Positions 1 through 64,000 of a stretch of 64,000 bases of DNA are shown in pieces. How positions within the stretch are numbered: the first letter of the stretch is position 1; the number at the start of each line of letters is the position of its first letter. This DNA comes from Actinotalea alkalitolerans (lineage in GTDB: Bacteria > Actinomycetota > Actinomycetes > Actinomycetales > Cellulomonadaceae), in NCBI RefSeq assembly GCF_023369855.1, contig NZ_JAMBPP010000002.1, forward strand, positions 1-64,000, read 5' to 3'. The notes below the pieces were generated by a model, which saw nothing but the letters and a program-made list of their open reading frames with translations, ran no database searches and was not told the DNA's origin. The position numbers and the translations under genes were made by a program.

Positions 1-84
1 GCCTACATGCAGCTCACCGCCGACGACGTCGAATACCACTCCACCGCCCTCCCCACCACCACCACCGGAAGCACACCCCGATGA
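1..84 (+). CDS. ABC transporter ATP-binding protein, C-terminal end (partial)
   Basis: Only the last 27 codons lie in the window (reading AYMQLTADDVEYHS and then a Thr-rich end). That ending is typical of ATPases of ABC-2 type exporters, where the final helix reads like LTGDAVEY. The stop codon overlaps the ATG of the following permease gene (ATGA), so the two are translationally coupled subunits of one exporter. The substrate cannot be told. The identification rests mainly on the neighbour and on this short tail. Confidence 0.7.
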   Translation, partial: AYMQLTADDVEYHSTALPTTTTGSTPR

Positions 85-953
85 GCACCCTGACCGCCCC
101 CGACCTGACCGCCCCCGCCCCCACCGCACCGGGACGGCCGGTGCCCGGGCCGTACCGGGTCACCTTCGCCCGGGTCGTCCACGCCGAGTGGATCAAGTTC
201 CGCACCGTCCGCTCGACCCTGTGGACGCTGATCGCCACCGTCCTGCTGATGGTCGGGGTGAGCGTCCTGGCCTCCTGGGGCAGCACGCTCACCATCGAGG
301 GGCAGGAGCCCGTGCTTGGCATGAACGTCGCCCAGCTCCTCAGCGCCGGCTACCAGCTGGGACAGCTCGCGGTCGCCGTGCTCGGTGTGCTGACCATCGC
401 GGGCGAGTACTCCACCGGGATGATCCGCTCGACCGTCGCCGCCGTGCCCCGGCGGCTGCCGACCCTCGGCGCCAAGGCCCTCGTGCTGAGCCTGGTCGTG
501 GCCGCCGTCAGCCTCGTCGCGATGGTCCTGTCCTACGTGGCGACCATGCCCTTCCACGACCGCCTCGGGGCGACCTTCGACCTGACCTCCGCCGAGACGC
601 TGCGCATGACCGTCGGCCTGCCCCTGTACCTGGTCGCCGTCGCGCTGCTGGCGTTCGGGGTCGGCGCCCTGCTGCGGCACAGCGCCGGGGCGCTGACCGC
701 GGTGCTCGGCATGCTGCTCGTGATCGACAACATCGTGACGATGATCCCGCTGCGCCTCTTCGAGCTGGTCGGCCCGTTCCTGCCGTCGGCAGCCGGGCGT
801 CGAGTCCTGTTCGACGACGAGATGCTCGCCTCGGTCGACGCGATGACGTCAGGCACCGTGCTGACCCCCTGGCAGGGGTACGGCGTCCTGGTGGCGTGGG
901 CAGCGGTCACGGTCGCCGTCGCCGCCGTGCTCCTGCACCGACGCGACGCCTGA
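81..953 (+). CDS. ABC-2 type transporter permease
   Basis: A 290-residue membrane protein with a hydrophilic N-terminal stretch (about residues 1-30), then a segment containing HAEWIKFRTVRSTLWTL, a signature of ABC-2 permease subunits in actinobacteria (amphipathic helix before TM1). Six hydrophobic segments follow, with the conserved GEYSTGMIRST stretch after TM2. It would form the membrane channel for the ATPase whose end is at the left edge; the ATGA overlap supports this pairing. Such pairs often export drugs or peptides, but nothing here shows the substrate. It converges with the epimerase gene on the other strand, only 9 bases away. Confidence 0.9.
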   Translation: MSTLTAPDLTAPAPTAPGRPVPGPYRVTFARVVHAEWIKFRTVRSTLWTLIATVLLMVGVSVLASWGSTLTIEGQEPVLGMNVAQLLSAGYQLGQLAVAVLGVLTIAGEYSTGMIRSTVAAVPRRLPTLGAKALVLSLVVAAVSLVAMVLSYVATMPFHDRLGATFDLTSAETLRMTVGLPLYLVAVALLAFGVGALLRHSAGALTAVLGMLLVIDNIVTMIPLRLFELVGPFLPSAAGRRVLFDDEMLASVDAMTSGTVLTPWQGYGVLVAWAAVTVAVAAVLLHRRDA

Positions 954-962
954 GACCGGGCG

Positions 963-1952
963 TCACCCCACCCGGAAGCGCTCCACCAAGGAGTCCAGCA
1001 GTGCGTCGTGCGCCGGGTCGACCCTCCGACGGGTCGGCTCGGCGTCGTACCAGGCGACGATCTCGCGGGCACCCTGCTCGAACGGGACCGTCGCGACGAA
1101 GTCGGGCACCACGCTGCGCAGCTTGGTGTTGTCGAAGACCATCGAGTGGGCCTTGTCGCCCAGCAGCCCGGCCCCCCAGCCCGGGTCGGCAGCGGCGATC
1201 ACGTCGGAGGGGACGTGGACGATCCGGGCCTCGCACCCTGCTGCGGAGGCCAGCGCCCGGGTGATCTGGTCCCAGGTCAGGGCGTCGTCGGAGGTGATGT
1301 GGAAGGCCTCGCCGAGGGTGCGCGGGTGACCCAGGAGCGGGACGAACCCGCGCGCGAAGTCGCTGTGGTGCGTGAGCGTCCACAGCGAGGTGCCGTCCCC
1401 GTGCACCACGACCTCCTTGCCGCGACGCATCCGGTCGATCACGGTCCACCCGCCGTCGAGCGGGATGAGCGTCCGGTCGTAGGTGTGGGAGGGCCGCACG
1501 ACCGTCGCCGGGAAGCCGTCCTGGCGGTAGGCCGCGGTCAGCACCTCCTCGCAGGCGATCTTGTCGCGGGAGTACTGCCAGAAGGGGTTGCGCAGCGGGG
1601 TCGACTCGACCACCGGCACCCGCGCGGGTGGCGTCTGGTAGGCCGAGGCCGAGCTGATGAACACGTACTGGGCGGTGCGCCCGGTGAACAGGTCGATGTC
1701 GGTCCGCACGTGCTCGGGGGTGAAGGCCACCCAGTCGACCACGGCGTCGAACTCCAGGTCACCCAGCGCGGCCCGCACCGACGCGGGGTCCCGGATGTCC
1801 CCGTGCAGCGCTGTCGCCCCGTGCGGCACCGGGCGGTCGCTCGTGCCGCGGCTCAGCAGGTGCAGGTCGATCCCCCGCTCGAGCGCGAGGGCCGAGCACG
1901 CCGAGCTGATCGTCCCGGTACCACCGATGAACAAGACCTTGAGGGCGCTCAT
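963..1952 (-). CDS. NAD-dependent epimerase/dehydratase family protein (atypical SDR)
   Basis: A 329-residue Rossmann protein. It starts with a beta strand and the GGTGTIS glycine motif for NAD(P) (about residues 10-16), has SSASAY (about 115) and the catalytic pair in YSRDK (about 143-147), and a C-terminal half typical of the UDP-sugar epimerase / SDR_a families. The substrate is unknown. It lies 9 bases downstream of an FGGY kinase gene, which is itself coupled to a zinc dehydrogenase, so all three probably make one sugar or polyol operon read leftward. In that setting a role in oxidising or epimerising a free sugar or its derivative is plausible, but this is inference from context. Confidence 0.8.
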   Translation of the reverse strand: MSALKVLFIGGTGTISSACSALALERGIDLHLLSRGTSDRPVPHGATALHGDIRDPASVRAALGDLEFDAVVDWVAFTPEHVRTDIDLFTGRTAQYVFISSASAYQTPPARVPVVESTPLRNPFWQYSRDKIACEEVLTAAYRQDGFPATVVRPSHTYDRTLIPLDGGWTVIDRMRRGKEVVVHGDGTSLWTLTHHSDFARGFVPLLGHPRTLGEAFHITSDDALTWDQITRALASAAGCEARIVHVPSDVIAAADPGWGAGLLGDKAHSMVFDNTKLRSVVPDFVATVPFEQGAREIVAWYDAEPTRRRVDPAHDALLDSLVERFRVG

Positions 1953-1961
1953 CCTCGCACC

Positions 1962-3470
1962 CTAGCCCTGGGCCGACGGCGGCACCGGGCGCACCGCCGC
2001 CGCTGCGGCCAGGTCGGCGAAGACCCCCCGCAGGCCCGGGTAGATCTGCTGGTGCACGGCGTACAGGGCGTCGTAGACCGGCGCGAGCCCCTGATCGGGC
2101 AGGACGTCGTGCCCCTCCGGCTCGGGGGTGACGCGCCCGGAGGCGATCGCCCCAGCCGCGACCAGGTGCTGCCAGGCCAGGGCCGCGGCACCGGCCGCAC
2201 TCACCTCACCCGCGGAGCACACCCGCACCGGCCGCTGGGTGATGTCGCTGAGGATCTGCACCCACAGCGTGCTCCGCGCTCCCCCACCCACGGCACGGAT
2301 CTGCTCGACCGGACGACCCGTCGCGCGCTCGAGCCGCTCGAGGTGCAGACGCAGCTCGAAGCCGACACCCTCGAGGACCGACCGGTACAGGTGACCGCGG
2401 GTGTGCCGACCGTGCCAGCCGACGGTCGCGCCCCGCGCCAGCGGGTCCCAGTGCGGGGTCTGGGCGGCGTTCCAGTACGGCACGGTGAGCAGCCCCTCGG
2501 CCCCGGCGGGGACCGCGGCCGCGAGGTCCTCCAGGTCCGTGCCCGACGCCCCGCCGAGCTCCTCACGGCACCAGGTGGCCACGTACGCCGCAGCGTTGAG
2601 CACCGTCTCCAGGGTGTAGCCCTGCGCGGTCATGCCCGCCAGGGTCCGGAACGCGGGGTCCCACAGGTAGGTGTCGGAGTGCACCCCCAGCACCATGGAC
2701 GTCCCCAGGTTGAGGTACGCGACCCCCGGGGCCGTGGCACCCAGGGCGAGTCCGGCGGCCTGGCCGTCGCCGATGCCCGCCACGAGCGGTACCGGGCCGG
2801 GCAGCCCGAGCTCACGCGCGACCTCAGGGGTCAGCGACGCCAGGACGTCGCCGGCGGGTACCAGTGCGGGGAGCTGGTCGTGGCGCACCCCGGCGAGGGC
2901 GAGCAGCTCAGGTGACCACGCGCCGCGCTGCAGGTCGAGCAGCCCGAGGGTGTCGGCCGAGGCGTGGCTGGTGGCCCACCGCCCGGTGAGTCGCAGGCAC
3001 AGGTACGCCTGGACGTCCCCCACCCTGGCGGCCTGCTCGAGCACCACGGGCTCGTGTCGGGAGAGCCACGCGAGCTTGTACAGCGCGGGGGTGGTGTCCG
3101 GCGGCTTGCCCGAGAGCTCGTGGACCCTCGCGGACCCGAGCTCGGCGATCTCCTCGTGGGCGCGGCCGTCGAGCCAGAGCACCGCCGGACGCAGGGGCTG
3201 CCCCTGGGCATCCAGGCAGACGAAGGTCTCGCGCTGGTGCGTCAGGCACAGAGCCGCGACCCGGCCGGGGTCGTCGAGCTCACCGACCGCCTCGGCGACT
3301 GCCGCGCGGGTCGCCGTCCACCAGTGCGTGGCGTCCTGCTCGTGCCACGCCGCGACCGGCTGGGTGGTCCGCAGCGGTCGTGAGGCGCTCGCCACCACGT
3401 GACCGTCCTGGTCGTGGACCACGGCCTTGGCGGCGGTCGTCGAGCAGTCGACCGCGACGACCAGCCTCAT
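1962..3470 (-). CDS. FGGY family carbohydrate kinase (xylulokinase-like)
   Basis: A 502-residue kinase of the FGGY family, the normal length for xylulokinase and relatives. The N-terminal VAVDCSTTAAKAVV is the ATP/phosphate-1 motif (expected Asp at residue 8), LTHQRETFVCLD and WLDGRA around residues 75-105 form the sugar site, and GIGDGQAAGL near residue 245 carries the expected catalytic Asp. It phosphorylates a ketose or polyol with ATP in the cytosol; the exact substrate cannot be read. The ATG was chosen because it overlaps the stop of the upstream dehydrogenase gene (ATGA); a longer reading frame exists upstream but is antisense to nothing useful and lacks similarity. Operon with the zinc dehydrogenase and the SDR gene. 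Confidence 0.88.
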   Translation of the reverse strand: MRLVVAVDCSTTAAKAVVHDQDGHVVASASRPLRTTQPVAAWHEQDATHWWTATRAAVAEAVGELDDPGRVAALCLTHQRETFVCLDAQGQPLRPAVLWLDGRAHEEIAELGSARVHELSGKPPDTTPALYKLAWLSRHEPVVLEQAARVGDVQAYLCLRLTGRWATSHASADTLGLLDLQRGAWSPELLALAGVRHDQLPALVPAGDVLASLTPEVARELGLPGPVPLVAGIGDGQAAGLALGATAPGVAYLNLGTSMVLGVHSDTYLWDPAFRTLAGMTAQGYTLETVLNAAAYVATWCREELGGASGTDLEDLAAAVPAGAEGLLTVPYWNAAQTPHWDPLARGATVGWHGRHTRGHLYRSVLEGVGFELRLHLERLERATGRPVEQIRAVGGGARSTLWVQILSDITQRPVRVCSAGEVSAAGAAALAWQHLVAAGAIASGRVTPEPEGHDVLPDQGLAPVYDALYAVHQQIYPGLRGVFADLAAAAAVRPVPPSAQG

Positions 3471-4480
3471 GCGCCGGGCTCGACGACGACCTTGAGACCG
3501 GTCCGGGCGTCGGCCACCGCGAAGGCCTGCGCCGAGTCGTCGAGGCCGAAGGTGTGGGTGACCACGGACCTCACGTCGACCACCCCCCGCTCGACCAGTC
3601 GCGTGGTACGCGGGTACATCTCCTTCATCCGGCGCGAGAGCAGCAGGCTCAGCCCCTTGCGGCGAGCCACCGACGCCGGGAACGTCGTGCTGTCCTGCCC
3701 GGGGATGCCCGCCAGGATCACCTTGGCCCCGGCGCGCGCAGCGTGCACCGAGAGCCCGACCGCCGCGTCGTTGCCGGCCACCTCGACCACGACGTCGGCG
3801 CCGCGTCCGTGGGTCGCCTCGGCGACCTGGTCCAGGATGTCCGGGTGGTGCGCGTCCAGGGCGACGTCGGCGCCCAGGGCCACCGCCGCCGCGCGGCGGT
3901 GGGCGAGCGGCTCGACCGCGACCACGCGCGTCGCCCCGGCCGCGCGGGCCAGCTGGACCACGCACAGGCCGATCGGACCGCAGCCGACGACGGCGACCGT
4001 CGCGCCCAGGCGGGGGCGCGCGAGGTCCATCGCGTGCAGCGCGACCCCCAACGGCTCGAGCATCGCGGCGTCCGCGTCGCTCAGCGCGTCAGGGACCGGG
4101 TGCAGCAGCTCGGTGGGCCAGGCGACGAGCTCGCGCAGGCCACCGTCGGTCCGGCCGTGGCCCGCGAACCCGACGGTCGGGCACAGGTTCCGGTTGCCCT
4201 CGAGGCAGTGCTCGCACCTCCCGCACGGGTGCGCCGGGTCGACCGCGACCCGCACACCGTCCTGCGGGCCACCCTGCACCACGCCGGCGAGCTCGTGCCC
4301 CAGGACCAGAGGTGTCGACAGACCGGCGTCACCGATGCCGCCCTCGCTGAACCAGTGCAGGTCGGAGCCGCACAGTCCCACCGCGGTGACCCGGACCAGG
4401 CTCTGCCCCTGGGTCGGGACCGGGTCAGCCTCGTGACCGACCCGGACGTCCCCCACCGCGTGCAAGCGTGCAACCCTCAT
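3467..4480 (-). CDS. Zinc-dependent polyol/alcohol dehydrogenase (MDR superfamily)
   Basis: A 337-residue medium-chain dehydrogenase. GLCGSDLHWF (about residues 35-44) gives the catalytic zinc Cys, GHELAG (about 61) the second zinc ligand region, and CGRCEHCLEGNRNLC (about 87-101) is the four-Cys structural zinc lobe. The NAD Rossmann motif is VVGCGPIGLCVVQLA near residue 165. It resembles sorbitol/threonine dehydrogenases. It would oxidise a polyol or sugar whose ketose is then phosphorylated by the coupled FGGY kinase downstream. It is the first gene of the three-gene leftward operon; an AGGGACGGG ribosome-binding region precedes the ATG and a TAGGAT -10 candidate lies around 4523-4528. Confidence 0.88.
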   Translation of the reverse strand: MRVARLHAVGDVRVGHEADPVPTQGQSLVRVTAVGLCGSDLHWFSEGGIGDAGLSTPLVLGHELAGVVQGGPQDGVRVAVDPAHPCGRCEHCLEGNRNLCPTVGFAGHGRTDGGLRELVAWPTELLHPVPDALSDADAAMLEPLGVALHAMDLARPRLGATVAVVGCGPIGLCVVQLARAAGATRVVAVEPLAHRRAAAVALGADVALDAHHPDILDQVAEATHGRGADVVVEVAGNDAAVGLSVHAARAGAKVILAGIPGQDSTTFPASVARRKGLSLLLSRRMKEMYPRTTRLVERGVVDVRSVVTHTFGLDDSAQAFAVADARTGLKVVVEPGA

Positions 4481-4525
4481 CTGACCCGTCCCTCGTCGTC
4501 CTCGCCGATCCCGGTCGAATCGATC

Positions 4526-7120
4526 CTAGGTGAGCGGTCGTGGCCGCGACCCACCCGCACCGGGACGCCGCACCCCTGCGGTGGGCGGGGCCGTCAGCGG
4601 GTCCTCGGGCCACGCGTGCTTGGGGTAACGACCCCGGAGCTCGGACCTCACCTGCGGGTACCCGGTGCGCCAGAACGACTCGAGGTCGGCCGTGACCGCT
4701 GCCGGACGACGCGCCGGGGAGAGCAGGTGCAGCACGAGGGGGACGCGGTCGTCGGCGAGCCGAGGGGCGCGCCGCCACCCGAAGACCTCCTGGACCCGCA
4801 CGGAGAGCACGGGCTGCGCAGGGTCCGCGTAGTCGATCCGGACCCGCGACCCGCTCGGGACCACCACCTGCTCGGGGGCCAACCCGTCCAGACGACCGGC
4901 CTGCGGCCAGGGCAGCAACCTGCGCAGCGCGGAGACGACGTCGATCCGGGCGAGGTCCCTGGCCCCGCGCACCCGAGCGAGGTCGGGGCCGAGCCACCCC
5001 TCGATCCCCTCGAGCAGCGCCTCGTCGCCGACGTCGGGCCAGGGCGCACCCATCGCCGCGTGCAGGAAGGCCATCCGGCGCCGCAGCCCGGACGCGGCCG
5101 CCGACCAGGGCAGCAGGTCGAGGCCCTCCCGTGCGAGCCCGTCACGGACGGCGCGCGCGACCAGGGCGGGTGGCGGGTCAGGGATCCGCGTCGAGGTCAG
5201 CTCGATCGCCCCGAGCCACGTGCTGCGGCGGGCGACCACCTGGCCGTCCTCCCACCCGACCCTGTCCTCGGTGCGCACGGCCGAGGGCGCGGCCTCACGC
5301 GCGAGGGCCTCGTCGAGCGGTGCGGCCGAGCGCACCAGGGCGTCACGTCGTCCCGCGCCGCGGTCGGCCTCGGCGACCGCCAGCCACGTCAACCCGCTGA
5401 GCACGCCGTGCTCCCCGGGCACCACGGCGCCGGTCCCCGAGGCCATCAGGTAGGTCGAGCCCCCGGGGCGCCGCCGGGCGATCCTGTCGGGATGGGCAAG
5501 CGCGACGACCAGACCGACCGCCAGGTCGTCGGGGAGGGCGTCGGGCGAGCGACCTGCCCGGCCGCCACGCCCCTCGGGCAAGGTTGCCCGGAGGCGGGCC
5601 ACCTGGGCGCGCCACTGCGGGGTCTCAGGGCCACCTCGCCGCATCTCACGCAGCGCGGCGACGAGGTCACCACCGGGCGATCGCACGTCGAGCGACAGCA
5701 GGGCGACGACCTCCGCGGCGCGGCGGGCACCCACCACCTCGGCCGAGTCGAGCAGGGCCCGGGCCAGGCGTGGGTCGGCGGCCACCCGGGCGATGGCCCG
5801 ACCTCGGGGGGTGGCGGCACCGTCGGGGGTCACCGCTCCGAGCCCGTCGAGCACGGTGCGCGCGACAGCCATCCCCGCACCGGGCGGCGGGTCCAGCCAG
5901 ACCAACCCCGTGCCGTCCGGGCTCCCCCAGCAGGCCAGGTCGAGGGCGAAGGCCGTCAGGTCTGCGGTGAGGATCTCCGGCTCGGGGTGCTGCGCGAGCC
6001 GCGCGTGCTCGGCCTGCGACCAGCAGCGGTAGACGGCGCCCGGGCCCTCCCTGCCCGCCCGGCCTGCACGCTGCGTCGCACCGGCCCTGCTGACGCCGAC
6101 GGTCACCAGCCCGGCGAGCCCGCGGCGGTGGTCGGTGCGCGGCTGACGCGCCAGACCGGCGTCCACCACGCAGCGGACCCCCGGCACCGTCAGCGAGGAC
6201 TCCGCCACCGCCGTGGACACCACGACCCGGCGCCGCGCTCCCCGCGCCAGGGCGAGGTCCTGCTCACGGTGGCCCAACCTGCCGTGCAGCGGACGCACGT
6301 CCACCGCCGTCCCGGAGCCGTCGACGGCTCCCGCGAGCCGGCGGACGACCCCGTTGACCTCCCCGGCCCCGGGCACGAAGACCAGCACGTCCCCCTCACG
6401 CTCGCTCAGCGCACGACGGACGCTGGCCGCCACGTGGTCCAGGAACGCCGGAGTCACCCCACGGTCGTCGAGACGAGCGGTGCGCCCGGGAGCCGGGCAC
6501 CAGATCTCCTCGACGGGGTGCAGCGCGCCCGGGATGTCGATCACCGGGGCCGGCGGCGTCGCTCCGTCCGGCTGAAGGGCACCACCCAGGAGGTGGGCCG
6601 TGCGCTCGGACTCGACCGTCGCCGACATCGCGACCAGCACCAGGTCGGGCCGCAGGTGGGTCCGCACGTCGACGAGCAGGGCCAGCGCCAGGTCGGCATC
6701 GAGGTGGCGCTCGTGCACCTCGTCCAGGATCACCGCCCCCACACCCGGGAGGTCCGCGTCGCGCTGGAGTCGGCGCACCAGGACCCCGGTGGTGACCATC
6801 TCGACCCGGGTCGAGGCGCTCGTGCGGCTCTCGCCGCGCACCGAGAAGCCGACCGTGCGGCCGACCGGCTCACCCAGCAGGTGGGCGAGCCGGTGCGCGG
6901 CAGCGCGGGCCGCGATCCTCCGCGGCTGGGTGACCACCACCCGCCCCGGCACCAGACCGGCCACGAGCGGCGGGACGAGCGTCGTCTTCCCCGTGCCCGG
7001 CGGTGCGTGCACCACCGCGGTGCCGTGCCCGCGAAGCGCAGCCGAGAGCGACCCGAGCCCGTCCGCGACAGGCAGATCGGGCGGGTCGGCGAGCAGCCGC
7101 TCGAGGGCATCCGGGGGCAC
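4526..7120 (-). CDS. hrpB: ATP-dependent RNA helicase HrpB
   Basis: An 864-residue DExH helicase of the HrpB family; length and domain order fit. Walker A is APPGTGKTTL (Lys 45), motif Ib TQPRRIAA follows near residue 70, motif II is DEVH (about 134), motif III SAT near 165, and motif VI reads QRAGRAGREGPG near residue 335, followed by the HrpB-specific C-terminal domain (with the terminal KHAWPEDP). The DEVH sequence is the variant usual in HrpB. Bacterial HrpB is a non-essential helicase whose RNA targets are poorly known. It starts with GTG; a CAGACT -10-like box sits six bases upstream, so the transcript may be leaderless. It is a single-gene unit next to the polyol operon. Confidence 0.95.
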   Translation of the reverse strand: MPPDALERLLADPPDLPVADGLGSLSAALRGHGTAVVHAPPGTGKTTLVPPLVAGLVPGRVVVTQPRRIAARAAAHRLAHLLGEPVGRTVGFSVRGESRTSASTRVEMVTTGVLVRRLQRDADLPGVGAVILDEVHERHLDADLALALLVDVRTHLRPDLVLVAMSATVESERTAHLLGGALQPDGATPPAPVIDIPGALHPVEEIWCPAPGRTARLDDRGVTPAFLDHVAASVRRALSEREGDVLVFVPGAGEVNGVVRRLAGAVDGSGTAVDVRPLHGRLGHREQDLALARGARRRVVVSTAVAESSLTVPGVRCVVDAGLARQPRTDHRRGLAGLVTVGVSRAGATQRAGRAGREGPGAVYRCWSQAEHARLAQHPEPEILTADLTAFALDLACWGSPDGTGLVWLDPPPGAGMAVARTVLDGLGAVTPDGAATPRGRAIARVAADPRLARALLDSAEVVGARRAAEVVALLSLDVRSPGGDLVAALREMRRGGPETPQWRAQVARLRATLPEGRGGRAGRSPDALPDDLAVGLVVALAHPDRIARRRPGGSTYLMASGTGAVVPGEHGVLSGLTWLAVAEADRGAGRRDALVRSAAPLDEALAREAAPSAVRTEDRVGWEDGQVVARRSTWLGAIELTSTRIPDPPPALVARAVRDGLAREGLDLLPWSAAASGLRRRMAFLHAAMGAPWPDVGDEALLEGIEGWLGPDLARVRGARDLARIDVVSALRRLLPWPQAGRLDGLAPEQVVVPSGSRVRIDYADPAQPVLSVRVQEVFGWRRAPRLADDRVPLVLHLLSPARRPAAVTADLESFWRTGYPQVRSELRGRYPKHAWPEDPLTAPPTAGVRRPGAGGSRPRPLT

Positions 7121-7218
7121 GGCTGCAGTCTGCCCCGTCCGCCGCGTCGTCGGGCACCGCGGGGTGGTCAGCGCGGGTCAGCCGGCCGGGTCGCACCGGC
7201 ACCTGCCGACCGCGGGCC

Positions 7219-7914
7219 TCAGGGTGTCAGCCCCTGAGCGAGGGCGTCGGCGAGCACGTCCGCGTCCCCCGAGACCTGCGCCCGCGCGTCCTCCACGGTG
7301 CGGCGACCCCAGAGCAGCAGGGCGAGCTCGGCCGCCGAGCCGCGGACGCTCACCGCGGGTGGACCGTCGTCGGCGGTGTCGAGCCGCCAGGTGCGCCCGG
7401 CGTCCGTGGCCACGAGCTCGATCGCGGACGGCAGCCGCGGCATCCGTCCGAGGTGCACCTGGCGTGGCTGCATCACCGTGACGACCTCGTCCACGGTGTC
7501 GGCCCACACCTCGGGGGCCACCGCCAGACCGAGCCCACCGGCGGTCCGCAGGTCCCAGAGGTGCACGAGGGTCTCGTGGAGCTGGCGACGACGCCAGAAG
7601 GACGCGCGGCCCGGCCCCACGAGCGTGAGGCACGGCGCCTCGGGCCCGGCCCCGCCCAGGACCTCACGCAGCTCGGCGGCGCACGTGCGGTAGAGGTCCT
7701 GAAGGTCGGACGGTCCCTCCCCGAGCGGTTCCTCGGGCCCGCCCCGGACGTGCGCGGCCGCCCAGTGGTGGACGCGGGCGAGATGGTCGGCGAGGTCTCG
7801 CACCCGCCAGGCTCCGCACCACGGCACGGCCGTCGAGGGGTCGACGTCGCGCAGGGTGCGCAGGAAGTCCGCCTGGACGCCCTCGAGATGACCGAGGAGG
7901 TCGAGCTCCGTCAT
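7219..7914 (-). CDS. Maleylpyruvate isomerase family mycothiol-dependent enzyme (DinB-like fold)
   Basis: A 231-residue protein of the DinB/maleylpyruvate isomerase superfamily. The N-terminal four-helix part contains VPWCGAWRVRDLADHLARVHHW, where the His residues are the expected metal ligands, and HETLVHLWDLRTA near residue 120 supplies the third conserved His. The C-terminal part (after about 150) is the SCP2-like lid with the typical VSVRGSAAELALLLWGR. Family members use mycothiol, the actinobacterial thiol, for detoxification or isomerisation; many have no known substrate and this one cannot be assigned further. It lies 35 bases downstream of fgd on the same strand, so the two are probably cotranscribed. 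Confidence 0.85.
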   Translation of the reverse strand: MTELDLLGHLEGVQADFLRTLRDVDPSTAVPWCGAWRVRDLADHLARVHHWAAAHVRGGPEEPLGEGPSDLQDLYRTCAAELREVLGGAGPEAPCLTLVGPGRASFWRRRQLHETLVHLWDLRTAGGLGLAVAPEVWADTVDEVVTVMQPRQVHLGRMPRLPSAIELVATDAGRTWRLDTADDGPPAVSVRGSAAELALLLWGRRTVEDARAQVSGDADVLADALAQGLTP

Positions 7915-7949
7915 CGGCTGGCAACCCGTCCTGGGAATGGCGTCGCGGC

Positions 7950-8960
7950 TCAGGCGAGCGCGGCCGCCCGCTCCCGCAGCCGTGGCAGCACATGGGTCTG
8001 GTACTGCTCGATGAAGCGTGCCTGGTCCGGCCCCGGGGCGTGGAACACCAGGTGCCGGAACCCCATGCCGACGTAGTCCCAGATGCGCTCGACGTGCTCC
8101 TCGGGGTCGTCCGAGACGATCCAGCGCGAGGCCGTGCGCTCGATCGGCAGCGCGTCGGCCAGGCGCTCCATCTCGACCGGGTCCTCGACGCCCGTCTTCT
8201 CCTCGCTCGAGAGCGCCAGCGCTCCCCAGAAGCGGGTGTCCTCCAGGGCGCGGCGACGGTCGGTGTCGAACGAGACCTTGACCTCGATCATCAGGTCCAG
8301 GTCGTCCAGGGTGCGCCCCTCCTTCGCGGCGCCCTCCGCCAGGGCCGGCAGGAGCGTCTCGGTGTAGAGCTCGCGCCCCTTCCCCGAGGTGCAGATGAAC
8401 CCGTCGCCCAGACGCCCGGCCAGGCGCGTCGCCGCAGGCCCCGACGCGGCGACGTACAGGGGCACAGGGGTCTCGGGCCGGTCGTAGATCGTGGCGTTCT
8501 CGGTCCGGTAGTGAGCCCCCTCGAAGGTGACCCGCTCACCGGCCCACAGCTCCTGGATGAGCAGGATCGCCTCCTTGAAACGTGCGAAGCGCTCCTTGCC
8601 CTCGGGCCACTCGATCCCCAGCGGTGCCTCGTTCATCGCCTCGCCCGAGCCGATCCCCAGGATCACCCGGCCCGGCGCGAGGCAGCCGAGGGTCGCGAAG
8701 GCCTGGGCGACCACACCGGGGTGGTAGCGGAAGGTGGGCGTCAGCACGCTCGTGCCGACCAGGACACGCTCGGTGCTCGCCACCAGCGCCCCCAGCCACG
8801 GCAGTGCCGCAGGCGCGTGGCCGCCGGTGTGGCGCCAGGGCTGGAGGTGGTCGCTGACGAACACCGAGTCGAAGCCCGCACGCTCGGCTCGGACCGCGAA
8901 GTCGATCAGCTCCCGCGGTCCGAACTGCTCTGCGGACGCCTTGTAGCCGAACCTCAGCAC
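7950..8960 (-). CDS. fgd: F420-dependent glucose-6-phosphate dehydrogenase
   Basis: A 336-residue LLM-family enzyme, the same length as mycobacterial Fgd1 and similar to it throughout. It begins [17 protein letters not shown] and has [15 protein letters not shown] (His 38 equals the active-site His 40 of Fgd1) and GSGEAMNE (Glu 107 equals Glu 109). [10 protein letters not shown] and the end [14 protein letters not shown] are also diagnostic. It oxidises glucose-6-phosphate to 6-phosphogluconolactone and makes reduced F420 for other reductases. The GTG start at 8960 was chosen because AGGAGG stands eight bases upstream and it aligns with the N-terminus of Fgd1; a longer frame adds 25 unrelated residues. 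Confidence 0.95.
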
Positions 8961-9115
8961 GCCGGACTCCTCCTGTGGACGGACCGCACCCACCGACGGT
9001 GGATCAGCACCCCGCGCTCGCACCAGGTCGGGCACCGGGGAGGTCCCTCACCTTACGCCGGGTGGCCGACGACGGACCGGTCGGCAGAGGTGGTCGGCCG
9101 AGGTGGTCGGATGGT

Positions 9116-9664
9116 TCAGCGCGCCGGGTGGCGCGTGCACAGCCACCGCATCTCGCGGGCGAGCCGCTGCGCCCACCAGTCGACCTCGGCCCAGTCCCGG
9201 AAGTCACCTGCGGGCAGCTCGTCCAGGACCGCCGGGTCGGCCCGGGCGGCGCGTTCCCGGTAACCCAGGGTGCGCGGGTCCAGGGCGCCGTGGAAGACCC
9301 TGTGCTCGCGGGCACCCACGGCCTGGATGAGGTCGGTCAGGTCCGGCGGGCGGGCGACCCGCCACACCGGGGGCGAGATCACGTCCGGGCGTTCGACACC
9401 CAGCGGGCCGCAGCTGAAGAACCAGACCGGGCGTACGGCGAGCTCGTCCTCGAACCGCCGGACGAAGGTGACCGCCTCCTCGAGCCACAGGGCGTGCTGG
9501 ACAGCACTGCCCACGACCACCGCCTCGTGGTCGCTGAAGCCGTCCACGGCGAGCACCGACCGCGCGAGCGCAGGTCGGTTCTGCTCCGTGAGGGTCGCTG
9601 CGATGCGACGCGCGATCCCCTCGGTCGACCCGTGACGGCTGGCATAGGCGACAAGGACGGACAT
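9116..9664 (-). CDS. Flavodoxin domain protein (HemG-like)
   Basis: A 182-residue flavodoxin-like protein. It opens with VLVAYASRHGSTEGIARRIA, the FMN phosphate loop of the flavodoxin/protoporphyrinogen oxidase (HemG) group, then has VVVGSAVQHALWL and WFFSCGPLG in the positions of the other FMN loops. Family members reduce or oxidise partners through FMN; actinobacterial copies are often stress-induced and rarely act in haem synthesis. The chosen ATG has GGGGGTG six bases upstream. It is divergent from the CREST-like membrane gene (115 bases between starts). Confidence 0.85.
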   Translation of the reverse strand: MSVLVAYASRHGSTEGIARRIAATLTEQNRPALARSVLAVDGFSDHEAVVVGSAVQHALWLEEAVTFVRRFEDELAVRPVWFFSCGPLGVERPDVISPPVWRVARPPDLTDLIQAVGAREHRVFHGALDPRTLGYRERAARADPAVLDELPAGDFRDWAEVDWWAQRLAREMRWLCTRHPAR

Positions 9665-9766
9665 GAGGTTCACCCCCCAAGCCATCATGCGTCCGTTCGG
9701 CCCGCCGGGCCAGCCGGACCGACCCCGCCCTCGCGGGCGGGCAGAGCCGATGACGCCCGTCCCTCC

Positions 9767-9772
9767 TACCCT
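9767..9772 (+). promoter_or_regulatory. -10 box of a leaderless promoter (TACCCT)
   Basis: TACCCT stands seven bases before the ATG at 9780, the spacing expected for transcription starting at the start codon. There is no ribosome-binding sequence between them. This decides the start of the CREST-like gene. Confidence 0.5.
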
Positions 9773-9779
9773 GGACGGG

Positions 9780-10490
9780 ATGAGGTGGACCGCGGCTCCG
9801 GGCCCGGCTCCGGTGCCCGACGCCGGACCGGGGTGCGAGCCCGTCCGGGACGGCCTGCTCGCCGAGCCCGTCTCGGCGGTCACCAGCCTGGCCTTCGTCG
9901 TCGCGGCAGCACTGATCGTGCTGCTGGCCCGACGGTCGGCCCGCAGGTCAGCGTCGGACGACACGCAGCGACCCCCCGGACCGGTGACCGGCTACGCGCT
10001 GCTGGTGGCCGGCATCGGCGTCGGCTCGGTGATCCAGCACGGACCCGACCCCCCTGGGGCCGACCTCGCCCACGACCTCCCGCTGGTCGCCACCCTCGCC
10101 TTCGTCGCGGCGGACTCGTTCGCCGACCTGGCCCGACGCCCGCGGACCTGGTGGTGGTGGGCCGTCCCGTCGCTCGCCCTGGTCCCCCTGATCCTCGCGG
10201 CACCCCTGGTGGCCGACGGGGTGCAGGTCGCGGTGGCCACGGTCGCGGTCGGCCTCACCCTGCTCAGGGCCGCTCGACGACCCGCGACCCGGGTGCGCGT
10301 CCTGGCGGCCGTGGCCGTGCTGGCCGTGGGTGCGACCATCGGCACGTTGTCGCGCGCCGGTGGTCCTCTGTGCGTGCCCGAGAGCATCTGGCAGGGGCAC
10401 GCGGCCTGGCACGTGCTCGCCTCGACCGCGCTGGTGGTGCTGGCACCGGTGCTCGGTCTCAGCCCGAGCCGTGACTCGGACCGTAGGTGA
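9780..10490 (+). CDS. Multipass membrane protein, CREST/ceramidase-like
   Basis: A 236-residue protein with about seven hydrophobic segments. Near the N-terminus it has GCEPVRDGL and a Glu-Pro, then QHGPDPP with HDLPL in the middle, and QGHAAWHVLAS in the last membrane segment. A His/Asp pair in mid-protein plus an HxxWH pair in the last helix is the layout of the CREST superfamily (alkaline ceramidases, PAQR receptors), where these residues bind a metal and cleave amides. Function here is inferred from pattern only; many such actinobacterial proteins are annotated as hypothetical. The ATG follows a leaderless -10 box. Its last 32 bases overlap the end of the convergent DUF418 gene. Confidence 0.6.
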   Translation: MRWTAAPGPAPVPDAGPGCEPVRDGLLAEPVSAVTSLAFVVAAALIVLLARRSARRSASDDTQRPPGPVTGYALLVAGIGVGSVIQHGPDPPGADLAHDLPLVATLAFVAADSFADLARRPRTWWWWAVPSLALVPLILAAPLVADGVQVAVATVAVGLTLLRAARRPATRVRVLAAVAVLAVGATIGTLSRAGGPLCVPESIWQGHAAWHVLASTALVVLAPVLGLSPSRDSDRR

Positions 10491-11688
10491 GACGCCGCAG
10501 CAGCACCTCGAACGGGCCCCGCAGCCCGCGGCGCTCCAGGACCACCGCGAGCACCAGGGTGGTGAGCCATGCGCCGACGGCGATCGCGTAGGCCCCCAGG
10601 TATCCGAGACCGTCACCGAGCGCCAGCCCCCACGGGGAGAGCAGCGGCGCCATCAGCAGCGACTGGCCGAGGTAGCCGGTCAACGACCGTTCGCCGAGTG
10701 CGGCGAGCGCGCCGGGCAGCCCTCGCCGACCGCGCGCGGACCATCGGTGGGCGAGCAGCGCGAAGCCGCAGATGTAGCCCCATCCCGCGTACATGCCACC
10801 CAGCAGCGTGACCCAGGTGGCGACCACCGCCGTGCCAGTCCCGGGCTGCCACACGCCCAGCGCGATCAGGGTCACCGGCAGCGAGCTGGTGAGGTTCACG
10901 ACCATGCCCGAGACGAAGACCCTCCGCAGGACGACGAGGTTGTCCGCAGGACGGTCCAGCCAGCCCGCGCGACGGAGCATGATCCCGCCGATCATGAGCG
11001 GCAGGTACGCCATGAGGAGCACCGCGAAGACCATGCCCCCCGCACTCGTGGCCAGGCCGTGCACGACGTGGGAGAGGTAGCCGGACCCGGCGGGATGCTC
11101 ACCCGCAGCCAGACCCTCGTCCAGCGTCGACCCCATCGAGAGCATGACGGCGAACCCGGGCAGGCCGACCAGGGCGACGAACACGAGGGTCCCCCACAGC
11201 CATCGACGCAGCGCCCTGCCGGACAGCTGGACCAGCCCCAGGACGATCAGCCCGGAGGCGCCGTACGCGGCGAGGATGTCACCCGAGAACAGCAGGCCGG
11301 CGTGCAGCACACCGAGCGCGACCAACCACCAGCTGCGCCGGCGCAGCACCCGACGGACCCCTCGCGGGTCTACTCCCCGGGCCGCCATGCGTGAGGCCAT
11401 CACCGCGATGCCGAAGCCGTACAGGATCGCGAACATCGGCCGTGAGCGCTCGGCCATGAGCAGCTGCTCGAGGGCGTGGGCGAGGCGGTCGACCCCCACC
11501 GCGTCGGCCGCGTTGCCGTACTCGTCGAGCCCGCGACCCCACAGGTACATCCCGACGTTCGCGACCGCGATGAACAGGAGCATGGCTCCGCGGGCGATGT
11601 CGGGGGCGAGCGACCGCTCGGCCCTGGTGATCGAAGCGGGACGCTCGAGGGCGACCGCCTCGACGGCGCCTGATGCGGCGGAGCTCAT
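10459..11688 (-). CDS. DUF418 domain-containing membrane protein
   Basis: A 409-residue membrane protein with about nine to ten hydrophobic segments. It has the N-terminal signature of the DUF418 family (RSLAPDIARGAMLLFIAVANV near residue 28, then RSRPMFAILYGFG) and the C-terminal DUF418 core with GERSLTGYLGQSLL. These proteins resemble acyltransferase-3-like or Heparan-alpha-glucosaminide acetyltransferase-like membrane proteins, but no activity has been shown for most. Its ATG overlaps the stop of the upstream ThuA-like gene (ATGA), so the two are co-translated. The 3' end overlaps the convergent CREST-like gene by 32 bases. Confidence 0.88.
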   Translation of the reverse strand: MSSAASGAVEAVALERPASITRAERSLAPDIARGAMLLFIAVANVGMYLWGRGLDEYGNAADAVGVDRLAHALEQLLMAERSRPMFAILYGFGIAVMASRMAARGVDPRGVRRVLRRRSWWLVALGVLHAGLLFSGDILAAYGASGLIVLGLVQLSGRALRRWLWGTLVFVALVGLPGFAVMLSMGSTLDEGLAAGEHPAGSGYLSHVVHGLATSAGGMVFAVLLMAYLPLMIGGIMLRRAGWLDRPADNLVVLRRVFVSGMVVNLTSSLPVTLIALGVWQPGTGTAVVATWVTLLGGMYAGWGYICGFALLAHRWSARGRRGLPGALAALGERSLTGYLGQSLLMAPLLSPWGLALGDGLGYLGAYAIAVGAWLTTLVLAVVLERRGLRGPFEVLLRRLTYGPSHGSG

Positions 11689-12410
11689 TCCGGCCGCCTC
11701 GTCTGCCGCACCCGGCCGCGCGACCGAGGCCCGTCGGACGCGTCGAGCAACCAGGCGATTTCCCGGCGGAGCAGGTCGGACCGGCTCGGGCTCTCGTAGG
11801 AACGCTCGTCGTGGCCGAGCCCGTCGTAGAGCACCCGGCCGGGCCCGGGTGCCTGCCACACCACCGGGTGCTCTCGCCCCTCGTGCTCTGCCGTCAGCAG
11901 CACGTGCGAGCGTCGGTCGATCTCGAGGTCGCAGTAGCGCTCGTCGTAGGCCTCGACCCCGGCCAGCCCCGTGGTGACCGGGTGGTCGACGTCAACGGCC
12001 CGGAACGACGCCTGGCCGATCGGTGGGTGCCACGAACGGTCGGGGACCCAGCGGCCGCCGAGGTCGCGCGCCCAGGTCGGGCTGTCGGCGAACGTGTTGG
12101 CGGCCTGGTGCAGGCCCAGGAGCGGTACGCCCTGCGCCACCAGCGCGGCGAGGCGCGCGTGGAAGGCGACCCACGCCTGGTCGTCCCCGTCGAAGCCCGG
12201 ATCCACCCTCCCCCTGCCGGCAGCGACCACCAGGAGGGCGGTCGACTCCGCCGTCGCGTCGGCGAGCGCGTCAGGGAAGGTGCTGCGCACCGTCACGGGT
12301 ACCTGGAGGTCGTCCAGCACGCGAAGCACCCGGACGGCAGTGGCGGCGTGGTCGTGCCACGGGTCCTCGTAGCGACCGCGACCGACCAGCACGAGCACGT
12401 GAGATGACAT
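11685..12410 (-). CDS. ThuA-like domain protein (trehalose utilisation/glutamine amidotransferase-like)
   Basis: A 241-residue protein of the ThuA family, which has the class I glutamine amidotransferase fold. It shows VLVLVGRGRYEDPWHDHAA at the N-terminus, VPLLGLHQAANTF at about residue 95 where amidotransferases carry the nucleophile elbow (here His in place of Cys, as usual in ThuA), and WHPPIGQ and LGHDERSY toward the end. ThuA proteins act in sugar catabolism, possibly ketotrehalose or ketoglucoside metabolism; the exact reaction here is unknown. GGAGG stands six bases before the ATG. It is coupled to the DUF418 gene. Confidence 0.8.
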   Translation of the reverse strand: MSSHVLVLVGRGRYEDPWHDHAATAVRVLRVLDDLQVPVTVRSTFPDALADATAESTALLVVAAGRGRVDPGFDGDDQAWVAFHARLAALVAQGVPLLGLHQAANTFADSPTWARDLGGRWVPDRSWHPPIGQASFRAVDVDHPVTTGLAGVEAYDERYCDLEIDRRSHVLLTAEHEGREHPVVWQAPGPGRVLYDGLGHDERSYESPSRSDLLRREIAWLLDASDGPRSRGRVRQTRRPE

Positions 12411-12541
12411 CAAGGGCCTCCGGCCAGCGTTCGGGACGTGCACCGGCGCTCGGGTGACGGGGTGTGCACGGGTCCAGCCTGCCAGCCTGAGCACGCCCGG
12501 GACCCTAGGACCTTCGGACCCCTTCGCCATCGGCGTTCTTT

Positions 12542-12557
12542 TGTACTGTCCAGTACA
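12542..12557. promoter_or_regulatory. Inverted repeat operator TGTACTG-N2-CAGTACA
   Basis: Seven-base arms TGTACTG (12542-12548) and CAGTACA (12551-12557) are exact inverted copies with a two-base centre. This is the size and shape of a TetR or related dimer site. It lies 43 bases before the ATG of the DUF5692 gene and is embedded in the only AT-rich patch nearby, so it likely covers that promoter. No regulator gene is adjacent, so the repressor must be encoded elsewhere. Confidence 0.6.
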
Positions 12558-12599
12558 TAAAGTCACGCCGACGTGGCAAGACCCCGAAGGAGAGCACCG

Positions 12600-13571
12600 A
12601 TGTTCCTGTTCGAGTCCATCCCCTGGTACTCCGCCGCGATGTGGGTGGTGGTCGTCGCTGTCCTGATCGGGCTGAGCGAGCTGACCCGCGCCAGCAAGAA
12701 GGCGGGCATCGCCCTGTTCATCGTGCTGCCGATCATCCTGACGATCTTCGTCTGGCCCACCACGGCAGCCCACGGCTCCGCGACCGGCAGCTGGTTCCAC
12801 TGGGTCAAGGTGTACTCGGCCCTGGCCGGCTGCATCGGGTTCATGGCCCTGCGATACATCCCGCGCTTCGCCAGGAACCGCTACTGGCTGATGTTCCCGG
12901 CCGCGATCCTGGCGATCAACATCCTCGAGGCGGTCATCCGCGACTTCGAGGTCTACAGCCTCAACGGCATCGTCGACGGCGTGATGATGGTCGGCGGGCC
13001 GTGGAACATCATGAACGGCGTCGCAGGCATCCTGAACATCGTCACGATCTGCGGCTGGGCCGGGATCTACATCTCCACCAGCCGCCGCGGCGCGCGCACC
13101 ATGATCTGGCCCGACATGCTCTGGTTCTGGATCATCGCCTACGACCTGTGGAACTTCGCCTACGTCTACAACGCCGTGGGCGACCACGCCTTCTACGCAG
13201 GTGCTGCGCTGCTGGTCGCCTGCACCATCCCGGCCTTCTTCATCACCAAGGGCTCCTGGCTCCAGCACCGGGCCCAGACCCTGGCCTTCTGGATGATGTT
13301 CACCATGGCCGTGCCGGCCTTCGTGGGGACCTCGACCTTCGCGGTGGGCTCGACCCACGACCCGCGAGCGCTGTACACGATGAGCGCCCTGTCCCTGGTC
13401 GCCAACGTCGCGGTGCTGGTCTACCAGGTGCGCCGGATCGTCACCCACCGCAAGAACCCGTTGACCGACGAGCTGTTCACCGACCTCGCGGCCTACCGAC
13501 GGACCATCGAGGCGAATCCCCCCGCGACCCACGAGGGCGCCGAGCCCAGGGTCGCGGCCACGGTCGCCTGA
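12600..13571 (+). CDS. DUF5692 family multipass membrane protein
   Basis: A 323-residue protein with about nine membrane segments. It begins MFLFESIPWYSAAMWVVV and has the conserved VWPTTA, HWVKVYSAL, GPWNIMNG and DLWNFAYVYN stretches of the DUF5692 family as I recall it. The function of that family is not known to me. AAGGAG sits seven bases before the chosen ATG; a GTG nine codons upstream is in frame but lacks a site. It is a single-gene unit with a palindromic operator upstream and a strong hairpin terminator downstream, so it looks like a specifically induced gene. Confidence 0.8.
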   Translation: MFLFESIPWYSAAMWVVVVAVLIGLSELTRASKKAGIALFIVLPIILTIFVWPTTAAHGSATGSWFHWVKVYSALAGCIGFMALRYIPRFARNRYWLMFPAAILAINILEAVIRDFEVYSLNGIVDGVMMVGGPWNIMNGVAGILNIVTICGWAGIYISTSRRGARTMIWPDMLWFWIIAYDLWNFAYVYNAVGDHAFYAGAALLVACTIPAFFITKGSWLQHRAQTLAFWMMFTMAVPAFVGTSTFAVGSTHDPRALYTMSALSLVANVAVLVYQVRRIVTHRKNPLTDELFTDLAAYRRTIEANPPATHEGAEPRVAATVA

Positions 13572-13576
13572 CCCCC

Positions 13577-13619
13577 CACCGACGGCGCCCCGCCACCCGA
13601 GCGCGGGGCGCCGTCGGTG
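13577..13619. terminator. Strong bidirectional hairpin terminator
   Basis: Two perfect 16-base arms, CACCGACGGCGCCCCG (13577-13592) and its inverse (13604-13619), enclose an 11-base loop. It starts six bases after the stop of the DUF5692 gene and lies 42 bases beyond the stop of the convergent PAS-GGDEF-EAL gene, so it can end both transcripts. There is no T run, as is common in actinobacteria. Confidence 0.85.
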
Positions 13620-13660
13620 AGCCGGCCGCAGACTCAAGCATCGGCAGTCGTCCCGCCCGC

Positions 13661-15739
13661 TCAGGGCTGGTCGGACGCCGACCTCGACTCGCGTCCTGCC
13701 GCGTGCTGGTCACGGACGTCCGCGACCTCGTCCCGCACGTCAGCGACGTCGTCGCGGTCGTCGGCCACGTCATCGCGGAGATCTGCCGCCACGTCCCGAT
13801 CATCGGCCTGCCACTCGCGGACGTCGGCGACACCCTGCCGCTCGTCAGCGATCTCGTCGCGCTCATCGGCGAGCACCTCGCGCGCGTCGGCGAGCACCTC
13901 ACGGTCGTCACCACGCCGGTCACGCAGGTCCGCCGCGAGGTCGCGGGCCGCACCCTCGGGGGCCGGCGCCGCGCCCGACGGAGCCGACCCGTCGTACCGC
14001 GACGGGTCGTGGTCGACCAACCAGCCGGCGAACTCGTCGAGCGGCATCGGGCGTGCGAGCAGGTAGCCCTGGACGAAGTCGCAGCCCAGCTGGCGCAGCA
14101 TCACCAGCTGGTCGGACGTCTCGACCCCCTCGGCCACCGCACGGATGCCGATGCTGTGCGCCAGCGCGATGGTCGACGCGACGATCGCGGTGTCGGCGGA
14201 GTCAGAACCCAGTCCCGCGACGAAGGACTGGTCGATCTTGAGCCGGTCGACCGGGAAGTGCTTGAGGTACAGCAGCGAGGAGTACCCGGTCCCGAAGTCG
14301 TCGAGGTCCACCCCCACGCCCAGACCCTTGAGCAGGTCCAGCGTCGCCGCAGCCGCCGGAAGGTCATGCATGAGGGCCGTCTCGGTGACCTCGAGGGTGA
14401 GGGCCGACGCCTCGCACCCACCCACCAGCAGCGCGGTGCGCAGCATGTCGGCGAGCTCCGGGTCGCCCAGCTGACGCGCCGAGACGTTGATGCTGACGTT
14501 GCGCAGGGCACCGGTGCCGACCAGCTCGGCCGCGGCGCGGCACGCGCTCTGCGTCACCCACCGTCCGAGCTCGAGGATCTGGCCCGTGCGCTCGGCCACG
14601 TCGAGGAACGAGGCGGGGCCGAGCAGCCCCGCGCCCGGCCGCTCCCAGCGCACCAGGGCCTCGACCCCGAGCACCTGGTTGGTCGCGAGCTCCATGATGG
14701 GCTGGAAGTGCAGTCGCAGCTCCCCGTCGCGGATGCCCTGCTGCAGGTCGTTGGCGAGCCGGAAGGCGCCCGTCGGACTGGTTCGCAGCACCTCGCTGTA
14801 CCAGACCACACGGTCGCGACCGGAGTCCTTGGCCACGCGCAGCGCATCGGTCGCCGCGGCGAGGAGGTCTGCCCCATGAGCCAGGTCGGTGGTCACGGCG
14901 CCCGTGCTCACGGTCAGGCGCAGGCTGTCGTCGCCCACCTGGAACGGCTCGTCGAGCACCTCGCCCACGGCGCGGATCAGCCGCTCGATCTCGACCGCAG
15001 GGTCGGGGGTGTCGGTCACCCAGACGAAGGAGTCGGCTTGCCATCGACCCAGCCCGGAACCGCCCACGGTGAGCAGCCGACGCGCCATCTCGGCCAGCAC
15101 GGCATCGCCGGCGTCGTGCCCGTAGGCCTCGTTGACCAGCGCCAGACCGTCCAGGTCGAGCAGGGCCACGCCGCGCCCCCTGCCGGGTCCCAACGGTGCG
15201 GCCAGCCGTTGCTGGAGGACACGACGTCCGGGGAGGCCGGTGAGCTCGTCCCGTTCGACCCCGGCGAACCTCGGGGCAGCCACCGCCTCGAGGCGCCTGT
15301 GCCCGTCCTGCCCCGAGTGTCCCGGGTCGGTACGCAGGATGGCCACCGCGCCCGCGAAGCGGTCATCCGCCCGGATCGGGGCGACGTGGGCACGGACCGT
15401 CATCTCCGCACCGTTCGACTGTTGCCACACCAGCCGGCCGGGGGGCGTGGGGCGTCCTCGCAGGAGGTCCGCCCAGAGGGCGTCGTACGCCGGACGGTGC
15501 GCGTCGGGCACGATGCTCCGTGCCGCGATCCCGTGCACGTCGGAACGCGAGCGACCGAGCAGGGCCTCGGCGGCAGGGTTCCACTCGCAGACCAGACCCT
15601 GCTCGTCGAGGATCACCGTCGCGTCGGGCGAGTGCTCGAGCAGGGTCGCGAACTGACGTCTGCGGGTCTCACCGCCACCGATGCCGGCGCGCGCGTGGCG
15701 GCCTCGCCGTGCGGGGTCGGCGTGCTCGTGCGGTGCCAT
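13661..15739 (-). CDS. PAS-GGDEF-EAL protein, probable c-di-GMP phosphodiesterase with heptad-repeat tail
   Basis: A 692-residue cytosolic protein. Residues about 30-130 form a PAS domain ([20 protein letters not shown]), 160-310 a GGDEF domain, 330-580 an EAL domain, and the last ~90 residues a charged repeat. The GGDEF signature is lost (WQADSF stands there), so cyclase activity is unlikely. The EAL domain keeps all the usual residues: [38 protein letters not shown] and VQGYLLARP. It should therefore hydrolyse c-di-GMP, with the PAS domain sensing an unknown signal. The tail repeats a seven-residue unit like ADxRDxV about ten times and should form a long helix. The ATG was chosen because the PAS domain follows directly. 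Confidence 0.9.
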
Positions 15740-15901
15740 GGGCCGCCCCTCTGCCTGACCGCGATCGCCGCAGAGCGCTCCGACGGCCGGTCCGAGGTCG
15801 AGGATACGCCGATGATCACACCGGCCGCGGGGCCTGTCCGGAATCTCTCTCTGTGCACGGATGCGCCTCCGTGAGACGCTGAGTCGGGCGAGGTGATCGC
15901 G

Positions 15902-17827
15902 ATGCGCACGAGCATGGGCAGCACTCGAGACCTCCTCGGCGATGTCGAGCTCATCAGCGCCGTCCGCGCAGGCGACTCGGCCGCGTTCGGGATGCTGTAC
16001 CAGAGGCACTGCACTGCGGCACGCGCCGTGGCGCGCCGGTACACCAACTCCCCGGCGGACGCCGAGGACGCGGTGGCTGACGCCTTCGCCCGCGTGCTGG
16101 CCAGCCTGCGCGGCGGGGACGGTCCCGACCTCGCCTTCCGCGCGTACCTGTTCACCGTCGTGCGTCGGGTCGCCCTGCACACCGTGGAGAACGGTCGGCG
16201 GACACGACCGGCGGACGACATCTCCGCTCTCGAGACCACGCAGGAACCGGCCGGGTCCAGCGAGGACCCCGCGATGGCCGACTTCGAGCGAGGGGTCGTC
16301 ACCGAGGCCTTCCACTCCTTGCCCGCACGGTGGCAGGAGGCTCTCTGGTACTCCGAGGTCGAGCGGCTCGGCCCTGCCGAGATCGCACCGATCCTGGGCC
16401 TGACCGCCAACGGTGTCGCCGCGCTGACCTACCGGGCCCGTGAAGGACTGCGCCAGGCCTACCTCCAGCAGCACCTGATGCACCCGGCCGGCACCGGCTG
16501 CGTCGAGATCAACGGCAAGCTCGGTGCGTACGTGCGCGACGGCCTCGGCCGCCGGGAGACGGTCCAGGTGGGCTCCCACCTCGAGGACTGCCCCCGGTGC
16601 CGGACGGTCGCCCTCGAGCTCGATGACGTCAACCACGGCATGCGCACGGTCATCGGACCGCTGGTGCTCGGGGCCGTTCCGTTGTGGGTCGTCGAGGGTG
16701 TCGGGTTCGGCGGTACCGCAGCGGCTGCCGCGAGCGCCGGGATGATGGGCAGCACCGGGCTCGGCAGCACCGGGTTCGGCGCTGCGGGTCTCGGTGCGGG
16801 AGCCTCCGGGGCGGGTTCCACCGCGGCCGCGGGGACCGGCGCCGTGGCAGCGTGCACGTGCGGCACGAGCGGCGGGCTGACCACCGCAGGCCTGGCGGCC
16901 GCAGGTTCGGTCGCTGCCGGCACAGTCACCGCAGGCTCGACCGCCGCCGGTTCGGTCGCCGCCGTGACCGGGGCAGCGGGGGTCATGGTCGCCGCCGCGC
17001 TCAGCGTCACGACGGCCTGGGGTGGCATCGCCGCCGTACCGGCAACTGCTGCCGACTCCTCACCACCGAGCTCGATCATCAGCGCTGAGGCCTCGACGGT
17101 AGGCACTACCGCCCTCGTGGACGGCGCCCCGGCCACCACCGCGGACCCTGACGCAGCGGTCGCACCCGTCACGGCTCCCCTCGATGTGACCCATGACTCC
17201 TTCACCACCGCCGATGCCCTCGCCACGGCGCCGACAGGTGACGGTGACCAACCATCCGTCCCGGCACCCGACACCAGCCAGCCGCTCGAGGTCCCCTCCA
17301 CGAGCGACCCGACGGCGATCCCCCCGGTCGAGGTCGAGAGCACGACCTCCGTGGCACCCGTCGCGCCCTCGCCGTCACCACCGGCCGTCGAGCCCGAGGT
17401 CGAGCCCACCTCGGCTCCGGTCGCAGCGGAGACGGGCTCCGCCGCGCAGACCCCCGTCGCGCCCGTCCCCGGTGACGGTCCACCGGGGCGCCCCGCCTCG
17501 AGGCCACTGCCCGCCGCCGCCGTGCCGCTGAACGGAGGGCCGTCGTCCACCAGCGCAGCACTCCCGACCGACGCGACGCCCGCGGAACCCGGAACCCCCT
17601 CCACCCCTGCCCCGCCCACCGCTCAGCCGGCCGGGCCGGTGGTGAACCTGCAGGACAGGTCGGGCCGACCTGCCCGCGACCCTCGTGGCCCTCGGCTGTC
17701 GTCGAACCGGTCCACCACCACGGCCGAGCCCCAGGCGCCCGGAAGAGCACGTGCCGGCGCGCCCGCCCCCCACCGTGACACGCCGAGGCCCGGTGGCCCA
17801 CCAGGAAGCCGCGACGGGTCAGCGTGA
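15902..17827 (+). CDS. ECF sigma factor fused to zinc-finger anti-sigma-like domain and long Ala/Gly and Pro/Thr tail
   Basis: A 641-residue fusion. Residues about 15-100 are sigma region 2 ([34 protein letters not shown]), about 125-185 sigma region 4 ([28 protein letters not shown]). Then Cys 200, His 226, Cys 230 and Cys 233 make the HxxxCxxC anti-sigma zinc finger pattern. From about 250 on there are low-complexity Ala/Gly/Ser/Thr repeats with hydrophobic parts (one near 350-380 can span a membrane), and the last 260 residues are rich in Pro, Thr, Ser and Glu. So the sigma, its own zinc-finger control domain and a probable surface-exposed tail are one chain. AGGTG stands six bases before the chosen ATG; a GTG at 15893 is also in frame. 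Related ECF fusions are known in actinobacteria; the trigger is unknown. Confidence 0.85.
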
Positions 17828-18415
17828 CCCCAGCATCGCCGAGCGGACGATGGCCGTTCCCGCGCGCACGAGTGCGGCCTCCACCTGCGCCGCCGGCACG
17901 CCGCTCCCGGCGGCCATCGCGCCGTCTCGCAGCATGACCAGCTCGAGGGCGACGAGGTCGGGCTCGCGCACGCCGAGCTGACCGAGCAGGTCCGCGGCAG
18001 CACCGCGCAGCCACGATCGGTGCCGTTCGACCGCCACCTGCACCGGGTGCTCGACCTCGGGGTACTCGGCCATCGCGTTCAGGAAGGGGCACCCTCGGAA
18101 GGCCGCACCGCAGGCCTGCGCGCCCAGCGCCCTGGCGTAGCGCTCGAGCACCTCGCCCGGCCGGTCGGGGGACGCGGCACGCCAACGACCGAGCTCGCGT
18201 TGCTCGGCCTCGGAGACCGCAGACAGGTAGGCCACGACGAGCTCGTCCTTGGTCGGGAAGTGGCGGTAGAAGGTGGCCTTGGTGACACCGGCCGCCTCGA
18301 TCACGAGGTCAGCGCTGACCGCCCGGATGCCGTGCCCGTAGAACAGAGGTGCAGCCACCTCGAGGATGCGCCGTGCCGCCTCGGCCTGCCCTCCGTGCCG
18401 GGTCGGGCGTCCCAC
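17819..18415 (-). CDS. TetR family transcriptional regulator
   Basis: About 198 residues. ILEVAAPLFYGHGIRAVSADLV followed by AGVTKATFYRHFPTKDELV is the TetR N-terminal DNA-binding domain (about residues 10-55); the rest is the helical ligand domain. It lies downstream of the DoxX gene on the same strand and probably controls that operon through the palindrome at 19049-19070. The GTG at 18415 gives the usual VGRPTRHGG opening; an AGGAG lies twelve bases upstream, and a GTG eight codons earlier (18439) is an alternative. The stop overlaps the end of the convergent ECF fusion gene by nine bases. Confidence 0.85.
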   Translation of the reverse strand: MGRPTRHGGQAEAARRILEVAAPLFYGHGIRAVSADLVIEAAGVTKATFYRHFPTKDELVVAYLSAVSEAEQRELGRWRAASPDRPGEVLERYARALGAQACGAAFRGCPFLNAMAEYPEVEHPVQVAVERHRSWLRGAAADLLGQLGVREPDLVALELVMLRDGAMAAGSGVPAAQVEAALVRAGTAIVRSAMLGSR

Positions 18416-18503
18416 GACCAGAGCGAGCTCCTGCGCCACGAGGTCGGTTCCGGTCACCACCACGAGAGGCTCCACCTGGTGATGACCGACGGCGCGGCGG
18501 GGC

Positions 18504-18974
18504 TCACGCCTGCAGCTCCACGTGTCGCTCCCGACGCCGGTCGCGCCACGTCCGCCAGGCGCCCGTGGACCACAGGGCCCACACGACCAGCAGTGGCTGG
18601 AAGAGCAGGCGCACCGCCCGCGCGGTGTCACTGTCGAGGCCGAACGCGTCCGTACCGGTCACGAGCTGGGAGATGTTCCCCGGGAAGATCGCGACGAAGA
18701 ACGCTGCGACGGCCCACCCCACGAGCGGTCGGTGGCGTCGGCCGACCACGAGCAGCGCCGCCCCGAGGGCGATCTCGACCACGCCCGAGCCGAGCACGAC
18801 CAGGTCAGGGTCGAACGGGACCCACAGGGGCACCTGTGCCTGGAACTCCTCGCGCGCGCTGGTGAGGTGGCTGACCCCGGCCATCGCGAGCACCAGCCCC
18901 AACGAGACCCGACCGATCGTGCGGCTCACCGCGGTGGCACGCCGCGCCGCCGGGGGCGCCTCCACGTCCGTCAT
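18504..18974 (-). CDS. DoxX family membrane protein
   Basis: A 156-residue protein with four membrane segments. It has the DoxX pattern: an early helix with LGLVLAMAGVSHLTSA, then VPLWVPFDPDLVVLGSGVVEIALGAALL, and a third helix with PGNISQL. DoxX proteins are small quinone-linked or thiol-stress membrane proteins; the precise role is not established. It is the second coding unit of a short operon: a 20-codon leader overlaps its ATG by ATGA, and the tetR gene follows 88 bases downstream. A near-perfect 22-base palindrome precedes the leader, so expression is probably repressed until a ligand binds the TetR protein. Confidence 0.85.
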   Translation of the reverse strand: MTDVEAPPAARRATAVSRTIGRVSLGLVLAMAGVSHLTSAREEFQAQVPLWVPFDPDLVVLGSGVVEIALGAALLVVGRRHRPLVGWAVAAFFVAIFPGNISQLVTGTDAFGLDSDTARAVRLLFQPLLVVWALWSTGAWRTWRDRRRERHVELQA

Positions 18975-19033
18975 GAGCGGGCCTGGTGGCGGACGACCGC
19001 ACGGGTGTCGGTTCTCGTGGCGACGCGATGCAT
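18971..19033 (-). CDS. Short leader ORF coupled to doxX (20 residues)
   Basis: An ATG at 19033 opens a 20-codon frame whose TGA overlaps the ATG of the DoxX gene (ATGA). AAGGGG stands seven bases before the ATG, a better ribosome-binding site than any directly before doxX. The peptide begins MHRVATRTD and has five Arg and no hydrophobic segment. It looks like a translated leader that delivers ribosomes to doxX; the MHR opening also recalls short leader peptides seen before actinobacterial sulfur genes, though this one has no Cys run. Expression is inferred from layout only. Confidence 0.5.
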   Translation of the reverse strand: MHRVATRTDTRAVVRHQARS

Positions 19034-19048
19034 GATCGAACCCCTTAA

Positions 19049-19070
19049 GTAGACGTACTAGTTCGTCTAC
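19049..19070. promoter_or_regulatory. 22-base palindromic TetR-type operator
   Basis: Arms GTAGACG (19049-19055) and CGTCTAC (19064-19070) are exact inverted copies, and the centre holds the palindrome ACTAGT; only the two bases flanking that centre break the symmetry. It sits 16 bases upstream of the leader ATG, overlapping the likely promoter. The tetR gene in the same operon is the natural candidate for binding it. Confidence 0.8.
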
Positions 19071-19109
19071 CTTACGCCGGCACCGCTCTCACGCACTACC
19101 CCGTGAATC

Positions 19110-19916
19110 TCAGGTGCCGCGCCCAGAACCCCGCGCCACCGACGCCCACGCATCAGCGGCCGCGACCCGCAGGAGGGTGGTGTCCTGCGCGGCGGTCAGC
19201 AGCCTGACCCCACGCCCGGCCCAGTGCAGGGCCATCTCCGGGTCCGAGCAGTGCAGCCCGGCGACGACACCTGCCGCGCGGCAGGTCGTCACCACGTGCT
19301 CGATCAGCGCATCGACCTCGGCCGAGTCGCGGTAGGTCGCACGACCGTGCCCGCAGCCGAGCGCCAGGTCGTTGGGGCCGATGTACACCCCGTCGACCCC
19401 GGGGACCCGGACGATCTCCTCGAGCGCGTCGACCCCTGCCTGCGTCTCGACCATCACCAGGCAGAGCACCGCAGCGTCCTGCTGGGCAGGCGGCAGGGCA
19501 CCGTCGGGCCGGCTGTCACCCCACATCGGTCCCCAGCTGCGCTCCCCCACCGGTGGGAACCGGCACGCCGCTGCGGCGCGGCGGGCGTCGTCCGCGCTGT
19601 TGACCATCGGCACCAGGACCGCCGCGGCACCGGTGTCCAGGGCCCGCATCACCCCGGCCGGCTCGTTCCACGGGACCCGGACCACCGGCGCGAGCCCGGC
19701 GCCCCGCATCGACCGCAGCAGGTCCGGCAGCTCGCTGAAGGTCGCGACCCCGTGCTGGAGGTCAAGGCACACGTAGTCGAACGGGCTCGCGGCGAGCACC
19801 TCCGCCACGGCGGGGTCGGCGAGCACGCTCCACAGCCCGAACGCCGGGAGGTCCCGCGCCCAGAGATCACGCAGGTGGGCGGCGCTCGCGGCGGTCACGC
19901 CCTCGGTCGGGCTCAC
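19110..19916 (-). CDS. HpcH/HpaI family aldolase
   Basis: A 268-residue TIM-barrel aldolase of the 2-keto-3-deoxy acid / 4-hydroxy-2-oxo acid class II group. Diagnostic stretches are FDYVCLDLQHG (about residue 46, His is the catalytic base), VRVPWNEP (about 79), VPMVNSADDARRA, MVETQAGVDALEEI (Glu metal ligand, about 153) and GVYIGPNDLAL (Asp metal ligand, about 176). It cleaves a hydroxy-oxo acid to pyruvate and an aldehyde; the natural substrate is unknown. It starts with GTG, with AGGA seven bases upstream. No partner pathway genes are adjacent. Confidence 0.88.
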   Translation of the reverse strand: MSPTEGVTAASAAHLRDLWARDLPAFGLWSVLADPAVAEVLAASPFDYVCLDLQHGVATFSELPDLLRSMRGAGLAPVVRVPWNEPAGVMRALDTGAAAVLVPMVNSADDARRAAAACRFPPVGERSWGPMWGDSRPDGALPPAQQDAAVLCLVMVETQAGVDALEEIVRVPGVDGVYIGPNDLALGCGHGRATYRDSAEVDALIEHVVTTCRAAGVVAGLHCSDPEMALHWAGRGVRLLTAAQDTTLLRVAAADAWASVARGSGRGT

Positions 19917-20010
19917 GACGTCGTCCTGGGGTGAGAGGCCATGGCTGCACGCTAGTCCGCCAGGCGCGACATCTCGCGTGCTCCTGCGGCGTCAGCGGTC
20001 CACGTCGTGG

Positions 20011-20922
20011 TCAGCCGGCCCGCTCGGCAGCGACGAGCTCACGGACCGCGGGAGCGATCTCCTGCCCGAGGAGCTGCAGGGTCGCGGCGTCGTCGGCCAT
20101 CAGGATGAACCCGCTCACCCCGTGCTCCAGGGTCAGGCCGGCCAGCTGCTCGACCCACTGCGACGGTGGGCCGACGAGCAGCCTGTCGCTGCGCTCGGCG
20201 GAGAACGAGCCCCCGATGTTGAGCAGCCGTCGTACCGCACGCGGGTCCCGGCCGGCCTCGGACGCGGCCTCGTCGATGCGCCGGTTGCCCTCGGTGAGGT
20301 CCGCCGGGGAGGACAGGTACCCCAGGGAGGGCAGCCACCCGTCGGCCTTCTGGCCGACGAGGCGCAGCATCCGCGGCTTGTACGCGCCGAGCCACACGCC
20401 GATCGGGTGCGCCGGAGCAGGGCCTCGCTTGGCACCCTCGACGCGGTAGTGGGTGCCGTCGACCACGAGCCGCGACCTGTCGCCGGCGTCCCAGGTGCCG
20501 CGGATGACGTCGATGGCCTCGCTCAGGGCCTCGACCGCCTGCCCGGGGGTGAGCCGTCTGCCGCCCATCGCCTCGATCGCGTCCCAGAAGGCCCCGGCGC
20601 CCAGGCCCAGCTCGACCCGGCCCCCGCTGAGCAGGTCGAGGCTCGCCGCAGCGCGGGCCAGCACCGCCGGGGGGCGCAGCGGGAGGCTCGTGACGTTGGC
20701 CGCGACCCGGATGCGCTCGGTCCGCGCAGCGACGTACGACAGCAGGGTCCAGGTGTCCAGGAAGCCCGACTGGTAAGGGTGGTCCTGGAAGGTGACCAGG
20801 TCCAGGCCGGCCTGCTCGGAGGCGACGGCCAGGCCGACCACCCGCTCGGGGGCCGATGCGGTCGGGGTGACGAACGAGCCGAAGAGCAGGTCGTGCCGGT
20901 AGTCGGTTCCGCGGACGGGCAT
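20011..20922 (-). CDS. LLM class flavin/F420-dependent oxidoreductase
   Basis: A 303-residue luciferase-like monooxygenase family protein. It shows the family core: AVASEQAGLDLVTFQDHPYQ near the N-terminus, RIRVAANVTSLPLRPPAVLARAAASLDLLSGGRVELGLGAG (about 70-110), and GVWLGAYKPRMLRLVGQKADGWLPS (about 175-200). It would use FMN or F420; since fgd is nearby, F420 is possible, but the sequence alone does not decide. AGGAGG lies four bases before the ATG. Single gene; substrate unknown. Confidence 0.85.
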   Translation of the reverse strand: MPVRGTDYRHDLLFGSFVTPTASAPERVVGLAVASEQAGLDLVTFQDHPYQSGFLDTWTLLSYVAARTERIRVAANVTSLPLRPPAVLARAAASLDLLSGGRVELGLGAGAFWDAIEAMGGRRLTPGQAVEALSEAIDVIRGTWDAGDRSRLVVDGTHYRVEGAKRGPAPAHPIGVWLGAYKPRMLRLVGQKADGWLPSLGYLSSPADLTEGNRRIDEAASEAGRDPRAVRRLLNIGGSFSAERSDRLLVGPPSQWVEQLAGLTLEHGVSGFILMADDAATLQLLGQEIAPAVRELVAAERAG

Positions 20923-21078
20923 GGGTCCTCCTGGGATGCGCTGCGTCGATCAACCACTCGGAAGAACGCATGTGGATCAGATGACCTGCTCAACACGGCC
21001 GGGCGGCCCATGGATTCCCGCACGACCACCGCGGGTACCGGGTGCTGACCACCGTCGGACGGGCACGTCAGCTCGCGC

Positions 21079-21504
21079 TCAGCCGAGCCGCACGGTCACC
21101 GGGACCCCCGCCTCGATGGTCCGCGTGACGGTGCACGCGCGGTCGTGCGAGACCTGGAGCGCGCGCGGCAGGGCGGCCCGGGCGGCGTCGCCCGCCTCCC
21201 CCTCGGGGAAGGAGATCGTGAAGGTCAGCTCGATGTCCCGCAGGATGTTGCCGGCGTCGTCGCGCACCTTCTGGGCGTCGACCCGCGCACGGAAGACCTC
21301 GGGCTCGGCCCGTCGCGCGGTGATCCCGTCGACGTCGACCGCCGAGCACCCGGCGATCGCCGCGAGCAAGAGCTCGACCGGGGTGAAGTCCGTCGACGAG
21401 CCGCTACCCATCTGCAGCGTGCCTCCGCGCGCGTTGCGCGCCAGGTAGGCCCCGGCCGCGATCCGTTCGAGCTCGACATGACGGTGCGAGGAGGAGGAGG
21501 TCAT
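21079..21504 (-). CDS. OsmC family protein (organic hydroperoxide-type)
   Basis: A 141-residue OsmC-fold protein. The two conserved Cys are present, in AIAGCSAVDVDGI (about residue 55) and in DRACTVTRTIE near the C-terminus, so peroxide reduction by the Cys pair is possible. It begins MTSSSSHRHVELERI; GAGGA stands seven bases upstream. OsmC proteins destroy organic hydroperoxides or handle other reactive acids. It is divergent from the tetR gene at 21614, with 109 bases between the starts. Confidence 0.85.
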   Translation of the reverse strand: MTSSSSHRHVELERIAAGAYLARNARGGTLQMGSGSSTDFTPVELLLAAIAGCSAVDVDGITARRAEPEVFRARVDAQKVRDDAGNILRDIELTFTISFPEGEAGDAARAALPRALQVSHDRACTVTRTIEAGVPVTVRLG

Positions 21505-21600
21505 CGAGCGATCCTCGCACCCACCCCGGCCGCACGCTCGCCCGTCGGGCGTCCCGGCCGGGTCCGGAGGTCGGGGCCGGAGCACCCGACCTCGCGTCGC

Positions 21601-21606
21601 TACGCT
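21601..21606 (+). promoter_or_regulatory. -10 box of a leaderless promoter (TACGCT)
   Basis: TACGCT lies seven bases before the ATG of the tetR gene at 21614 with no ribosome-binding sequence between them, the pattern of a leaderless actinobacterial transcript. Confidence 0.5.
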
Positions 21607-21613
21607 CGAGCAC

Positions 21614-22219
21614 ATGAACCTGCGGCAGGACGTGCGGCGCAACCGCGCCAAGATCGTGCAGGCCGCCACCGACGTCTTCCGCGAGTCGGGCGCCGCCGCG
21701 CCGCTGGACCTCGTCGCCCAGCGGGCGGTCGTGGGTCGAGGCACGCTGTACCGCCACTTCCCCGACCGGAGCGCGCTGCTGGCCGCCGTGCTCGAGAAGC
21801 GGGTCGAGACCCTCGAGGAGTACGCCCGCACCTACCAGGGCGAGGACCTCCTGGAACGACTGATCGTCGAGATCTGCTGGTTCCAGGTCGACCTGCCGGG
21901 CCTGGTCCCCACCATCCGTGCCCTCGCCGAGGAGAGGCAGGCCCTGGACGGGGTCGTGCAACGGACGCAGCGGCTCCTCGCGGTCGCCCTCGAACGCGCG
22001 CGCCACGCGGGTGCGGTCCGCCCGGGGACCAGCCTGGTGGACGCCTTCCTCGTCATCGCGATGCTCGACGGGGTGATCACCGCCCAGAGCTCGAGCCCCC
22101 TGCCCGCGCCGGTCGAGCGTGCCCTCGAGCTGGCGCTGCGGGGGCTGCGCCCCGAGTCGCGAGGCGACCTGCCGATCCCCGTCCCCGAGCTGCGCCTGGG
22201 ACCAGGCCGTACCGCGTGA
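21614..22219 (+). CDS. TetR family transcriptional regulator
   Basis: A 201-residue regulator. RAKIVQAATDVFRESGAAAPLDLVAQRAVVGRGTLYRHFPDRSALLAAVL (given here as the region of residues 10-58: key parts RGTLYRHF and the preceding DLVAQRA) is the TetR DNA-binding domain, and the C-terminal half is helical. It is followed on the same strand by the 3-ketosteroid dehydrogenase-like gene, which carries a long perfect inverted repeat just before its start. The natural inference is that this protein represses that gene and is released by a steroid or similar ligand. Leaderless start. Confidence 0.85.
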   Translation: MNLRQDVRRNRAKIVQAATDVFRESGAAAPLDLVAQRAVVGRGTLYRHFPDRSALLAAVLEKRVETLEEYARTYQGEDLLERLIVEICWFQVDLPGLVPTIRALAEERQALDGVVQRTQRLLAVALERARHAGAVRPGTSLVDAFLVIAMLDGVITAQSSSPLPAPVERALELALRGLRPESRGDLPIPVPELRLGPGRTA

Positions 22220-22438
22220 CGAGCACGGCGTCCTGACCGGCGTCGAGCTCGCCGTCCTCCTGCCGGGACGCTGCGCACCGCAGGCGCGGGACGGGCTGGA
22301 AACACCCTGCGGTCGGGACCTTGGTCCGACGCGCCTCGCGCCTCGCCACGCCGACGGTGCCGGCACGCACCGTCCGCCGTACGCCTCGCCGCCGAGGGTG
22401 TTGCGCCCGCACAGCGAGGTCGACATCCTGGGTGGAGA

Positions 22439-22462
22439 GAAACGGACAGTGGTGTCCGTTTC
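22439..22462. promoter_or_regulatory. Perfect 10-base inverted repeat before the KstD-like gene
   Basis: Arms GAAACGGACA (22439-22448) and TGTCCGTTTC (22453-22462) are exact inverted copies separated by GTGG. The site ends 17 bases before the ATG at 22480, so a bound protein would block transcription or its early elongation. It is a good TetR-type operator, and a tetR gene lies just upstream. The 220 bases between that gene and this site hold no other gene that I can see. Confidence 0.8.
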
Positions 22463-22479
22463 GTCCACGAGGAGACGAC

Positions 22480-24132
22480 ATGACGAGCACGCAGCCCTAC
22501 GACCACACCTACGACGTCGTCGTCGTGGGCTCCGGCGGGGCCGGCTTCGCCACGGCGATGGCCGCCGCGGACGAGGGCCTGACGGTCCTCATGATCGAGT
22601 CCACCGACAAGTGGGGCGGCAGCACCGCGATGTCAGGCGGTGGCATGTGGCTGCCCGACAACCCCGTCATGCAGCGCGCCGGGATCGGCGACTCGCGCGA
22701 GGACGCCCTCACCTACATGCAGGCGACCATCGGCGACGAGGGCCGCGCCTCGTCCCGCGAGCGCAAGGAGGCCTTCGTCGACAGCGTGGCCGACTTCGTC
22801 GCCACCGCCGAGAGGTACGGCATGCGGTTCGCCCGCGCGGCCGACTACCCCGACTACTACCCCGAGCTGCCCGGCGGGAAGATCGGCCGCGCCCTGGAGG
22901 TCGAGCCCTTCGACGCCAAGCGCATCGGCTCGTGGTGGCGGTCCACCCGCGCGATGCTCCCGATCCCGCTCAAGACCGACGACGTGTGGCTGCTCGGCCG
23001 TGCGTGGTCGACACCGGCGGGCTTCGTCCGCGGTGCGCAGTTCGTCTTCCGCACCCTGGGCGGCGCGGTCCGCGGCAAGCGGCTGGTGGGCACGGGCGCA
23101 GCGCTCGGCTCGGCGTTCCTCGACATCGTCGTGCAGAAGCAGGGGGTGCCGCTCTGGCTCGAGGCGCCGCTGGAGGACCTGATCGTCGAGAACGGCAGGG
23201 TCGTCGGTGTGCGCACGACGCGCGACGGACGCCCGGTCACCGTGGGCGCGACCCGCGGCGTGATGCTGGCCGCCGGTGGCTTCGACCACAACGTCGACTG
23301 GCGCCAGAAGCACCACGGCATCGACGGCACCCCCTCGGGCAACCCCGGCAACCTGGGTCGTCCGATCGAGATCGCCCAGGGTGTCGGGGCGGCGCTCGAG
23401 CTGATGGACGACGCCTGGTGGGGCGCGACCATCGCCCCGGTCGGCGACGACGCGATCGGCTTCATCGTCGGGGAGCGCTCGTTCCCCTACTCGATCATCG
23501 TGGACGGCCAGGGCGACCGGATCGCCAACGAGTCGGAGTCGTACGTGGACCTCGGGCACCACATGCTCGAGCACGACAAGGACGGCACCTACTGGCTGCT
23601 CGCCGACGTCCGTCACGCCCGCCGCTACCTGCGTAGCTACGCGATGGACCCACGTGCGAACAAGGCCATGGCCGAGGCGGGGATCCTGGTGAAGGCTCCG
23701 ACGCTGGTCGAGCTGGCCCGGGCGATGGACATCGAGCCGTCCCGGCTCAAGGCCACGATCGACCGCTTCAACGGCTTCGCCCGGTCCGGCGTGGACGGGG
23801 ACTTCGGCCGCGGGAACTCGGCGTACGACAGGTACTACGCCGACCCGAGCGTGCACCCCAACCCCTGCCTGGGACCGATCGAGAAGGGTCCGTTCACCGC
23901 CTTCAAGATCGTCATCGGGGACCTGGGCACCAAGGGTGGCGTGCTCACCGACGCCGACGCCCGCGCCCTGCGCGAGGACGGCTCGGTCATCGAGGGGCTG
24001 TACGCGGCGGGCAACTGCTCGGCCTCGGTCATGGGCCGCACCTACCCGGGACCGGGATCGACCATCGGGCCGGCCGTGGTCTTCGGCCTGCGCGGCGCCC
24101 GCCACATGGCCAGCACCGGTGCCGCGGGCTGA
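22480..24132 (+). CDS. kstD: FAD-dependent 3-ketosteroid-delta1-dehydrogenase-like oxidoreductase
   Basis: A 550-residue flavoprotein of the fumarate reductase/KstD group. The N-terminal FAD motif is VVVGSGGAGFATAMAAADEG with WGGSTAMSGGGMWLP after it. In the middle are the KstD-like LEAPLEDLIVENGRVVGV and GVMLAAGGFDHN. Near the end GNCSASVMGRTYPGPGSTIGP (positions about 513-533) matches the KstD hallmark, where the Tyr is catalytic. Length fits. It would introduce the 1,2 double bond in a 3-ketosteroid; related enzymes act on other cyclic ketones, so the steroid assignment is likely but not certain. AGGAGA precedes the ATG. A tetR gene and an operator lie upstream; no other steroid genes are nearby. 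Confidence 0.78.
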   Translation: MTSTQPYDHTYDVVVVGSGGAGFATAMAAADEGLTVLMIESTDKWGGSTAMSGGGMWLPDNPVMQRAGIGDSREDALTYMQATIGDEGRASSRERKEAFVDSVADFVATAERYGMRFARAADYPDYYPELPGGKIGRALEVEPFDAKRIGSWWRSTRAMLPIPLKTDDVWLLGRAWSTPAGFVRGAQFVFRTLGGAVRGKRLVGTGAALGSAFLDIVVQKQGVPLWLEAPLEDLIVENGRVVGVRTTRDGRPVTVGATRGVMLAAGGFDHNVDWRQKHHGIDGTPSGNPGNLGRPIEIAQGVGAALELMDDAWWGATIAPVGDDAIGFIVGERSFPYSIIVDGQGDRIANESESYVDLGHHMLEHDKDGTYWLLADVRHARRYLRSYAMDPRANKAMAEAGILVKAPTLVELARAMDIEPSRLKATIDRFNGFARSGVDGDFGRGNSAYDRYYADPSVHPNPCLGPIEKGPFTAFKIVIGDLGTKGGVLTDADARALREDGSVIEGLYAAGNCSASVMGRTYPGPGSTIGPAVVFGLRGARHMASTGAAG

Positions 24133-24179
24133 CGGCTGACGGCTGACGACTCACGGCCGGCGAGCGGCGAGCGGCGAGA
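24127..24179. repeat. Two short tandem heptamer arrays
   Basis: GGCTGAC is repeated three times (24127-24147), beginning over the stop codon of the KstD-like gene, and GGCGAGC three times (24159-24179, last copy ending in A). They fill most of the gap before the ligase gene. They look like simple slippage repeats. Confidence 0.7.
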
Positions 24180-24203
24180 CCCCACCAGGAGCAGGATGGT
24201 CCC

Positions 24204-25739
24204 GTGCTGCTCGCCGACCTCGCCGCCACCTCGCGGGCCCTGTCCGCGACCCGTTCGCGCCTGGCCAAACGTGCGCTGCTGGTGGACGTCCTGCGTCGCA
24301 CCTCGCCGCGCGAGGTGCCCGTGGTGGCCCGGTACCTGTCCGGGGAGCTGCGCCAGCGCCGCACCGGCCTGGGGTGGCGGTCCCTGACCACGGTGCCCGA
24401 GCCCGCCGCCGAGCCGTCCCTGCACGTCCTGGACGTCGACGCGACCTTCGAGCGGATGTCGCAGCTCGCCGGACCCGGCTCGGCGACCAGCCGGGCGACC
24501 CTGGCGGCCGAGCTCTTCGGTGCGGCGACCGAGGCCGAGCAGATCCTCCTGCGCGGCCTGGTCACCGGCGAGCTGCGGCAGGGGGCGCTCGACGCGCTGC
24601 TCCTGGACGCCGTGGCCGAGGCTGCCGGCGTGCCGGTGCCGCTCGTGCGACGCGCCGCCATGCTGGCCGGCGCGACCGAACCGGTGGCCGAGGCCGCGCT
24701 CGGCGCGGGCGGCCCCGAGGCGGCGCGCGCAGCACTGGAGGGCTTCGGGCTGAGCGTCGGGCGGCCCGTCCGGCCGATGCTCGCCGGCTCGGCGACCGAC
24801 GTCGGCGCCGCGTTCGAGGGGTTCGTGGGCCGTCCTGTGGTCGTGGACGCCAAGCTCGACGGCATCCGCATCCAGGTGCACCGCGAGGGAGACGACGTGC
24901 GGGTCTTCACCCGCAGCCTGGACGACATCACCGTCCGCGTGCCCGAGATCGCCGCGGCCGTCCGCGCGATGGCGGTGCGTTCGGTGGTGCTGGACGGCGA
25001 GGCCCTGGCCCTGGACGCGGACGGTCGCCCGCTCCCGTTCCAGGAGACCTCGGCCCGCGGAGCCACCCACGACGCGGAGGTGGCCGCGACCACCCGGCTC
25101 AGCCCGTTCTTCTTCGACCTGCTGCACCTCGACGGGCAGGACCTGCTCGACGCCCCGCTGTCCCAGCGCCTGGCCGCGCTGGACGCCGTCGCCGGTGAGC
25201 ACGCCGTGGAGCGCGTCACCACCGACGACGCCGACGTCGCGCAGCAGGCCTTCGCCCGGTGGGTGGCGCAGGGTCAGGAGGGGGTGATCGTCAAGGACCT
25301 CGCCGCGCCGTACGAGGCGGGCCGTCGGGGAAGCGCGTGGGTCAAGGTCAAGCCGCGTCACACCCTCGACCTCGTCGTCCTGGCCGTCGAGCGGGGCTCG
25401 GGCCGCCGGCGTGGCCTGCTGTCGAACATCCACCTCGGCGCCCGCGACCCGGCCGGCGGCTTCGTGATGCTCGGCAAGACGTTCAAGGGCATGACCGACG
25501 AGATGCTCGCGTGGCAGACCGAGCGCTTCCGCGAGCTCGAGGTCCGCGACGACGGGTGGACGGTGACGCTGCGTCCTGAGCAGGTCGTCGAGGTGGCCTT
25601 CGACGGACTGCAACGGTCGACCCGCTACCCCGGCGGGCTCGCGCTGCGCTTCGCCCGGGTGCTGCGGTACCGACAGGACAAGGTGGCCGACGAGGCCGAC
25701 ACCATCGACGCGGTCCGGGCGCTGGCCGCGGGTTCCTGA
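24204..25739 (+). CDS. ligB: ATP-dependent DNA ligase (LigB type)
   Basis: A 511-residue ligase with three parts: an N-terminal DNA-binding domain (about 1-190), a nucleotidyltransferase domain with motif I DAKLDGIRI (Lys 217 takes AMP), LDGEALA (motif III), SPFFFDLLHLDG, EGVIVKD (motif IV) and WVKVKP (motif V), and a C-terminal OB domain. This is the architecture of mycobacterial LigB, an accessory ATP ligase beside the NAD-dependent LigA. It seals nicks in DNA, probably in repair. It starts with GTG; AGGAGCAGGA stands upstream. Single gene, 71 bases after the KstD-like gene. Confidence 0.93.
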   Translation: MLLADLAATSRALSATRSRLAKRALLVDVLRRTSPREVPVVARYLSGELRQRRTGLGWRSLTTVPEPAAEPSLHVLDVDATFERMSQLAGPGSATSRATLAAELFGAATEAEQILLRGLVTGELRQGALDALLLDAVAEAAGVPVPLVRRAAMLAGATEPVAEAALGAGGPEAARAALEGFGLSVGRPVRPMLAGSATDVGAAFEGFVGRPVVVDAKLDGIRIQVHREGDDVRVFTRSLDDITVRVPEIAAAVRAMAVRSVVLDGEALALDADGRPLPFQETSARGATHDAEVAATTRLSPFFFDLLHLDGQDLLDAPLSQRLAALDAVAGEHAVERVTTDDADVAQQAFARWVAQGQEGVIVKDLAAPYEAGRRGSAWVKVKPRHTLDLVVLAVERGSGRRRGLLSNIHLGARDPAGGFVMLGKTFKGMTDEMLAWQTERFRELEVRDDGWTVTLRPEQVVEVAFDGLQRSTRYPGGLALRFARVLRYRQDKVADEADTIDAVRALAAGS

Positions 25740-25775
25740 GGCCCACGCCGCCGCGGGCGGAGCGATACTGGTCGC

Positions 25776-26084
25776 ATGACGTCAGCGCAGCGGGGACGGG
25801 CGGCCACGCCGCCGGCACACGGTGGCGGACGAGGCGGGCGACGCAGGTCGCTCGGCCTGCGCTTCACCGAGCGCTTCCTCCTGCCGTTCACGGGCCCGGC
25901 TGAGGTCGCGCAGGCCGACCGGGCCGGCGAGGTCACCGACGAGCAGCGCGCTCGGGCCGACCTGCTCGGCCGCGAGCTGCGACGTGTCACCGCCGCCGAC
26001 GGCCGCCCGTACCTGGTCGTCGCGGACGAGGAGCCGGACGATGACGCCCCGACCCGCACCCCTCAGTCGACCCCGAGCACGTAG
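25776..26084 (+). CDS. Hypothetical basic protein, 102 residues
   Basis: I do not recognise this protein. Residues 1-25 are rich in Arg and Gly, the middle (FTERFLLPFTGPAEVAQADRAGEVTDEQRARADLLGRELRRV) looks helical and charged, and the C-terminal 20 are acidic then Thr/Pro-rich. There is no signal peptide or membrane segment. A GATACT box six bases before the ATG fits a leaderless start, which supports real expression. The last 22 bases overlap the end of the convergent ROK gene. Confidence 0.55.
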   Translation: MTSAQRGRAATPPAHGGGRGGRRRSLGLRFTERFLLPFTGPAEVAQADRAGEVTDEQRARADLLGRELRRVTAADGRPYLVVADEEPDDDAPTRTPQSTPST

Positions 26085-27205
26085 GTCTGGATCGCGACGA
26101 CCGCAGCGCCGCGTGCCCACTCGGTGAAGTCACCGGGCCGGACCTCCAGGACCAGCGGGCTGGCCTTGGGGTCGCGGTCCGCCCTGAGGGCGTCGTCGAT
26201 CGCCCCGCGGGCGACCTCGACGAGCCGCACCCCTTCGCCACCGAGGACGACCTTGCGCGGCATGGTGAAGTTCGCGACGAGGGCGAGCATGCGGCCCAGG
26301 GCGCGGCCCGCTTCGCCGACGACACGGCCCGCCGCCGGGTCCCCTGCGGCCGCCAGGTCGAGGGCCTGGTCGTAGGTGACCCTCCGCCCGAGGGCCACCG
26401 ACACCGCCCCGGCGATGGACTCCATGCTGAGCATCGCGGTCGAGCAGCCGCGGTGGCCCTGGAAGCAGACCGGCCCGTTCGGGTCGAGCGGGATGTGACC
26501 GACCAGCCCGAGCCCGATGTCGGCGTTGGTCACCTGATGGCCCCGCACGACCAGGCCGAACCCGACGCCGGCACCCACGGTGACGACCGCGAACTGGTCG
26601 AGGCCGGGTCCGGCGCCGAACCAGCTCTCGGCCTCGGTCAGGGCGACGAGGTCGTTCTCCACCACGGTCGGCAGCGACGTGGCGGCCTCGACCATGGCAG
26701 CCAGCGGGACGTCGACCCAGTGCAGGTAGGGCGCGCTCGCCACGCTCTGGTGGTCGGCCGCGTGCCCACCGAGGCTGACGCCGACGGCCGTGACCGACGG
26801 CGCCCCGGTGGACAGTCGGCTCACGAGCCGGGAGATCACGGCGGTGACGTTCTGCGGCGAGGTGTCGTCGAAGGTCTCCGTCTCCTGGGCCACGACCTCT
26901 GCGCGCAGGGTCGTGAGGACCCCGTACGCGGTCTCGCCGGTGAGCTTGACCCCGACGAAGTGGTGCGCGGTGGCCAGCACGTCAAGAGGCTTCTGGGGGC
27001 GGCCCACCCCGGAGCCCGCACCCCGGGTGCCGTTGACCTCCAGCAGCAGGCCACGGTCGACCAGCGGCTTGGTGAGGCGGGTGAGGCTGCCCTGGGACAT
27101 CTCCATGCGCCGAGCGAGCTCGACCCGGGACAGCGGCCCGTGGACGAGGACCTCGAGGGCGACCGCGCGGCTCGTCCCGGTCAGCGGCTTCCACGTGGGA
27201 GACAT
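26063..27205 (-). CDS. ROK family transcriptional regulator of the alpha-galactoside genes
   Basis: A 380-residue ROK repressor. Residues about 15-75 are a winged helix domain (LSRVELARRMEMSQGSLTRLTKPLVDRGLL), and the rest is the ROK sugar-binding fold with VGVSLGGH, VVENDLVALTEAE and TVGAGVGFGLVV. The usual zinc motif CxCGxxGC is altered: it reads CFQGHRGC, so the second Cys is Gln. It is divergent from the GH36 gene and ABC importer; two copies of a 14-base repeat in the gap, one near each promoter, are likely binding sites. It should release DNA when an alpha-galactoside or galactose is present. Confidence 0.88.
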   Translation of the reverse strand: MSPTWKPLTGTSRAVALEVLVHGPLSRVELARRMEMSQGSLTRLTKPLVDRGLLLEVNGTRGAGSGVGRPQKPLDVLATAHHFVGVKLTGETAYGVLTTLRAEVVAQETETFDDTSPQNVTAVISRLVSRLSTGAPSVTAVGVSLGGHAADHQSVASAPYLHWVDVPLAAMVEAATSLPTVVENDLVALTEAESWFGAGPGLDQFAVVTVGAGVGFGLVVRGHQVTNADIGLGLVGHIPLDPNGPVCFQGHRGCSTAMLSMESIAGAVSVALGRRVTYDQALDLAAAGDPAAGRVVGEAGRALGRMLALVANFTMPRKVVLGGEGVRLVEVARGAIDDALRADRDPKASPLVLEVRPGDFTEWARGAAVVAIQTYVLGVD

Positions 27206-27256
27206 GCATCCCTCCCCTCCACCCGGCGCGCCATGACGAGGTCAGCCTACGCAGGT

Positions 27257-27270
27257 CAGGCCATTACTTC
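27257..27270. repeat. Direct repeat copy 1, candidate ROK operator
   Basis: CAGGCCATTACTTC, 52 bases upstream of the ROK start codon. An identical copy is at 27354-27367. Both lie in the divergent promoter region and stand out as AT-rich in GC-rich DNA. Confidence 0.6.
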
Positions 27271-27349
27271 ATCCGGAACACAAATCCCTGCGGACGATCG
27301 CGCCGGTCAGGCCGTGCTCGGGCACAGCGATCCCGCGCACCTCGCACCC

Positions 27350-27355
27350 TTGACA
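27350..27355 (+). promoter_or_regulatory. -35 box TTGACA of the alpha-galactoside operon
   Basis: A consensus TTGACA 75 bases before the GH36 start codon. Seventeen bases later stands CAGCAT, a weak -10 candidate; TTATTC a little further is an alternative. The box overlaps the second direct repeat. Confidence 0.45.
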
Positions 27356-27367
27356 GGCCATTACTTC
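27354..27367. repeat. Direct repeat copy 2, candidate ROK operator over the GH36 promoter
   Basis: Second exact copy of CAGGCCATTACTTC. It begins inside the -35 box TTGACA (27350-27355) of the GH36 gene, so a protein bound here would block that promoter. Confidence 0.6.
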
Positions 27368-27424
27368 TACGTCAGCATTTATTCACCAGCGTGACCTGCA
27401 CCACACGTGACGAAGGAGTCCTCC

Positions 27425-29593
27425 GTGCCGCACCCCGTCCCCCGCCCTCCCACCGGCGACGTCCTGCACCTGCGTGCGGGTGGCACCTCGGTGGTCCTGG
27501 ACACCTCGGGGAACCGCCTGCCGCGCGTCCTGCACTGGGGCACGGACCTCGGCGACCTGACCGCCACGGCGCTCGACGAGCTCCGCACCGCATCGCAGGC
27601 GCAGGTCGTCTCGAGCATGCTCGACGAGGCCGTCCCGGTCAGCGTGCTCCCCGAGCAGTCCCTCGGCTGGCTCGGGACCCCCGGCCTGGCCGGTCACCGG
27701 CAGGGACGGGACTTCTCCCCCGCCCTCCTGGTGCATCGCGTCGAGGTCGTCGAGGTCACCGCTCCACTCGCCCACCGCGTCGAGGTCGACGCCACCGACG
27801 CCGACGCCTCGCTCACCCTCCGGCTCGAGCTCGAGCTGACGACCTCCGGGCTGGTGCGTACCCGTGCCCGGGTGACCAACGACGCCCAGGACGACGCCTA
27901 CACCCTCGACTCCCTCACCCCCACGCTCCCGGTGCCGACCGACGCCACCGAGATCCTCGACTTCACCGGACGCCACCTGCGTGAGCGCTCGCCCCAGCGG
28001 CACGGCTTCACGCTCGGCACCCACCAGCGGGACAACCGACGCGGACGCACCGGAGCCGACGCCACCCTCCTGCTGATCGCGGGCACGCCGGGGTTCGGCT
28101 TCGCCACCGGCCAGGTGTGGGGCGTCCACGTGGCGTGGAGCGGGAACCACCGCACGTTCGCCGAACGGGTCAACACCGGCGAGGGCCTCCTCGGCGGTGG
28201 CGAGCTGCTGCTGCCCGGCGAGGGGACGCTCGCCCCCCAGGAGACCTACGAGAGCCCCTGGCTGTACGGCAGCCACGGCACCGGGCTCGACGAGCTGTCG
28301 GCCCGGTTCCACGACCACCTCCGAGGCCGCGCCCACCACCCCACCGGGCCTCGGCCCGTCGTCCTGAACACCTGGGAGGCGGTCTACTTCGACCACCGCC
28401 TGGACAGCCTGGTCGAGCTCGCCGACGCCGCCGCCGAGGTAGGTGTCGAACGGTTCGTGCTGGACGACGGCTGGTTCCGCGGGCGCCGCGACGACACGGC
28501 CGGCCTGGGTGACTGGTACGTCGACGAGACCGTCTGGCCCGACGGGCTCGGACCACTGGTCGAGCACGTGCGCTCACGCGGCATGCAGTTCGGTCTCTGG
28601 TTCGAGCCCGAGATGATCAACCCCGACTCCGACCTGGCCCGCGCGCACCCGGAGTGGATCCTGTCGGCAGGCCACCGGCTGCCCCCCGCGGCCCGCAGCC
28701 AGCAGGTCCTGGACCTGGCCCACCCCGACGCCTACGCACACGTCCTGGAGCGTCTGGACTCCCTGGTCCGGGAGTACGCGATCGACTACATCAAGTGGGA
28801 CCACAACCGCGACCTCGTCGAGGCCGGCCGGTCCCCGCACGGCCGGGCCGGCGTCCACGACCAGACCCTGGCCGTCTACCGGCTGATCGACGCTCTCAAG
28901 GCCTCGCACCCCGGCCTGGAGATCGAGTCGTGCTCGTCGGGAGGAGCCCGAGCCGACCTGGGCATCCTCGAGCGGACCGACCGCATCTGGGCCAGCGACT
29001 GCATCGACGCCCTCGAGCGTCAGCAGATCGAGCGATGGACCGGGCTGCTGCTGCCGCCCGAGCTCGTCGGCTCCCACGTGGGCTCCCCCCTCTCGCACTC
29101 CACCGGCCGCCGCCACGAGCTCTCGTTCCGGGCTGCGACGGCCTTGTTCGGCCACTTCGGGATCGAGTGGGACCTCCGCTCGGCCTCGACCGGCGAGCGT
29201 GCAGAGCTCGCCCGGTGGGTCGCGACCTACAAGACGCACCGCGACCTGCTGCACACCGGCCGGGTCGTCCGGGTCGACCACCCCGACCCGGCCCTCCAGG
29301 TCCACGGGGTGGTGGCCCACGACGGCGCGCAGGCCCTGTTCGCCCTGGCCAGCGTCGCCACCTCGGTGTGGTCCCCACCAGGACGGGTGCGCCTGCCCGG
29401 GCTGGACCCGAGCGCGTCGTACCGCCTCACGCCGCTCACGCCCGACGTCGCGCTGTTCGGCCCGGACCGACGATCGGCGCCGTGGTGGGACACCGGGGTC
29501 ACGCTTCCCGGCCACGTCCTGGCGAGCGTCGGGGTCCAGGCCCCCGCCCAGCTGCCCGAACGCATCGCGCTCATCCACGCCGAGCGCCTCTGA
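27425..29593 (+). CDS. GH36 alpha-galactosidase
   Basis: A 722-residue alpha-galactosidase with the GH36 layout: an N-terminal beta-sandwich (to about 320), a TIM barrel and a small C-terminal domain. VLDDGWFRGRRDD and the catalytic YIKWDHN (nucleophile Asp 459) and WASDCID (acid/base Asp 525) are present, as is GSHVGSPLSHSTGR. No signal peptide, so it cleaves alpha-galactosides such as melibiose or raffinose after import. The GTG at 27425 was chosen because AAGGAG lies six bases upstream; a GTG six codons earlier lacks a site. First gene of an operon with two permeases and a binding protein; controlled by the divergent ROK gene. Confidence 0.93.
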   Translation: MPHPVPRPPTGDVLHLRAGGTSVVLDTSGNRLPRVLHWGTDLGDLTATALDELRTASQAQVVSSMLDEAVPVSVLPEQSLGWLGTPGLAGHRQGRDFSPALLVHRVEVVEVTAPLAHRVEVDATDADASLTLRLELELTTSGLVRTRARVTNDAQDDAYTLDSLTPTLPVPTDATEILDFTGRHLRERSPQRHGFTLGTHQRDNRRGRTGADATLLLIAGTPGFGFATGQVWGVHVAWSGNHRTFAERVNTGEGLLGGGELLLPGEGTLAPQETYESPWLYGSHGTGLDELSARFHDHLRGRAHHPTGPRPVVLNTWEAVYFDHRLDSLVELADAAAEVGVERFVLDDGWFRGRRDDTAGLGDWYVDETVWPDGLGPLVEHVRSRGMQFGLWFEPEMINPDSDLARAHPEWILSAGHRLPPAARSQQVLDLAHPDAYAHVLERLDSLVREYAIDYIKWDHNRDLVEAGRSPHGRAGVHDQTLAVYRLIDALKASHPGLEIESCSSGGARADLGILERTDRIWASDCIDALERQQIERWTGLLLPPELVGSHVGSPLSHSTGRRHELSFRAATALFGHFGIEWDLRSASTGERAELARWVATYKTHRDLLHTGRVVRVDHPDPALQVHGVVAHDGAQALFALASVATSVWSPPGRVRLPGLDPSASYRLTPLTPDVALFGPDRRSAPWWDTGVTLPGHVLASVGVQAPAQLPERIALIHAERL

Positions 29594-29644
29594 CCTCCGC
29601 TCACCATCCGCAGACCATCCGCAACGACGCGTCTGGAGCATGCC

Positions 29645-30601
29645 ATGTCCACCACGGTGACACCCTCCCGCCCGGGCCCCGCCCCAGGGCTACCTCGGGC
29701 AGGACGCACGGCACAACGCCGCAGGGGGCAGCGCTCACGCAGCGACCTGCTGCCGGCGCTGCTGTTCGTCGGGCCCGCGACGATCGGCTTCCTCGTCTTC
29801 TACGTGTGGCCCGCGCTGCGGGGCGTGTACTACTCCTTCACCGACTTCAGCGTGCTGTCGCCCCCGACGTGGGTCGGCACCGAGAACTACCAGGACCTGA
29901 TCCAGGACGAGCTCGTGTGGAACGCGTTCGGCGTCACCGCGCAGTACGTCCTGATCAACATCGGGGCGCAGACCGTCCTGTCCCTCGGCCTGGCCGTGCT
30001 CATGCACCGTCTGACCACCTCGATGGCCGTCCGCGGTGCGCTGCTGCTGCCCTTCCTGGTGGCCAACGTCGTGGTCGCGCTCACCTGGTTCTGGATGCTC
30101 GACTACCAGATCGGCATCGTCAACGGAGGGCTCGACTGGCTCGGCATGGACCGGATCGCCTTCTTCGGCGACTCGCAGTGGGCCATCCCGACGATCGCGA
30201 TGATCAACGTGTGGCGCCACATGGGCTACACGGCCCTGCTGATCTTCGCAGGCCTGCAGACCATCCCGACGCACCTGTACGAGGCGGCCTCGCTCGACGG
30301 CTCCGGTGAGGTCCGCTCGTTCTTCACGATCACCCTCCCGCTGCTGCGGCCGGTCCTGGCGATGGTGCTGGTCATCACCGTCACGGGGTCCTTCCAGATC
30401 TTCGACACGGTCGCGGTGACCACGGCCGGCGGGCCGGTCAACGCGACCCGGGTCGTCTACTACTACATCTACGAGCTGGCTTTCGTCCGGTTCGACTTCG
30501 GGTACGCCTCGGCGATCTCGGTGGTCCTCTTCCTCGTCCTCGCGTCCGTCGCCTTCGCGCAGATCAAGCTGCTGCGCGCGGGCGAGTCGGACCTGTCCTG
30601 A
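29645..30601 (+). CDS. ABC sugar importer permease (MalF-type, CUT1)
   Basis: A 318-residue permease with six membrane segments after a 40-residue basic cytosolic start. LLFVGPATIGFLVFYVWPALRGVYYSFTDF is the usual first helix region, and EAASLDGSGEVRSFFTITLPLLRP (about 215-240) is the EAA loop that contacts the ATPase. It pairs with the next gene and with the lipoprotein two genes on. No ATPase gene is in the operon, so a shared MsiK-type ATPase is expected. Likely cargo: alpha-galactosides, from the neighbouring GH36. Confidence 0.92.
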   Translation: MSTTVTPSRPGPAPGLPRAGRTAQRRRGQRSRSDLLPALLFVGPATIGFLVFYVWPALRGVYYSFTDFSVLSPPTWVGTENYQDLIQDELVWNAFGVTAQYVLINIGAQTVLSLGLAVLMHRLTTSMAVRGALLLPFLVANVVVALTWFWMLDYQIGIVNGGLDWLGMDRIAFFGDSQWAIPTIAMINVWRHMGYTALLIFAGLQTIPTHLYEAASLDGSGEVRSFFTITLPLLRPVLAMVLVITVTGSFQIFDTVAVTTAGGPVNATRVVYYYIYELAFVRFDFGYASAISVVLFLVLASVAFAQIKLLRAGESDLS

Positions 30602-30613
30602 GAGGGGACGACC

Positions 30614-31546
30614 ATGGCCGTTCTCCCCGTAGCCGCAGATCCCACGACCGTGCCCCGTCGGCGACGGCTGCGCCGCCCGTCGCTCGGCCGGACCGCCGCG
30701 TGGGTCTTCATGATCGCGTCCCTGCTGGCGACGCTGTTCCCGTTCTACTGGATGCTGCGGACCGCGCTGTCCAACACCCGGTCCCTGGCCTCCAACGCCG
30801 ACTCGTTCCTGCCGGCCGACATCACCCTCGGCGCCTTCGAGCGCGTGCTGGGCCTGTCGACGCAGGCCGAGGCGATCGCCCAGGGAGGTTCGGGGGCGAG
30901 CGTGAACTTCTGGCTCTACCTCAAGAACTCGTTGATCGTGGCGACGACGACGACCGTCGGGCAGGTCTTCTTCTGCGCGATGGCCGCCTACGCGTTCGCC
31001 CGGCTGACCTGGCCGGGGCGGGACAAGCTCTTCTTCGCCTTCATCACCGCGCTGATGATCCCGCCGATCTTCACCACCCTGCCCAACTTCGTCCTCATCA
31101 AGGACCTGGGCCTGCTCAACACCTACCTCGGGATCGTCCTGCCGGGACTGCTCATGACCCCGTTCGCGGTGTTCTTCCTGCGGCAGTTCTTCCTCGGCAT
31201 CCCCCGCGAGATCGAGGAGGCCGCGATGATCGACGGCGCCGGCCGGTTCCGGGTGTTCCTGACGATCATCCTGCCGATGTCCTCGGCGCCGATCAGCACC
31301 CTCGCGCTGCTCACCTACATCACCAGCTGGAACGACTACTTCTGGCCGCTGCTGGTCGGCAAGGAGGAGTCGGTCCGGGTGCTGACCGTGGCCCTGGGGA
31401 TCTTCCGCTCCCAGACGCCCCAGGGCAGCCCCGACTGGGCGGGCCTGATGGCGGCCACCCTCATCGCGGCCCTGCCGATCCTCATCCTCTACCTCGTCCT
31501 GGGCCGCAAGATCATCAACTCGATCGGCTTCTCGGGCATCAAGTAG
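30614..31546 (+). CDS. ABC sugar importer permease (MalG-type, CUT1)
   Basis: A 310-residue permease with six membrane segments. FPFYWMLRTALSN near the N-terminus is typical of MalG-type subunits, and EEAAMIDGAGRFRVFLTIILPMS (about 207-230) is the EAA loop. The end (GRKIINSIGFSGIK) is the usual MalG-type tail. It begins 12 bases after the MalF-type gene, with GAGGGG upstream of the ATG. Partner permease in the alpha-galactoside importer. Confidence 0.92.
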   Translation: MAVLPVAADPTTVPRRRRLRRPSLGRTAAWVFMIASLLATLFPFYWMLRTALSNTRSLASNADSFLPADITLGAFERVLGLSTQAEAIAQGGSGASVNFWLYLKNSLIVATTTTVGQVFFCAMAAYAFARLTWPGRDKLFFAFITALMIPPIFTTLPNFVLIKDLGLLNTYLGIVLPGLLMTPFAVFFLRQFFLGIPREIEEAAMIDGAGRFRVFLTIILPMSSAPISTLALLTYITSWNDYFWPLLVGKEESVRVLTVALGIFRSQTPQGSPDWAGLMAATLIAALPILILYLVLGRKIINSIGFSGIK

Positions 31547-31611
31547 GCCCCTCACCGGCTCCCGCCGGAGATCACCCCATCCCGCACCGCAGTCCCGAAA
31601 GGACCACCACC

Positions 31612-32967
31612 ATGCCCCGACACGTCCGCACGATGGCCGCCCTGGCCGTCCTCCCGCTCGCCGCCCTGGCAGCGTGCTCGGGCGGTGACAGCGGCAGCGG
31701 CAGCGACGCCGCCCCCGCCGGCGACACCCTCAGCTACTGGCTGTGGGACACCAACCAGCTCGGTGCCTACCAGGCCTGCGCCGACGCCTTCACCGAGGAG
31801 TCCGGCGTCAGCGTCAAGATCGAGCAGTACGGATGGGACGACTACTGGAGCTCGTTGACCAACAACTTCGTGGCGGGCAACGCCCCCGACGTCTTCACCA
31901 ACCACCTCTCGCAGTACCCGCAGTTCGCGGCCCAGGACCAGCTGCTGGACCTCTCCGAGCAGGTGGCCGCCGACGGCGTCGACCTGGACCAGTACCAGGA
32001 CGGGCTCGCCGACCTGTGGGTGGACCAGGAGGGTGCTCGGTACGGCCTGCCCAAGGACTGGGACACCATCGCGATCTTCTACAACTCCACGATGCTCGCC
32101 GACGCCGGGCTGACCCCCGAGGAGATGTCCGTCCTGGAGTGGAACCCCACCGACGGGGGGACGTACGAGGCGGCGATCGCCTCGCTGACCGTCGACGCCA
32201 ACGGGGTGCACGGTGACGAGCCGGGCTTCGACAAGGACGACGTCGAGGTCTACGGACTCGCCCTGGCCGGTGCTGGTGGCGCCTTCGGCCAGACCGAGTG
32301 GTCGATGTACGCGATGAGCAACGGCTTCGAGTACTCCGACCAGAACCCGTGGGGCACCCGGTTCGGGTACGACTCCCCGGAGTTCCAGGAGGCCCTGACC
32401 TGGTGGCGCTCGCTGATCGAGAAGGGCTACATGCCCTCGTTCGAGATCGCGACGTCAGGCGTCTCCATCATGGAGACCTACGGCGCGGGCAAGGCCGCGA
32501 TGGTCACCGAGGGCAGCTGGAACACCAACGCGTACATGACCCTCGAGGGTGTCGAGACGGCGATCGCCCCCACACCCGTGGGCCCCACGGGTGAGCGCGC
32601 GAGTCTCTTCAACGGGCTGGCCGACTCCGTCTGGGCCGGCACAGACAACCCCGACGCCGCGTGGCAGTGGGTCAGCTTCCTCGGCTCGGCCGACTGCCAG
32701 GACATCGTCGCCGAGCAGGCCGTGGTGTTCCCCGCCGTCCAGAGCTCGCTCGACAAGGCCGTGGAGGCCTTCGAGGCGAAGGGCTACGACGTGGCGCCCT
32801 TCACCGTCCACGTCGAGGAGGGCACCACGCACCTCGCCCCGATCGCGGAGAACTGGGCCGAGCTGAACTCGCTCGTCACCGCAGCCGGCGAGCGCTTCCT
32901 GTCCTTCCAGCGGGACGCCGACGTGTACAGCGAGGCCAACGCCCAGGTGAACGCCCTGTTCGAGTGA
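31612..32967 (+). CDS. ABC sugar importer substrate-binding lipoprotein
   Basis: A 451-residue secreted lipoprotein. The signal peptide ends in LAALAAC (lipobox, Cys at about 22), followed by a Gly/Ser-rich linker and a family 1 solute-binding fold with AGNAPDVFTNHLSQYPQFA, YGLPKDWDTIAIFYN and AAMVTEGSW. It binds the sugar outside the membrane and gives it to the two permeases encoded upstream. The binding-protein gene comes after the permeases, which is less usual in actinobacteria but not rare. GAAAGGA precedes the ATG; a strong hairpin 25 bases after the stop ends the operon. Confidence 0.93.
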   Translation: MPRHVRTMAALAVLPLAALAACSGGDSGSGSDAAPAGDTLSYWLWDTNQLGAYQACADAFTEESGVSVKIEQYGWDDYWSSLTNNFVAGNAPDVFTNHLSQYPQFAAQDQLLDLSEQVAADGVDLDQYQDGLADLWVDQEGARYGLPKDWDTIAIFYNSTMLADAGLTPEEMSVLEWNPTDGGTYEAAIASLTVDANGVHGDEPGFDKDDVEVYGLALAGAGGAFGQTEWSMYAMSNGFEYSDQNPWGTRFGYDSPEFQEALTWWRSLIEKGYMPSFEIATSGVSIMETYGAGKAAMVTEGSWNTNAYMTLEGVETAIAPTPVGPTGERASLFNGLADSVWAGTDNPDAAWQWVSFLGSADCQDIVAEQAVVFPAVQSSLDKAVEAFEAKGYDVAPFTVHVEEGTTHLAPIAENWAELNSLVTAAGERFLSFQRDADVYSEANAQVNALFE

Positions 32968-32992
32968 CTCACCGCCCCCGATGACGGCCCCG

Positions 32993-33019
32993 GGGCGGGT
33001 GCAGGCCGGGCACCCGCCC
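32993..33019. terminator. Hairpin terminator after the alpha-galactoside operon
   Basis: Arms GGGCGGGTGC (32993-33002) and GCACCCGCCC (33010-33019) are exact inverted copies with a seven-base loop. It lies between the stop of the binding-protein gene and the stop of the convergent oxidase gene, so it may serve both. Confidence 0.75.
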
Positions 33020-33048
33020 GCCCGCTCCCGCCCCGGGTCGCACGGCGC

Positions 33049-34455
33049 TCAGACCGCGATCTCGGGCGCGATGTTGTGGTTGCGGTGGAAGAGGTTGTGC
33101 GGGTCGTAGCGGTGCTTGACCGCGACGAGCCGTCGGTACTTGTCCTCACCGAACACCGCCCGCGGGTCGAGCACCCGGTGTCCCGAGGCCTCACTGCCCT
33201 GGAAGTTCACGTACTCGCCCCCGGTGGCGAAGGGCTGCAGGTCCGCCGACAGCCCCCGGACGAACGCGACCCGGGCGTCGTCGTCAGCCTCGTCGGTCCA
33301 GAACCCGTAGACGTTGATCCAGAACCGGGCGTCACGCCGCGGGAAGGGCGTCGCGGCCTCGGGAACCCGACCGTAGGCACCTCCCATGTGGTGCACGTCG
33401 AAGGCGGTCCCCACCCAGCGCTGCTCGGCCCCGCGACGGACCAGGACGTCCACGACCTCCTCGTCCAGACGGTCGAAGGAGGTGTTGCGCCAGTAGGCGC
33501 GCACCCCGTGGGGGAACAACGGGTCGACGGCGGACTGCCAGTCGACCCAAGGCATCCGGACGACCTCCTGCTCGTCGGGCGGCACGACCTCACGCAGACG
33601 GTCCACGAGCACCTCCCCCGCGGCGTGGTCAGGGGACGACCAGGCGAAGCCCACGATGAGCACCGGCTCGTCCCCGAGCTCGAGCATCGGGGGCGGCGTC
33701 ATGGTCGTCACGATGGCCGTCATCTCGTCCGGGAGGTCCCGCGTCCAGGCCTCGAACGCCGCCCAGACCTCGGGCCACCGGTCCTGGCCGTAGACGAGGT
33801 TGCCGACGTAGACCTCGGGTCCCAGCCGGTGGGCACGGAAGGTCAGGGCGGTGGCCACCCCGAAGTTCCCCCCGCCCCCGTGCAGCGCCCAGAACAGCTC
33901 GTCGTGCTGCGTGGCGTCTGCCGTCACGGTGCGCCCGTCGGCGGTCACGAGCTCGACCTGGAGCAGGTTGTCGGCGGCGAGCCCGTACGCCCGGGTCAGC
34001 CACCCGACCCCTCCCCCGAGCGTCAGGCCCGCGACGCCGGTGCCCGAGACGACCCCGAGGGGCACCGCCAGCCCGTGCGGTGCGGTGGCGGCGTCGACGT
34101 GCGCGAGCGTCGCCCCGCCCTCGACGCGGACCGTCATCCCCGCGGGGTCGACGGACACCGCGCACAGGTCGCGCAGATCCAGCACCAGGCCACCGTCGAC
34201 CGTGCCCGTCCCGGCCACGTTGTGGCGGCCACCGCGCACCGCGAGCTCGAGCCCGTGCTCGCGGGCGAAGGCGATCGTGGGCGCGACGTCAGCGACCCCG
34301 TGGGCCCGGACGACGACGGCGGGACGGTGCCGGACCATCGCGTTCCACACGGCCCGGACGTCCTCGTACCCCGGGTCGTCGACGGCTGTCACCACGCCCT
34401 GCACCCTGCTGCGCAGGGAGTCCAGGTGGGCACTGTCCACGGTCGTCTGCACCAT
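33049..34455 (-). CDS. Berberine-bridge type FAD-linked oxidase
   Basis: A 468-residue flavoprotein of the BBE/VAO family. VRGGRHNVAGTGTVDGGLVLDL (about 75-96) holds the His that binds FAD covalently, GVAGLTLGGGVGWLTRAYGLAADNL (about 138-162) is the FAD-binding core, and NVYGFWTDE plus YRRLVAVKHRYDPHNLFHRNHNI is the BBE C-terminal motif. The Cys that gives the second covalent FAD bond in some members is Ala here (LAADNL). These enzymes oxidise sugars, alkaloids or aromatic substrates with O2; the substrate is unknown. No signal peptide. GAGGAG stands before the ATG, and a 12-base palindrome lies 34 bases upstream. Confidence 0.88.
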   Translation of the reverse strand: MVQTTVDSAHLDSLRSRVQGVVTAVDDPGYEDVRAVWNAMVRHRPAVVVRAHGVADVAPTIAFAREHGLELAVRGGRHNVAGTGTVDGGLVLDLRDLCAVSVDPAGMTVRVEGGATLAHVDAATAPHGLAVPLGVVSGTGVAGLTLGGGVGWLTRAYGLAADNLLQVELVTADGRTVTADATQHDELFWALHGGGGNFGVATALTFRAHRLGPEVYVGNLVYGQDRWPEVWAAFEAWTRDLPDEMTAIVTTMTPPPMLELGDEPVLIVGFAWSSPDHAAGEVLVDRLREVVPPDEQEVVRMPWVDWQSAVDPLFPHGVRAYWRNTSFDRLDEEVVDVLVRRGAEQRWVGTAFDVHHMGGAYGRVPEAATPFPRRDARFWINVYGFWTDEADDDARVAFVRGLSADLQPFATGGEYVNFQGSEASGHRVLDPRAVFGEDKYRRLVAVKHRYDPHNLFHRNHNIAPEIAV

Positions 34456-34488
34456 GATCGACTCCTCACGCCGAACACCCGCGAGATC

Positions 34489-34500
34489 CCTCGATCGAGG
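34489..34500. promoter_or_regulatory. 12-base palindrome CCTCGATCGAGG before the oxidase gene
   Basis: A perfect 12-base palindrome 34 bases upstream of the oxidase ATG. It may be an operator, but palindromes of this size are not rare in GC-rich DNA. Confidence 0.35.
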
Positions 34501-34537
34501 CTATGACCGGTGTCGGCGCGGGGTCAACGGTGGCCGG

Positions 34538-36985
34538 TCACCGCAGCGCCCCGGCCTCCACCTCACCGGTCGACGGCTCGTGGTGGGGGTGGCGACGCTC
34601 GAGCGCAGCCCCTTCGACGTCGACGTCGGGCAGCAGGCGGTCGAGCCACCGGGGCAGCCACCACGCCTTCTCGGCAGCCAGGTGCATGAGCGCGGGCACC
34701 AGGACCATCCGGACCACGAAGGCGTCCACGAGCACCCCGAAGGCGAGCGCGAAGCCGATCGGCCGGATCATCGCGCTGTGCGCGAAGATGAACCCGCCGA
34801 ACACCGAGATCATGATGATCGCGGCGGCCGTGACGACCGCCCGGCCGGCCCGCACCCCCTGCACGACGGCGAGCCGTGCCGGGGCACCGTGCGCGTACGC
34901 CTCACGCATGCCCGAGCCGAGGAACAGCATGTAGTCCATCGCGAGGCCGAAGAGGATCCCCACCAGGATGGTCGGCAGGAAGCTGAGCACCGGCCCGGGG
35001 TTGTCGACCCCGAACACGGCACCGAGCCAGCCCCACTGGTAGATGGCCACCACACCGCCCAGGGCGGCGAAGTAGGAGAGCACGAAGCCGAGCGTCGCGA
35101 TGACCGGGACGAAGATCGACCGGAAGACGATGATCAGGATGATCATCGACAGGCCCACCACGACGGCGAGGTAGAACGGCAGGGCGTCGGCGAGCTTGTC
35201 GGAGATGTCGATCGCCCCGCTCGCCAGGCCCGCGACAGCGACCGGGATCTGGCCGTCCAGGGGCGAGAGCGCGCGCAGGTCGTGGACCAGCTCCTCGGTC
35301 GAGACGCTGGTCGGCCCGTCGACGGGAACGACCTGGAAGGCGGCGACGGTGCCGTCCTGCGAGGTCCCGATCGGGGCGACCGCGACCACGTCGGGCTGCT
35401 CGAAGAGCGCAGCGCCGATCCGCACCTGGTGGGCGAGGACCTCGGGCTCGGTGAGGCCGCCCGGCAGGTCGGCCACGACCAGCAGCGGCCCGTTCTGGCC
35501 CGGCCCGAACTTCTCGGCGACTGCGGTGTACGCCTGGTACTGGGTGGAGTCCGCGCCCTCCGAGGAGCCGTCGGGCAGCCCGAGGCGCAACGACAGGGCG
35601 GGCACGGCCAGGATCAGCAGGCCGACCACGCAGGCCACCACCCGACCCACCGCGACCAGCGACGACATCGGCCGGACGTCGCCCACCGACGGCGGCGCCA
35701 GCTCGGCGACCGGCGCCCGGTCGCGGCGACGCAGCACACGCCGACCCAGCAGTGCCAGCAGCGCCGGGGTGAGCGTGACCGCGATGACCACCGCGATCGC
35801 CACGCACATCGCACCGATCGTGCCCATCAGGCCCAGGAAGGGGATCCCGGTGACGTTCAGGGCGAGCAGCGCGATGATCACGGTCGCGCCGGCGAAGACC
35901 ACGGCGTTGCCCGAGGTGCCGTTCGCCAGGCCGATCGACTCCTCGACGTCGTACCCCTGCAGCAGCTGGCGTCGGTGCCGGTTGACGATGAACAGCGTGT
36001 AGTCGATCCCGACCGCCAGGCCGAGCATGACACCGAGCACCGGGGTCACCGACACCATCTCGACCACACCCGAGAGCGACAGGGCCCCCAGGGCACCGAT
36101 CCCCACGCCGATCAGCGCGGTCAGGATCGGCAGCCCGGCGGCGACGAAGGTCCCGAGCATGACGACCAGGACGATCCCCGCGACGACGACGCCCACGGCC
36201 TCCCCGACACCGAGGATCTCGGGGACCCCGGTGAGGATCTCGGCCGAGACGTCAGCCGTCACCCCGGGGACGGTGCCGGCGCCCAGGGTGTCGACCACGG
36301 CCTCGCGCGTCTCGTCCGCGACCTCGAACTGGGTCTGCGTGAACGCCACGGTCGCGATGGCCGCGCTGCCGTCCTGGGAGACGGTGCGGATCTCGGTGGA
36401 CATCTCCAGCAGCTGCGCACCGACCTCGAGCTGAAGGGCCTGCTCCTCGAGCTGGAGCAGCCCCTCGTCGATGGCTGCCTGCTGGGCGTCGAGCTCGGGC
36501 GCGACCATCTCGAGCATCCCCGCGGCCTCGGCCTGCGCGCGGCCCTGGTCGAGCTCGGCCTGACCCTGGGCGAGCTGCTCGCGGCCCTGCTCGAGCTGCG
36601 TCCGACCCTGCTCGACCTGCTGGACCTGAGCGCTGCGCTCGGCCTCGGTCACGAAGGGGTCCACCACGGTGGTGACGTCCTGGAGGTCCGCTGCCTCGGC
36701 GATGAGACCGCTGAGGGCGGCCTGCTGCTCCTGGGTGAAGGGTGCGCCGTCGTCGGTGGTGAAGACGACGGTCCCGGTCCCTCCGGAGGCCTCGGGGAAC
36801 TCGGTGGTGAGGCGTTCGGTCACCTCGGCGGTCGGGGTGCCCGGGATGGTCAGCCCGGTCGCGAGCGACCCGCCGGCCACGGCGAACGCCACGGCGGCGA
36901 GGGCGAGGACGGCGAACCAGGCGGCGACGACCGCGCGTGCGCGCCTCGCCGAGAACTGTCCGAGGCGGTAGAGGAGCTCTGCCAT
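34538..36985 (-). CDS. MMPL/RND family transporter
   Basis: An 815-residue membrane transporter with the RND/MMPL plan: twelve membrane segments in two sets of six, with extracytoplasmic domains after TM1 and TM7. LGLAVGIDYTLFIVNRHRRQL (about 320-340) and GLAMDYMLFLGSGMREAYAHG (about 685-705) are the paired proton-relay segments, with Asp in both. The first outside domain (about 125-190) contains a coiled coil of repeats like EQGRxQLxQGQ. It exports lipids or drugs using the proton gradient. The tetR gene 83 bases upstream is in the same operon and is the likely repressor. GGAAGG lies five bases before the ATG. Confidence 0.92.
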   Translation of the reverse strand: MAELLYRLGQFSARRARAVVAAWFAVLALAAVAFAVAGGSLATGLTIPGTPTAEVTERLTTEFPEASGGTGTVVFTTDDGAPFTQEQQAALSGLIAEAADLQDVTTVVDPFVTEAERSAQVQQVEQGRTQLEQGREQLAQGQAELDQGRAQAEAAGMLEMVAPELDAQQAAIDEGLLQLEEQALQLEVGAQLLEMSTEIRTVSQDGSAAIATVAFTQTQFEVADETREAVVDTLGAGTVPGVTADVSAEILTGVPEILGVGEAVGVVVAGIVLVVMLGTFVAAGLPILTALIGVGIGALGALSLSGVVEMVSVTPVLGVMLGLAVGIDYTLFIVNRHRRQLLQGYDVEESIGLANGTSGNAVVFAGATVIIALLALNVTGIPFLGLMGTIGAMCVAIAVVIAVTLTPALLALLGRRVLRRRDRAPVAELAPPSVGDVRPMSSLVAVGRVVACVVGLLILAVPALSLRLGLPDGSSEGADSTQYQAYTAVAEKFGPGQNGPLLVVADLPGGLTEPEVLAHQVRIGAALFEQPDVVAVAPIGTSQDGTVAAFQVVPVDGPTSVSTEELVHDLRALSPLDGQIPVAVAGLASGAIDISDKLADALPFYLAVVVGLSMIILIIVFRSIFVPVIATLGFVLSYFAALGGVVAIYQWGWLGAVFGVDNPGPVLSFLPTILVGILFGLAMDYMLFLGSGMREAYAHGAPARLAVVQGVRAGRAVVTAAAIIMISVFGGFIFAHSAMIRPIGFALAFGVLVDAFVVRMVLVPALMHLAAEKAWWLPRWLDRLLPDVDVEGAALERRHPHHEPSTGEVEAGALR

Positions 36986-37068
36986 GACGACCTTCCGGAG
37001 CGTGCGGGTGAACAGGGGTGGACGAGGGTGGGGCGTACGCCCGCCAGGGTGCCGGTGCGGTCCGGGGT

Positions 37069-37707
37069 CTACCCGTAGCCCGCGTGCAGGGTCTCGAGGA
37101 GCTGGTCGACGAGCTCGGCCCAGACGCGCCGGGAGTGCTCGTCGTCGGCGGCACCGGTCCGGTCGTACCAGTGCCGGTGGAGGGTCGAGAGCCCGCTCAT
37201 CAGCGCGCTGGTCAGCAGGTCGATCCGCAGGGTGTCCACACCCGGGTGACGGGAGGCCATCGCGGCCGAGAAGTGGCCGCCCAGGTGGTCCAGGCTGCGC
37301 AGGATCAGGGCCGTCCGCCAGGGCGACTCGTCCACGGTGTAGCCCAGCGACCGGGTGAGGTAGGACATCGGGGTGACCATGTCGGTCACCCGGAGCGTGT
37401 GCGCGACCTCGTCGACCATGGACGTCGCGGCGCCGTCCGGCCCGTCCAGGGCGGTCGCCCCGGCGACGAGGTTCTCGACGAGCTCACTCAGCACGCCGCT
37501 GCAGACCGCCGTGACGATGTCGTCCAGGGAGGCGAAGTGGTTGAACACGGTGCGGCGCGACAGCGCTGCCCTGTCGGCAAGCTGGTCGACCGTGAAGTGG
37601 ACCCCACCGTGCTCCTGCATGAGTGCCCCGGCGGCGTCGAGGATCGCCTGCCGGTGGCGCTCCTTGACCGATGCTCGCCGGTCAGGGGCCAGGAGGGGGG
37701 CGGTCAC
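37069..37707 (-). CDS. TetR family regulator of the MMPL pump
   Basis: A 212-residue TetR protein. The DNA-binding domain is at about residues 15-65 (RQAILDAAGALMQEHGGVHFTVDQLADRA and LSRRTVFNHF), and a helical ligand domain follows. It is the first gene of a two-gene operon with the MMPL transporter, a usual arrangement for self-repressed efflux. The start is GTG; a TAGTGT box six bases upstream suggests a leaderless transcript. Three AGTGCA repeats lie just upstream and probably form its operator. Confidence 0.85.
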   Translation of the reverse strand: MTAPLLAPDRRASVKERHRQAILDAAGALMQEHGGVHFTVDQLADRAALSRRTVFNHFASLDDIVTAVCSGVLSELVENLVAGATALDGPDGAATSMVDEVAHTLRVTDMVTPMSYLTRSLGYTVDESPWRTALILRSLDHLGGHFSAAMASRHPGVDTLRIDLLTSALMSGLSTLHRHWYDRTGAADDEHSRRVWAELVDQLLETLHAGYG

Positions 37708-37719
37708 CTGCCTACACTA

Positions 37720-37742
37720 AGTGCAGAAGTGCACTGAGTGCA
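37720..37742. promoter_or_regulatory. Triple AGTGCA repeat, candidate TetR operator
   Basis: AGTGCA occurs at 37720, 37728 and 37737; the middle copy is part of the palindrome AGTGCACT. The cluster ends 13 bases before the tetR start codon, at the expected promoter. Confidence 0.55.
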
Positions 37743-37772
37743 ATCACACCTGGGATGTCTTGCCCGGCGCGC

Positions 37773-40157
37773 TCAGCCCACGCGTTCCTGCCGCGCCAGG
37801 AGGATCTCGCCGACAGCCGTCGCGAGGACCGGCTCGAGGTCGAGGGCCTGCAGGTGGGCCAGGCGCACCGTCAGCGGGTGGTCCGACGTCGCGACCGCCA
37901 GCACCCGCTCCTTGGTCGCGTACTCGATCTGCGCGCGGTCCAGGAGGGCGAAGAGCAGTCCCGGCACGTCGTTCCCACCCAGCTGCGGCTCGGGTCCCAG
38001 GTCGACCTCCAGGACCGCGCCCGTCGGGACGTCCTGGACCGTGACCGACACGCGTGAGCCGTCGCGGTCCACGCGTGCGCGTACCGGGGCGCCGTCCACG
38101 GTCGCCCCGAGGGTGGTGCCGCCCTCGAGCGCGGGAAGGGTCACCGTCCAGCTGCGCACCGCGGGCACCACCGACGCCGGGCCGACCACCGGACCGATCA
38201 CGACGGCGCCGCTGCTCTGCGTGAAGGTGATCAAGGTGCGGGCGAGGTCACCGTGCAGGGTGTCGTCGTCCTCGAGCAGCTCGAACCGGCCGTCGGCCCC
38301 CACCACGACGAGGAGCTCGAGCGCCGCCGGGTTGGCGGGCTCGTTCTCGGGCACGGCGGCAGCGTCCAGCGGGACGATCGCCCCGCCGGGGGCCAGCACC
38401 GGGATCGTGCTCAGGTCACGATGCAGGTAGGTCTCCCGCCCTCCGTCGTAGACGAGGTCGGTCAGCACGTCGACCCAGGTCCCCTCGGGAAGCCACGCCC
38501 TGACCCGGCCCAGGCGCGTGCGGCTGTCGGCCGGCTCGGTGATCGGCGCCACCAGCAGATCGGTGCCGAACAGGTACTGGTCGGGCACCTCGTACGCCGC
38601 GTCGGCCTCGGGCCACCGGTAGTACATCGGCAGCACCAGGGGCAGCCCCTCCCGGGAGGCGCGGTGGTTCATCGTGTGCAGGTACGGCACCAGGCGGTGG
38701 CGCAGCCGCAGGAACGTCGTCATGACCTCCTGGACGCCGACCGGGAAGGTCCACGGCTCCTTGGTGATGAACGGGTTGGCACCCGAGTGCAGCCGCAGGA
38801 TCGGCGAGAACGTCCCCAGCTGCAGCCACCGGGTCGCGAGCTCGTCGTCCTTGGCGCCGAAGAAGTGGCCACCGATGTCGTGGCTCCACCACCCGTACCC
38901 GATGTTGCTCGCCGTGGCCGTGAACCGCGGCTGGAAGGCCAGCGACGCCCACGAGATCACGGTGTCCCCCGAGAACCCCACGGGGTAGCGGTGACTGCCC
39001 GGACCGGCGTAGCGCGAGAACGTCAGGGCGCGCCGACCGTCCCGCGCGTTGTCGAGGTAGTGGAAGTGGTTGAGCATCCACAGCGGGTCGATCCCCGCGA
39101 CCCTCGAGTGGGGTCCGGACTGCCAGTCCAGCCACCAGAAGTCCACACCCTGCTCCTCGAGCCCACGGTGCAGCACCTCGAAGTACGCGGTCAGGAACTC
39201 CCGGTCGGTCACGTCGAAGGCGATCGGGTCCCCCGAGGAGCCGTCCCGCCCGAGGGCGGCCGTCATCGTGGGGTAGGCCTCCTCGTAGGCCCGCACGCCG
39301 TCGGCGGGGTGCACGTTGAGGGTCACCCGCAGGCCGTTGTCGTGCAGCCACGCCAGGAACGCCTCCGGGTCGGGGAAGAGGTCGCGGTTCCAGGTGTAGC
39401 CCGTCCAGCCGCTGCCGTGGGCCGGGTCGACGTCGACCAGGTGCCAGTCCATGTCGACCACGCTGACCGAGAACGGGATGCCCTCGTCTCGGAACCGCGT
39501 GATCAGCTCGGTGTACGACTCCGTGGTGTAGCGGTGGTACCGGCTCCACCAGTTGCCCAGCGCGTAGCGCGGCAGCACCGGGGTGGGACCCGACACGGCG
39601 TAGAAGGCCTCGAGCGCCGCCTGGTGGTCGTGACCGTAGGCGAACACGTACAGGTCGGTGCGCCCGACGCTGTCCGCGGCGACCCAGCCCTGGTCGTCGA
39701 AGACGAACGACCCGCCGTCGTCGATCACGGAGTACCCCCTGCGGGAGACCACGCCGGGCTCGAGCGGGACCGCGCCGTCGGCCTCGTCCAGGGTCCGCGC
39801 CGTGCCGCGCAGGTCGCCGGGCTCCTGCCCGTGACGCCACACCGAGTGGTAGCTGCTGACCCCGCCCTGGACCGCGAGGCTCAGCCCGCTGGTCGTGAAC
39901 GGACCCTTGTCGTAGGACAGCCGCAGCCGTGACGTCACGATCTCCAGGTGCGCGTCGTCCTGGACGACCCGGAACTGCGGGACGGGCAGGTCGCGGTGGA
40001 GCGCGAACGTGGACGCGCGGTCCTCGAAGACGCCGTCGGGCGAGTGCTCGAGACGCACCAGACCCTCGGTCAGCACCGTGATGCGGTAGTGCTCGCCCTG
40101 GACGACGGCGCGCGGGTCGGCCACCGGGCGGGACGGCAGACGGGGTGGGAACGACAT
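37773..40157 (-). CDS. GH31 alpha-glucosidase family enzyme
   Basis: A 794-residue GH31 enzyme: N-terminal beta-sandwich (to about 225), TIM barrel (about 225-600) and C-terminal sandwich domains. GVDFWWLDWQSG holds the nucleophile (Asp 344), GSHRYPVGFSGDTVISW the acid/base (Asp 398), and GYGWWSHDIGGHFFG a binding loop. No signal peptide, so it works inside the cell on alpha-glucosides or alpha-xylosides; the exact bond cannot be read. The ATG was chosen with AAGGAG nine bases upstream. An 18-base perfect palindrome lies 19 bases before the start, shared with the divergent LacI gene. Confidence 0.93.
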   Translation of the reverse strand: MSFPPRLPSRPVADPRAVVQGEHYRITVLTEGLVRLEHSPDGVFEDRASTFALHRDLPVPQFRVVQDDAHLEIVTSRLRLSYDKGPFTTSGLSLAVQGGVSSYHSVWRHGQEPGDLRGTARTLDEADGAVPLEPGVVSRRGYSVIDDGGSFVFDDQGWVAADSVGRTDLYVFAYGHDHQAALEAFYAVSGPTPVLPRYALGNWWSRYHRYTTESYTELITRFRDEGIPFSVSVVDMDWHLVDVDPAHGSGWTGYTWNRDLFPDPEAFLAWLHDNGLRVTLNVHPADGVRAYEEAYPTMTAALGRDGSSGDPIAFDVTDREFLTAYFEVLHRGLEEQGVDFWWLDWQSGPHSRVAGIDPLWMLNHFHYLDNARDGRRALTFSRYAGPGSHRYPVGFSGDTVISWASLAFQPRFTATASNIGYGWWSHDIGGHFFGAKDDELATRWLQLGTFSPILRLHSGANPFITKEPWTFPVGVQEVMTTFLRLRHRLVPYLHTMNHRASREGLPLVLPMYYRWPEADAAYEVPDQYLFGTDLLVAPITEPADSRTRLGRVRAWLPEGTWVDVLTDLVYDGGRETYLHRDLSTIPVLAPGGAIVPLDAAAVPENEPANPAALELLVVVGADGRFELLEDDDTLHGDLARTLITFTQSSGAVVIGPVVGPASVVPAVRSWTVTLPALEGGTTLGATVDGAPVRARVDRDGSRVSVTVQDVPTGAVLEVDLGPEPQLGGNDVPGLLFALLDRAQIEYATKERVLAVATSDHPLTVRLAHLQALDLEPVLATAVGEILLARQERVG

Positions 40158-40175
40158 GGGGCGATGCTCCTTGAG

Positions 40176-40193
40176 GACGTAAGCGCTTACGTC
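40176..40193. promoter_or_regulatory. LacI-type operator O1, perfect 18-base palindrome
   Basis: GACGTAAGCGCTTACGTC is a perfect palindrome with the central CG typical of LacI-family sites. It is 19 bases before the GH31 ATG. A degenerate second copy is at 40286-40303 before the lacI-type gene. Confidence 0.9.
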
Positions 40194-40285
40194 GAGCATG
40201 GGCGAGCGCCCGCGGGCTGTCAACCATCCTTCGACAGGTCGTGGTGAGTCCGCACGAGAACGGCCTCAGTACCGCCGGGTGCCAA

Positions 40286-40303
40286 ACCGCAAACGCTTAC
40301 GCT
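40286..40303. promoter_or_regulatory. LacI-type operator O2 (half-conserved)
   Basis: The right half CGCTTACG matches O1 exactly; the left half matches at five of nine positions. It lies just upstream of the -10 box of the LacI gene, so it likely gives self-repression. Confidence 0.6.
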
Positions 40304-40309
40304 GCGCGC

Positions 40310-40315
40310 TATCGT
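40310..40315 (+). promoter_or_regulatory. -10 box of a leaderless promoter (TATCGT)
   Basis: TATCGT lies six bases before the GTG at 40322. With no ribosome-binding sequence present, this fixes the start of the LacI gene as leaderless. Confidence 0.5.
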
Positions 40316-40321
40316 GACTGC

Positions 40322-41389
40322 GTGGCGAAGCGGTCGGCGAGTCTCAACATGTCGGACCTGGCGGCGCGGGCAGGAGTCTCGATCGCCACGGTCTCGCGCG
40401 CGCTCAGCGGCGCCCCCGGTGTCTCCGAGACCACCCGCGAGCGCATCAGGCTGCTCGCGCAGGACCTCTCCTACTCGGTCTCCCCCACCGCCGCACGACT
40501 CGCACGAGGGGCGAACGGTCGGGTCGCCGTCGTCACCCCCGACCTCGCGCACTGGTTCTACGGGTCCATGCTCGAGGGCATCGTGAGCGCCCTGCGCGAC
40601 AGCGACCTGGACGTCCTGCTCTACGAGGTCAAGGAGGAGGCCGAACGACGTCGGTTCTTCGACGAGCTCCCGGCTCGGCGGCAGGTGGACGCCCTGATCC
40701 TCGTGGCCATGCCGATCAGCCGGGACGAGCAGGACAGGGTCGAGCTCATGGGGGTGACGGTCGTCATGGCCGGCGGCACGCTCGGTGACCACCCCCACGT
40801 GCGGATCGACGACGTCGCGGCGGCGCGGCAGGCCACGGCCCATCTCCTGCTGGCCGGCCACGAGCGGATCGCGATGATCAACGCGACCGGGCACTGGACC
40901 CTCGAGTACGCCGCGCCCGGGGCACGGCTCCGCGGCTTCACCGAGGCCCTCGAGGACGCCGGGGTGCCGGTCCGGCCCGACCTGGTCCTGCACCAGCCCT
41001 GGGGGAGCCTCGGCGGCGCCGAGGGAATGAGCCGGCTGCTCAGCCTCGCCCGCCCTCCCACGGCCGTGGTCACCTTCTCCGACGAGCTCGCCTTCGGGGC
41101 GCTCCGGACGCTGCGGCGAGCCGCGGTACCCGTCCCGCACACCGTGTCCGTCGTCGGGATCGACGACCACTCGCTGGCCGACATGGTCGACCTGACCACC
41201 GTGCACCAGCCCGTCACCGAGCAGGGGCGCGTCGCCGGGCGCCTCGTGCAGGAGGTGCTCGCCGGAGGATCGGCCGGCTCACCTCACGTGACCCTCCCGA
41301 CACACCTCGTCGTCCGGGGGACGACCGGTGCCCCCCCGTCGGGTCACCGCAAGGACACGCCACCGGACGGGCCCCCGGGTCTCGCCTGA
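40322..41389 (+). CDS. LacI family regulator of the GH31 gene
   Basis: A 355-residue LacI protein. MSDLAARAGVSIATVSRALSGAPGVSETTRERI (about residues 10-43) is the helix-turn-helix and hinge, and the rest is the periplasmic-binding-type sugar domain ending with the usual VSVVGIDDHSLADMVDLTTVHQP. It is divergent from the GH31 gene with two operators in the 164-base gap, so it most likely represses both until an alpha-glucoside binds. The GTG was chosen because of the leaderless promoter and because longer frames add residues unlike the family. Confidence 0.9.
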   Translation: MAKRSASLNMSDLAARAGVSIATVSRALSGAPGVSETTRERIRLLAQDLSYSVSPTAARLARGANGRVAVVTPDLAHWFYGSMLEGIVSALRDSDLDVLLYEVKEEAERRRFFDELPARRQVDALILVAMPISRDEQDRVELMGVTVVMAGGTLGDHPHVRIDDVAAARQATAHLLLAGHERIAMINATGHWTLEYAAPGARLRGFTEALEDAGVPVRPDLVLHQPWGSLGGAEGMSRLLSLARPPTAVVTFSDELAFGALRTLRRAAVPVPHTVSVVGIDDHSLADMVDLTTVHQPVTEQGRVAGRLVQEVLAGGSAGSPHVTLPTHLVVRGTTGAPPSGHRKDTPPDGPPGLA

Positions 41390-41420
41390 CGGCACCGACC
41401 TCCCCGCGCGATCGCACCGA

Positions 41421-42368
<948 letters not shown>

Positions 42369-42466
42369 CAGGACTCCTCGTTCGCGCCGTGACGGCCTGC
42401 AGACGGCCACCGGAACCGCACCCTACGCCGGATGTGCCGGACCGCGAGACGGTGCGGGCCGCCTGC

Positions 42467-43849
42467 TCACCGGCGCGAGAGGGCCTGCGCGTGCTCGATG
42501 ACGGCTGCGACCAGGGCGTCGTCGTCGGCCAGCGACCCGTCCAGGCCGCTCAGCACCCGGTGCACCGCCGTCGGGAGCGGGCCGGAGACCTGCTGCACGA
42601 GACCGGCCGCGCCGGGGTCGGTCACGGCGCACCCGTCGCCGCGCAGGTGCAGCACCCAGGCTGCGAGGGCCCGGGCGGCCCCGTCCGGCATCCGTCCGGC
42701 GGCCCGCTCGAGGCGGACCGTGGGCAGGATCCGCACCGGGACCTTCTGCGAGCCGTCGGCGGCGATCTGCTCCAGGCGGTGCCGGATGGCCGGGTTGCCG
42801 AACCGTTCGAGCAGCGCGGTGCGGTAGGCCGCGACGTCCGCGGCAGGCAGCGTCAGGTGGGTCGACGCCTCGTCCCACCACTCCTCGACCCACCCTCGGC
42901 ACGTGTCGTCGGCGACGGCCTCGGCCACGGTCGCGTGCCCGCGCAGGGGGCCGGCGTAGGCGAGCAGGGAGTGGGCACCGTTGAGCAGCCCGAGCTTGCG
43001 GGCCTCGAACGGGTGGATGTCGTCGGTCACGACCGCTCCGGCACCGGCCCACCCGGGGCTGCCGGCCGCCAGCTCGCCGCTGAGGACCCACTCGCTGAAC
43101 GGCTCGGTGACGACGGGGGCACGGTCGTCCACCCCGGTCTCGGCGCGGATGAGGGCACGGTCGGCCTCGGTCGGCTCGGGCGTGATCCGGTCGACCATGG
43201 TCGTGACCCAGCCGACGTTGCCGTCCAGCCACCCCACCAGGGACGGGTCGACGAGCTCGGCGAAGCGACGCGTCACGCGGGCGACGACAGCCCCGTTCTC
43301 CGGGAGGTTGTCGCACGGGATCACGCTGATCGGGCCGGCGTCGGCCCGTCGTCGGGCCAGGAGCCCCGCGACGAGGCGTCCCGGCGCGGTGCGGACGCCC
43401 GCCGTCGGGTCGTCGCGCAGCGCGCGGACCTCGGCCTGCACCGCGGGCCGCGTCTCGTCGAGACCGCCGTCGGCCCCCCGCAGGTACCCGGCCTCGGTCA
43501 CCGTCGAGGTGACGATCCCGACCCCCGGGTCGGCGAGGTAGCGGAGCCAGGCACCGTGGTCGGTGGCCGCGTGCGCGGCGACGACGGAACGGACGACCTC
43601 GAAGTGGTCGCCGTCCCGGCCGCGGGTGTCCAGCGTGTAGAGCCCGTCCTGGGCGGCCATCGTGACCGCGAGGTCGGGGCTGCGGCCCGTAAAGGCGGCG
43701 ATGCCCCAGTCCCCCGCGTCCGCCGCACGGTGGGTGTACCAGGCCTGGTGGGCCCGGAAGAAGTTGCCGAGCCCGAGGTGCACGTGCCGCACGGGCGCGG
43801 CGGGAGCGGTGCGTCGCAACGCTGCCCCGTCGGGGGTGGTCGGGCTCAC
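42467..43849 (-). CDS. uxuB: Fructuronate reductase / mannitol dehydrogenase family oxidoreductase
   Basis: A 460-residue long-chain polyol dehydrogenase. HVHLGLGNFFRAHQAWYTH (about 25-43) is the NAD-binding start of the family, VIPCDNLPENG (about 175) and RITPEPT are conserved, and the catalytic Lys sits in ARKLGLLNGAHSLLAYAG (about 278-295). With UxaC it should reduce fructuronate to mannonate, or tagaturonate to altronate; since ManD is in the same regulon, the mannonate route fits best. The GTG start overlaps the stop of uxaC (GTGA), so they are co-translated. Last gene of a two-gene operon under the upstream LacI-type operator. Confidence 0.9.
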   Translation of the reverse strand: MSPTTPDGAALRRTAPAAPVRHVHLGLGNFFRAHQAWYTHRAADAGDWGIAAFTGRSPDLAVTMAAQDGLYTLDTRGRDGDHFEVVRSVVAAHAATDHGAWLRYLADPGVGIVTSTVTEAGYLRGADGGLDETRPAVQAEVRALRDDPTAGVRTAPGRLVAGLLARRRADAGPISVIPCDNLPENGAVVARVTRRFAELVDPSLVGWLDGNVGWVTTMVDRITPEPTEADRALIRAETGVDDRAPVVTEPFSEWVLSGELAAGSPGWAGAGAVVTDDIHPFEARKLGLLNGAHSLLAYAGPLRGHATVAEAVADDTCRGWVEEWWDEASTHLTLPAADVAAYRTALLERFGNPAIRHRLEQIAADGSQKVPVRILPTVRLERAAGRMPDGAARALAAWVLHLRGDGCAVTDPGAAGLVQQVSGPLPTAVHRVLSGLDGSLADDDALVAAVIEHAQALSRR

Positions 43850-45267
43850 AGGCCGAACACCTCCCTCGGCCGACCGGTCACGAGGTCCACGGCGGTCTCC
43901 TGCGCCTCGTCCTCGTCGAGCCGGTGCTCCGCGACCAGCTGGGCCAGGTACCCGCTGTCCAGACGACGGGCCATGTCGTGGCGGGCCGGGATCGAGCAGA
44001 AGGCACGCGTGTCGTCGATGAACCCCGACGTCTTGGTGAAGCCGGCCGACTCGGTGATCGCCGCGCGCCACCGGCGCACGGCCTCCGGGGCGTCGAGGAA
44101 CCACCACGGCGCCCCGACGTAGACCGACGGGTAGAAGCCCGCGAGCGGTGCGAGCTCACGCGAGAACACGGTCTCGTCGAGGGTGAAGAGCACCAGCGTG
44201 AGGTTCGGGTGCGTGCCGAACCTCTCGAGCAGGGGCCGGAGCGGGTCGGTGAAGTCCCCGCGCAGCGGGATGTCGTGCCCCGTGTCGGCGCCGAACCTGG
44301 CGAGGGTCGGACCATGGTGCCCGCGGCGGACCCCCGGGTGCAGGGTCATCGTCAGGCCGTCCTCGGTCGACATCCGCGCCATCTCCAGCAGCATGTGCCG
44401 GCGCAGGGCGACCTCGTCAGGGCGGGAGGAGCGACCGGCCACGGCGTCGCGGTAGATCCGGTCGGCATCGGCGGCCTCGAGCGGGTCGGTCCGCGCATCC
44501 TGGTGGCTGTGGTCCGTCGAGACCGCACCGTGGGCCTTGAAGTAGGCCCGGCGCGACTCCATCGCCTCGACCCACCCTGCGTAGCCGGCGGTGTCGACCC
44601 CCGAGACTGCTCCGAGCCGGACGACGTCGTCGGACCAGGCGGGGGCGCCGACCTCCAGGTACCGGTCGGGCCGGAAGGTCGGGATGACCCGGCCCGTCCA
44701 CGTCGGGTCGGCCACCAGGGCCTGATGAGCCGCGAGGTCGTCGGTCGGGTCGTCGGTCGTGGCGAGGACGGCGATCCGGAACTGGTCGTACAGGGCGCGC
44801 GGCCGGTACGCGGGCTGGGTGAGGCGCTCGGCGATCCGGTCGTAGATCTCGTCGGCGGTCTGCGGGCCGGGTCGCACCGTGATGCCGAAGATCTCGGCGA
44901 GCTCGGACTCCAGCCAGTACCTGACCGGGGTCCCACGGAACACGTGCCAGTGCGAGCAGAGCCGGCGCCAGACCTCCCGTGCCTCCTCGGGCTCCAGGGG
45001 TCCCTGCCCGACGCCCAGGTCCGAGAGCGGGACCCCCGAGGCGTGCAGCAGGCGGGTCACGTAGTGGTCGGGCGTCACGAAGAGCGCTGCGGGGTCGGTG
45101 AACGGGGTGTCGTGCAGGAGGGTGGCCGGGTCGACGTGCCCGTGGGGAGAGACGATCGGCAGGTCGCGCACGGCCGAGTACAGCCGGCGGGCGATCCCCA
45201 GCGCGGTGGGATCCGCCGGCAGGAGGCGGTCGGGGTGCGGGGCCAGGTGCGCGGTCGGGCTGCTCAT
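43846..45267 (-). CDS. uxaC: Glucuronate isomerase (uronate isomerase)
   Basis: A 473-residue uronate isomerase, the usual length. VSPHGHVDP (His 42 and His 44) is the metal-binding motif of the amidohydrolase fold, RGTPVRYWLESELAEIFGI and FRPDRYLE are conserved, and GFIDDTRAFCSIPARHDMARR near the end is diagnostic. It converts glucuronate to fructuronate or galacturonate to tagaturonate in the cytosol. A LacI-type operator of the uronate regulon lies 32 bases upstream. The ATG has no strong ribosome-binding sequence. Confidence 0.95.
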   Translation of the reverse strand: MSSPTAHLAPHPDRLLPADPTALGIARRLYSAVRDLPIVSPHGHVDPATLLHDTPFTDPAALFVTPDHYVTRLLHASGVPLSDLGVGQGPLEPEEAREVWRRLCSHWHVFRGTPVRYWLESELAEIFGITVRPGPQTADEIYDRIAERLTQPAYRPRALYDQFRIAVLATTDDPTDDLAAHQALVADPTWTGRVIPTFRPDRYLEVGAPAWSDDVVRLGAVSGVDTAGYAGWVEAMESRRAYFKAHGAVSTDHSHQDARTDPLEAADADRIYRDAVAGRSSRPDEVALRRHMLLEMARMSTEDGLTMTLHPGVRRGHHGPTLARFGADTGHDIPLRGDFTDPLRPLLERFGTHPNLTLVLFTLDETVFSRELAPLAGFYPSVYVGAPWWFLDAPEAVRRWRAAITESAGFTKTSGFIDDTRAFCSIPARHDMARRLDSGYLAQLVAEHRLDEDEAQETAVDLVTGRPREVFGL

Positions 45268-45298
45268 GGAGCGAGTCTGATCCGCAGAGCAAGAGGAC

Positions 45299-45312
45299 GA
45301 CAACCGCTTGCC
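45299..45312. promoter_or_regulatory. Uronate regulon operator 1 (uxaC-uxuB)
   Basis: Core GACAACCGCTTGCC, one of six sites matching GGCAACCGGTTGCC in the uronate region. It is 32 bases before the uxaC start codon. Confidence 0.8.
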
Positions 45313-45380
45313 ATCAGTTGTCTCAGGGACGCAGTGGGCCTCGCCGCACGACCGCTCCCGGGGCCCCGACGCTGCGAGCA

Positions 45381-45426
45381 CGCACGAGCGGGGCCCCCAC
45401 CGGCTGGTGAGGGCCCCGCGCGTGCG
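45381..45426. terminator. Hairpin terminator after the GH3 gene
   Basis: Sixteen-base arms at 45381-45396 and 45411-45426 are inverted copies with one mismatch (GCGGGGCCC / GGGCCCCGC cores) and a 14-base loop. It is 12 bases beyond the GH3 stop codon. Confidence 0.8.
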
Positions 45427-45437
45427 ACGGCTCGCGG

Positions 45438-47840
45438 CTAGGAGCCGGACCCGTAGGTGAGCCCGTGACCGAACGGGTAGAGCGCCCCGTCCGTGGTCTC
45501 GTCGTAGCCGGGCAGGTCGCTGTCCTGCTCCTCGATCGCCTGGCGGGTGCCCGCCAGGGCGAAAGGCATCCGACCCTGGGGGGCGACCTCACCGGACAGC
45601 ACGTCGAGCAGCGCTCTGTCGCCGACCCCGAACCCGGCCACGATCGCGCCGGCGTCCCGCAGCCCGCTGGCCTCGTCCAGCACGTAGGGCTGGCGGAAGT
45701 ACACGTGCAGGATCACCGAGCTCGGGTCGTCGACCTCGGCCATGACCTGCTGGACCACGTCCAGGGACGGGGTGACCTCCCAGGACGCGGCCTGCTGCAT
45801 CCCGGTGAAGTCCAGGAGGCTGGTCTCCCACGGGAAGGAACCACCGAAACGCAGCGTGTCGTCCGTGCAGCTCGCCGCACCGTAGGAGACGCAGGCGTCG
45901 GACACCCCGTACGGGCTCTGCCCGTCGAGACCCGCGAAGCCCTCGAGCTCGATGGGGTTGACGTACGCAGGGTTCAGCCCCGTGGCAGGGTCGTCGCTCC
46001 GGTAGGCCCCCGTGGCGGCCCGGCTGGTCCCGGCGGTCAGCGAGATGATCACCCGGTCGTGACCGGCCGCGCTCGGCCGGTCGGCAGCGTCCGGGGTGTT
46101 GCCGTCGGTGACCTGGTAGCCGTAGCTCCGGACCGTCTCGGCGTCGAAGGCGCCGAGCAGGTAGACGTCCGAGCCCGCCGGGAGCGGGAGCGCAGGGTCA
46201 CCGTCGACGGTCTCCTGGTTCTGCAGCAGCACCAGGGAGTCACGCTGGACGTCCAGGCCGACCTCGCGGTTGGCCTGGCTCCCGACGGTCGCGGTCGCGT
46301 CCTCGACGTCGACGTACGGGTTCTCGAACAGACCCATGCGGATCATCGGCTCGAGCAGCCGCTGCGCGGCCAGGGTCACGCGGTCCTCGCTGACCAGCCC
46401 GGCATCGACCAGGTCGATGATGGTCTGCACGTCGTTGAACCCGGACAGCGTGTCGGTGCCGCTGTTGATCGCCGCGGCGACCCGCTCGGGCACCGTGGCC
46501 TCCTCCAGTCCCCAGGCGCGGTCGTTGATGATCCCCGTGTCGGAGTTGACGTACCCGGTGAAGCCCAGGCCCTCGCGCAGCAGTCCGTTGATCGTCTGGT
46601 CCGAGAAGGCGAAGCCGACCTCGTCGTAGGCGACGCCGTCGTGCTGCACGTCCACCGGTATCCCGTAGTACGGCATGATCGCCGAGACCCCGGCGTCGAT
46701 GGCCGCCTGGAACGGCTTGAGGTGGTAGCCGAACCCGTCCCCGGGGTAGACCTGCGTCTTGCCGAAGGCGTAGTGCGGGTCCAGGCCCAGCTCCTGCGGG
46801 CCCCCTCCGGGGAAGTGCTTCATGGTCAGCGCGACATCGGACCGGGGGCTCAGCGAGCTGCCCGACCTCGTGTCCATCGGGCCCTGGAGCGTCCGGACGA
46901 GCTGGCCCATGATGGCCGCACCGGCGTCCGCGTCCTCGGTGAAGGTCTCGTGCGTGCGGTACCACCGCGGCTCGGTCGACAGGTCCGCCATGTACCCGTA
47001 CATCCCGCGCAGGCCGATCGAGCGCCACTCCTCGCCCATGACAGCGGCGAAGTCCTCGACCACCGACATGTCCCCGGTCGTGGGGGCCGTCCCGGTGCGT
47101 GCTGCCTCGGCGCCGAGCGCCGCCGCAGCGATGCCCGCCTCCTTGGGGAAGGGGGTCATCGAGCCGGCGCTCTCGTTGATGCCCACACGGGCGTCCGGGT
47201 CGATGTGGTTGCGCGCGTTCGACTTGTACAGGACCGGGATCCCCAGCCGCGTGGACTCGGAGAGCTCCTGCATGCTGTTCATGAAGGTCGCGGCCTCGGC
47301 CGGCGTGACACTCGTGCTGGCACCGAAGCCGCTGCCGGGGCTGCCGCAGACCGCGCGGTCCTCGCTGGTCACGGTGTTGCGGAAGATGAACCGGTGCATG
47401 TGCTGCACGGTGACGTAGCTCTCGGCGTTCGGGCCGAGGACACCACGCTGCCCCGTCGTCTGGTCGCACTCGGCGTTGAGCGTGTCGATGAGCATGAGGC
47501 CGGCCTTCTCCTCGAGCGTCATCCGCTGCACGAGGTCCGCGACCCGCGCCTGGACCGGCTTGCGCCAGTCCTCGTAGACGTCGATCCGCCCGTTGGCGTT
47601 CAGGTCCCGGAACTGACGCTGGCCGTGCCTGAGGATCGGCTTGACGCGGGACTCGACCTCGGGGGCCCAGCGTCCACCGGCGTGGGAGTGAGCAGGCGGG
47701 GCGTCACCGCCCCGACCGGGCGGGTCGCCGACGCGGTCCGGCGGCGCGGCCAGTGCGCCTCCCGCCACGGCGACCACGAGAGGAACCGCGAACGCCAGCC
47801 CGGCAAGGCGCCGGCTTCTCGAACCCAGGGTTGTCCACAT
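45438..47840 (-). CDS. Secreted GH3 family glycoside hydrolase
   Basis: An 800-residue GH3 enzyme. Residues 1-32 are a signal peptide with Arg pairs (SRSRRLAGLAF) ending near ALAA. RDLNANGRIDVYEDWRKP (about 83-100) looks like a calcium-binding EF-hand loop ahead of the catalytic barrel. DVALTMKHFPGGG (about 335) and GYVNSDTGIIND (nucleophile Asp 434) are the GH3 active-site stretches; the C-terminal sandwich ends ALYPFGHGLTYG, the standard GH3 ending. It cleaves beta-linked sugars outside the cell, probably releasing uronic acids or uronate-bearing sugars, since its operator belongs to the uronate set. AAGGAG stands eight bases before the ATG. Confidence 0.92.
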   Translation of the reverse strand: MWTTLGSRSRRLAGLAFAVPLVVAVAGGALAAPPDRVGDPPGRGGDAPPAHSHAGGRWAPEVESRVKPILRHGQRQFRDLNANGRIDVYEDWRKPVQARVADLVQRMTLEEKAGLMLIDTLNAECDQTTGQRGVLGPNAESYVTVQHMHRFIFRNTVTSEDRAVCGSPGSGFGASTSVTPAEAATFMNSMQELSESTRLGIPVLYKSNARNHIDPDARVGINESAGSMTPFPKEAGIAAAALGAEAARTGTAPTTGDMSVVEDFAAVMGEEWRSIGLRGMYGYMADLSTEPRWYRTHETFTEDADAGAAIMGQLVRTLQGPMDTRSGSSLSPRSDVALTMKHFPGGGPQELGLDPHYAFGKTQVYPGDGFGYHLKPFQAAIDAGVSAIMPYYGIPVDVQHDGVAYDEVGFAFSDQTINGLLREGLGFTGYVNSDTGIINDRAWGLEEATVPERVAAAINSGTDTLSGFNDVQTIIDLVDAGLVSEDRVTLAAQRLLEPMIRMGLFENPYVDVEDATATVGSQANREVGLDVQRDSLVLLQNQETVDGDPALPLPAGSDVYLLGAFDAETVRSYGYQVTDGNTPDAADRPSAAGHDRVIISLTAGTSRAATGAYRSDDPATGLNPAYVNPIELEGFAGLDGQSPYGVSDACVSYGAASCTDDTLRFGGSFPWETSLLDFTGMQQAASWEVTPSLDVVQQVMAEVDDPSSVILHVYFRQPYVLDEASGLRDAGAIVAGFGVGDRALLDVLSGEVAPQGRMPFALAGTRQAIEEQDSDLPGYDETTDGALYPFGHGLTYGSGS

Positions 47841-47957
47841 GTGCGTGTCTCCTTCGACATCGATGAGCAGTCGCGTCTCGGATGCGCTGCCGGTCAGCGT
47901 CGGCCGATCTCGGCCGGGAGCTGGTGGGCCCATTCTTGGCCGGGCCCGGACGTGCTG

Positions 47958-47971
47958 GGCAACGAGTTGCC
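47958..47971. promoter_or_regulatory. Uronate regulon operator 2 (GH3)
   Basis: Core GGCAACGAGTTGCC, inverted repeat with seven-base arms matching the regulon consensus apart from the two central bases. It serves the GH3 gene on the minus strand. Confidence 0.8.
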
Positions 47972-48068
47972 ACGACTTGTCACGGCGCCCGTGACTGACT
48001 CGACGAGGGCGGCACCTCTCGGCGAGGCCTGACGACCTCGACATCGCGACGTCCCGGCGGCAACCGAC

Positions 48069-48082
48069 GGCAACCGCTTGTC
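48069..48082. promoter_or_regulatory. Uronate regulon operator 3 (manD)
   Basis: Core GGCAACCGCTTGTC, matching the regulon consensus at twelve of fourteen positions, 62 bases before manD. Confidence 0.8.
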
Positions 48083-48143
48083 ACCCCGCCGGCCCAAGGA
48101 TGGACTGGCGATCCCGACCCCTACCACCTCCGGGAGCAGGACC

Positions 48144-49382
48144 ATGAGGATCGTTGCCGCCGACGTGATCGTCACGAGCCCCAACCGCAACTTCGTCACG
48201 CTCAAGATCACCACCGACGACGGTGTGACCGGGCTGGGCGACGCGACGCTCAACGGCCGTGAGCTCGCCGTGGTGAGCTACCTGCGCGACCACGTCGCAC
48301 CGTTGCTGATCGGCATCGACGCCCACCGGATCGAGGACACCTGGCAGTTCCTGTACCGCAGCGCCTACTGGCGGCGCGGGCCGGTCACGATGGCCGCGAT
48401 CGCCGCGGTCGACGTCGCCCTGTGGGACATCAAGGCCAAGGTCGCGGGCATGCCGCTCTACCAGCTCCTGGGCGGGGCTTCCCGGACCGGCCTGCTCGCC
48501 TACGGGCACGCCTCGGGCAAGACGCAGGACGAGCTGTTCGACTCGATCCGCGAGCACCAGGAGCAGGGGTACAAGGCGATCCGGGTCCAGACCGGGGTGC
48601 CGGGACTGAAGTCCATCTACGGCATCGCGTCCAACGCGACGTTCGAGGCCAACACCGGCACCCGCTACGACCACGAGCCCGCCCAGCGTGGCGCCCGCCC
48701 CGCCGAGGAGGACTGGGACACCCGCTCCTACCTCCGGCACCTCCCGACCGTCTTCGAGGCCGTCCGCCACGAGTTCGGCCCCGAGCTGCCCCTGCTGCAC
48801 GACGGGCACCACCGGATGACACCCATCCAGGCCGCCAAGCTGGCGAAGTCCCTCGAGCCCTACGACCTGTTCTGGCTCGAGGACATCACCCCTGCCGAGA
48901 ACCAGGAGGCGCTGCGGCTGGTCCGGCAGCACAGCACCACGCCTCTGGCGATCGGGGAGATCTTCAACACCGTCTGGGACTACCAGACGATCATCCGCGA
49001 GCAGCTGATCGACTACGTGCGCTCGGCCGTCACCCACACCGGGGGCATCTCCCACCTCAAGAAGGTGCTCGAGTACGCGGCGCAGTACCAGATCAAGTCC
49101 GGCATGCACGGTCCCACCGACATCTCCCCCGTCGGCATGGCCGCCGCGATGCACCTGGGCCTGGCGATCCACAACTTCGGCATCCAGGAGTACATGCAGC
49201 ACGGCTCGAGGACCAACGAGGTCTTCCAGCAGTCCTTCACGTTCACCGACGGCATGCTGCACCCCGGGGACAACCCGGGCCTGGGCGTCGAGCTCGATGT
49301 GGACGAGGCGGGCAAGTACCCCTACGAGCAGGCCTACCTGCCGTACAACCGGCTCGCCGACGGGACCGTCCACGACTGGTGA
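48144..49382 (+). CDS. manD: D-mannonate dehydratase, ManD/RspA type (enolase superfamily)
   Basis: A 412-residue enolase-superfamily enzyme. [22 protein letters not shown] (Asp 220 metal ligand, His 222), [13 protein letters not shown] (Glu 246) and AIGEIFNT (Glu 272) match the ManD metal and acid/base residues, and Tyr 159 (SIYGIAS) matches the catalytic Tyr at the same number in characterised ManD. It removes water from mannonate to give 2-keto-3-deoxygluconate. Related RspA proteins with low activity exist, but here it stands with UxaC, UxuB and the TRAP importer in one regulon, which supports a true catabolic role. No kinase or aldolase for the product is in the window. Confidence 0.92.
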
Positions 49383-49394
49383 GCACCGCTGGCC

Positions 49395-49721
49395 CTAGGC
49401 AGCCGGCGGGGTGGGCACCCCGGGCGCCGGGGTGCTGTCGAGCGGTCGCGTGCGGCTCGAGCTCTCGATCCCGACCAGGTCGATCGCCACGAGGGCGAAC
49501 CCCGCGGACCGCACCGCCCGCAGCACCTCCAGACGCAGTGGCTGAGCGGACACGGTGGTGATGTCGGCGATCGGCACCTCGAGCCGAGCCAGCTCCCCGT
49601 GCGGCTGGACCCGCACCGCGTCCAGCCCGAGCCGGCGCAGCTCGGCCTCCGCCGCGTCCACCTGCGCCTGCACCTGCGCCGAGGCGTCGGAGGACGACGA
49701 GGGCGGGAGGGACGTGGTCAT
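49395..49721 (-). CDS. Stand-alone LarE C-terminal-like domain protein
   Basis: A 108-residue protein. After a Ser-rich start, residues about 18-85 resemble the C-terminal half of the LarE / PP-loop sulfurtransferase family: an AEAELRRLGLDAVRVQPHGELARLEVP stretch, then DI, then LRAVRSAGFALVAIDLVGIESSS, matching the LarE pattern LRxLGFxxVRVRxHGxxARIEVP and GFxxVxLDLxGYxxGS. The N-terminal PP-loop (SGGxDS) domain is absent, and no remnant of it lies upstream, where an operator and the divergent lacI-type gene sit. GGAGAT precedes the ATG. A uronate regulon operator 68 bases upstream places it in that regulon. Role unknown. Confidence 0.6.
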   Translation of the reverse strand: MTTSLPPSSSSDASAQVQAQVDAAEAELRRLGLDAVRVQPHGELARLEVPIADITTVSAQPLRLEVLRAVRSAGFALVAIDLVGIESSSRTRPLDSTPAPGVPTPPAA

Positions 49722-49788
49722 CTCATGATCTCCGGTGGTCGGCCGCTGACGGTGGTCGCTGCCATTGACCATCCTCGGCCCGATCGGT

Positions 49789-49802
49789 AGCAAGCGGTTG
49801 TC
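49789..49802. promoter_or_regulatory. Uronate regulon operator 4 (LarE-like gene)
   Basis: Core AGCAAGCGGTTGTC on the plus strand, 68 bases before the LarE-like ATG on the minus strand. Confidence 0.75.
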
Positions 49803-49857
49803 GTGACTTGCCGCGCAGCCAGGGCGCACCCGACCGGTCCCACCGGCGACAAGGGAT

Positions 49858-49871
49858 GGCAATCGGTTGCT
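49858..49871. promoter_or_regulatory. Uronate regulon operator 5 (regulator gene itself)
   Basis: Core GGCAATCGGTTGCT, overlapping the -35 box TTGCTG (49867-49872) of the lacI-type gene. A repressor bound here would shut its own promoter. Confidence 0.8.
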
Positions 49872-49889
49872 GCCCCCCACCGGTCGGCG

Positions 49890-49895
49890 TAGCGT
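49890..49895 (+). promoter_or_regulatory. -10 box of a leaderless promoter (TAGCGT)
   Basis: TAGCGT lies 17 bases after TTGCTG (-35) and six bases before the ATG at 49902, so the regulator mRNA should begin at its start codon. Confidence 0.6.
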
Positions 49896-49901
49896 CCAGG
49901 C

Positions 49902-50990
49902 ATGGACGAGGAGCCGGGCTGGCGCCGGCAGGCGAGCCCGACGATCTACGACGTGGCCAAGGCGTGCGGGGTCGCGCCCTCCACGGTGTCGCGAGCGTTC
50001 TCGCGACCAGGACGCGTCAACGCCGAGACGGCCGACCGCATCCGCCGGGTCGCCGCCGAGATGGGATACCGCACGAACCCGCTCGCCCGGGCGCTGCCCA
50101 CCGGGAAGACCTCACTGCTCGCGCTGCTCGTCGCCGACGTCACCAACCCGTTCTTCTTCGAGATCATCCGCGGGGCGCAGGAGGCCGCCCGGGTGGCCGG
50201 GTACACGATGCTCGTCGCCGACGTGGAGGAGTCGGCCGAGGCCGAGAAGGAGGTCCTGGACCGGGTCGTCCCGCTCGTCGAAGGCATCATCCTGGCCACG
50301 TCACGCCTCTCGGACTCCTCGATCCGCGTGACCGCCAAGCAACGACCGACGATCGTGCTCAACCGGGTGATGACGGACATCCCCAGCGTGGTCACGGACA
50401 ACGCCCGCGGCATGCGACGAGCCGTGGAGCACCTCGCGGAGCTGGGGCACACGACGATCACCTACGTCGCCGGCCCGGAGGCCTCCTGGGCCGACGGCAT
50501 GCGGTGGCGGTCGCTGCGGGAGGCAGCCTTCGAGCTCGAGCTGCAGACCCGCCGGATCGGCCCCTTCTCCCCCACCCTCGCCGGTGGCCTCGCGGCCGCA
50601 CGCACCTTCGACGACCGCCCGACGAGCGCCGTCATCACCTACAACGACCTGCTCGCGATCGGCATCATGCGCGGGCTGACACTGATGGGGGCCCGGATCC
50701 CCGCTGACGTCAGCGTGATCGGCTTCGACAACATCTTCGGGTCCGACTTCTGCACACCGCCGCTGACCACCGTCGCCGCGCCGCTGCGCAACCTCGGGGC
50801 GTTCGCCGTCAAGACGCTGCTCGCCCAGCTGGCGCCGAACGCGCCGCGCGGGCTGCGTCCTGCGCTGCTCCCGGCGCAGCTGATCGTCCGGGAGTCCACG
50901 GCCCGCAAGGGCCCCCGACTCGCCCCGTGGGCGACCGCCGCACCTCCCCCGCAGCGCAGCGTGACAAAGGATGGCAACTGGTTGCCGTAG
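49902..50990 (+). CDS. LacI family regulator of the uronate regulon
   Basis: A 362-residue LacI protein. TIYDVAKACGVAPSTVSRAFSRPGRVNAETADRI (about 14-47) is the DNA-binding domain and hinge, and VADVTNPFFFEIIRGAQEAA with VSVIGFDNIFGSDFCTPPLTTV the ligand domain. It sits in the middle of the uronate genes and its promoter carries the same operator found at five other places, so it is the natural regulator of all. The inducer is probably a uronate or a pathway product. The last codons (…GNWLP) are encoded by the operator of the next operon. Confidence 0.9.
   Translation: MDEEPGWRRQASPTIYDVAKACGVAPSTVSRAFSRPGRVNAETADRIRRVAAEMGYRTNPLARALPTGKTSLLALLVADVTNPFFFEIIRGAQEAARVAGYTMLVADVEESAEAEKEVLDRVVPLVEGIILATSRLSDSSIRVTAKQRPTIVLNRVMTDIPSVVTDNARGMRRAVEHLAELGHTTITYVAGPEASWADGMRWRSLREAAFELELQTRRIGPFSPTLAGGLAAARTFDDRPTSAVITYNDLLAIGIMRGLTLMGARIPADVSVIGFDNIFGSDFCTPPLTTVAAPLRNLGAFAVKTLLAQLAPNAPRGLRPALLPAQLIVRESTARKGPRLAPWATAAPPPQRSVTKDGNWLP
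50973..50986. promoter_or_regulatory. Uronate regulon operator 6 (TRAP operon), inside the regulator gene
   Basis: Core GGCAACTGGTTGCC, the most symmetric of the six sites. It is 96 bases before dctP and lies within the last five codons of the lacI-type gene, ending two bases before its TAG. Confidence 0.85.
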
Positions 50991-51081
50991 GCGCGGGCCG
51001 GGTGTCTCAATGAGGTCAGAAGTGAGCCACCAGGGCCCACGCCGAGCGACCGCAAGCGCTCCGCAACGTCGAGGAGACACC

Positions 51082-52128
51082 ATGAAGATCACGACACGAG
51101 TGGCCGCCACCGCCCTGACGGGTGTGGTCGCGCTGGCCTTGACCGCGTGCGGGGCGGACGGGAGCGCCGGCAACGACACCGCCGGCGGTGACGGCAACGG
51201 GCAGACCTCCGCAGGCTCCACGATGCGCCTGGCCCTGAACCAGACCGAGGAGCACCCCTCCTACGTCGCACTGGCGAACTTCGGCGAGCGCCTCTCCGAG
51301 GCGACCGAGGGTCGCTGGCAGATCGACGTGTTCCCGAACGAGACCCTGGGCGCCCAGCAGGAGGCCCTGCAGCTGGTCAGCGACGGGACCGTGGACCTGG
51401 CGATCGTCTCCGGTACCCAGCTGGAGAACCTGAACAGCGACTTCCTCGTCTTCAACCTCCCGCAGGTCTTCGACTCCGTCGAGCACCAGATGGGCGTCAT
51501 CCACGACCAGGAGATCGTCGGCGACCTGTACACCTCGCTCGAGGACGGCAGCAGCATCACGGTCCTGGGTGGCTTCACCCAGGGCGCCCGGAGCATCTAC
51601 ACGAACTTCGGCCCGGTCCAGACCCCGGCCGACCTCGCGGGCAAGAAGCTGCGCGTCCAGGAGAGCGACCTGCACATCGCGATGGCCGAGGCCATGGGCG
51701 CCTCGGCGACCCCGATGGCCTTCGGCGAGCTCTACACCGGCCTGCAGGCCGGTGTCGTGGACGCGGCCGAGAACAACGAGGTCTCGTTCTTCACGCAGAA
51801 GCACTTCGAGGTCGCACCGTACTGGTCCTCCACCAACCACCTCGTCGGGCTCGACTACCTGGTGATCAACTCCGACCTGGCCTCCTCGATGTCCCCGGAG
51901 GACCGCGCGGTGTTCGATGCCGAGTGGACCGCCACGCACGAGGAGCACACCGAGCTGTGGACGACCGCGACCGAGGACGCGATCACCCAGGCCGAGGCCG
52001 GCGGGGCCACGTTCACCGAGGTCGACGAGGCAGCCTTCCGTGAGGTCCTGGCGCCCCTGGCCGACCAGTTCATCGAGAACGAGGTCCAGCGGGCCCTCTA
52101 CGACGCCGCGCGCACCGCGGCCGAGTGA
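51082..52128 (+). CDS. dctP: TRAP transporter substrate-binding lipoprotein (DctP)
   Basis: A 348-residue DctP-family protein. The signal ends in LALTAC (lipobox, Cys at about 22), then a linker of about 25 residues and the binding fold. GKKLRVQESDLHIAMAEAMGASATPMAFGELYTGLQAGVVDAAENN (region about 189-235; key parts KLRVQES, the conserved Arg that binds the acid, and ELYTGLQAGVVDAAENN) is the family core. It captures an organic acid, here most likely a hexuronate, for the two membrane subunits downstream. GAGGAG stands upstream of the ATG. First gene of the TRAP operon. Confidence 0.93.
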   Translation: MKITTRVAATALTGVVALALTACGADGSAGNDTAGGDGNGQTSAGSTMRLALNQTEEHPSYVALANFGERLSEATEGRWQIDVFPNETLGAQQEALQLVSDGTVDLAIVSGTQLENLNSDFLVFNLPQVFDSVEHQMGVIHDQEIVGDLYTSLEDGSSITVLGGFTQGARSIYTNFGPVQTPADLAGKKLRVQESDLHIAMAEAMGASATPMAFGELYTGLQAGVVDAAENNEVSFFTQKHFEVAPYWSSTNHLVGLDYLVINSDLASSMSPEDRAVFDAEWTATHEEHTELWTTATEDAITQAEAGGATFTEVDEAAFREVLAPLADQFIENEVQRALYDAARTAAE

Positions 52129-52165
52129 GCCCGGGCTTCCGGACGACGAGACGAAGGGCAGAACC

Positions 52166-52672
52166 GTGCATGCCGTGAAGAAGACCTTGGACAGAGCACT
52201 CGCCGCGATCTGCGTCGTCCTGTTCGCGCTGCTGGTGCTGACGGTGGTGTGGCAGGTCTTCAGCCGCCAGGTGATCAACAACCCGAGCACCTGGTCCGAG
52301 GAGGCCGCGCGCTACATCTTCGTGTGGCTCGGGTTCTTCGCCGCAGCCCTGGTCTTCTCCGAGCGGGGGCACATCGCGGTCGACTTCGTCGTCCGGAAGC
52401 TCCCGGCCCTGGTCCAGCGCATCATCGCGGTGCTGGTCCAGGTCCTCATCATCGCCTTCGCCGTGATCGGCCTGATCTGGGGCGGCTGGCGGGCCTCCCA
52501 GGGGGCATGGGGCACCAACCTCACCGCTCTGCCCACCCAGATCGGCGTGATGTACCTGGTGATGCCGATCACCGGCGTGCTGATCACGATCTACGCGCTC
52601 TACCACGTGGTCGAGGTCCTGCGGGGCACAGAGGCGCCGATCGAGCCCACCGACGACGCCGAAGCGATCTAG
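52166..52672 (+). CDS. dctQ: TRAP transporter small permease (DctQ)
   Basis: A 168-residue protein with four membrane segments. WQVFSRQVINNPSTWSEEAARYIFVWLGFFAAALVFSERGHIAVD (region about 28-73; key parts WSEEAARY and GHIAVD) is the DctQ signature. It is the small membrane subunit that joins the binding protein to DctM. It starts with GTG, 37 bases after dctP, with GAAGGG upstream. Confidence 0.92.
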   Translation: MHAVKKTLDRALAAICVVLFALLVLTVVWQVFSRQVINNPSTWSEEAARYIFVWLGFFAAALVFSERGHIAVDFVVRKLPALVQRIIAVLVQVLIIAFAVIGLIWGGWRASQGAWGTNLTALPTQIGVMYLVMPITGVLITIYALYHVVEVLRGTEAPIEPTDDAEAI

Positions 52673-52680
52673 GAGCCCTC

Positions 52681-53994
52681 ATGGAACCCGCAACCCTCGC
52701 CGGGCTGATCCTGCTCGTCGGCATCGTCGTCATGATCGCCCTGAGCGTCCCGATCGCCGTGGCCATCGGCCTCTCGGCCATCTTCGCCACCGTGGCCCTG
52801 CTGGGTCTGGACGGCGCCGTCCTGGCGAGCTCCCAGCGCATGTTCACGGGCATCAACTCGTTCCCGCTGCTCGCGATCCCCTTCTTCATCTTCGCCGGCG
52901 TGCTCATGAACAACGGTGGTATCGCCGGCCGGCTCATCGACGCCGCCAAGGTGCTCGTCGGGCGGGCACCGGGCTCTCTCGCGCAGACCAACGTCGTGGC
53001 GAACGCCATGTTCGGGGCCGTCTCGGGTGCGGCGGTCGCCGCCGCGGCCGCCGTCGGGACGGTCATGGGGCCCCGGCAGCGCAAGGAGGGCTACGACCGG
53101 GCCTTCTCCGCCGCGGTCAACGCCGCCTCGGCCCCCGCCGGGATGCTCATCCCGCCGAGCAACACCTTCATCGTGTACTCCCTGGTCAGCAGCACCTCGA
53201 TCGCCGCACTCTTCATGGCGGGCGTCGGGCCCGGCGCGCTGTGGGCGGGTGCATGCATGGTCGTGGTGCTCCTGTACGTCCGCAAGCACCCCGAGCTCAA
53301 GGTCACCGACCGGGTCGGCCTGCGCCAGGGGCTCGTGGTGCTCTGGAAGGCCGTCCCCTCGCTGATGATGATCATCATCGTGATCGGCGGGATCCTCTCG
53401 GGCGTCTTCACCGCGACGGAGTCCGCCGCGATCGCCGTCGTGTACTGCCTGGTGCTCGGTTTCGCCTACCGGATGCTCAAGGTCAGCGACCTGCCGCGGA
53501 TGCTGCTGGACGCCTCCCGGACCACCGCGATCGTCATGCTCCTGGTGGGTGTCTCCTCGGCGCTGTCGTGGATCATGTCCTTCGCCCGGATCCCGGACAT
53601 CATCTCGGCGGCGATGCTCGGGCTCACGGACAGCCCCACGCTCATCCTGATCATGATGATGATCATCCTGCTCCTCGTCGGGACCTTCATGGACCCGACA
53701 CCGGCCATCCTGATCTTCACCCCGATCTTCCTGCCGATCGTCATGCAGTTCGGGATCAGTCCCGTCCACTTCGGCACGATGATCGTCTACAACCTGTGCG
53801 TCGGGGTGATCACGCCACCCGTCGGCAACGTCCTGTTCGTCAGCGCGCGGGTCGCGGGCCTGCGTCTGGAGCCCGTGATCTCGAAGATCGTGCCGTTCCT
53901 CGTGGCACTGGTGCTGGGTCTGCTGGTCGTCGTGTTCGTGCCCCAGCTCTCGACGTGGCTGCCCACCCAGATGGGTCTGATCAGCGGTCCCTGA
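52681..53994 (+). CDS. dctM: TRAP transporter large permease (DctM)
   Basis: A 437-residue membrane protein with about twelve membrane segments. It has INSFPLLAIPFFIFAGVLMNNGGIAGRLIDAAK, MFGAVSGAAVAAAAAVGTVMGPRQRKEGYDRAFSAAVNAASAPAGMLIPPSN and FMDPTPAILIFTPIFLPI, the core regions of DctM (each lies within residues 55-160 or 340-365). It is the sodium-coupled channel of the TRAP importer. It begins eight bases after dctQ with AGGAG upstream. A strong hairpin follows the stop. Confidence 0.93.
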   Translation: MEPATLAGLILLVGIVVMIALSVPIAVAIGLSAIFATVALLGLDGAVLASSQRMFTGINSFPLLAIPFFIFAGVLMNNGGIAGRLIDAAKVLVGRAPGSLAQTNVVANAMFGAVSGAAVAAAAAVGTVMGPRQRKEGYDRAFSAAVNAASAPAGMLIPPSNTFIVYSLVSSTSIAALFMAGVGPGALWAGACMVVVLLYVRKHPELKVTDRVGLRQGLVVLWKAVPSLMMIIIVIGGILSGVFTATESAAIAVVYCLVLGFAYRMLKVSDLPRMLLDASRTTAIVMLLVGVSSALSWIMSFARIPDIISAAMLGLTDSPTLILIMMMIILLLVGTFMDPTPAILIFTPIFLPIVMQFGISPVHFGTMIVYNLCVGVITPPVGNVLFVSARVAGLRLEPVISKIVPFLVALVLGLLVVVFVPQLSTWLPTQMGLISGP

Positions 53995-54009
53995 CGAGCT
54001 CTCCGGCAG

Positions 54010-54048
54010 CGGGCCGGGCGCAGGACCCCAGCGGTCGCGCCCGGCCCG
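54010..54048. terminator. Hairpin terminator after the TRAP operon
   Basis: Twelve-base arms CGGGCCGGGCGC (54010-54021) and GCGCCCGGCCCG (54037-54048), exact inverted copies with a 15-base loop, 16 bases after the dctM stop. Confidence 0.8.
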
Positions 54049-54102
54049 TGGTCGTCCTTATCGTGACGGTCCCGTCCCCGACGAACCGGAGCGTGCCCGG
54101 CC

Positions 54103-55296
54103 ATGACCACCGCACCGCACCACGACGTCCTGATCATCGGCGGCGGCAACGCCGGCATCTCCCTGGCCGCGCGGCTGCGACGGGACGGCTGCCGTGACGT
54201 CGCCGTCGTCGAACCCGAGCAGACGCACCACTACCGCCCGCTGCTGTCGTACGTCGCCGGCGGCATGGCCACCCTCGACGACCTCCGCCGACCCGAAGCC
54301 TCGGTGATCCCGCCCGGCTGCGCGTGGTACGCCGACCACGTCACGGCCGTCGAGCCCGAGAGGTTCATGGTGCGGCTGGCCGGTGGCGGGGAGATCACCT
54401 ACGGGGACCTGGTCGTGTGCCCCGGCTCGCAGGTCGACTGGGACGCCGTGCCCGGGTCCCGCGAGGCGGTCGCCACCCCGGACGCCTCGACCAGCTACCT
54501 GCCCCACCTCGCCGAGAAGACCTGGGCGATGCTCTCCTCGCTGCGCGAGGGGACCGTGGTCCTCGCGGTCTCGGACCGGCACGTCCCGTGCGCACCAGTC
54601 GCGCTCAAACCGCTGCTGATGGCGGCCGACCACTGGCGCCAGGAAGGCACCCTCGACCGGATCGCGATCGAGCTCCTGGTGGAGGGAGACCGTCTCGTCG
54701 ACCACGACCGCGGCGACCGCGAGCTGCGTGCCGCCGCCGCGGGCTACGGCATCCGGGTCCGGACCGGGACCGCCGTCGAGTCCGTGGACCCGCTCGCCCG
54801 CGAGCTCCGGGTGCGCACCCCGGCCGACCCCGACCTCGTGCGGTACGACGCACTGCTCCTCGCCCCGCCGCACCGGGCGCCCGGCTGGGTGTCCGCGAGC
54901 GGCCTGAGCGGCCCGCAGGCCGACGGGTTCGTCGCGGTCGACCCGCACACCCTCGCGCACCTCACCCACCCCAGGGTCTGGGGGCTCGGGGACGCCGCCG
55001 CGGTCGACGCCCTGCCCTCGGGGGGCGCCCTGCGCAAGCAGGTCCCGGTCGTCGCCCACAACATCGCCGCCCGGCGCACCGGGGGTCCGATGCGACGCTA
55101 CGACGGCTACTCGATCGCCCCGGTCACCACCTCCCGCCGTGACCTGCTGCTCGCCGAGCTCGACCGGGACGGTCGGCCCGAGCCGACCGTCCCGTTCCCG
55201 GACCTCGCCCGGCCCCGTCGCAACACGTTCCTCTTCGACCGGTTCCTCGAACCTCACGTCTACTGGCGCTGGCTGCTCACGGGGCACGTGTCCTGA
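54103..55296 (+). CDS. SQR-like FAD/NAD(P)-binding oxidoreductase
   Basis: A 397-residue flavoprotein of the sulfide:quinone oxidoreductase group. The FAD motif is VLIIGGGNAGISLAARL, followed by VVEPEQTHHYRPLLSYVAGG, which is characteristic of SQR. VPCAPVALKPLLMAADH (about 166) keeps one Cys of the redox pair, and VWGLGDAAAVDALPSGGAL and RKQVPVVAHNI are FAD-contacting. In the place of the second redox Cys (usually YTSCP) it has YSIAP, so the classical trisulfide mechanism is doubtful. The C-terminal end YWRWLLTGHV is usual for the group. It may oxidise sulfide or another donor with a different mechanism, or reduce a quinone. Single gene. Confidence 0.78.
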   Translation: MTTAPHHDVLIIGGGNAGISLAARLRRDGCRDVAVVEPEQTHHYRPLLSYVAGGMATLDDLRRPEASVIPPGCAWYADHVTAVEPERFMVRLAGGGEITYGDLVVCPGSQVDWDAVPGSREAVATPDASTSYLPHLAEKTWAMLSSLREGTVVLAVSDRHVPCAPVALKPLLMAADHWRQEGTLDRIAIELLVEGDRLVDHDRGDRELRAAAAGYGIRVRTGTAVESVDPLARELRVRTPADPDLVRYDALLLAPPHRAPGWVSASGLSGPQADGFVAVDPHTLAHLTHPRVWGLGDAAAVDALPSGGALRKQVPVVAHNIAARRTGGPMRRYDGYSIAPVTTSRRDLLLAELDRDGRPEPTVPFPDLARPRRNTFLFDRFLEPHVYWRWLLTGHVS

Positions 55297-55389
55297 CTCG
55301 ACGCCGTCACCGGCCCGACGACGACCTGCACGGGGTGCGCGAACCGCGCTGGATGCCACGGACAGGCCCTTCGGGAGGTGAGTCGGTCC

Positions 55390-56049
55390 TCACCACAGGG
55401 TCGGCGCGACCGACCCGATCTCCCCGACGGCGGTGCGCTCCCACCTCGAGCGCCCCTGGACCCTGCACGGCCGGCCGTCGGGGTCACGGGACCAGCCGAG
55501 GGTCAGCCCGTGCACCTCGAAGACCTCCTCGACCGAGTCGGCCCCGACGTCCTGGGTGATGGCCAGCAGGATCTCGGCCGCGGCGAGCGCGTCCGAGAGC
55601 GCATCGTGGTGACGGTCCAGCCGGACACCAGCGGCCTCGGCCACGACGTCCAGCGTGTACGACGGGAGGTCGTAGTGCCGTCGGGCGAGCAGGAGGGTGC
55701 ACCCGTACCGCAGGCGCGGACAACCGATCGAGGCGCCCCAGGTCGCATCCTGGACGACTCCCAGGTCGAACTGCGCGTTGTGCGCGATCACGGTCGAGCC
55801 GAGCAGCCGTGCCTCGATCGAGGGCCACAGCTCCTCGAACCGTGGCGCGTCCGCCACGTCCTTCGCGCACAGCCCGTGGACCGCCGTGTTGCGCAGGTCG
55901 AACGAGCCGTACAGGTCGGGTGGCCGCATCAGGCTCGACCAGCTGTCGACGACCGCCCCGGCACGTACCTCGACCAGACCCACGGCGCACGCCGAGCCTC
56001 GCGACCCGTTGGCCGTCTCCCAGTCGAGGGCGATGAAGTCCACTGCCAC
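55390..56049 (-). CDS. DnaQ-like 3'-5' exonuclease (DEDDh)
   Basis: A 219-residue protein. VAVDFIALDWETANG carries ExoI (D and E), VIAHNAQFDLGVV ExoII (Asp), and HHDALSDALAAAEILL ExoIII with the His and Asp of the DEDDh class. A C-terminal tail of about 50 residues follows, with GWSRDPDGRPCRVQGRSRWE. It should cut DNA or RNA from the 3' end with two metals; this kind of stand-alone DnaQ domain often works in repair. The GTG at 56049 was chosen since the fold begins directly after it; AGGAGG lies about twelve bases upstream. Confidence 0.88.
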   Translation of the reverse strand: MAVDFIALDWETANGSRGSACAVGLVEVRAGAVVDSWSSLMRPPDLYGSFDLRNTAVHGLCAKDVADAPRFEELWPSIEARLLGSTVIAHNAQFDLGVVQDATWGASIGCPRLRYGCTLLLARRHYDLPSYTLDVVAEAAGVRLDRHHDALSDALAAAEILLAITQDVGADSVEEVFEVHGLTLGWSRDPDGRPCRVQGRSRWERTAVGEIGSVAPTLW

Positions 56050-56269
56050 CCCGCGCCCACCCCTCCTGCTCCTGAGATCTCTCGAGCCGCGGAACCCCTC
56101 GGAGCGTGCGCGGCACATCGATCATGCCAACGATCGGCCTCTCGCGAGGACGGTTCGACTAGTCCCTCGCGCACCCTGCCCGCCCGGCGGCGAGCGCGTC
56201 ACCCACCCGCGGCGGCCAACTCCCGCGCCCCGATCGTTCACGTTCCCCCACGCCGGTCGATGAGTCCTG

Positions 56270-57523
56270 GTGGACCTCACCGCCGTCACCCCGCAGCCGA
56301 CCGCGGGCTGGGTGCACGTCGCGCGGCAGCCCATCTACGACCGCTCCCTGACGGTCCGGGGTCACGAGCTGCTGTTCCGCGCCCACAGCACCAGCACGGG
56401 CGCCGGCCCCGACGCCGGTGACCTGGCCACGACGACCGTCGTCCTGAACACCTTCACCGCCTTCGGGCTGGACCAGCTGGTCGGTGGCGGGCTCGCGTTC
56501 GTCAACCTCACGCGCCCGTTCGTCGTCGGCGAGCTGCCGATCCCCTTCGATCCCCACGCGGTGGTGCTCGAGCTCGTCGAGGGAGTGGTGGTCGACGAGG
56601 CGGTGCGCGAGGGCGTGCAGCGCCTCCGCGCCGAGGGGTTCGACCTCGCCCTGGACGACTTCCTGTGGGACCAGACGGACCGCGTCGCCCTGATGCCCGA
56701 CATCACCTACGTCAAGGTCGACATCAGCCAGCTCTCCGCCTCGGCCCTGGCAACCACCGTGCTGCAGCTCCGCGCCCATGACGTGCTGCTGGTCGCCGAG
56801 CGTGTGGAGACCGCTGCCGACCTGGAGATGTGCCGAACCCTCGGCTTCGACCTCTTCCAGGGCTACCACCTGCTGCGGCCCGAGACCCTCTCCGCGGTCA
56901 CCCTGACCCCCGACCGGCTCGCCTGCCTGGGGCTCCTGCACCGGCTCTCCGACCCGAGCCTCACCCTCGAGGACATCGAGGACCTGGTGCACCGGGACGC
57001 GGGGCTCACCTACCGCGTGCTGCACGCCGCCAACACCGCGGCCACCGGCCTGCGCCGCAAGCTCGGCTCGGTGCACGACGCGCTCGTCATGCTCGGCACC
57101 GAACGGCTCCGCGCCTGGGTGATGCTCCTGGCCTCGGCGGACGCCGGTGGCGGCGACCAGGAGCAGCTCGCCGCCGCGGTGGTCCGGGCCCGCACCTGCG
57201 AGCTCCTCGCCGACCGGCTCGACCTGCACCCCGGGGCGGCGTTCACGGCCGGTCTGCTCAGCCGGCTCGACATCGTCCTGGGCGTCCCCCTCCACGCGAT
57301 CCTGGAGAACCTGTCGCTCTCCGACGAGCTCCACGCGGCGCTGATCGACTCGACCGGTCCGCTGGGTGAGCTCCTGGCCGCGGTGATCGCCTACGAGCGC
57401 GGCGTCCCACCCGAGGCGGAGCCCCTCTCGACCGAGCTCGCCGAGGCCTACCTGGTGGCGATCGCCTGGGCGACCGCCACCCTCGCGAACCTCCCCCCGG
57501 CCCCGGCCTCGTCCGGAGCCTGA
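56270..57523 (+). CDS. EAL-HDOD domain protein (YuxH-like)
   Basis: A 417-residue protein with an N-terminal EAL-like domain (about 15-215) and a C-terminal HDOD domain (about 220-400). It starts ARQPIYDRSLTVRGHELLFRA, typical of YuxH/CdgJ-like proteins. The EAL domain is altered: EAL is ELL and DDFGTGYSS is replaced by DDFLWDQTD, so c-di-GMP cleavage is doubtful, though Asn, Lys, Glu and Gln positions remain (VNLTRPF, YVKVDIS, AERVET, FQGYHL). HDOD parts include LTLEDIEDLVHRDAGLTYRVLHAAN and VMLGTERLRAWVMLL. It likely passes signals by protein contact. GTG start without a clear ribosome-binding site. Confidence 0.85.
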   Translation: MDLTAVTPQPTAGWVHVARQPIYDRSLTVRGHELLFRAHSTSTGAGPDAGDLATTTVVLNTFTAFGLDQLVGGGLAFVNLTRPFVVGELPIPFDPHAVVLELVEGVVVDEAVREGVQRLRAEGFDLALDDFLWDQTDRVALMPDITYVKVDISQLSASALATTVLQLRAHDVLLVAERVETAADLEMCRTLGFDLFQGYHLLRPETLSAVTLTPDRLACLGLLHRLSDPSLTLEDIEDLVHRDAGLTYRVLHAANTAATGLRRKLGSVHDALVMLGTERLRAWVMLLASADAGGGDQEQLAAAVVRARTCELLADRLDLHPGAAFTAGLLSRLDIVLGVPLHAILENLSLSDELHAALIDSTGPLGELLAAVIAYERGVPPEAEPLSTELAEAYLVAIAWATATLANLPPAPASSGA

Positions 57524-57557
57524 GGCCGGCGCACCGACACCTCGGTGACGGGGCACC

Positions 57558-57584
57558 TGTCACACCGGAGCCCCCGCCGGTGTC
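57558..57584 (+). promoter_or_regulatory. ECF41-type promoter TGTCACA-N16-TGTC
   Basis: TGTCACA (57558-57564) is followed after exactly 16 bases by TGTC (57581-57584). The promoter known for ECF41 sigma factors is TGTCACA-N16-CGTC, so this site differs by one base. It lies 43 bases before the GTG of the carboxymuconolactone decarboxylase-like gene and upstream of the ECF41 gene itself. Confidence 0.75.
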
Positions 57585-57626
57585 TTGTGTGCGTCATCAT
57601 CCCCACAGCACGAGGACGTGATCGCC

Positions 57627-58217
57627 GTGCCCAGCACCTTCCGCATCCCCCCGGCCCCCACGACCGGCCTGTTCGGCACCCTCCTGTCGTTCTACGCCCG
57701 GCGGACCTACGGCAAGGTCCCGGACAACGCGTACGTCCTGCTCCACAACCGCAAGGTCCTGCGCGCGGTGATGTCCTTCGAGGGCAGGGTCACGAGGTTC
57801 GACCGCCTGGACCGCCACCTCAGGTCCTACGCCGAGATCGCCAGCGCCGGGGTGATCGGCTGCAGCTGGTGCCTGGACTTCGGGTACTTCGTCGCCCACA
57901 CCGACGGCCTCGACCTGACCAAGGTCCGCGAGGTGCCGCGCTGGCGCACCAGCGAGGTGTTCACCGACGTCGAGCGCGCGGTGATGGAGTACGCCGAGGC
58001 GATGTCCACGACCCCGCTCACCGTGACCGACACGATGGTCGAGGGCCTCGTCGACCGGCTCGGTGCCCCCGCCGTGGTCGAGCTGACCCAGGTGATCGCC
58101 CTGGAGAACATGCGATCCCGCTTCAACTCGGCCGCGGGCCTGCAGAGCCAGGGCTTCTCCGAGGTGTGCGAGCTCCCGCTGGCCCGACCGGCCGACGGCC
58201 TACGCTCGACCTCGTGA
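57627..58217 (+). CDS. Carboxymuconolactone decarboxylase family protein, ECF41 partner
   Basis: A 196-residue AhpD-like helical protein. GCSWCLDFGYF (Cys 79 and Cys 82) is the redox CxxC centre, and TDVERAVMEYAEAMSTTPLTV and ALENMRSRFNSAAG are the conserved flanks. Such proteins stand beside ECF41 sigma genes across actinobacteria and are thought to be their targets. The GTG at 57627 has GAGGA ten bases upstream; a GTG three codons earlier is an alternative. Its stop overlaps the start of the sigma gene (GTGA), and an ECF41-type promoter lies upstream. Confidence 0.88.
   Translation: MPSTFRIPPAPTTGLFGTLLSFYARRTYGKVPDNAYVLLHNRKVLRAVMSFEGRVTRFDRLDRHLRSYAEIASAGVIGCSWCLDFGYFVAHTDGLDLTKVREVPRWRTSEVFTDVERAVMEYAEAMSTTPLTVTDTMVEGLVDRLGAPAVVELTQVIALENMRSRFNSAAGLQSQGFSEVCELPLARPADGLRSTS
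58201..58206 (+). promoter_or_regulatory. -10 box of a possible internal leaderless promoter (TACGCT)
   Basis: TACGCT lies seven bases before the GTG of the ECF41 gene at 58214, inside the end of the previous gene. It would let the sigma gene be read on its own as well as from the upstream promoter. Confidence 0.4.
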
Positions 58218-59086
58218 ACGGCACCGACGCCTTCGTCACCCACCGCAACCTGCTCTTCACGGTCGCCTACGAGATCCTCGGTTCGGCGGCCGACGCCGAG
58301 GACGTGCTGCAGGAGACCTGGCTGCGCTGGGCCGACGTCGACCTGGCCACCGTGCGCGACCACCGCGCCTACCTGGTGCGCATCACGACCCGCCAGGCCC
58401 TCAACCGGCTGCGGACGATGGCGCGACGTCGCGAGACGTACGTCGGCCCCTGGCTCCCCGAACCGCTGCTCACCGCACCGGACGTGGCCGATGACGTCGC
58501 GCTCGCCGACAGCGTCTCGACCGCGATGCTCATGGTCCTCGAGACGTTGTCCCCCACCGAGCGCGCGGTCTTCGTGCTGCGCGAGGTCTTCGACGTGCCC
58601 TACGACGAGATCGCCGACGCGGTCGGCAAGACACCGGCGGCGGTGCGCCAGATCGCGCACCGCGCCCGCGAGCACGTGGCGACCCGTCGGCCGCGCGGGT
58701 CGGTCTCAGCCGAGCAGCGCCAGGCGGTGGTGGTCCGGTTCGTCGCCGCCGCGACCACCGGCGACCTGCAGGGCCTGATGGAGGTGCTCGCCCCGGACGT
58801 CGTCCTGTTCTCCGACGGCGGTGGGCTCAAGAAGGCCGCACGGCGGCCCATCCACGGCCGGGACAAGGTGGTGCGCTTCCTGGCAGGCGTCGCCAAGGAC
58901 GAGGTGGTCGAGAGGGCCGACGTGGTGACGGTCAACGGCGCGCCGGCCCTCCGGGTGGTGATCGGCGGGGTCGTCGACACGATCGCCTCGTTCCAGCTCG
59001 AGGGGGGCCTGGTCACCGCGCTGTACGTGACGCGCAACCCGGAGAAGCTGACGGCGCTCGACCGGGTCGTGGTCCTGCAACGGTGA
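58214..59086 (+). CDS. ECF41 family RNA polymerase sigma factor (SigJ-like)
   Basis: A 290-residue sigma factor. Region 2 spans about 1-75 (VAYEILGSAADAEDVLQETWLRW), region 4 about 100-160 (LSPTERAVFVLREVFDVPYDEIADAVGKTPAAVRQIAHRAREH), and the C-terminal 120 residues form an SnoaL-like domain with FSDGGGLKKAARRPIHGRDKVVRFL, the DGGGK-type motif of ECF41. This C-terminal part replaces an anti-sigma factor and tunes sigma activity. Neighbour and promoter both agree with the ECF41 family. The GTG start overlaps the upstream stop. Confidence 0.92.
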   Translation: MNGTDAFVTHRNLLFTVAYEILGSAADAEDVLQETWLRWADVDLATVRDHRAYLVRITTRQALNRLRTMARRRETYVGPWLPEPLLTAPDVADDVALADSVSTAMLMVLETLSPTERAVFVLREVFDVPYDEIADAVGKTPAAVRQIAHRAREHVATRRPRGSVSAEQRQAVVVRFVAAATTGDLQGLMEVLAPDVVLFSDGGGLKKAARRPIHGRDKVVRFLAGVAKDEVVERADVVTVNGAPALRVVIGGVVDTIASFQLEGGLVTALYVTRNPEKLTALDRVVVLQR

Positions 59087-59215
59087 GCGGGCGATGGTGC
59101 TCACCGAAGGCGTCCTTCGCCAGCAGACCGATGGTCCCGGACCTCACCCTGCTCGGCGCGGCACACTGGCCCGATCAGGGCGGCCCATGAACCGACAGCC
59201 GCGCGACCACGCTCG

Positions 59216-59794
59216 GTGACCACCAGCGACCCGCCGACCGGTGAGGGGACCTCGACGTCGATGCTGATCGCCGACGCGCAACGTGACCTCCGCAGGGTCT
59301 ACGTCGGGGGTTTCTACGGCCAGCTCGTCTCCGGCGCGGTCTGGCTCCTGGCGGCCGCAGCCACGACGTGGGTCTCGACCGCTGCGGGAACGGCCGCGCT
59401 GTGGTTCGGCGGGATGCTGATCTTCCCGCTCACAGCTCTCGCGCTGCGCGTCTCGGGCCGAGCGGCGTCCTTGGGTCGGGGCCACCCGTTCGCAGGACTG
59501 GCGACCCAGATCGCCTTCACCGTCCCGATCGGGCTCCTCGTGGCCCTCGCACTGGCGACCCAACGTCCCGACCTGTTCTTCCCGGCCGCGATGGTCGTCG
59601 TCGGCGCGCACTACCTGCCGTTCGTCTTCCTGTACGGCATGCGGCTCTACGCGGTGCTGGCCGCCGTCCTGGTCCTGGGTGGCGTGGCGCTCGCGGTGTT
59701 GCTCCCGGGTCCGGGCGTCCTCGGCGCGTGGGGCACCGGAGCGGTGCTGGTCGTCGCGGCCTTCGCGCTGCGCCACGCGGCCCGCGAGAGCTGA
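59216..59794 (+). CDS. Hypothetical multipass membrane protein
   Basis: A 192-residue protein with about six membrane segments after a 25-residue cytosolic start (LIADAQRDLRRVYVGGFYGQLVSG). PAAMVVVGAHYLPFVFLYGM near residue 125 is a well-marked polar-containing helix and resembles a small actinobacterial/proteobacterial DUF family (DUF7010-like, from memory). Function is unknown. The GTG start is uncertain; the ATG at 59261 is an alternative that keeps all the membrane segments. Single gene, convergent with the DUF4921 gene. Confidence 0.65.
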   Translation: MTTSDPPTGEGTSTSMLIADAQRDLRRVYVGGFYGQLVSGAVWLLAAAATTWVSTAAGTAALWFGGMLIFPLTALALRVSGRAASLGRGHPFAGLATQIAFTVPIGLLVALALATQRPDLFFPAAMVVVGAHYLPFVFLYGMRLYAVLAAVLVLGGVALAVLLPGPGVLGAWGTGAVLVVAAFALRHAARES

Positions 59795-59853
59795 GCCGCA
59801 GGCCAGGTGCGCACCCCGCGCGTCGATCACGCTGACAGGACGCAGGCCGCCGC

Positions 59854-61158
59854 CTACCGCGCGCGCAGCGTCCCCAGGCGGTGACTGCACTCGTCCCCCA
59901 CCCGCATCGGGGCGATCGCGCCGGCCTCCCTCAGTCGCAGCAGACCGCCGACGACGTCGTCGCGCATCACCGCGGGGTCGACCGCCGTCACGTGGATCTC
60001 GGTGCCGGCCTCGAAGCCGGCGAGGTTCGTGTCCCGCCGGGTGAGCACGACGTGCCACGGGAGGGCCTCGGCCGCGCCCGGTGGCCGGTGGAACCAGACC
60101 TCGTTGGTCGGGACGTGCACCCCGGTCACCGCGTGCAGGGCGTGCAGCAGGTCGGACACCGCCTGGACCTCGTGCTCACCGTGCTCCCAGGGCAGCCGTG
60201 GCGGACCCGTCGCCCAGACCACGAGCGAGGGACGACGGTGACCGATCCCGACGACGGCGACCGCGTGGTCGTTCTCGGCGACCACCAGGCGGTGCTCGGC
60301 CGCATGGTCGAGCACCGCGGTGGTCACCAGGTCCGGGTCCTCGCGCAGCCGGCCGAGCAGCCCGTCCAGGAGAGGCCCGTGCTCGTCGACGGCCACGAGC
60401 TGCTTGTGCAGGTGGTCGAAGGAGGCTCCGGCCGGTCTCAGCCAGTTCTGGAACGCCGCCACGTAGCAGGCGTGCGGCTGCTCGGCGTAGAGCGAGCGCA
60501 GCGCCTCGATCGTGAACGCGACGAAGCCGACGTGCTCCAGGGTGGTCAGCGTCCCCGAGCCCGCGAGCTCGTCGTCGTGCTGCGCGCCGTCCACGAGGTG
60601 GCGTCGCGCGACGACGACGTCATGCGTCCCGGCGAAGAGATCCGGTGCCCCGGCGAGCTGCTCCGCCTCGGTCAGAGCGTCCCAGGCGCCATCCCCCACT
60701 CCCTCGGCCGCGGCGCGCCGTCGCAGGACGGCCAGGGTGTGGGCACGGCCCAGCGGGTCGGCGGCGTACCGCGCCGCCCGCGCGACCACCGTGGGCGGCA
60801 GCACGAACCCGTGGTTGCGGCGCCAGTGGTCGACGGTGAGGATCTCGAAGAGGTTGGCGAACCGGCGGAACTCCGCGGCGCTCGCGACGACCTCGGCGGC
60901 CGTGAGCCCGCTGCGCAGCGACCAGCCCGCGGCGTCGCGGACCAGGCGTGACTTCTCCGGCGTGGTCTCCAGGTACCGGTCGGGGCAGAACTCGCACCTG
61001 TCGACGGGCCCATCCGGCTCGACCGCACGGCGCCCCACCTGCGGGGTCGCGATCGGTCGGTGCCCGCGCCGCGGCACGCTCCACACCACGGTGCCGGTCA
61101 ACGGGGAGACCTGCACGGCGGTGCCGTCGGGCAGGCGCACCAGCGGTTCCGGCTGCAC
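59854..61158 (-). CDS. DUF4921 family protein, galactose-1-phosphate uridylyltransferase-like
   Basis: A 434-residue protein of the GalT/HIT superfamily. CEFCPDRYLETTPEK (about 51-65) is a zinc-type Cys pair, VDHWRRNHGFVLPP (about 104-117) and SFDHLHKQLVAVDEHG (about 245) carry the HIT-type His motif, and FEAGTEIHVTAVDPAVMRDDVV near the end is the DUF4921 signature. It probably transfers a nucleotide or phosphate group on a sugar, but no activity is known to me for this family. The GTG start is fixed by a TACCCT -10 box six bases upstream (leaderless). Confidence 0.8.
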   Translation of the reverse strand: MQPEPLVRLPDGTAVQVSPLTGTVVWSVPRRGHRPIATPQVGRRAVEPDGPVDRCEFCPDRYLETTPEKSRLVRDAAGWSLRSGLTAAEVVASAAEFRRFANLFEILTVDHWRRNHGFVLPPTVVARAARYAADPLGRAHTLAVLRRRAAAEGVGDGAWDALTEAEQLAGAPDLFAGTHDVVVARRHLVDGAQHDDELAGSGTLTTLEHVGFVAFTIEALRSLYAEQPHACYVAAFQNWLRPAGASFDHLHKQLVAVDEHGPLLDGLLGRLREDPDLVTTAVLDHAAEHRLVVAENDHAVAVVGIGHRRPSLVVWATGPPRLPWEHGEHEVQAVSDLLHALHAVTGVHVPTNEVWFHRPPGAAEALPWHVVLTRRDTNLAGFEAGTEIHVTAVDPAVMRDDVVGGLLRLREAGAIAPMRVGDECSHRLGTLRAR

Positions 61159-61164
61159 GGCCCC

Positions 61165-61170
61165 AGGGTA
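61165..61170 (-). promoter_or_regulatory. -10 box of a leaderless promoter (TACCCT)
   Basis: On the minus strand TACCCT lies six bases before the GTG at 61158, with no ribosome-binding sequence. Confidence 0.5.
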
Positions 61171-61201
61171 GGCGGAACGGCGGGTCGGCGGGCTCTCCTG
61201 G

Positions 61202-62770
61202 TCACCCGAGCCCCACCACCTCGTCACCGGTGGACGCGAGGAGGTGGTGGTCCACCACGGCGAGCGCAACCGTCCCGGGTGGGGCGCCCGCACGCCAGAC
61301 CACCTCGCCGTCGACGATCCGTCGGGCCTCGAGGAGCAGCGCACCGGCGTCACGCACCGGGAGCACGACGACGGTCCCGTCGGTCAGTGCGGACTCCCGC
61401 GTCACGGCCGGCTCGACCGACGCCTCCCACAGGGTCTCGCCGGTCCGGACGTCCAGCGCGGTCACCGTGGCACCGTCGTCCAGGACCATCACACCGTCCA
61501 CCTGCGCCGTCGCCTGGACCGCGGCGTCTCCCCAGAACGGTCGCGACCAGCGCACCTGACCGGACCTGAGATCCACCCCCCGCAGCCGGTCCCCGCGAGT
61601 GGTCAGCACCACGAGCGTCCCGGGTTGCGACGTGTCGGTGAGGGGCGGGACGAGCGGCGGCCCGGCCAACGGCACCGTCCGCGCCGACCCGGTGCTCGTG
61701 ATGCGCCCCCGGCCCGAACGACCCTCCGGGTACCACGACCACGACGCCCGGGCCCCTCCCGGGAGAAGGTGCTCCTGGTACCGGAGCGGAGCGCGGCGGG
61801 CGATCGTCGGATCGACCTCCTCGCCCGTGGCCAGGTCAAGACTCAGGTCACCGATCCTCAGCACGTCCGGTCCACGTCCGACCGCGACCCCTGCGCCCAC
61901 CTGCCCGGCCTGCGCCGGGGTGGCAGCCACGTGGTCCCAGCGCCACGCCCCCGTCCCGAGGTCCCAGCGGGAGACCCGGACACGACCGTCGGGCAGACCG
62001 AGCGCGAGGAGGAGGTCCCGACCGACGGGCTCGGCGGTGAGCAGGACGCCGTCCACGGTGACGTCGTGCACGGTGGTCCCCGTCGCGGAGTCGACGACCA
62101 CGACCTGGACCCGCGCGGAGTCCTGGCCCGCACCGCCCACGTCGGTGACCCCACCGTCCACGTCGGTCACGCACGCGACCAGTCCGGCCGGACCGTCGTC
62201 GACCGGCGCACGGTCAGGCCGCAGCCCCTCGTCCACCGCGAAGCAGCGCCCGGCGTCCGTGGCCCCGCCCACCGACCCCGACGCGACCCAGGTCATCTCA
62301 CCCGTGGCCGGGTCGAGCCCCTGCAGCACCCCCCGGTCGTCGACCGCCAGGAGCGTGTCCGCCTGGCCGCCCACCCACCGCCCCGGAACCCTCCACACCA
62401 CACCGGGCGCCGTGGGCACCGCAGCCAGGACACCGGGCTCCGCGACCAGAGCCGCGTGCCGGGCGGCCGACTGCCGCGCGTCGACGACCTGCGTCGCGAC
62501 CGCCACGACGACCAGGAGCGCCGCGACCACGACCGTCCGCACGACCCGGCGACGCCGCACCCGACGCGCGAGCACCACGCCGCCGCCGGGCTCGTCCGGT
62601 GGGGAGAGCGGATGCGGGTCCCCGGGCGACGTCGCACGCCGGTCCATCGCCTCCAGGGCGAGCTGGTGCAGCACCGTTCGTGCCTCGTCGGCGGTGACGT
62701 CCTCCTCCTCGATGAGGATGACGTCGACCGCGCCGAGGTCCGCGAAGGACTGCGACCGGTGCCGGCGCAC
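61202..62770 (-). CDS. Membrane-anchored PQQ-like beta-propeller protein
   Basis: A 522-residue protein. Residues about 1-75 are cytosolic, 76-96 a single membrane helix (VVRTVVVAALLVVVAVATQVV), and the rest an outside domain with repeated blades such as GVLQGLDPATGEMTWVASG, RLRGVDLRSGQVRWSRPF and VTALDVRTGETLWEASV, the W-ending strand pattern of PQQ-like propellers. There is no sign that it binds PQQ; such proteins usually bind partners or act in envelope assembly. The GTG start follows a TAGCCT box by six bases; the GAGGAG directly before it could also serve as a ribosome-binding site. Confidence 0.85.
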   Translation of the reverse strand: MRRHRSQSFADLGAVDVILIEEEDVTADEARTVLHQLALEAMDRRATSPGDPHPLSPPDEPGGGVVLARRVRRRRVVRTVVVAALLVVVAVATQVVDARQSAARHAALVAEPGVLAAVPTAPGVVWRVPGRWVGGQADTLLAVDDRGVLQGLDPATGEMTWVASGSVGGATDAGRCFAVDEGLRPDRAPVDDGPAGLVACVTDVDGGVTDVGGAGQDSARVQVVVVDSATGTTVHDVTVDGVLLTAEPVGRDLLLALGLPDGRVRVSRWDLGTGAWRWDHVAATPAQAGQVGAGVAVGRGPDVLRIGDLSLDLATGEEVDPTIARRAPLRYQEHLLPGGARASWSWYPEGRSGRGRITSTGSARTVPLAGPPLVPPLTDTSQPGTLVVLTTRGDRLRGVDLRSGQVRWSRPFWGDAAVQATAQVDGVMVLDDGATVTALDVRTGETLWEASVEPAVTRESALTDGTVVVLPVRDAGALLLEARRIVDGEVVWRAGAPPGTVALAVVDHHLLASTGDEVVGLG

Positions 62771-62776
62771 CTCCTC

Positions 62777-62782
62777 AGGCTA
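62777..62782 (-). promoter_or_regulatory. -10 box (TAGCCT) before the beta-propeller gene
   Basis: On the minus strand TAGCCT stands six bases before the GTG at 62770, matching the other leaderless promoters in this window. Confidence 0.45.
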
Positions 62783-62924
62783 CGACCGGAGGGGGCTCGA
62801 GGTGCAGGGAGACGCAGCCGATGCCCGGACTCGTCCGCCCACGCTCGGCGGCGGAGCCGCGCTCACGCGGGCCGGCGGGCAGGCGGGCGGGCCGGCCAGA
62901 CGAGGGTCGTGCACCTGAGGGACG

Positions 62925-63242
62925 TCAGCCCCGCCGGCGCAGGACCCGCTCGATGGCCGCATCGAGGCCGTCGGGCTCACGGCCGAGCGCTCCGACCACG
63001 GCGGCACGCACCTCGGCCCGTTGCTCGGCGGGCAGGGCCGCGACGTTCGGCTCGGTCGCGCACGACCCGGTCGTCCCGGGCGTCGCACCCGCCGTGTCCC
63101 GCGCGACGATGCGGAGCCCCCGCTCCCGTGCGCGCTCGCGAGCGAGGTCGGTCACGGTCGTGCGGGAGTCGACCTCGAGCAGCAGCTCGCCCGCGTCCGC
63201 GAGCCGGTCGATCTCCGCCCGGGTGATGAACGTGCGCGCCAT
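62925..63242 (-). CDS. Small microcompartment-operon protein, EutT/EutQ N-terminal-like
   Basis: A 105-residue protein. FITRAEIDRLADAGELLLEV followed by TTVTDLARERARERGLRIVARD resembles the N-terminal segment of ethanolamine-utilisation proteins EutT and EutQ (pattern FITxxxixxx…L…TPxARExAxxxGixi). The rest has SCATEPNVAALPAEQRAEVRAAVVGAL and a basic end. It lacks the catalytic domain of either enzyme. It starts five bases after the stop of the BMC-T gene, with GAGGA overlapping that stop, so it is in the same operon and probably the last gene. It may be an encapsulation or assembly helper; that is inference. Confidence 0.6.
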   Translation of the reverse strand: MARTFITRAEIDRLADAGELLLEVDSRTTVTDLARERARERGLRIVARDTAGATPGTTGSCATEPNVAALPAEQRAEVRAAVVGALGREPDGLDAAIERVLRRRG

Positions 63243-63247
63243 GATCC

Positions 63248-63871
63248 TCACATCCCTCGTATCGCCTCGACCGACGCCACCGCGGCGTCCCGTGCGGCCA
63301 GGATGTCCGCCTCCCGCCCGGCCATCCACAGCCGGCCGAACCGTCCGACGGACGTGACGTGCATGAGGTTGACCGGGGCCGCCTTCTCCGCCTCGTTGGC
63401 CGCCAGGTTGATGTAGGCCGCCGGCGCGACCTCGATGACGAGCATGGTCTGGCCGGCCACGAGCATCGTGCCGCGCGAGAACCGGTTGAGCAGCTGGGCC
63501 TGGTACGGGTTGACGTTGGTGATGACCTGCATCGAGGCGATCTCCGGACGGACCCGGTCGGCCAGGGTGCGTCCGAGCTCCTCGAGTGTCACCTCACCGG
63601 CCCGCAGGACGTCAGCCTGGGACAGCGAGTGCACCTCGAACATGCCGAACTCGCGCTCGACGACCTGCGCGCCGGGCCGCACGTCGGTGCTCTTGACGAC
63701 CTTGTCGATCACCCGGAACACCCAGTTGCCGGGAGCCATCTCGACGTAGAGGCTCGCCATCCCCTCGATCGGCGGGTCGCCCTGGGTGATCGCTCCGACG
63801 AAGGCCGCGTACTGCGGCTGCATCCGGTCCAGGTGGACGTAGGCCCGGAGCTGGAAGTCGCTGTCGGTCAT
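63248..63871 (-). CDS. Bacterial microcompartment shell protein, BMC-T type (tandem BMC domains)
   Basis: A 207-residue protein with two BMC-like halves. The first (about 35-105) has EGMASLYVEMAPGNWVFRVIDKVVKSTDV with GMFEVHSLSQADVLRAGEVTLEEL, the second (about 130-205) has MLVIEVAPAAYINLAANEAEKAA, NLMHVTSVGRFGRLWMAGREADI and AARDAAVASVEAI, a clear BMC domain. Two domains in one chain is the trimeric BMC-T class, which forms gated hexagonal shell tiles. The ATG overlaps the stop of the upstream gene (ATGA), and GGGAGG lies upstream. The enzyme core of the compartment must lie beyond the right edge. Confidence 0.9.
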   Translation of the reverse strand: MTDSDFQLRAYVHLDRMQPQYAAFVGAITQGDPPIEGMASLYVEMAPGNWVFRVIDKVVKSTDVRPGAQVVEREFGMFEVHSLSQADVLRAGEVTLEELGRTLADRVRPEIASMQVITNVNPYQAQLLNRFSRGTMLVAGQTMLVIEVAPAAYINLAANEAEKAAPVNLMHVTSVGRFGRLWMAGREADILAARDAAVASVEAIRGM

Positions 63872-64000
63872 GGTCTGCCTCCCGACCCGGAGCGCGCGAG
63901 CACCGCGGGCACGTCGTGGAACGCGATTCCCAGTGGCGTGACGAAGAGGGGGTTCCCCGGGACGACGGCCCGGATCCCGGTCACCGAGGTCACGACCTGC
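63868..64000 (-). CDS. C-terminal end of a probable EutJ-like protein (partial)
   Basis: Forty-three codons of the end of a gene running in from the right edge. The segment AVVPGNPLFVTPLGIAFHD resembles the end of EutJ (Hsp70/actin-fold protein of ethanolamine loci), where a similar …HSLFMTPLAIA… occurs. The position directly before a shell gene also fits EutJ. The match is short and made from memory, so it is tentative. Its TGA overlaps the ATG of the BMC-T gene, showing one operon. Confidence 0.4.
   Translation of the reverse strand, partial: QVVTSVTGIRAVVPGNPLFVTPLGIAFHDVPAVLARSGSGGRP

Follow-up and report, generated by a model that had tools for sequence, protein, structure and literature searches.

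The window, the whole 64,000 nt stretch analysed here, is C22:1-64000 of an Actinotalea genome of 4.37 Mb in 35 contigs, and 32 kb beyond its right edge were also read. Its right end is the 3′ end of a complete EUT microcompartment operon on the minus strand. The operon is a single run of 13 genes in the order eutH-N-A-B-C-L-E-M-Q-T-J, followed by a gene for a 207-aa shell protein and a last gene for a 105-aa protein, p105 (Table 1). Genes in the run overlap or are separated by short gaps, the largest of which (∼200 nt) precedes eutM. An earlier note on this DNA had described the 105-aa and 207-aa ORFs on the minus strand, the five-base gap between them and an ATGA overlap, all of which are exact. 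It had also predicted one operon with its enzymes past the right edge, and 11 eut genes were found to the right of the 207-aa gene; reading on to the right, as it proposed, located BMC-H, BMC-P, EutL and aldehyde dehydrogenase genes, all within 20 kb. No Rfam element was found at gathering score in C22:56001-76000. A 504-aa protein (C22:75414-76928), multi-membrane by eye, adjoins the operon start, and a frame between it and eutH (C22:75083-75370) resembles a fragment of a short-chain dehydrogenase.

Table 1. Features at the right end of the window and in the adjoining part of contig C22.
Feature	Position	Strand	Remarks
p105, 105 aa	62925..63242	-	last gene of operon; ORF
p105 47-residue module, N-terminal (proposed shell-docking domain)	63105..63242	-	profile, AlphaFold2
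p105 two C-terminal helices, residues 72-104	62931..63029	-	counterpart of EutQ H3/H4; family profile, AlphaFold2
Five-base gap between p105 and BMC-Tdp ORFs	63243-63247
BMC-Tdp, 207 aa, permuted tandem BMC	63248..63871	-	CcmP/CsoS1D type; homology, Glu72-Arg73
eutJ, 3′ end in window	63868..64000	-	whole gene C22:63868-64734
eutT	C22:64728-65507	-
eutQ	C22:65504-66133	-
eutM (BMC-H)	C22:66168-66461	-
eutE (aldehyde dehydrogenase)	C22:66662-68167	-
eutL	C22:68179-68835	-
eutC	C22:68862-69764	-
eutB	C22:69772-71139	-
eutA	C22:71181-72623	-
eutN (BMC-P)	C22:72638-72928	-
eutH	C22:72940-74250	-

EutB (646 bits, cut-off 554) and EutC (251.1 bits, cut-off 230) both score above the curated cut-offs, and because these signature enzymes are present the locus is assigned, from its sequence, to an EUT (ethanolamine) microcompartment. 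The statement in the earlier note that the gene mixture does not point clearly to a eut locus was mistaken, as EutB and EutC are accompanied by nine further eut genes. The gene upstream of the 207-aa ORF, to which the note had ascribed a EutJ-like end, is eutJ (NCBIfam EutJ 350.6 bits, cut-off 182). NCBIfam models for EutB, EutC, EutJ, EutL and EutM are matched above cut-off and those for EutE, EutT and EutQ below it; EutA, EutH, EutN and EutQ pass their own Pfam family models, and EutE and EutT pass broader ones. Both BMC-H and BMC-P are thus in the locus, as EutM (PF00936, 104.9 bits) and EutN (PF03319, 95.6 bits), and the operon EutQ carries a C-terminal cupin (PF06249, 111.6 bits). What is unusual in this EUT operon is the pair of genes at its 3′ end, for the 207-aa shell protein and for a free-standing EutQ N-terminal protein.

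By sequence, the 207-aa protein is a permuted tandem BMC protein of the CcmP/CsoS1D type (BMC-Tdp). The earlier note had described a BMC-T protein with two BMC domains, which is correct as to the two domains but not as to their arrangement, as they are circularly permuted. The BMC HMM search that it suggested for 63248-63871 gave a divided result, with the generic Pfam BMC model reaching only 21.5 bits (cut-off 24.5) over one stretch, and permuted BMC-T sequences matching over nearly the full length. Nine solved CcmP, CsoS1D, HO-5816 and RMM BMC-T chains match at 135-201 bits (E 3e-38 to 2e-58), and a warning that the generic model misses this class is given in the portion of Axen et al. drawn on here (PMC4207490). 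EutL matches at E 0.72 only, and identification as a second EutL was rejected. Glu72 and Arg73 do not vary among 5 orthologues that were aligned (own included). In the alignment with CcmP they coincide with Glu69-Arg70, described in the text used from PMC5853799 as the gating residues that open and close the pore. The protein therefore resembles CcmP, CsoS1D and HO-5816 in its permuted tandem BMC, its end-to-end match and its Glu-Arg gate pair, but differs in lying in a catabolic ethanolamine locus and in scoring 244.9 bits with the CcmP model NF053796, under the carboxysome cut-off of 340.

p105 looks like a stand-alone N-terminal half of EutQ without the cupin, a likeness that comes mainly from profiles. 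The single sequence has no Pfam match over cut-off and no NCBIfam match at E≤0.01, and it has no match to cupin PF06249, so it is not a whole EutQ. However, a profile of 72 p105 members matches E. coli EutQ end to end over residues 2-101 (E 1.1e-8, computed for a space of 4300 proteins), while 11 further E. coli Eut proteins tested gave no match at E≤1. The NCBIfam EutQ model finds 18 of the 44 family members in set A2 at E≤0.01, the window copy not among them. TIGR02536, an NCBIfam family of 207 positions (p105 has 105 aa) annotated as an ethanolamine utilisation protein with its role unnamed, finds 7 of the 44 at the same threshold, again without the window copy. The earlier description of p105 as EutT/EutQ N-terminal-like is therefore supported for EutQ, with EutT connected tentatively by one profile comparison (hhalign probability 73, E 3e-5 for that comparison). 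Assignments as BMC-P (Pfam EutN_CcmL, 16.3 bits, cut-off 25) and as a CII-like regulator (E 0.096) were not convincing.

The AlphaFold2 model of p105 (mean pLDDT 80, pTM 0.43) predicts an E-H-E-E-H-E module with block pLDDT of 87-96, a low-confidence stretch at residues 61-69 (pLDDT <50) that may be a disordered linker, and helices at 72-86 and 93-104. No PDB structure matched p105 at E≤0.001. In sequence and in the succession of module, linker and two helices p105 has the layout of residues 1-99 of Salmonella EutQ (PMC12487888), the profile match itself having been made with E. coli EutQ. The part of that paper drawn on here describes helices H1-H4 only, whereas the p105 model also has strands. 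Because EutQ dimerises through its C-terminus (PMC12487888), which is absent from p105, p105 may by analogy be monomeric.

The stretch 3′ of BMC-Tdp was read in 86 loci, after L010 had been dropped as a duplicate of L026. The 83 loci with at least 400 nt in this stretch were testable, and the module lies within 1 kb in 76 of these, comprising 21/23 with eutB, 1/1 with eutC only and 54/59 with neither on the contig. In 72 of the 76, fewer than 150 aa follow the module, two are fused to phosphotransacetylase (Pta) and two to malate/lactate dehydrogenase, Pfam having been run on one of each pair. No module was detected in the remaining 7 of 83 loci, which include the eutB-bearing L035 and L039. 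The position is nearly fixed: a module was found in 79/86 loci, and relative to where the BMC-Tdp alignment ends it starts at -4 to +96 nt (search span -50 to 1000 nt).

In the text available from Sutter et al. 2021 (PMC8217296), EUT3 is the sole EUT type described with BMC-Tdp, shares the EUT enzymes and has an aldehyde dehydrogenase near that of SPU6. The locus was filed as EUT3 because BMC-Tdp is present in an EUT locus and because its trees adjoin SPU6-like loci; the match thus draws on that published description and on trees. EutD, EutG, EutS and EutK are absent from the 13 genes, which separates the operon from EUT1, and a genome-wide PF00936 search gives EutM and EutL as its only matches at E≤0.001. 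A contig scan with five orthologues gave 153 pattern matches and 142 relatives, of which the best 80 were kept. In the tree set eutB and BMC-Tdp occur together in 25 loci (a 26th listed, L161, is the EUT2-like reference), from the Actinobacteria (among them Actinotalea, Kineosphaera, Tessaracoccus, Propioniciclava, Nocardioides, Nostocoides, Nanopelagicales, Nitriliruptoria and Egibacter), the Chloroflexi and the Spirochaetes. Within a sample at the level of the Cellulomonadaceae, the family of the window, this BMC-Tdp is found in 5/221 genomes, own included.

In the BMC-Tdp tree (86 rows) all 25 eutB loci fall in one clade of 39 (support 100/99). The 14 clade rows without eutB include contigs that start inside the operon (e.g. 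L032, L033 and L060), and Anaerolineae loci without eutB lie beside the clade. The EutE tree (68 rows) groups the 25 EUT rows with 39 others (99/97), leaving L161, L106/L107 and E. coli outside. Of these, 36 SPU6-like rows form a clade (100/100) nested among EUT branches; the EUT rows are not one clade, and their branches have no firm order. In the two SPU6-like Anaerolineae loci read, L062 and L068, RpiB and DeoC frames, which SPU6 also has, were recognised by eye from the translations. EutE thus lies beside SPU6 and apart from EUT1 and EUT2, of which one E. coli EUT1 and one EUT2-like reference were used, both on long branches.

Alternatively, the locus could be merely EUT2-like with a borrowed BMC-Tdp, which is improbable. 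EutE scores 532.5 bits with TIGR02518 (cut-off 620.1) and 204.4 with the PRK15398 model (cut-off 403), and by eye its C-terminal end carries an encapsulation peptide (EP)-like helix as in type I, EUT2-dominated, dehydrogenases. However, it joins the SPU6-like EutE, apart from the single EUT2-like reference, whose branch is long. That reference, L161 of Acetoanaerobium noterae, typed in this analysis, shares homologues of eutA-B-C-L-E-M-T-H-Q-J-N and, as in the EUT3-type operon, has a separate small ORF with the module (89 aa, E 2e-5), but no BMC-Tdp match. There PduL (L161:14623-15522) has a module-like C-terminal end, the small ORF is at 15561-15827, and EutQ has an EP-like helix instead of the module. 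A compartment of new or unknown type, in line with the reported lack of BMC-Tdp in other EUT types in the text cited from PMC8217296, is extremely unlikely, as EutB and EutC pass curated cut-offs, nine more eut genes are present and an EUT type with BMC-Tdp already has a published description, as EUT3. The less-studied type foreseen in the earlier note fits EUT3, which is little studied but already named; the newer part of the finding is p105.

A profile of the 47-residue module, built from 15 seeds that were all p105, was compared with 17,398 frames of 87 loci and gave 108 matches at E≤0.001, seeds included. No reversed or shuffled frame matched at this threshold, and 5 reversed frames did at E≤1. 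The profile finds p105 in the own genome (E 2e-19, p105 itself being a profile row) and also the operon EutQ (E 1e-9, among the locus frames). A phylum sample of 396 genomes has the module in 17 and a BMC domain in 52; with the own genome left out, 15 of the 16 module genomes have BMC, against 51/395 overall (p 9e-14). For the class to which Pelolinea submarina belongs, 150 genomes were sampled, 29 with the module and 56 with a BMC domain; once two genomes already used as a source of loci are set aside, 27/27 module genomes have BMC, against 54/148 overall (p 7e-15). Both p values are too small, because the genomes are related, because the profile itself derives from BMC loci, and because G932 and G1034 at least, both kept in the tests, have a sequence identical to a seed. 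At least 54 of 60 module hits share a contig with a BMC domain no more than 10 kb away, and no module was detected in 36/51 BMC genomes of the phylum sample and 27/54 of the class. A hit in G693, a genome without a BMC match, was taken as a chance match; its sequence is reminiscent of the subunit-binding domain of a 2-oxo-acid dehydrogenase E2.

The module is also found on other proteins. Carriers include Pta (L011 and L012), RpiB in ten loci (L149 and L151-L159), the C-terminus of PduL in eight loci (L117-L119, L121-L124 and L126) and, weakly (E about 1e-4 to 3e-4), malate/lactate dehydrogenase (L106, L107 and L130). Pfam agreed where it was run, on one fusion each of Pta and RpiB and on two each of dehydrogenase and PduL, the remaining carriers being identified by eye or by alignment. 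With TIGR02536, the C-terminus of the L161 PduL aligns to positions 141-205 (E 6.6e-9, 35.7 bits) and an RpiB N-terminus to positions 161-205 (E 0.003, 17.2 bits); each score is below the model cut-off of 152.6. For a PduL with the module at its C-terminus, AlphaFold2 gives a model of low overall quality (mean pLDDT 38.6), in which only the last ∼40 residues fare better (block means 64-88); these show an E-H-(E)-E-H-(E) order, which lends the module weak support. EutT is a tentative carrier by sequence comparison; the profile does not find the own-genome EutT at E≤0.001, and E. coli EutT reaches E 2.8 only.

We regard it as an even call whether catabolic microcompartments in general use the module as an exchangeable domain for docking on the shell, distinct from encapsulation peptides and serving EUT2, EUT3, SPU and other types. 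Such a domain would be N-terminal in EutQ, Pta, malate/lactate dehydrogenase, RpiB and probably EutT, and C-terminal in PduL and in an apparently membrane-anchored protein, with p105, as a free adaptor, being the module alone plus two cargo-binding helices. The last-mentioned C-terminal carrier, L049:10944-12584 (+), lies right after p105 and has a signal-like start, a membrane-like stretch recognised by eye and a module tail (E 6.5e-9); it is possibly a membrane tether of the compartment. The profile shows no second module of this kind in the sister locus L028. The matches in L106, L107 and L130 are at the dehydrogenase N-terminus, in or near BMC loci, and these enzymes possibly recycle NAD in place of alcohol dehydrogenase.

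The role proposed for p105 is that of a shell-cargo docking adaptor, because it matches EutQ 1-99, which bridges shell and cargo in Salmonella. In the sections of PMC12487888 used here, EutQ 1-99 alone suffices to target sfGFP to the compartment, H1/H2 associate with the shell at the EutL/EutM interface, H3/H4 bind the EutC and EutE encapsulation peptides, and assembly does not depend on the C-terminal half. By homology, p105 would attach to the inner face of the shell through its module and grip the same kinds of peptide with its two C-terminal helices, so that it would act as a free adaptor. It could be redundant with the operon EutQ, which also carries the module, and from the fixed gene order it may favour BMC-Tdp. 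The same near-fixed order would suit a dedicated BMC-Tdp partner, such as a plug or gate regulator on the luminal face, rather than a general adaptor. This is unlikely, as the 25 kb read of L161 include a small stand-alone module ORF yet no BMC-Tdp match, and as the same sections name only EutM, N, L, K and S for the shell in which Salmonella EutQ works. That p105 is a functionless, decaying duplicate of the EutQ N-terminus, as its short length, its place as the last gene and its 27-52% identity to 43 relatives in A2 might suggest, is very improbable given 72 open stand-alone copies in at least three phyla, with a fixed position and both parts visible. The explanation as a whole, an EUT3-type operon with BMC-Tdp as a gated door and p105 as a free shell-cargo adaptor, is considered quite probable.

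In the EUT3-type compartment, ethanolamine would enter by EutH and be converted by EutBC, inside a shell of EutM (BMC-H), EutN (BMC-P), EutL (BMC-Tsp) and BMC-Tdp, to acetaldehyde and ammonia, with EutA reactivating EutBC and EutT supplying the B12 cofactor. EutE would then convert acetaldehyde to acetyl-CoA. Neither a phosphotransacetylase nor an alcohol dehydrogenase is among the 13 operon genes, and because of this CoA and NAD(H) probably pass through the shell, for which the BMC-Tdp pore with its gate would be the likeliest door. The only Pta match in the own genome (C22:246699) is 180 kb away, and a search of 22 genomes of the group, own included, found no PduL at E≤0.001. Counting against BMC-Tdp as the CoA/NAD door, a Pta gene lies right after p105 with BMC-Tdp still present in L027 (Kineosphaera; Pfam) and L033 (by eye). 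In L011 (Pfam) and L012 (by eye) Pta is fused to the module in the place of p105. In these four loci the acetyl-CoA step probably takes place within the shell, whereas in Actinotalea it is more likely that CoA leaves through the shell.

No description of a stand-alone p105-like protein or of the shared module was found in the open-access literature that was searched. The tie between enzyme and shell made by EutQ 1-99 has so far been shown for a single species. With dozens of loci holding a free-standing relative and several kinds of enzyme bearing the module, that single case would, if the docking role is true, become a general, portable docking rule and the module a small tag for loading shells. 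The analysis also names a second, gated pore in an ethanolamine shell whose operon is without CoA- and NAD-recycling enzymes, so that cofactor traffic becomes a testable question.

An in-frame, stop-free extension precedes eutM, starting near the eutE stop (C22:66168-66665). By manual count, extensions of 39-153 aa occur in 18/25 eutB-bearing loci (including L030, L039 and L065), open frames being common by chance in G+C-rich loci. Plain EutM is given by a second start, in most cases preceded by a good ribosome site, and two EutM forms are possible. A Cys-rich motif is often present in the extension in Chloroflexi and Nitriliruptoria loci, and 3 of 6 extensions scanned have DUF5763 or CCCH zinc-finger matches under cut-off. 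The third codon position differs most in 5/5 pairs compared.
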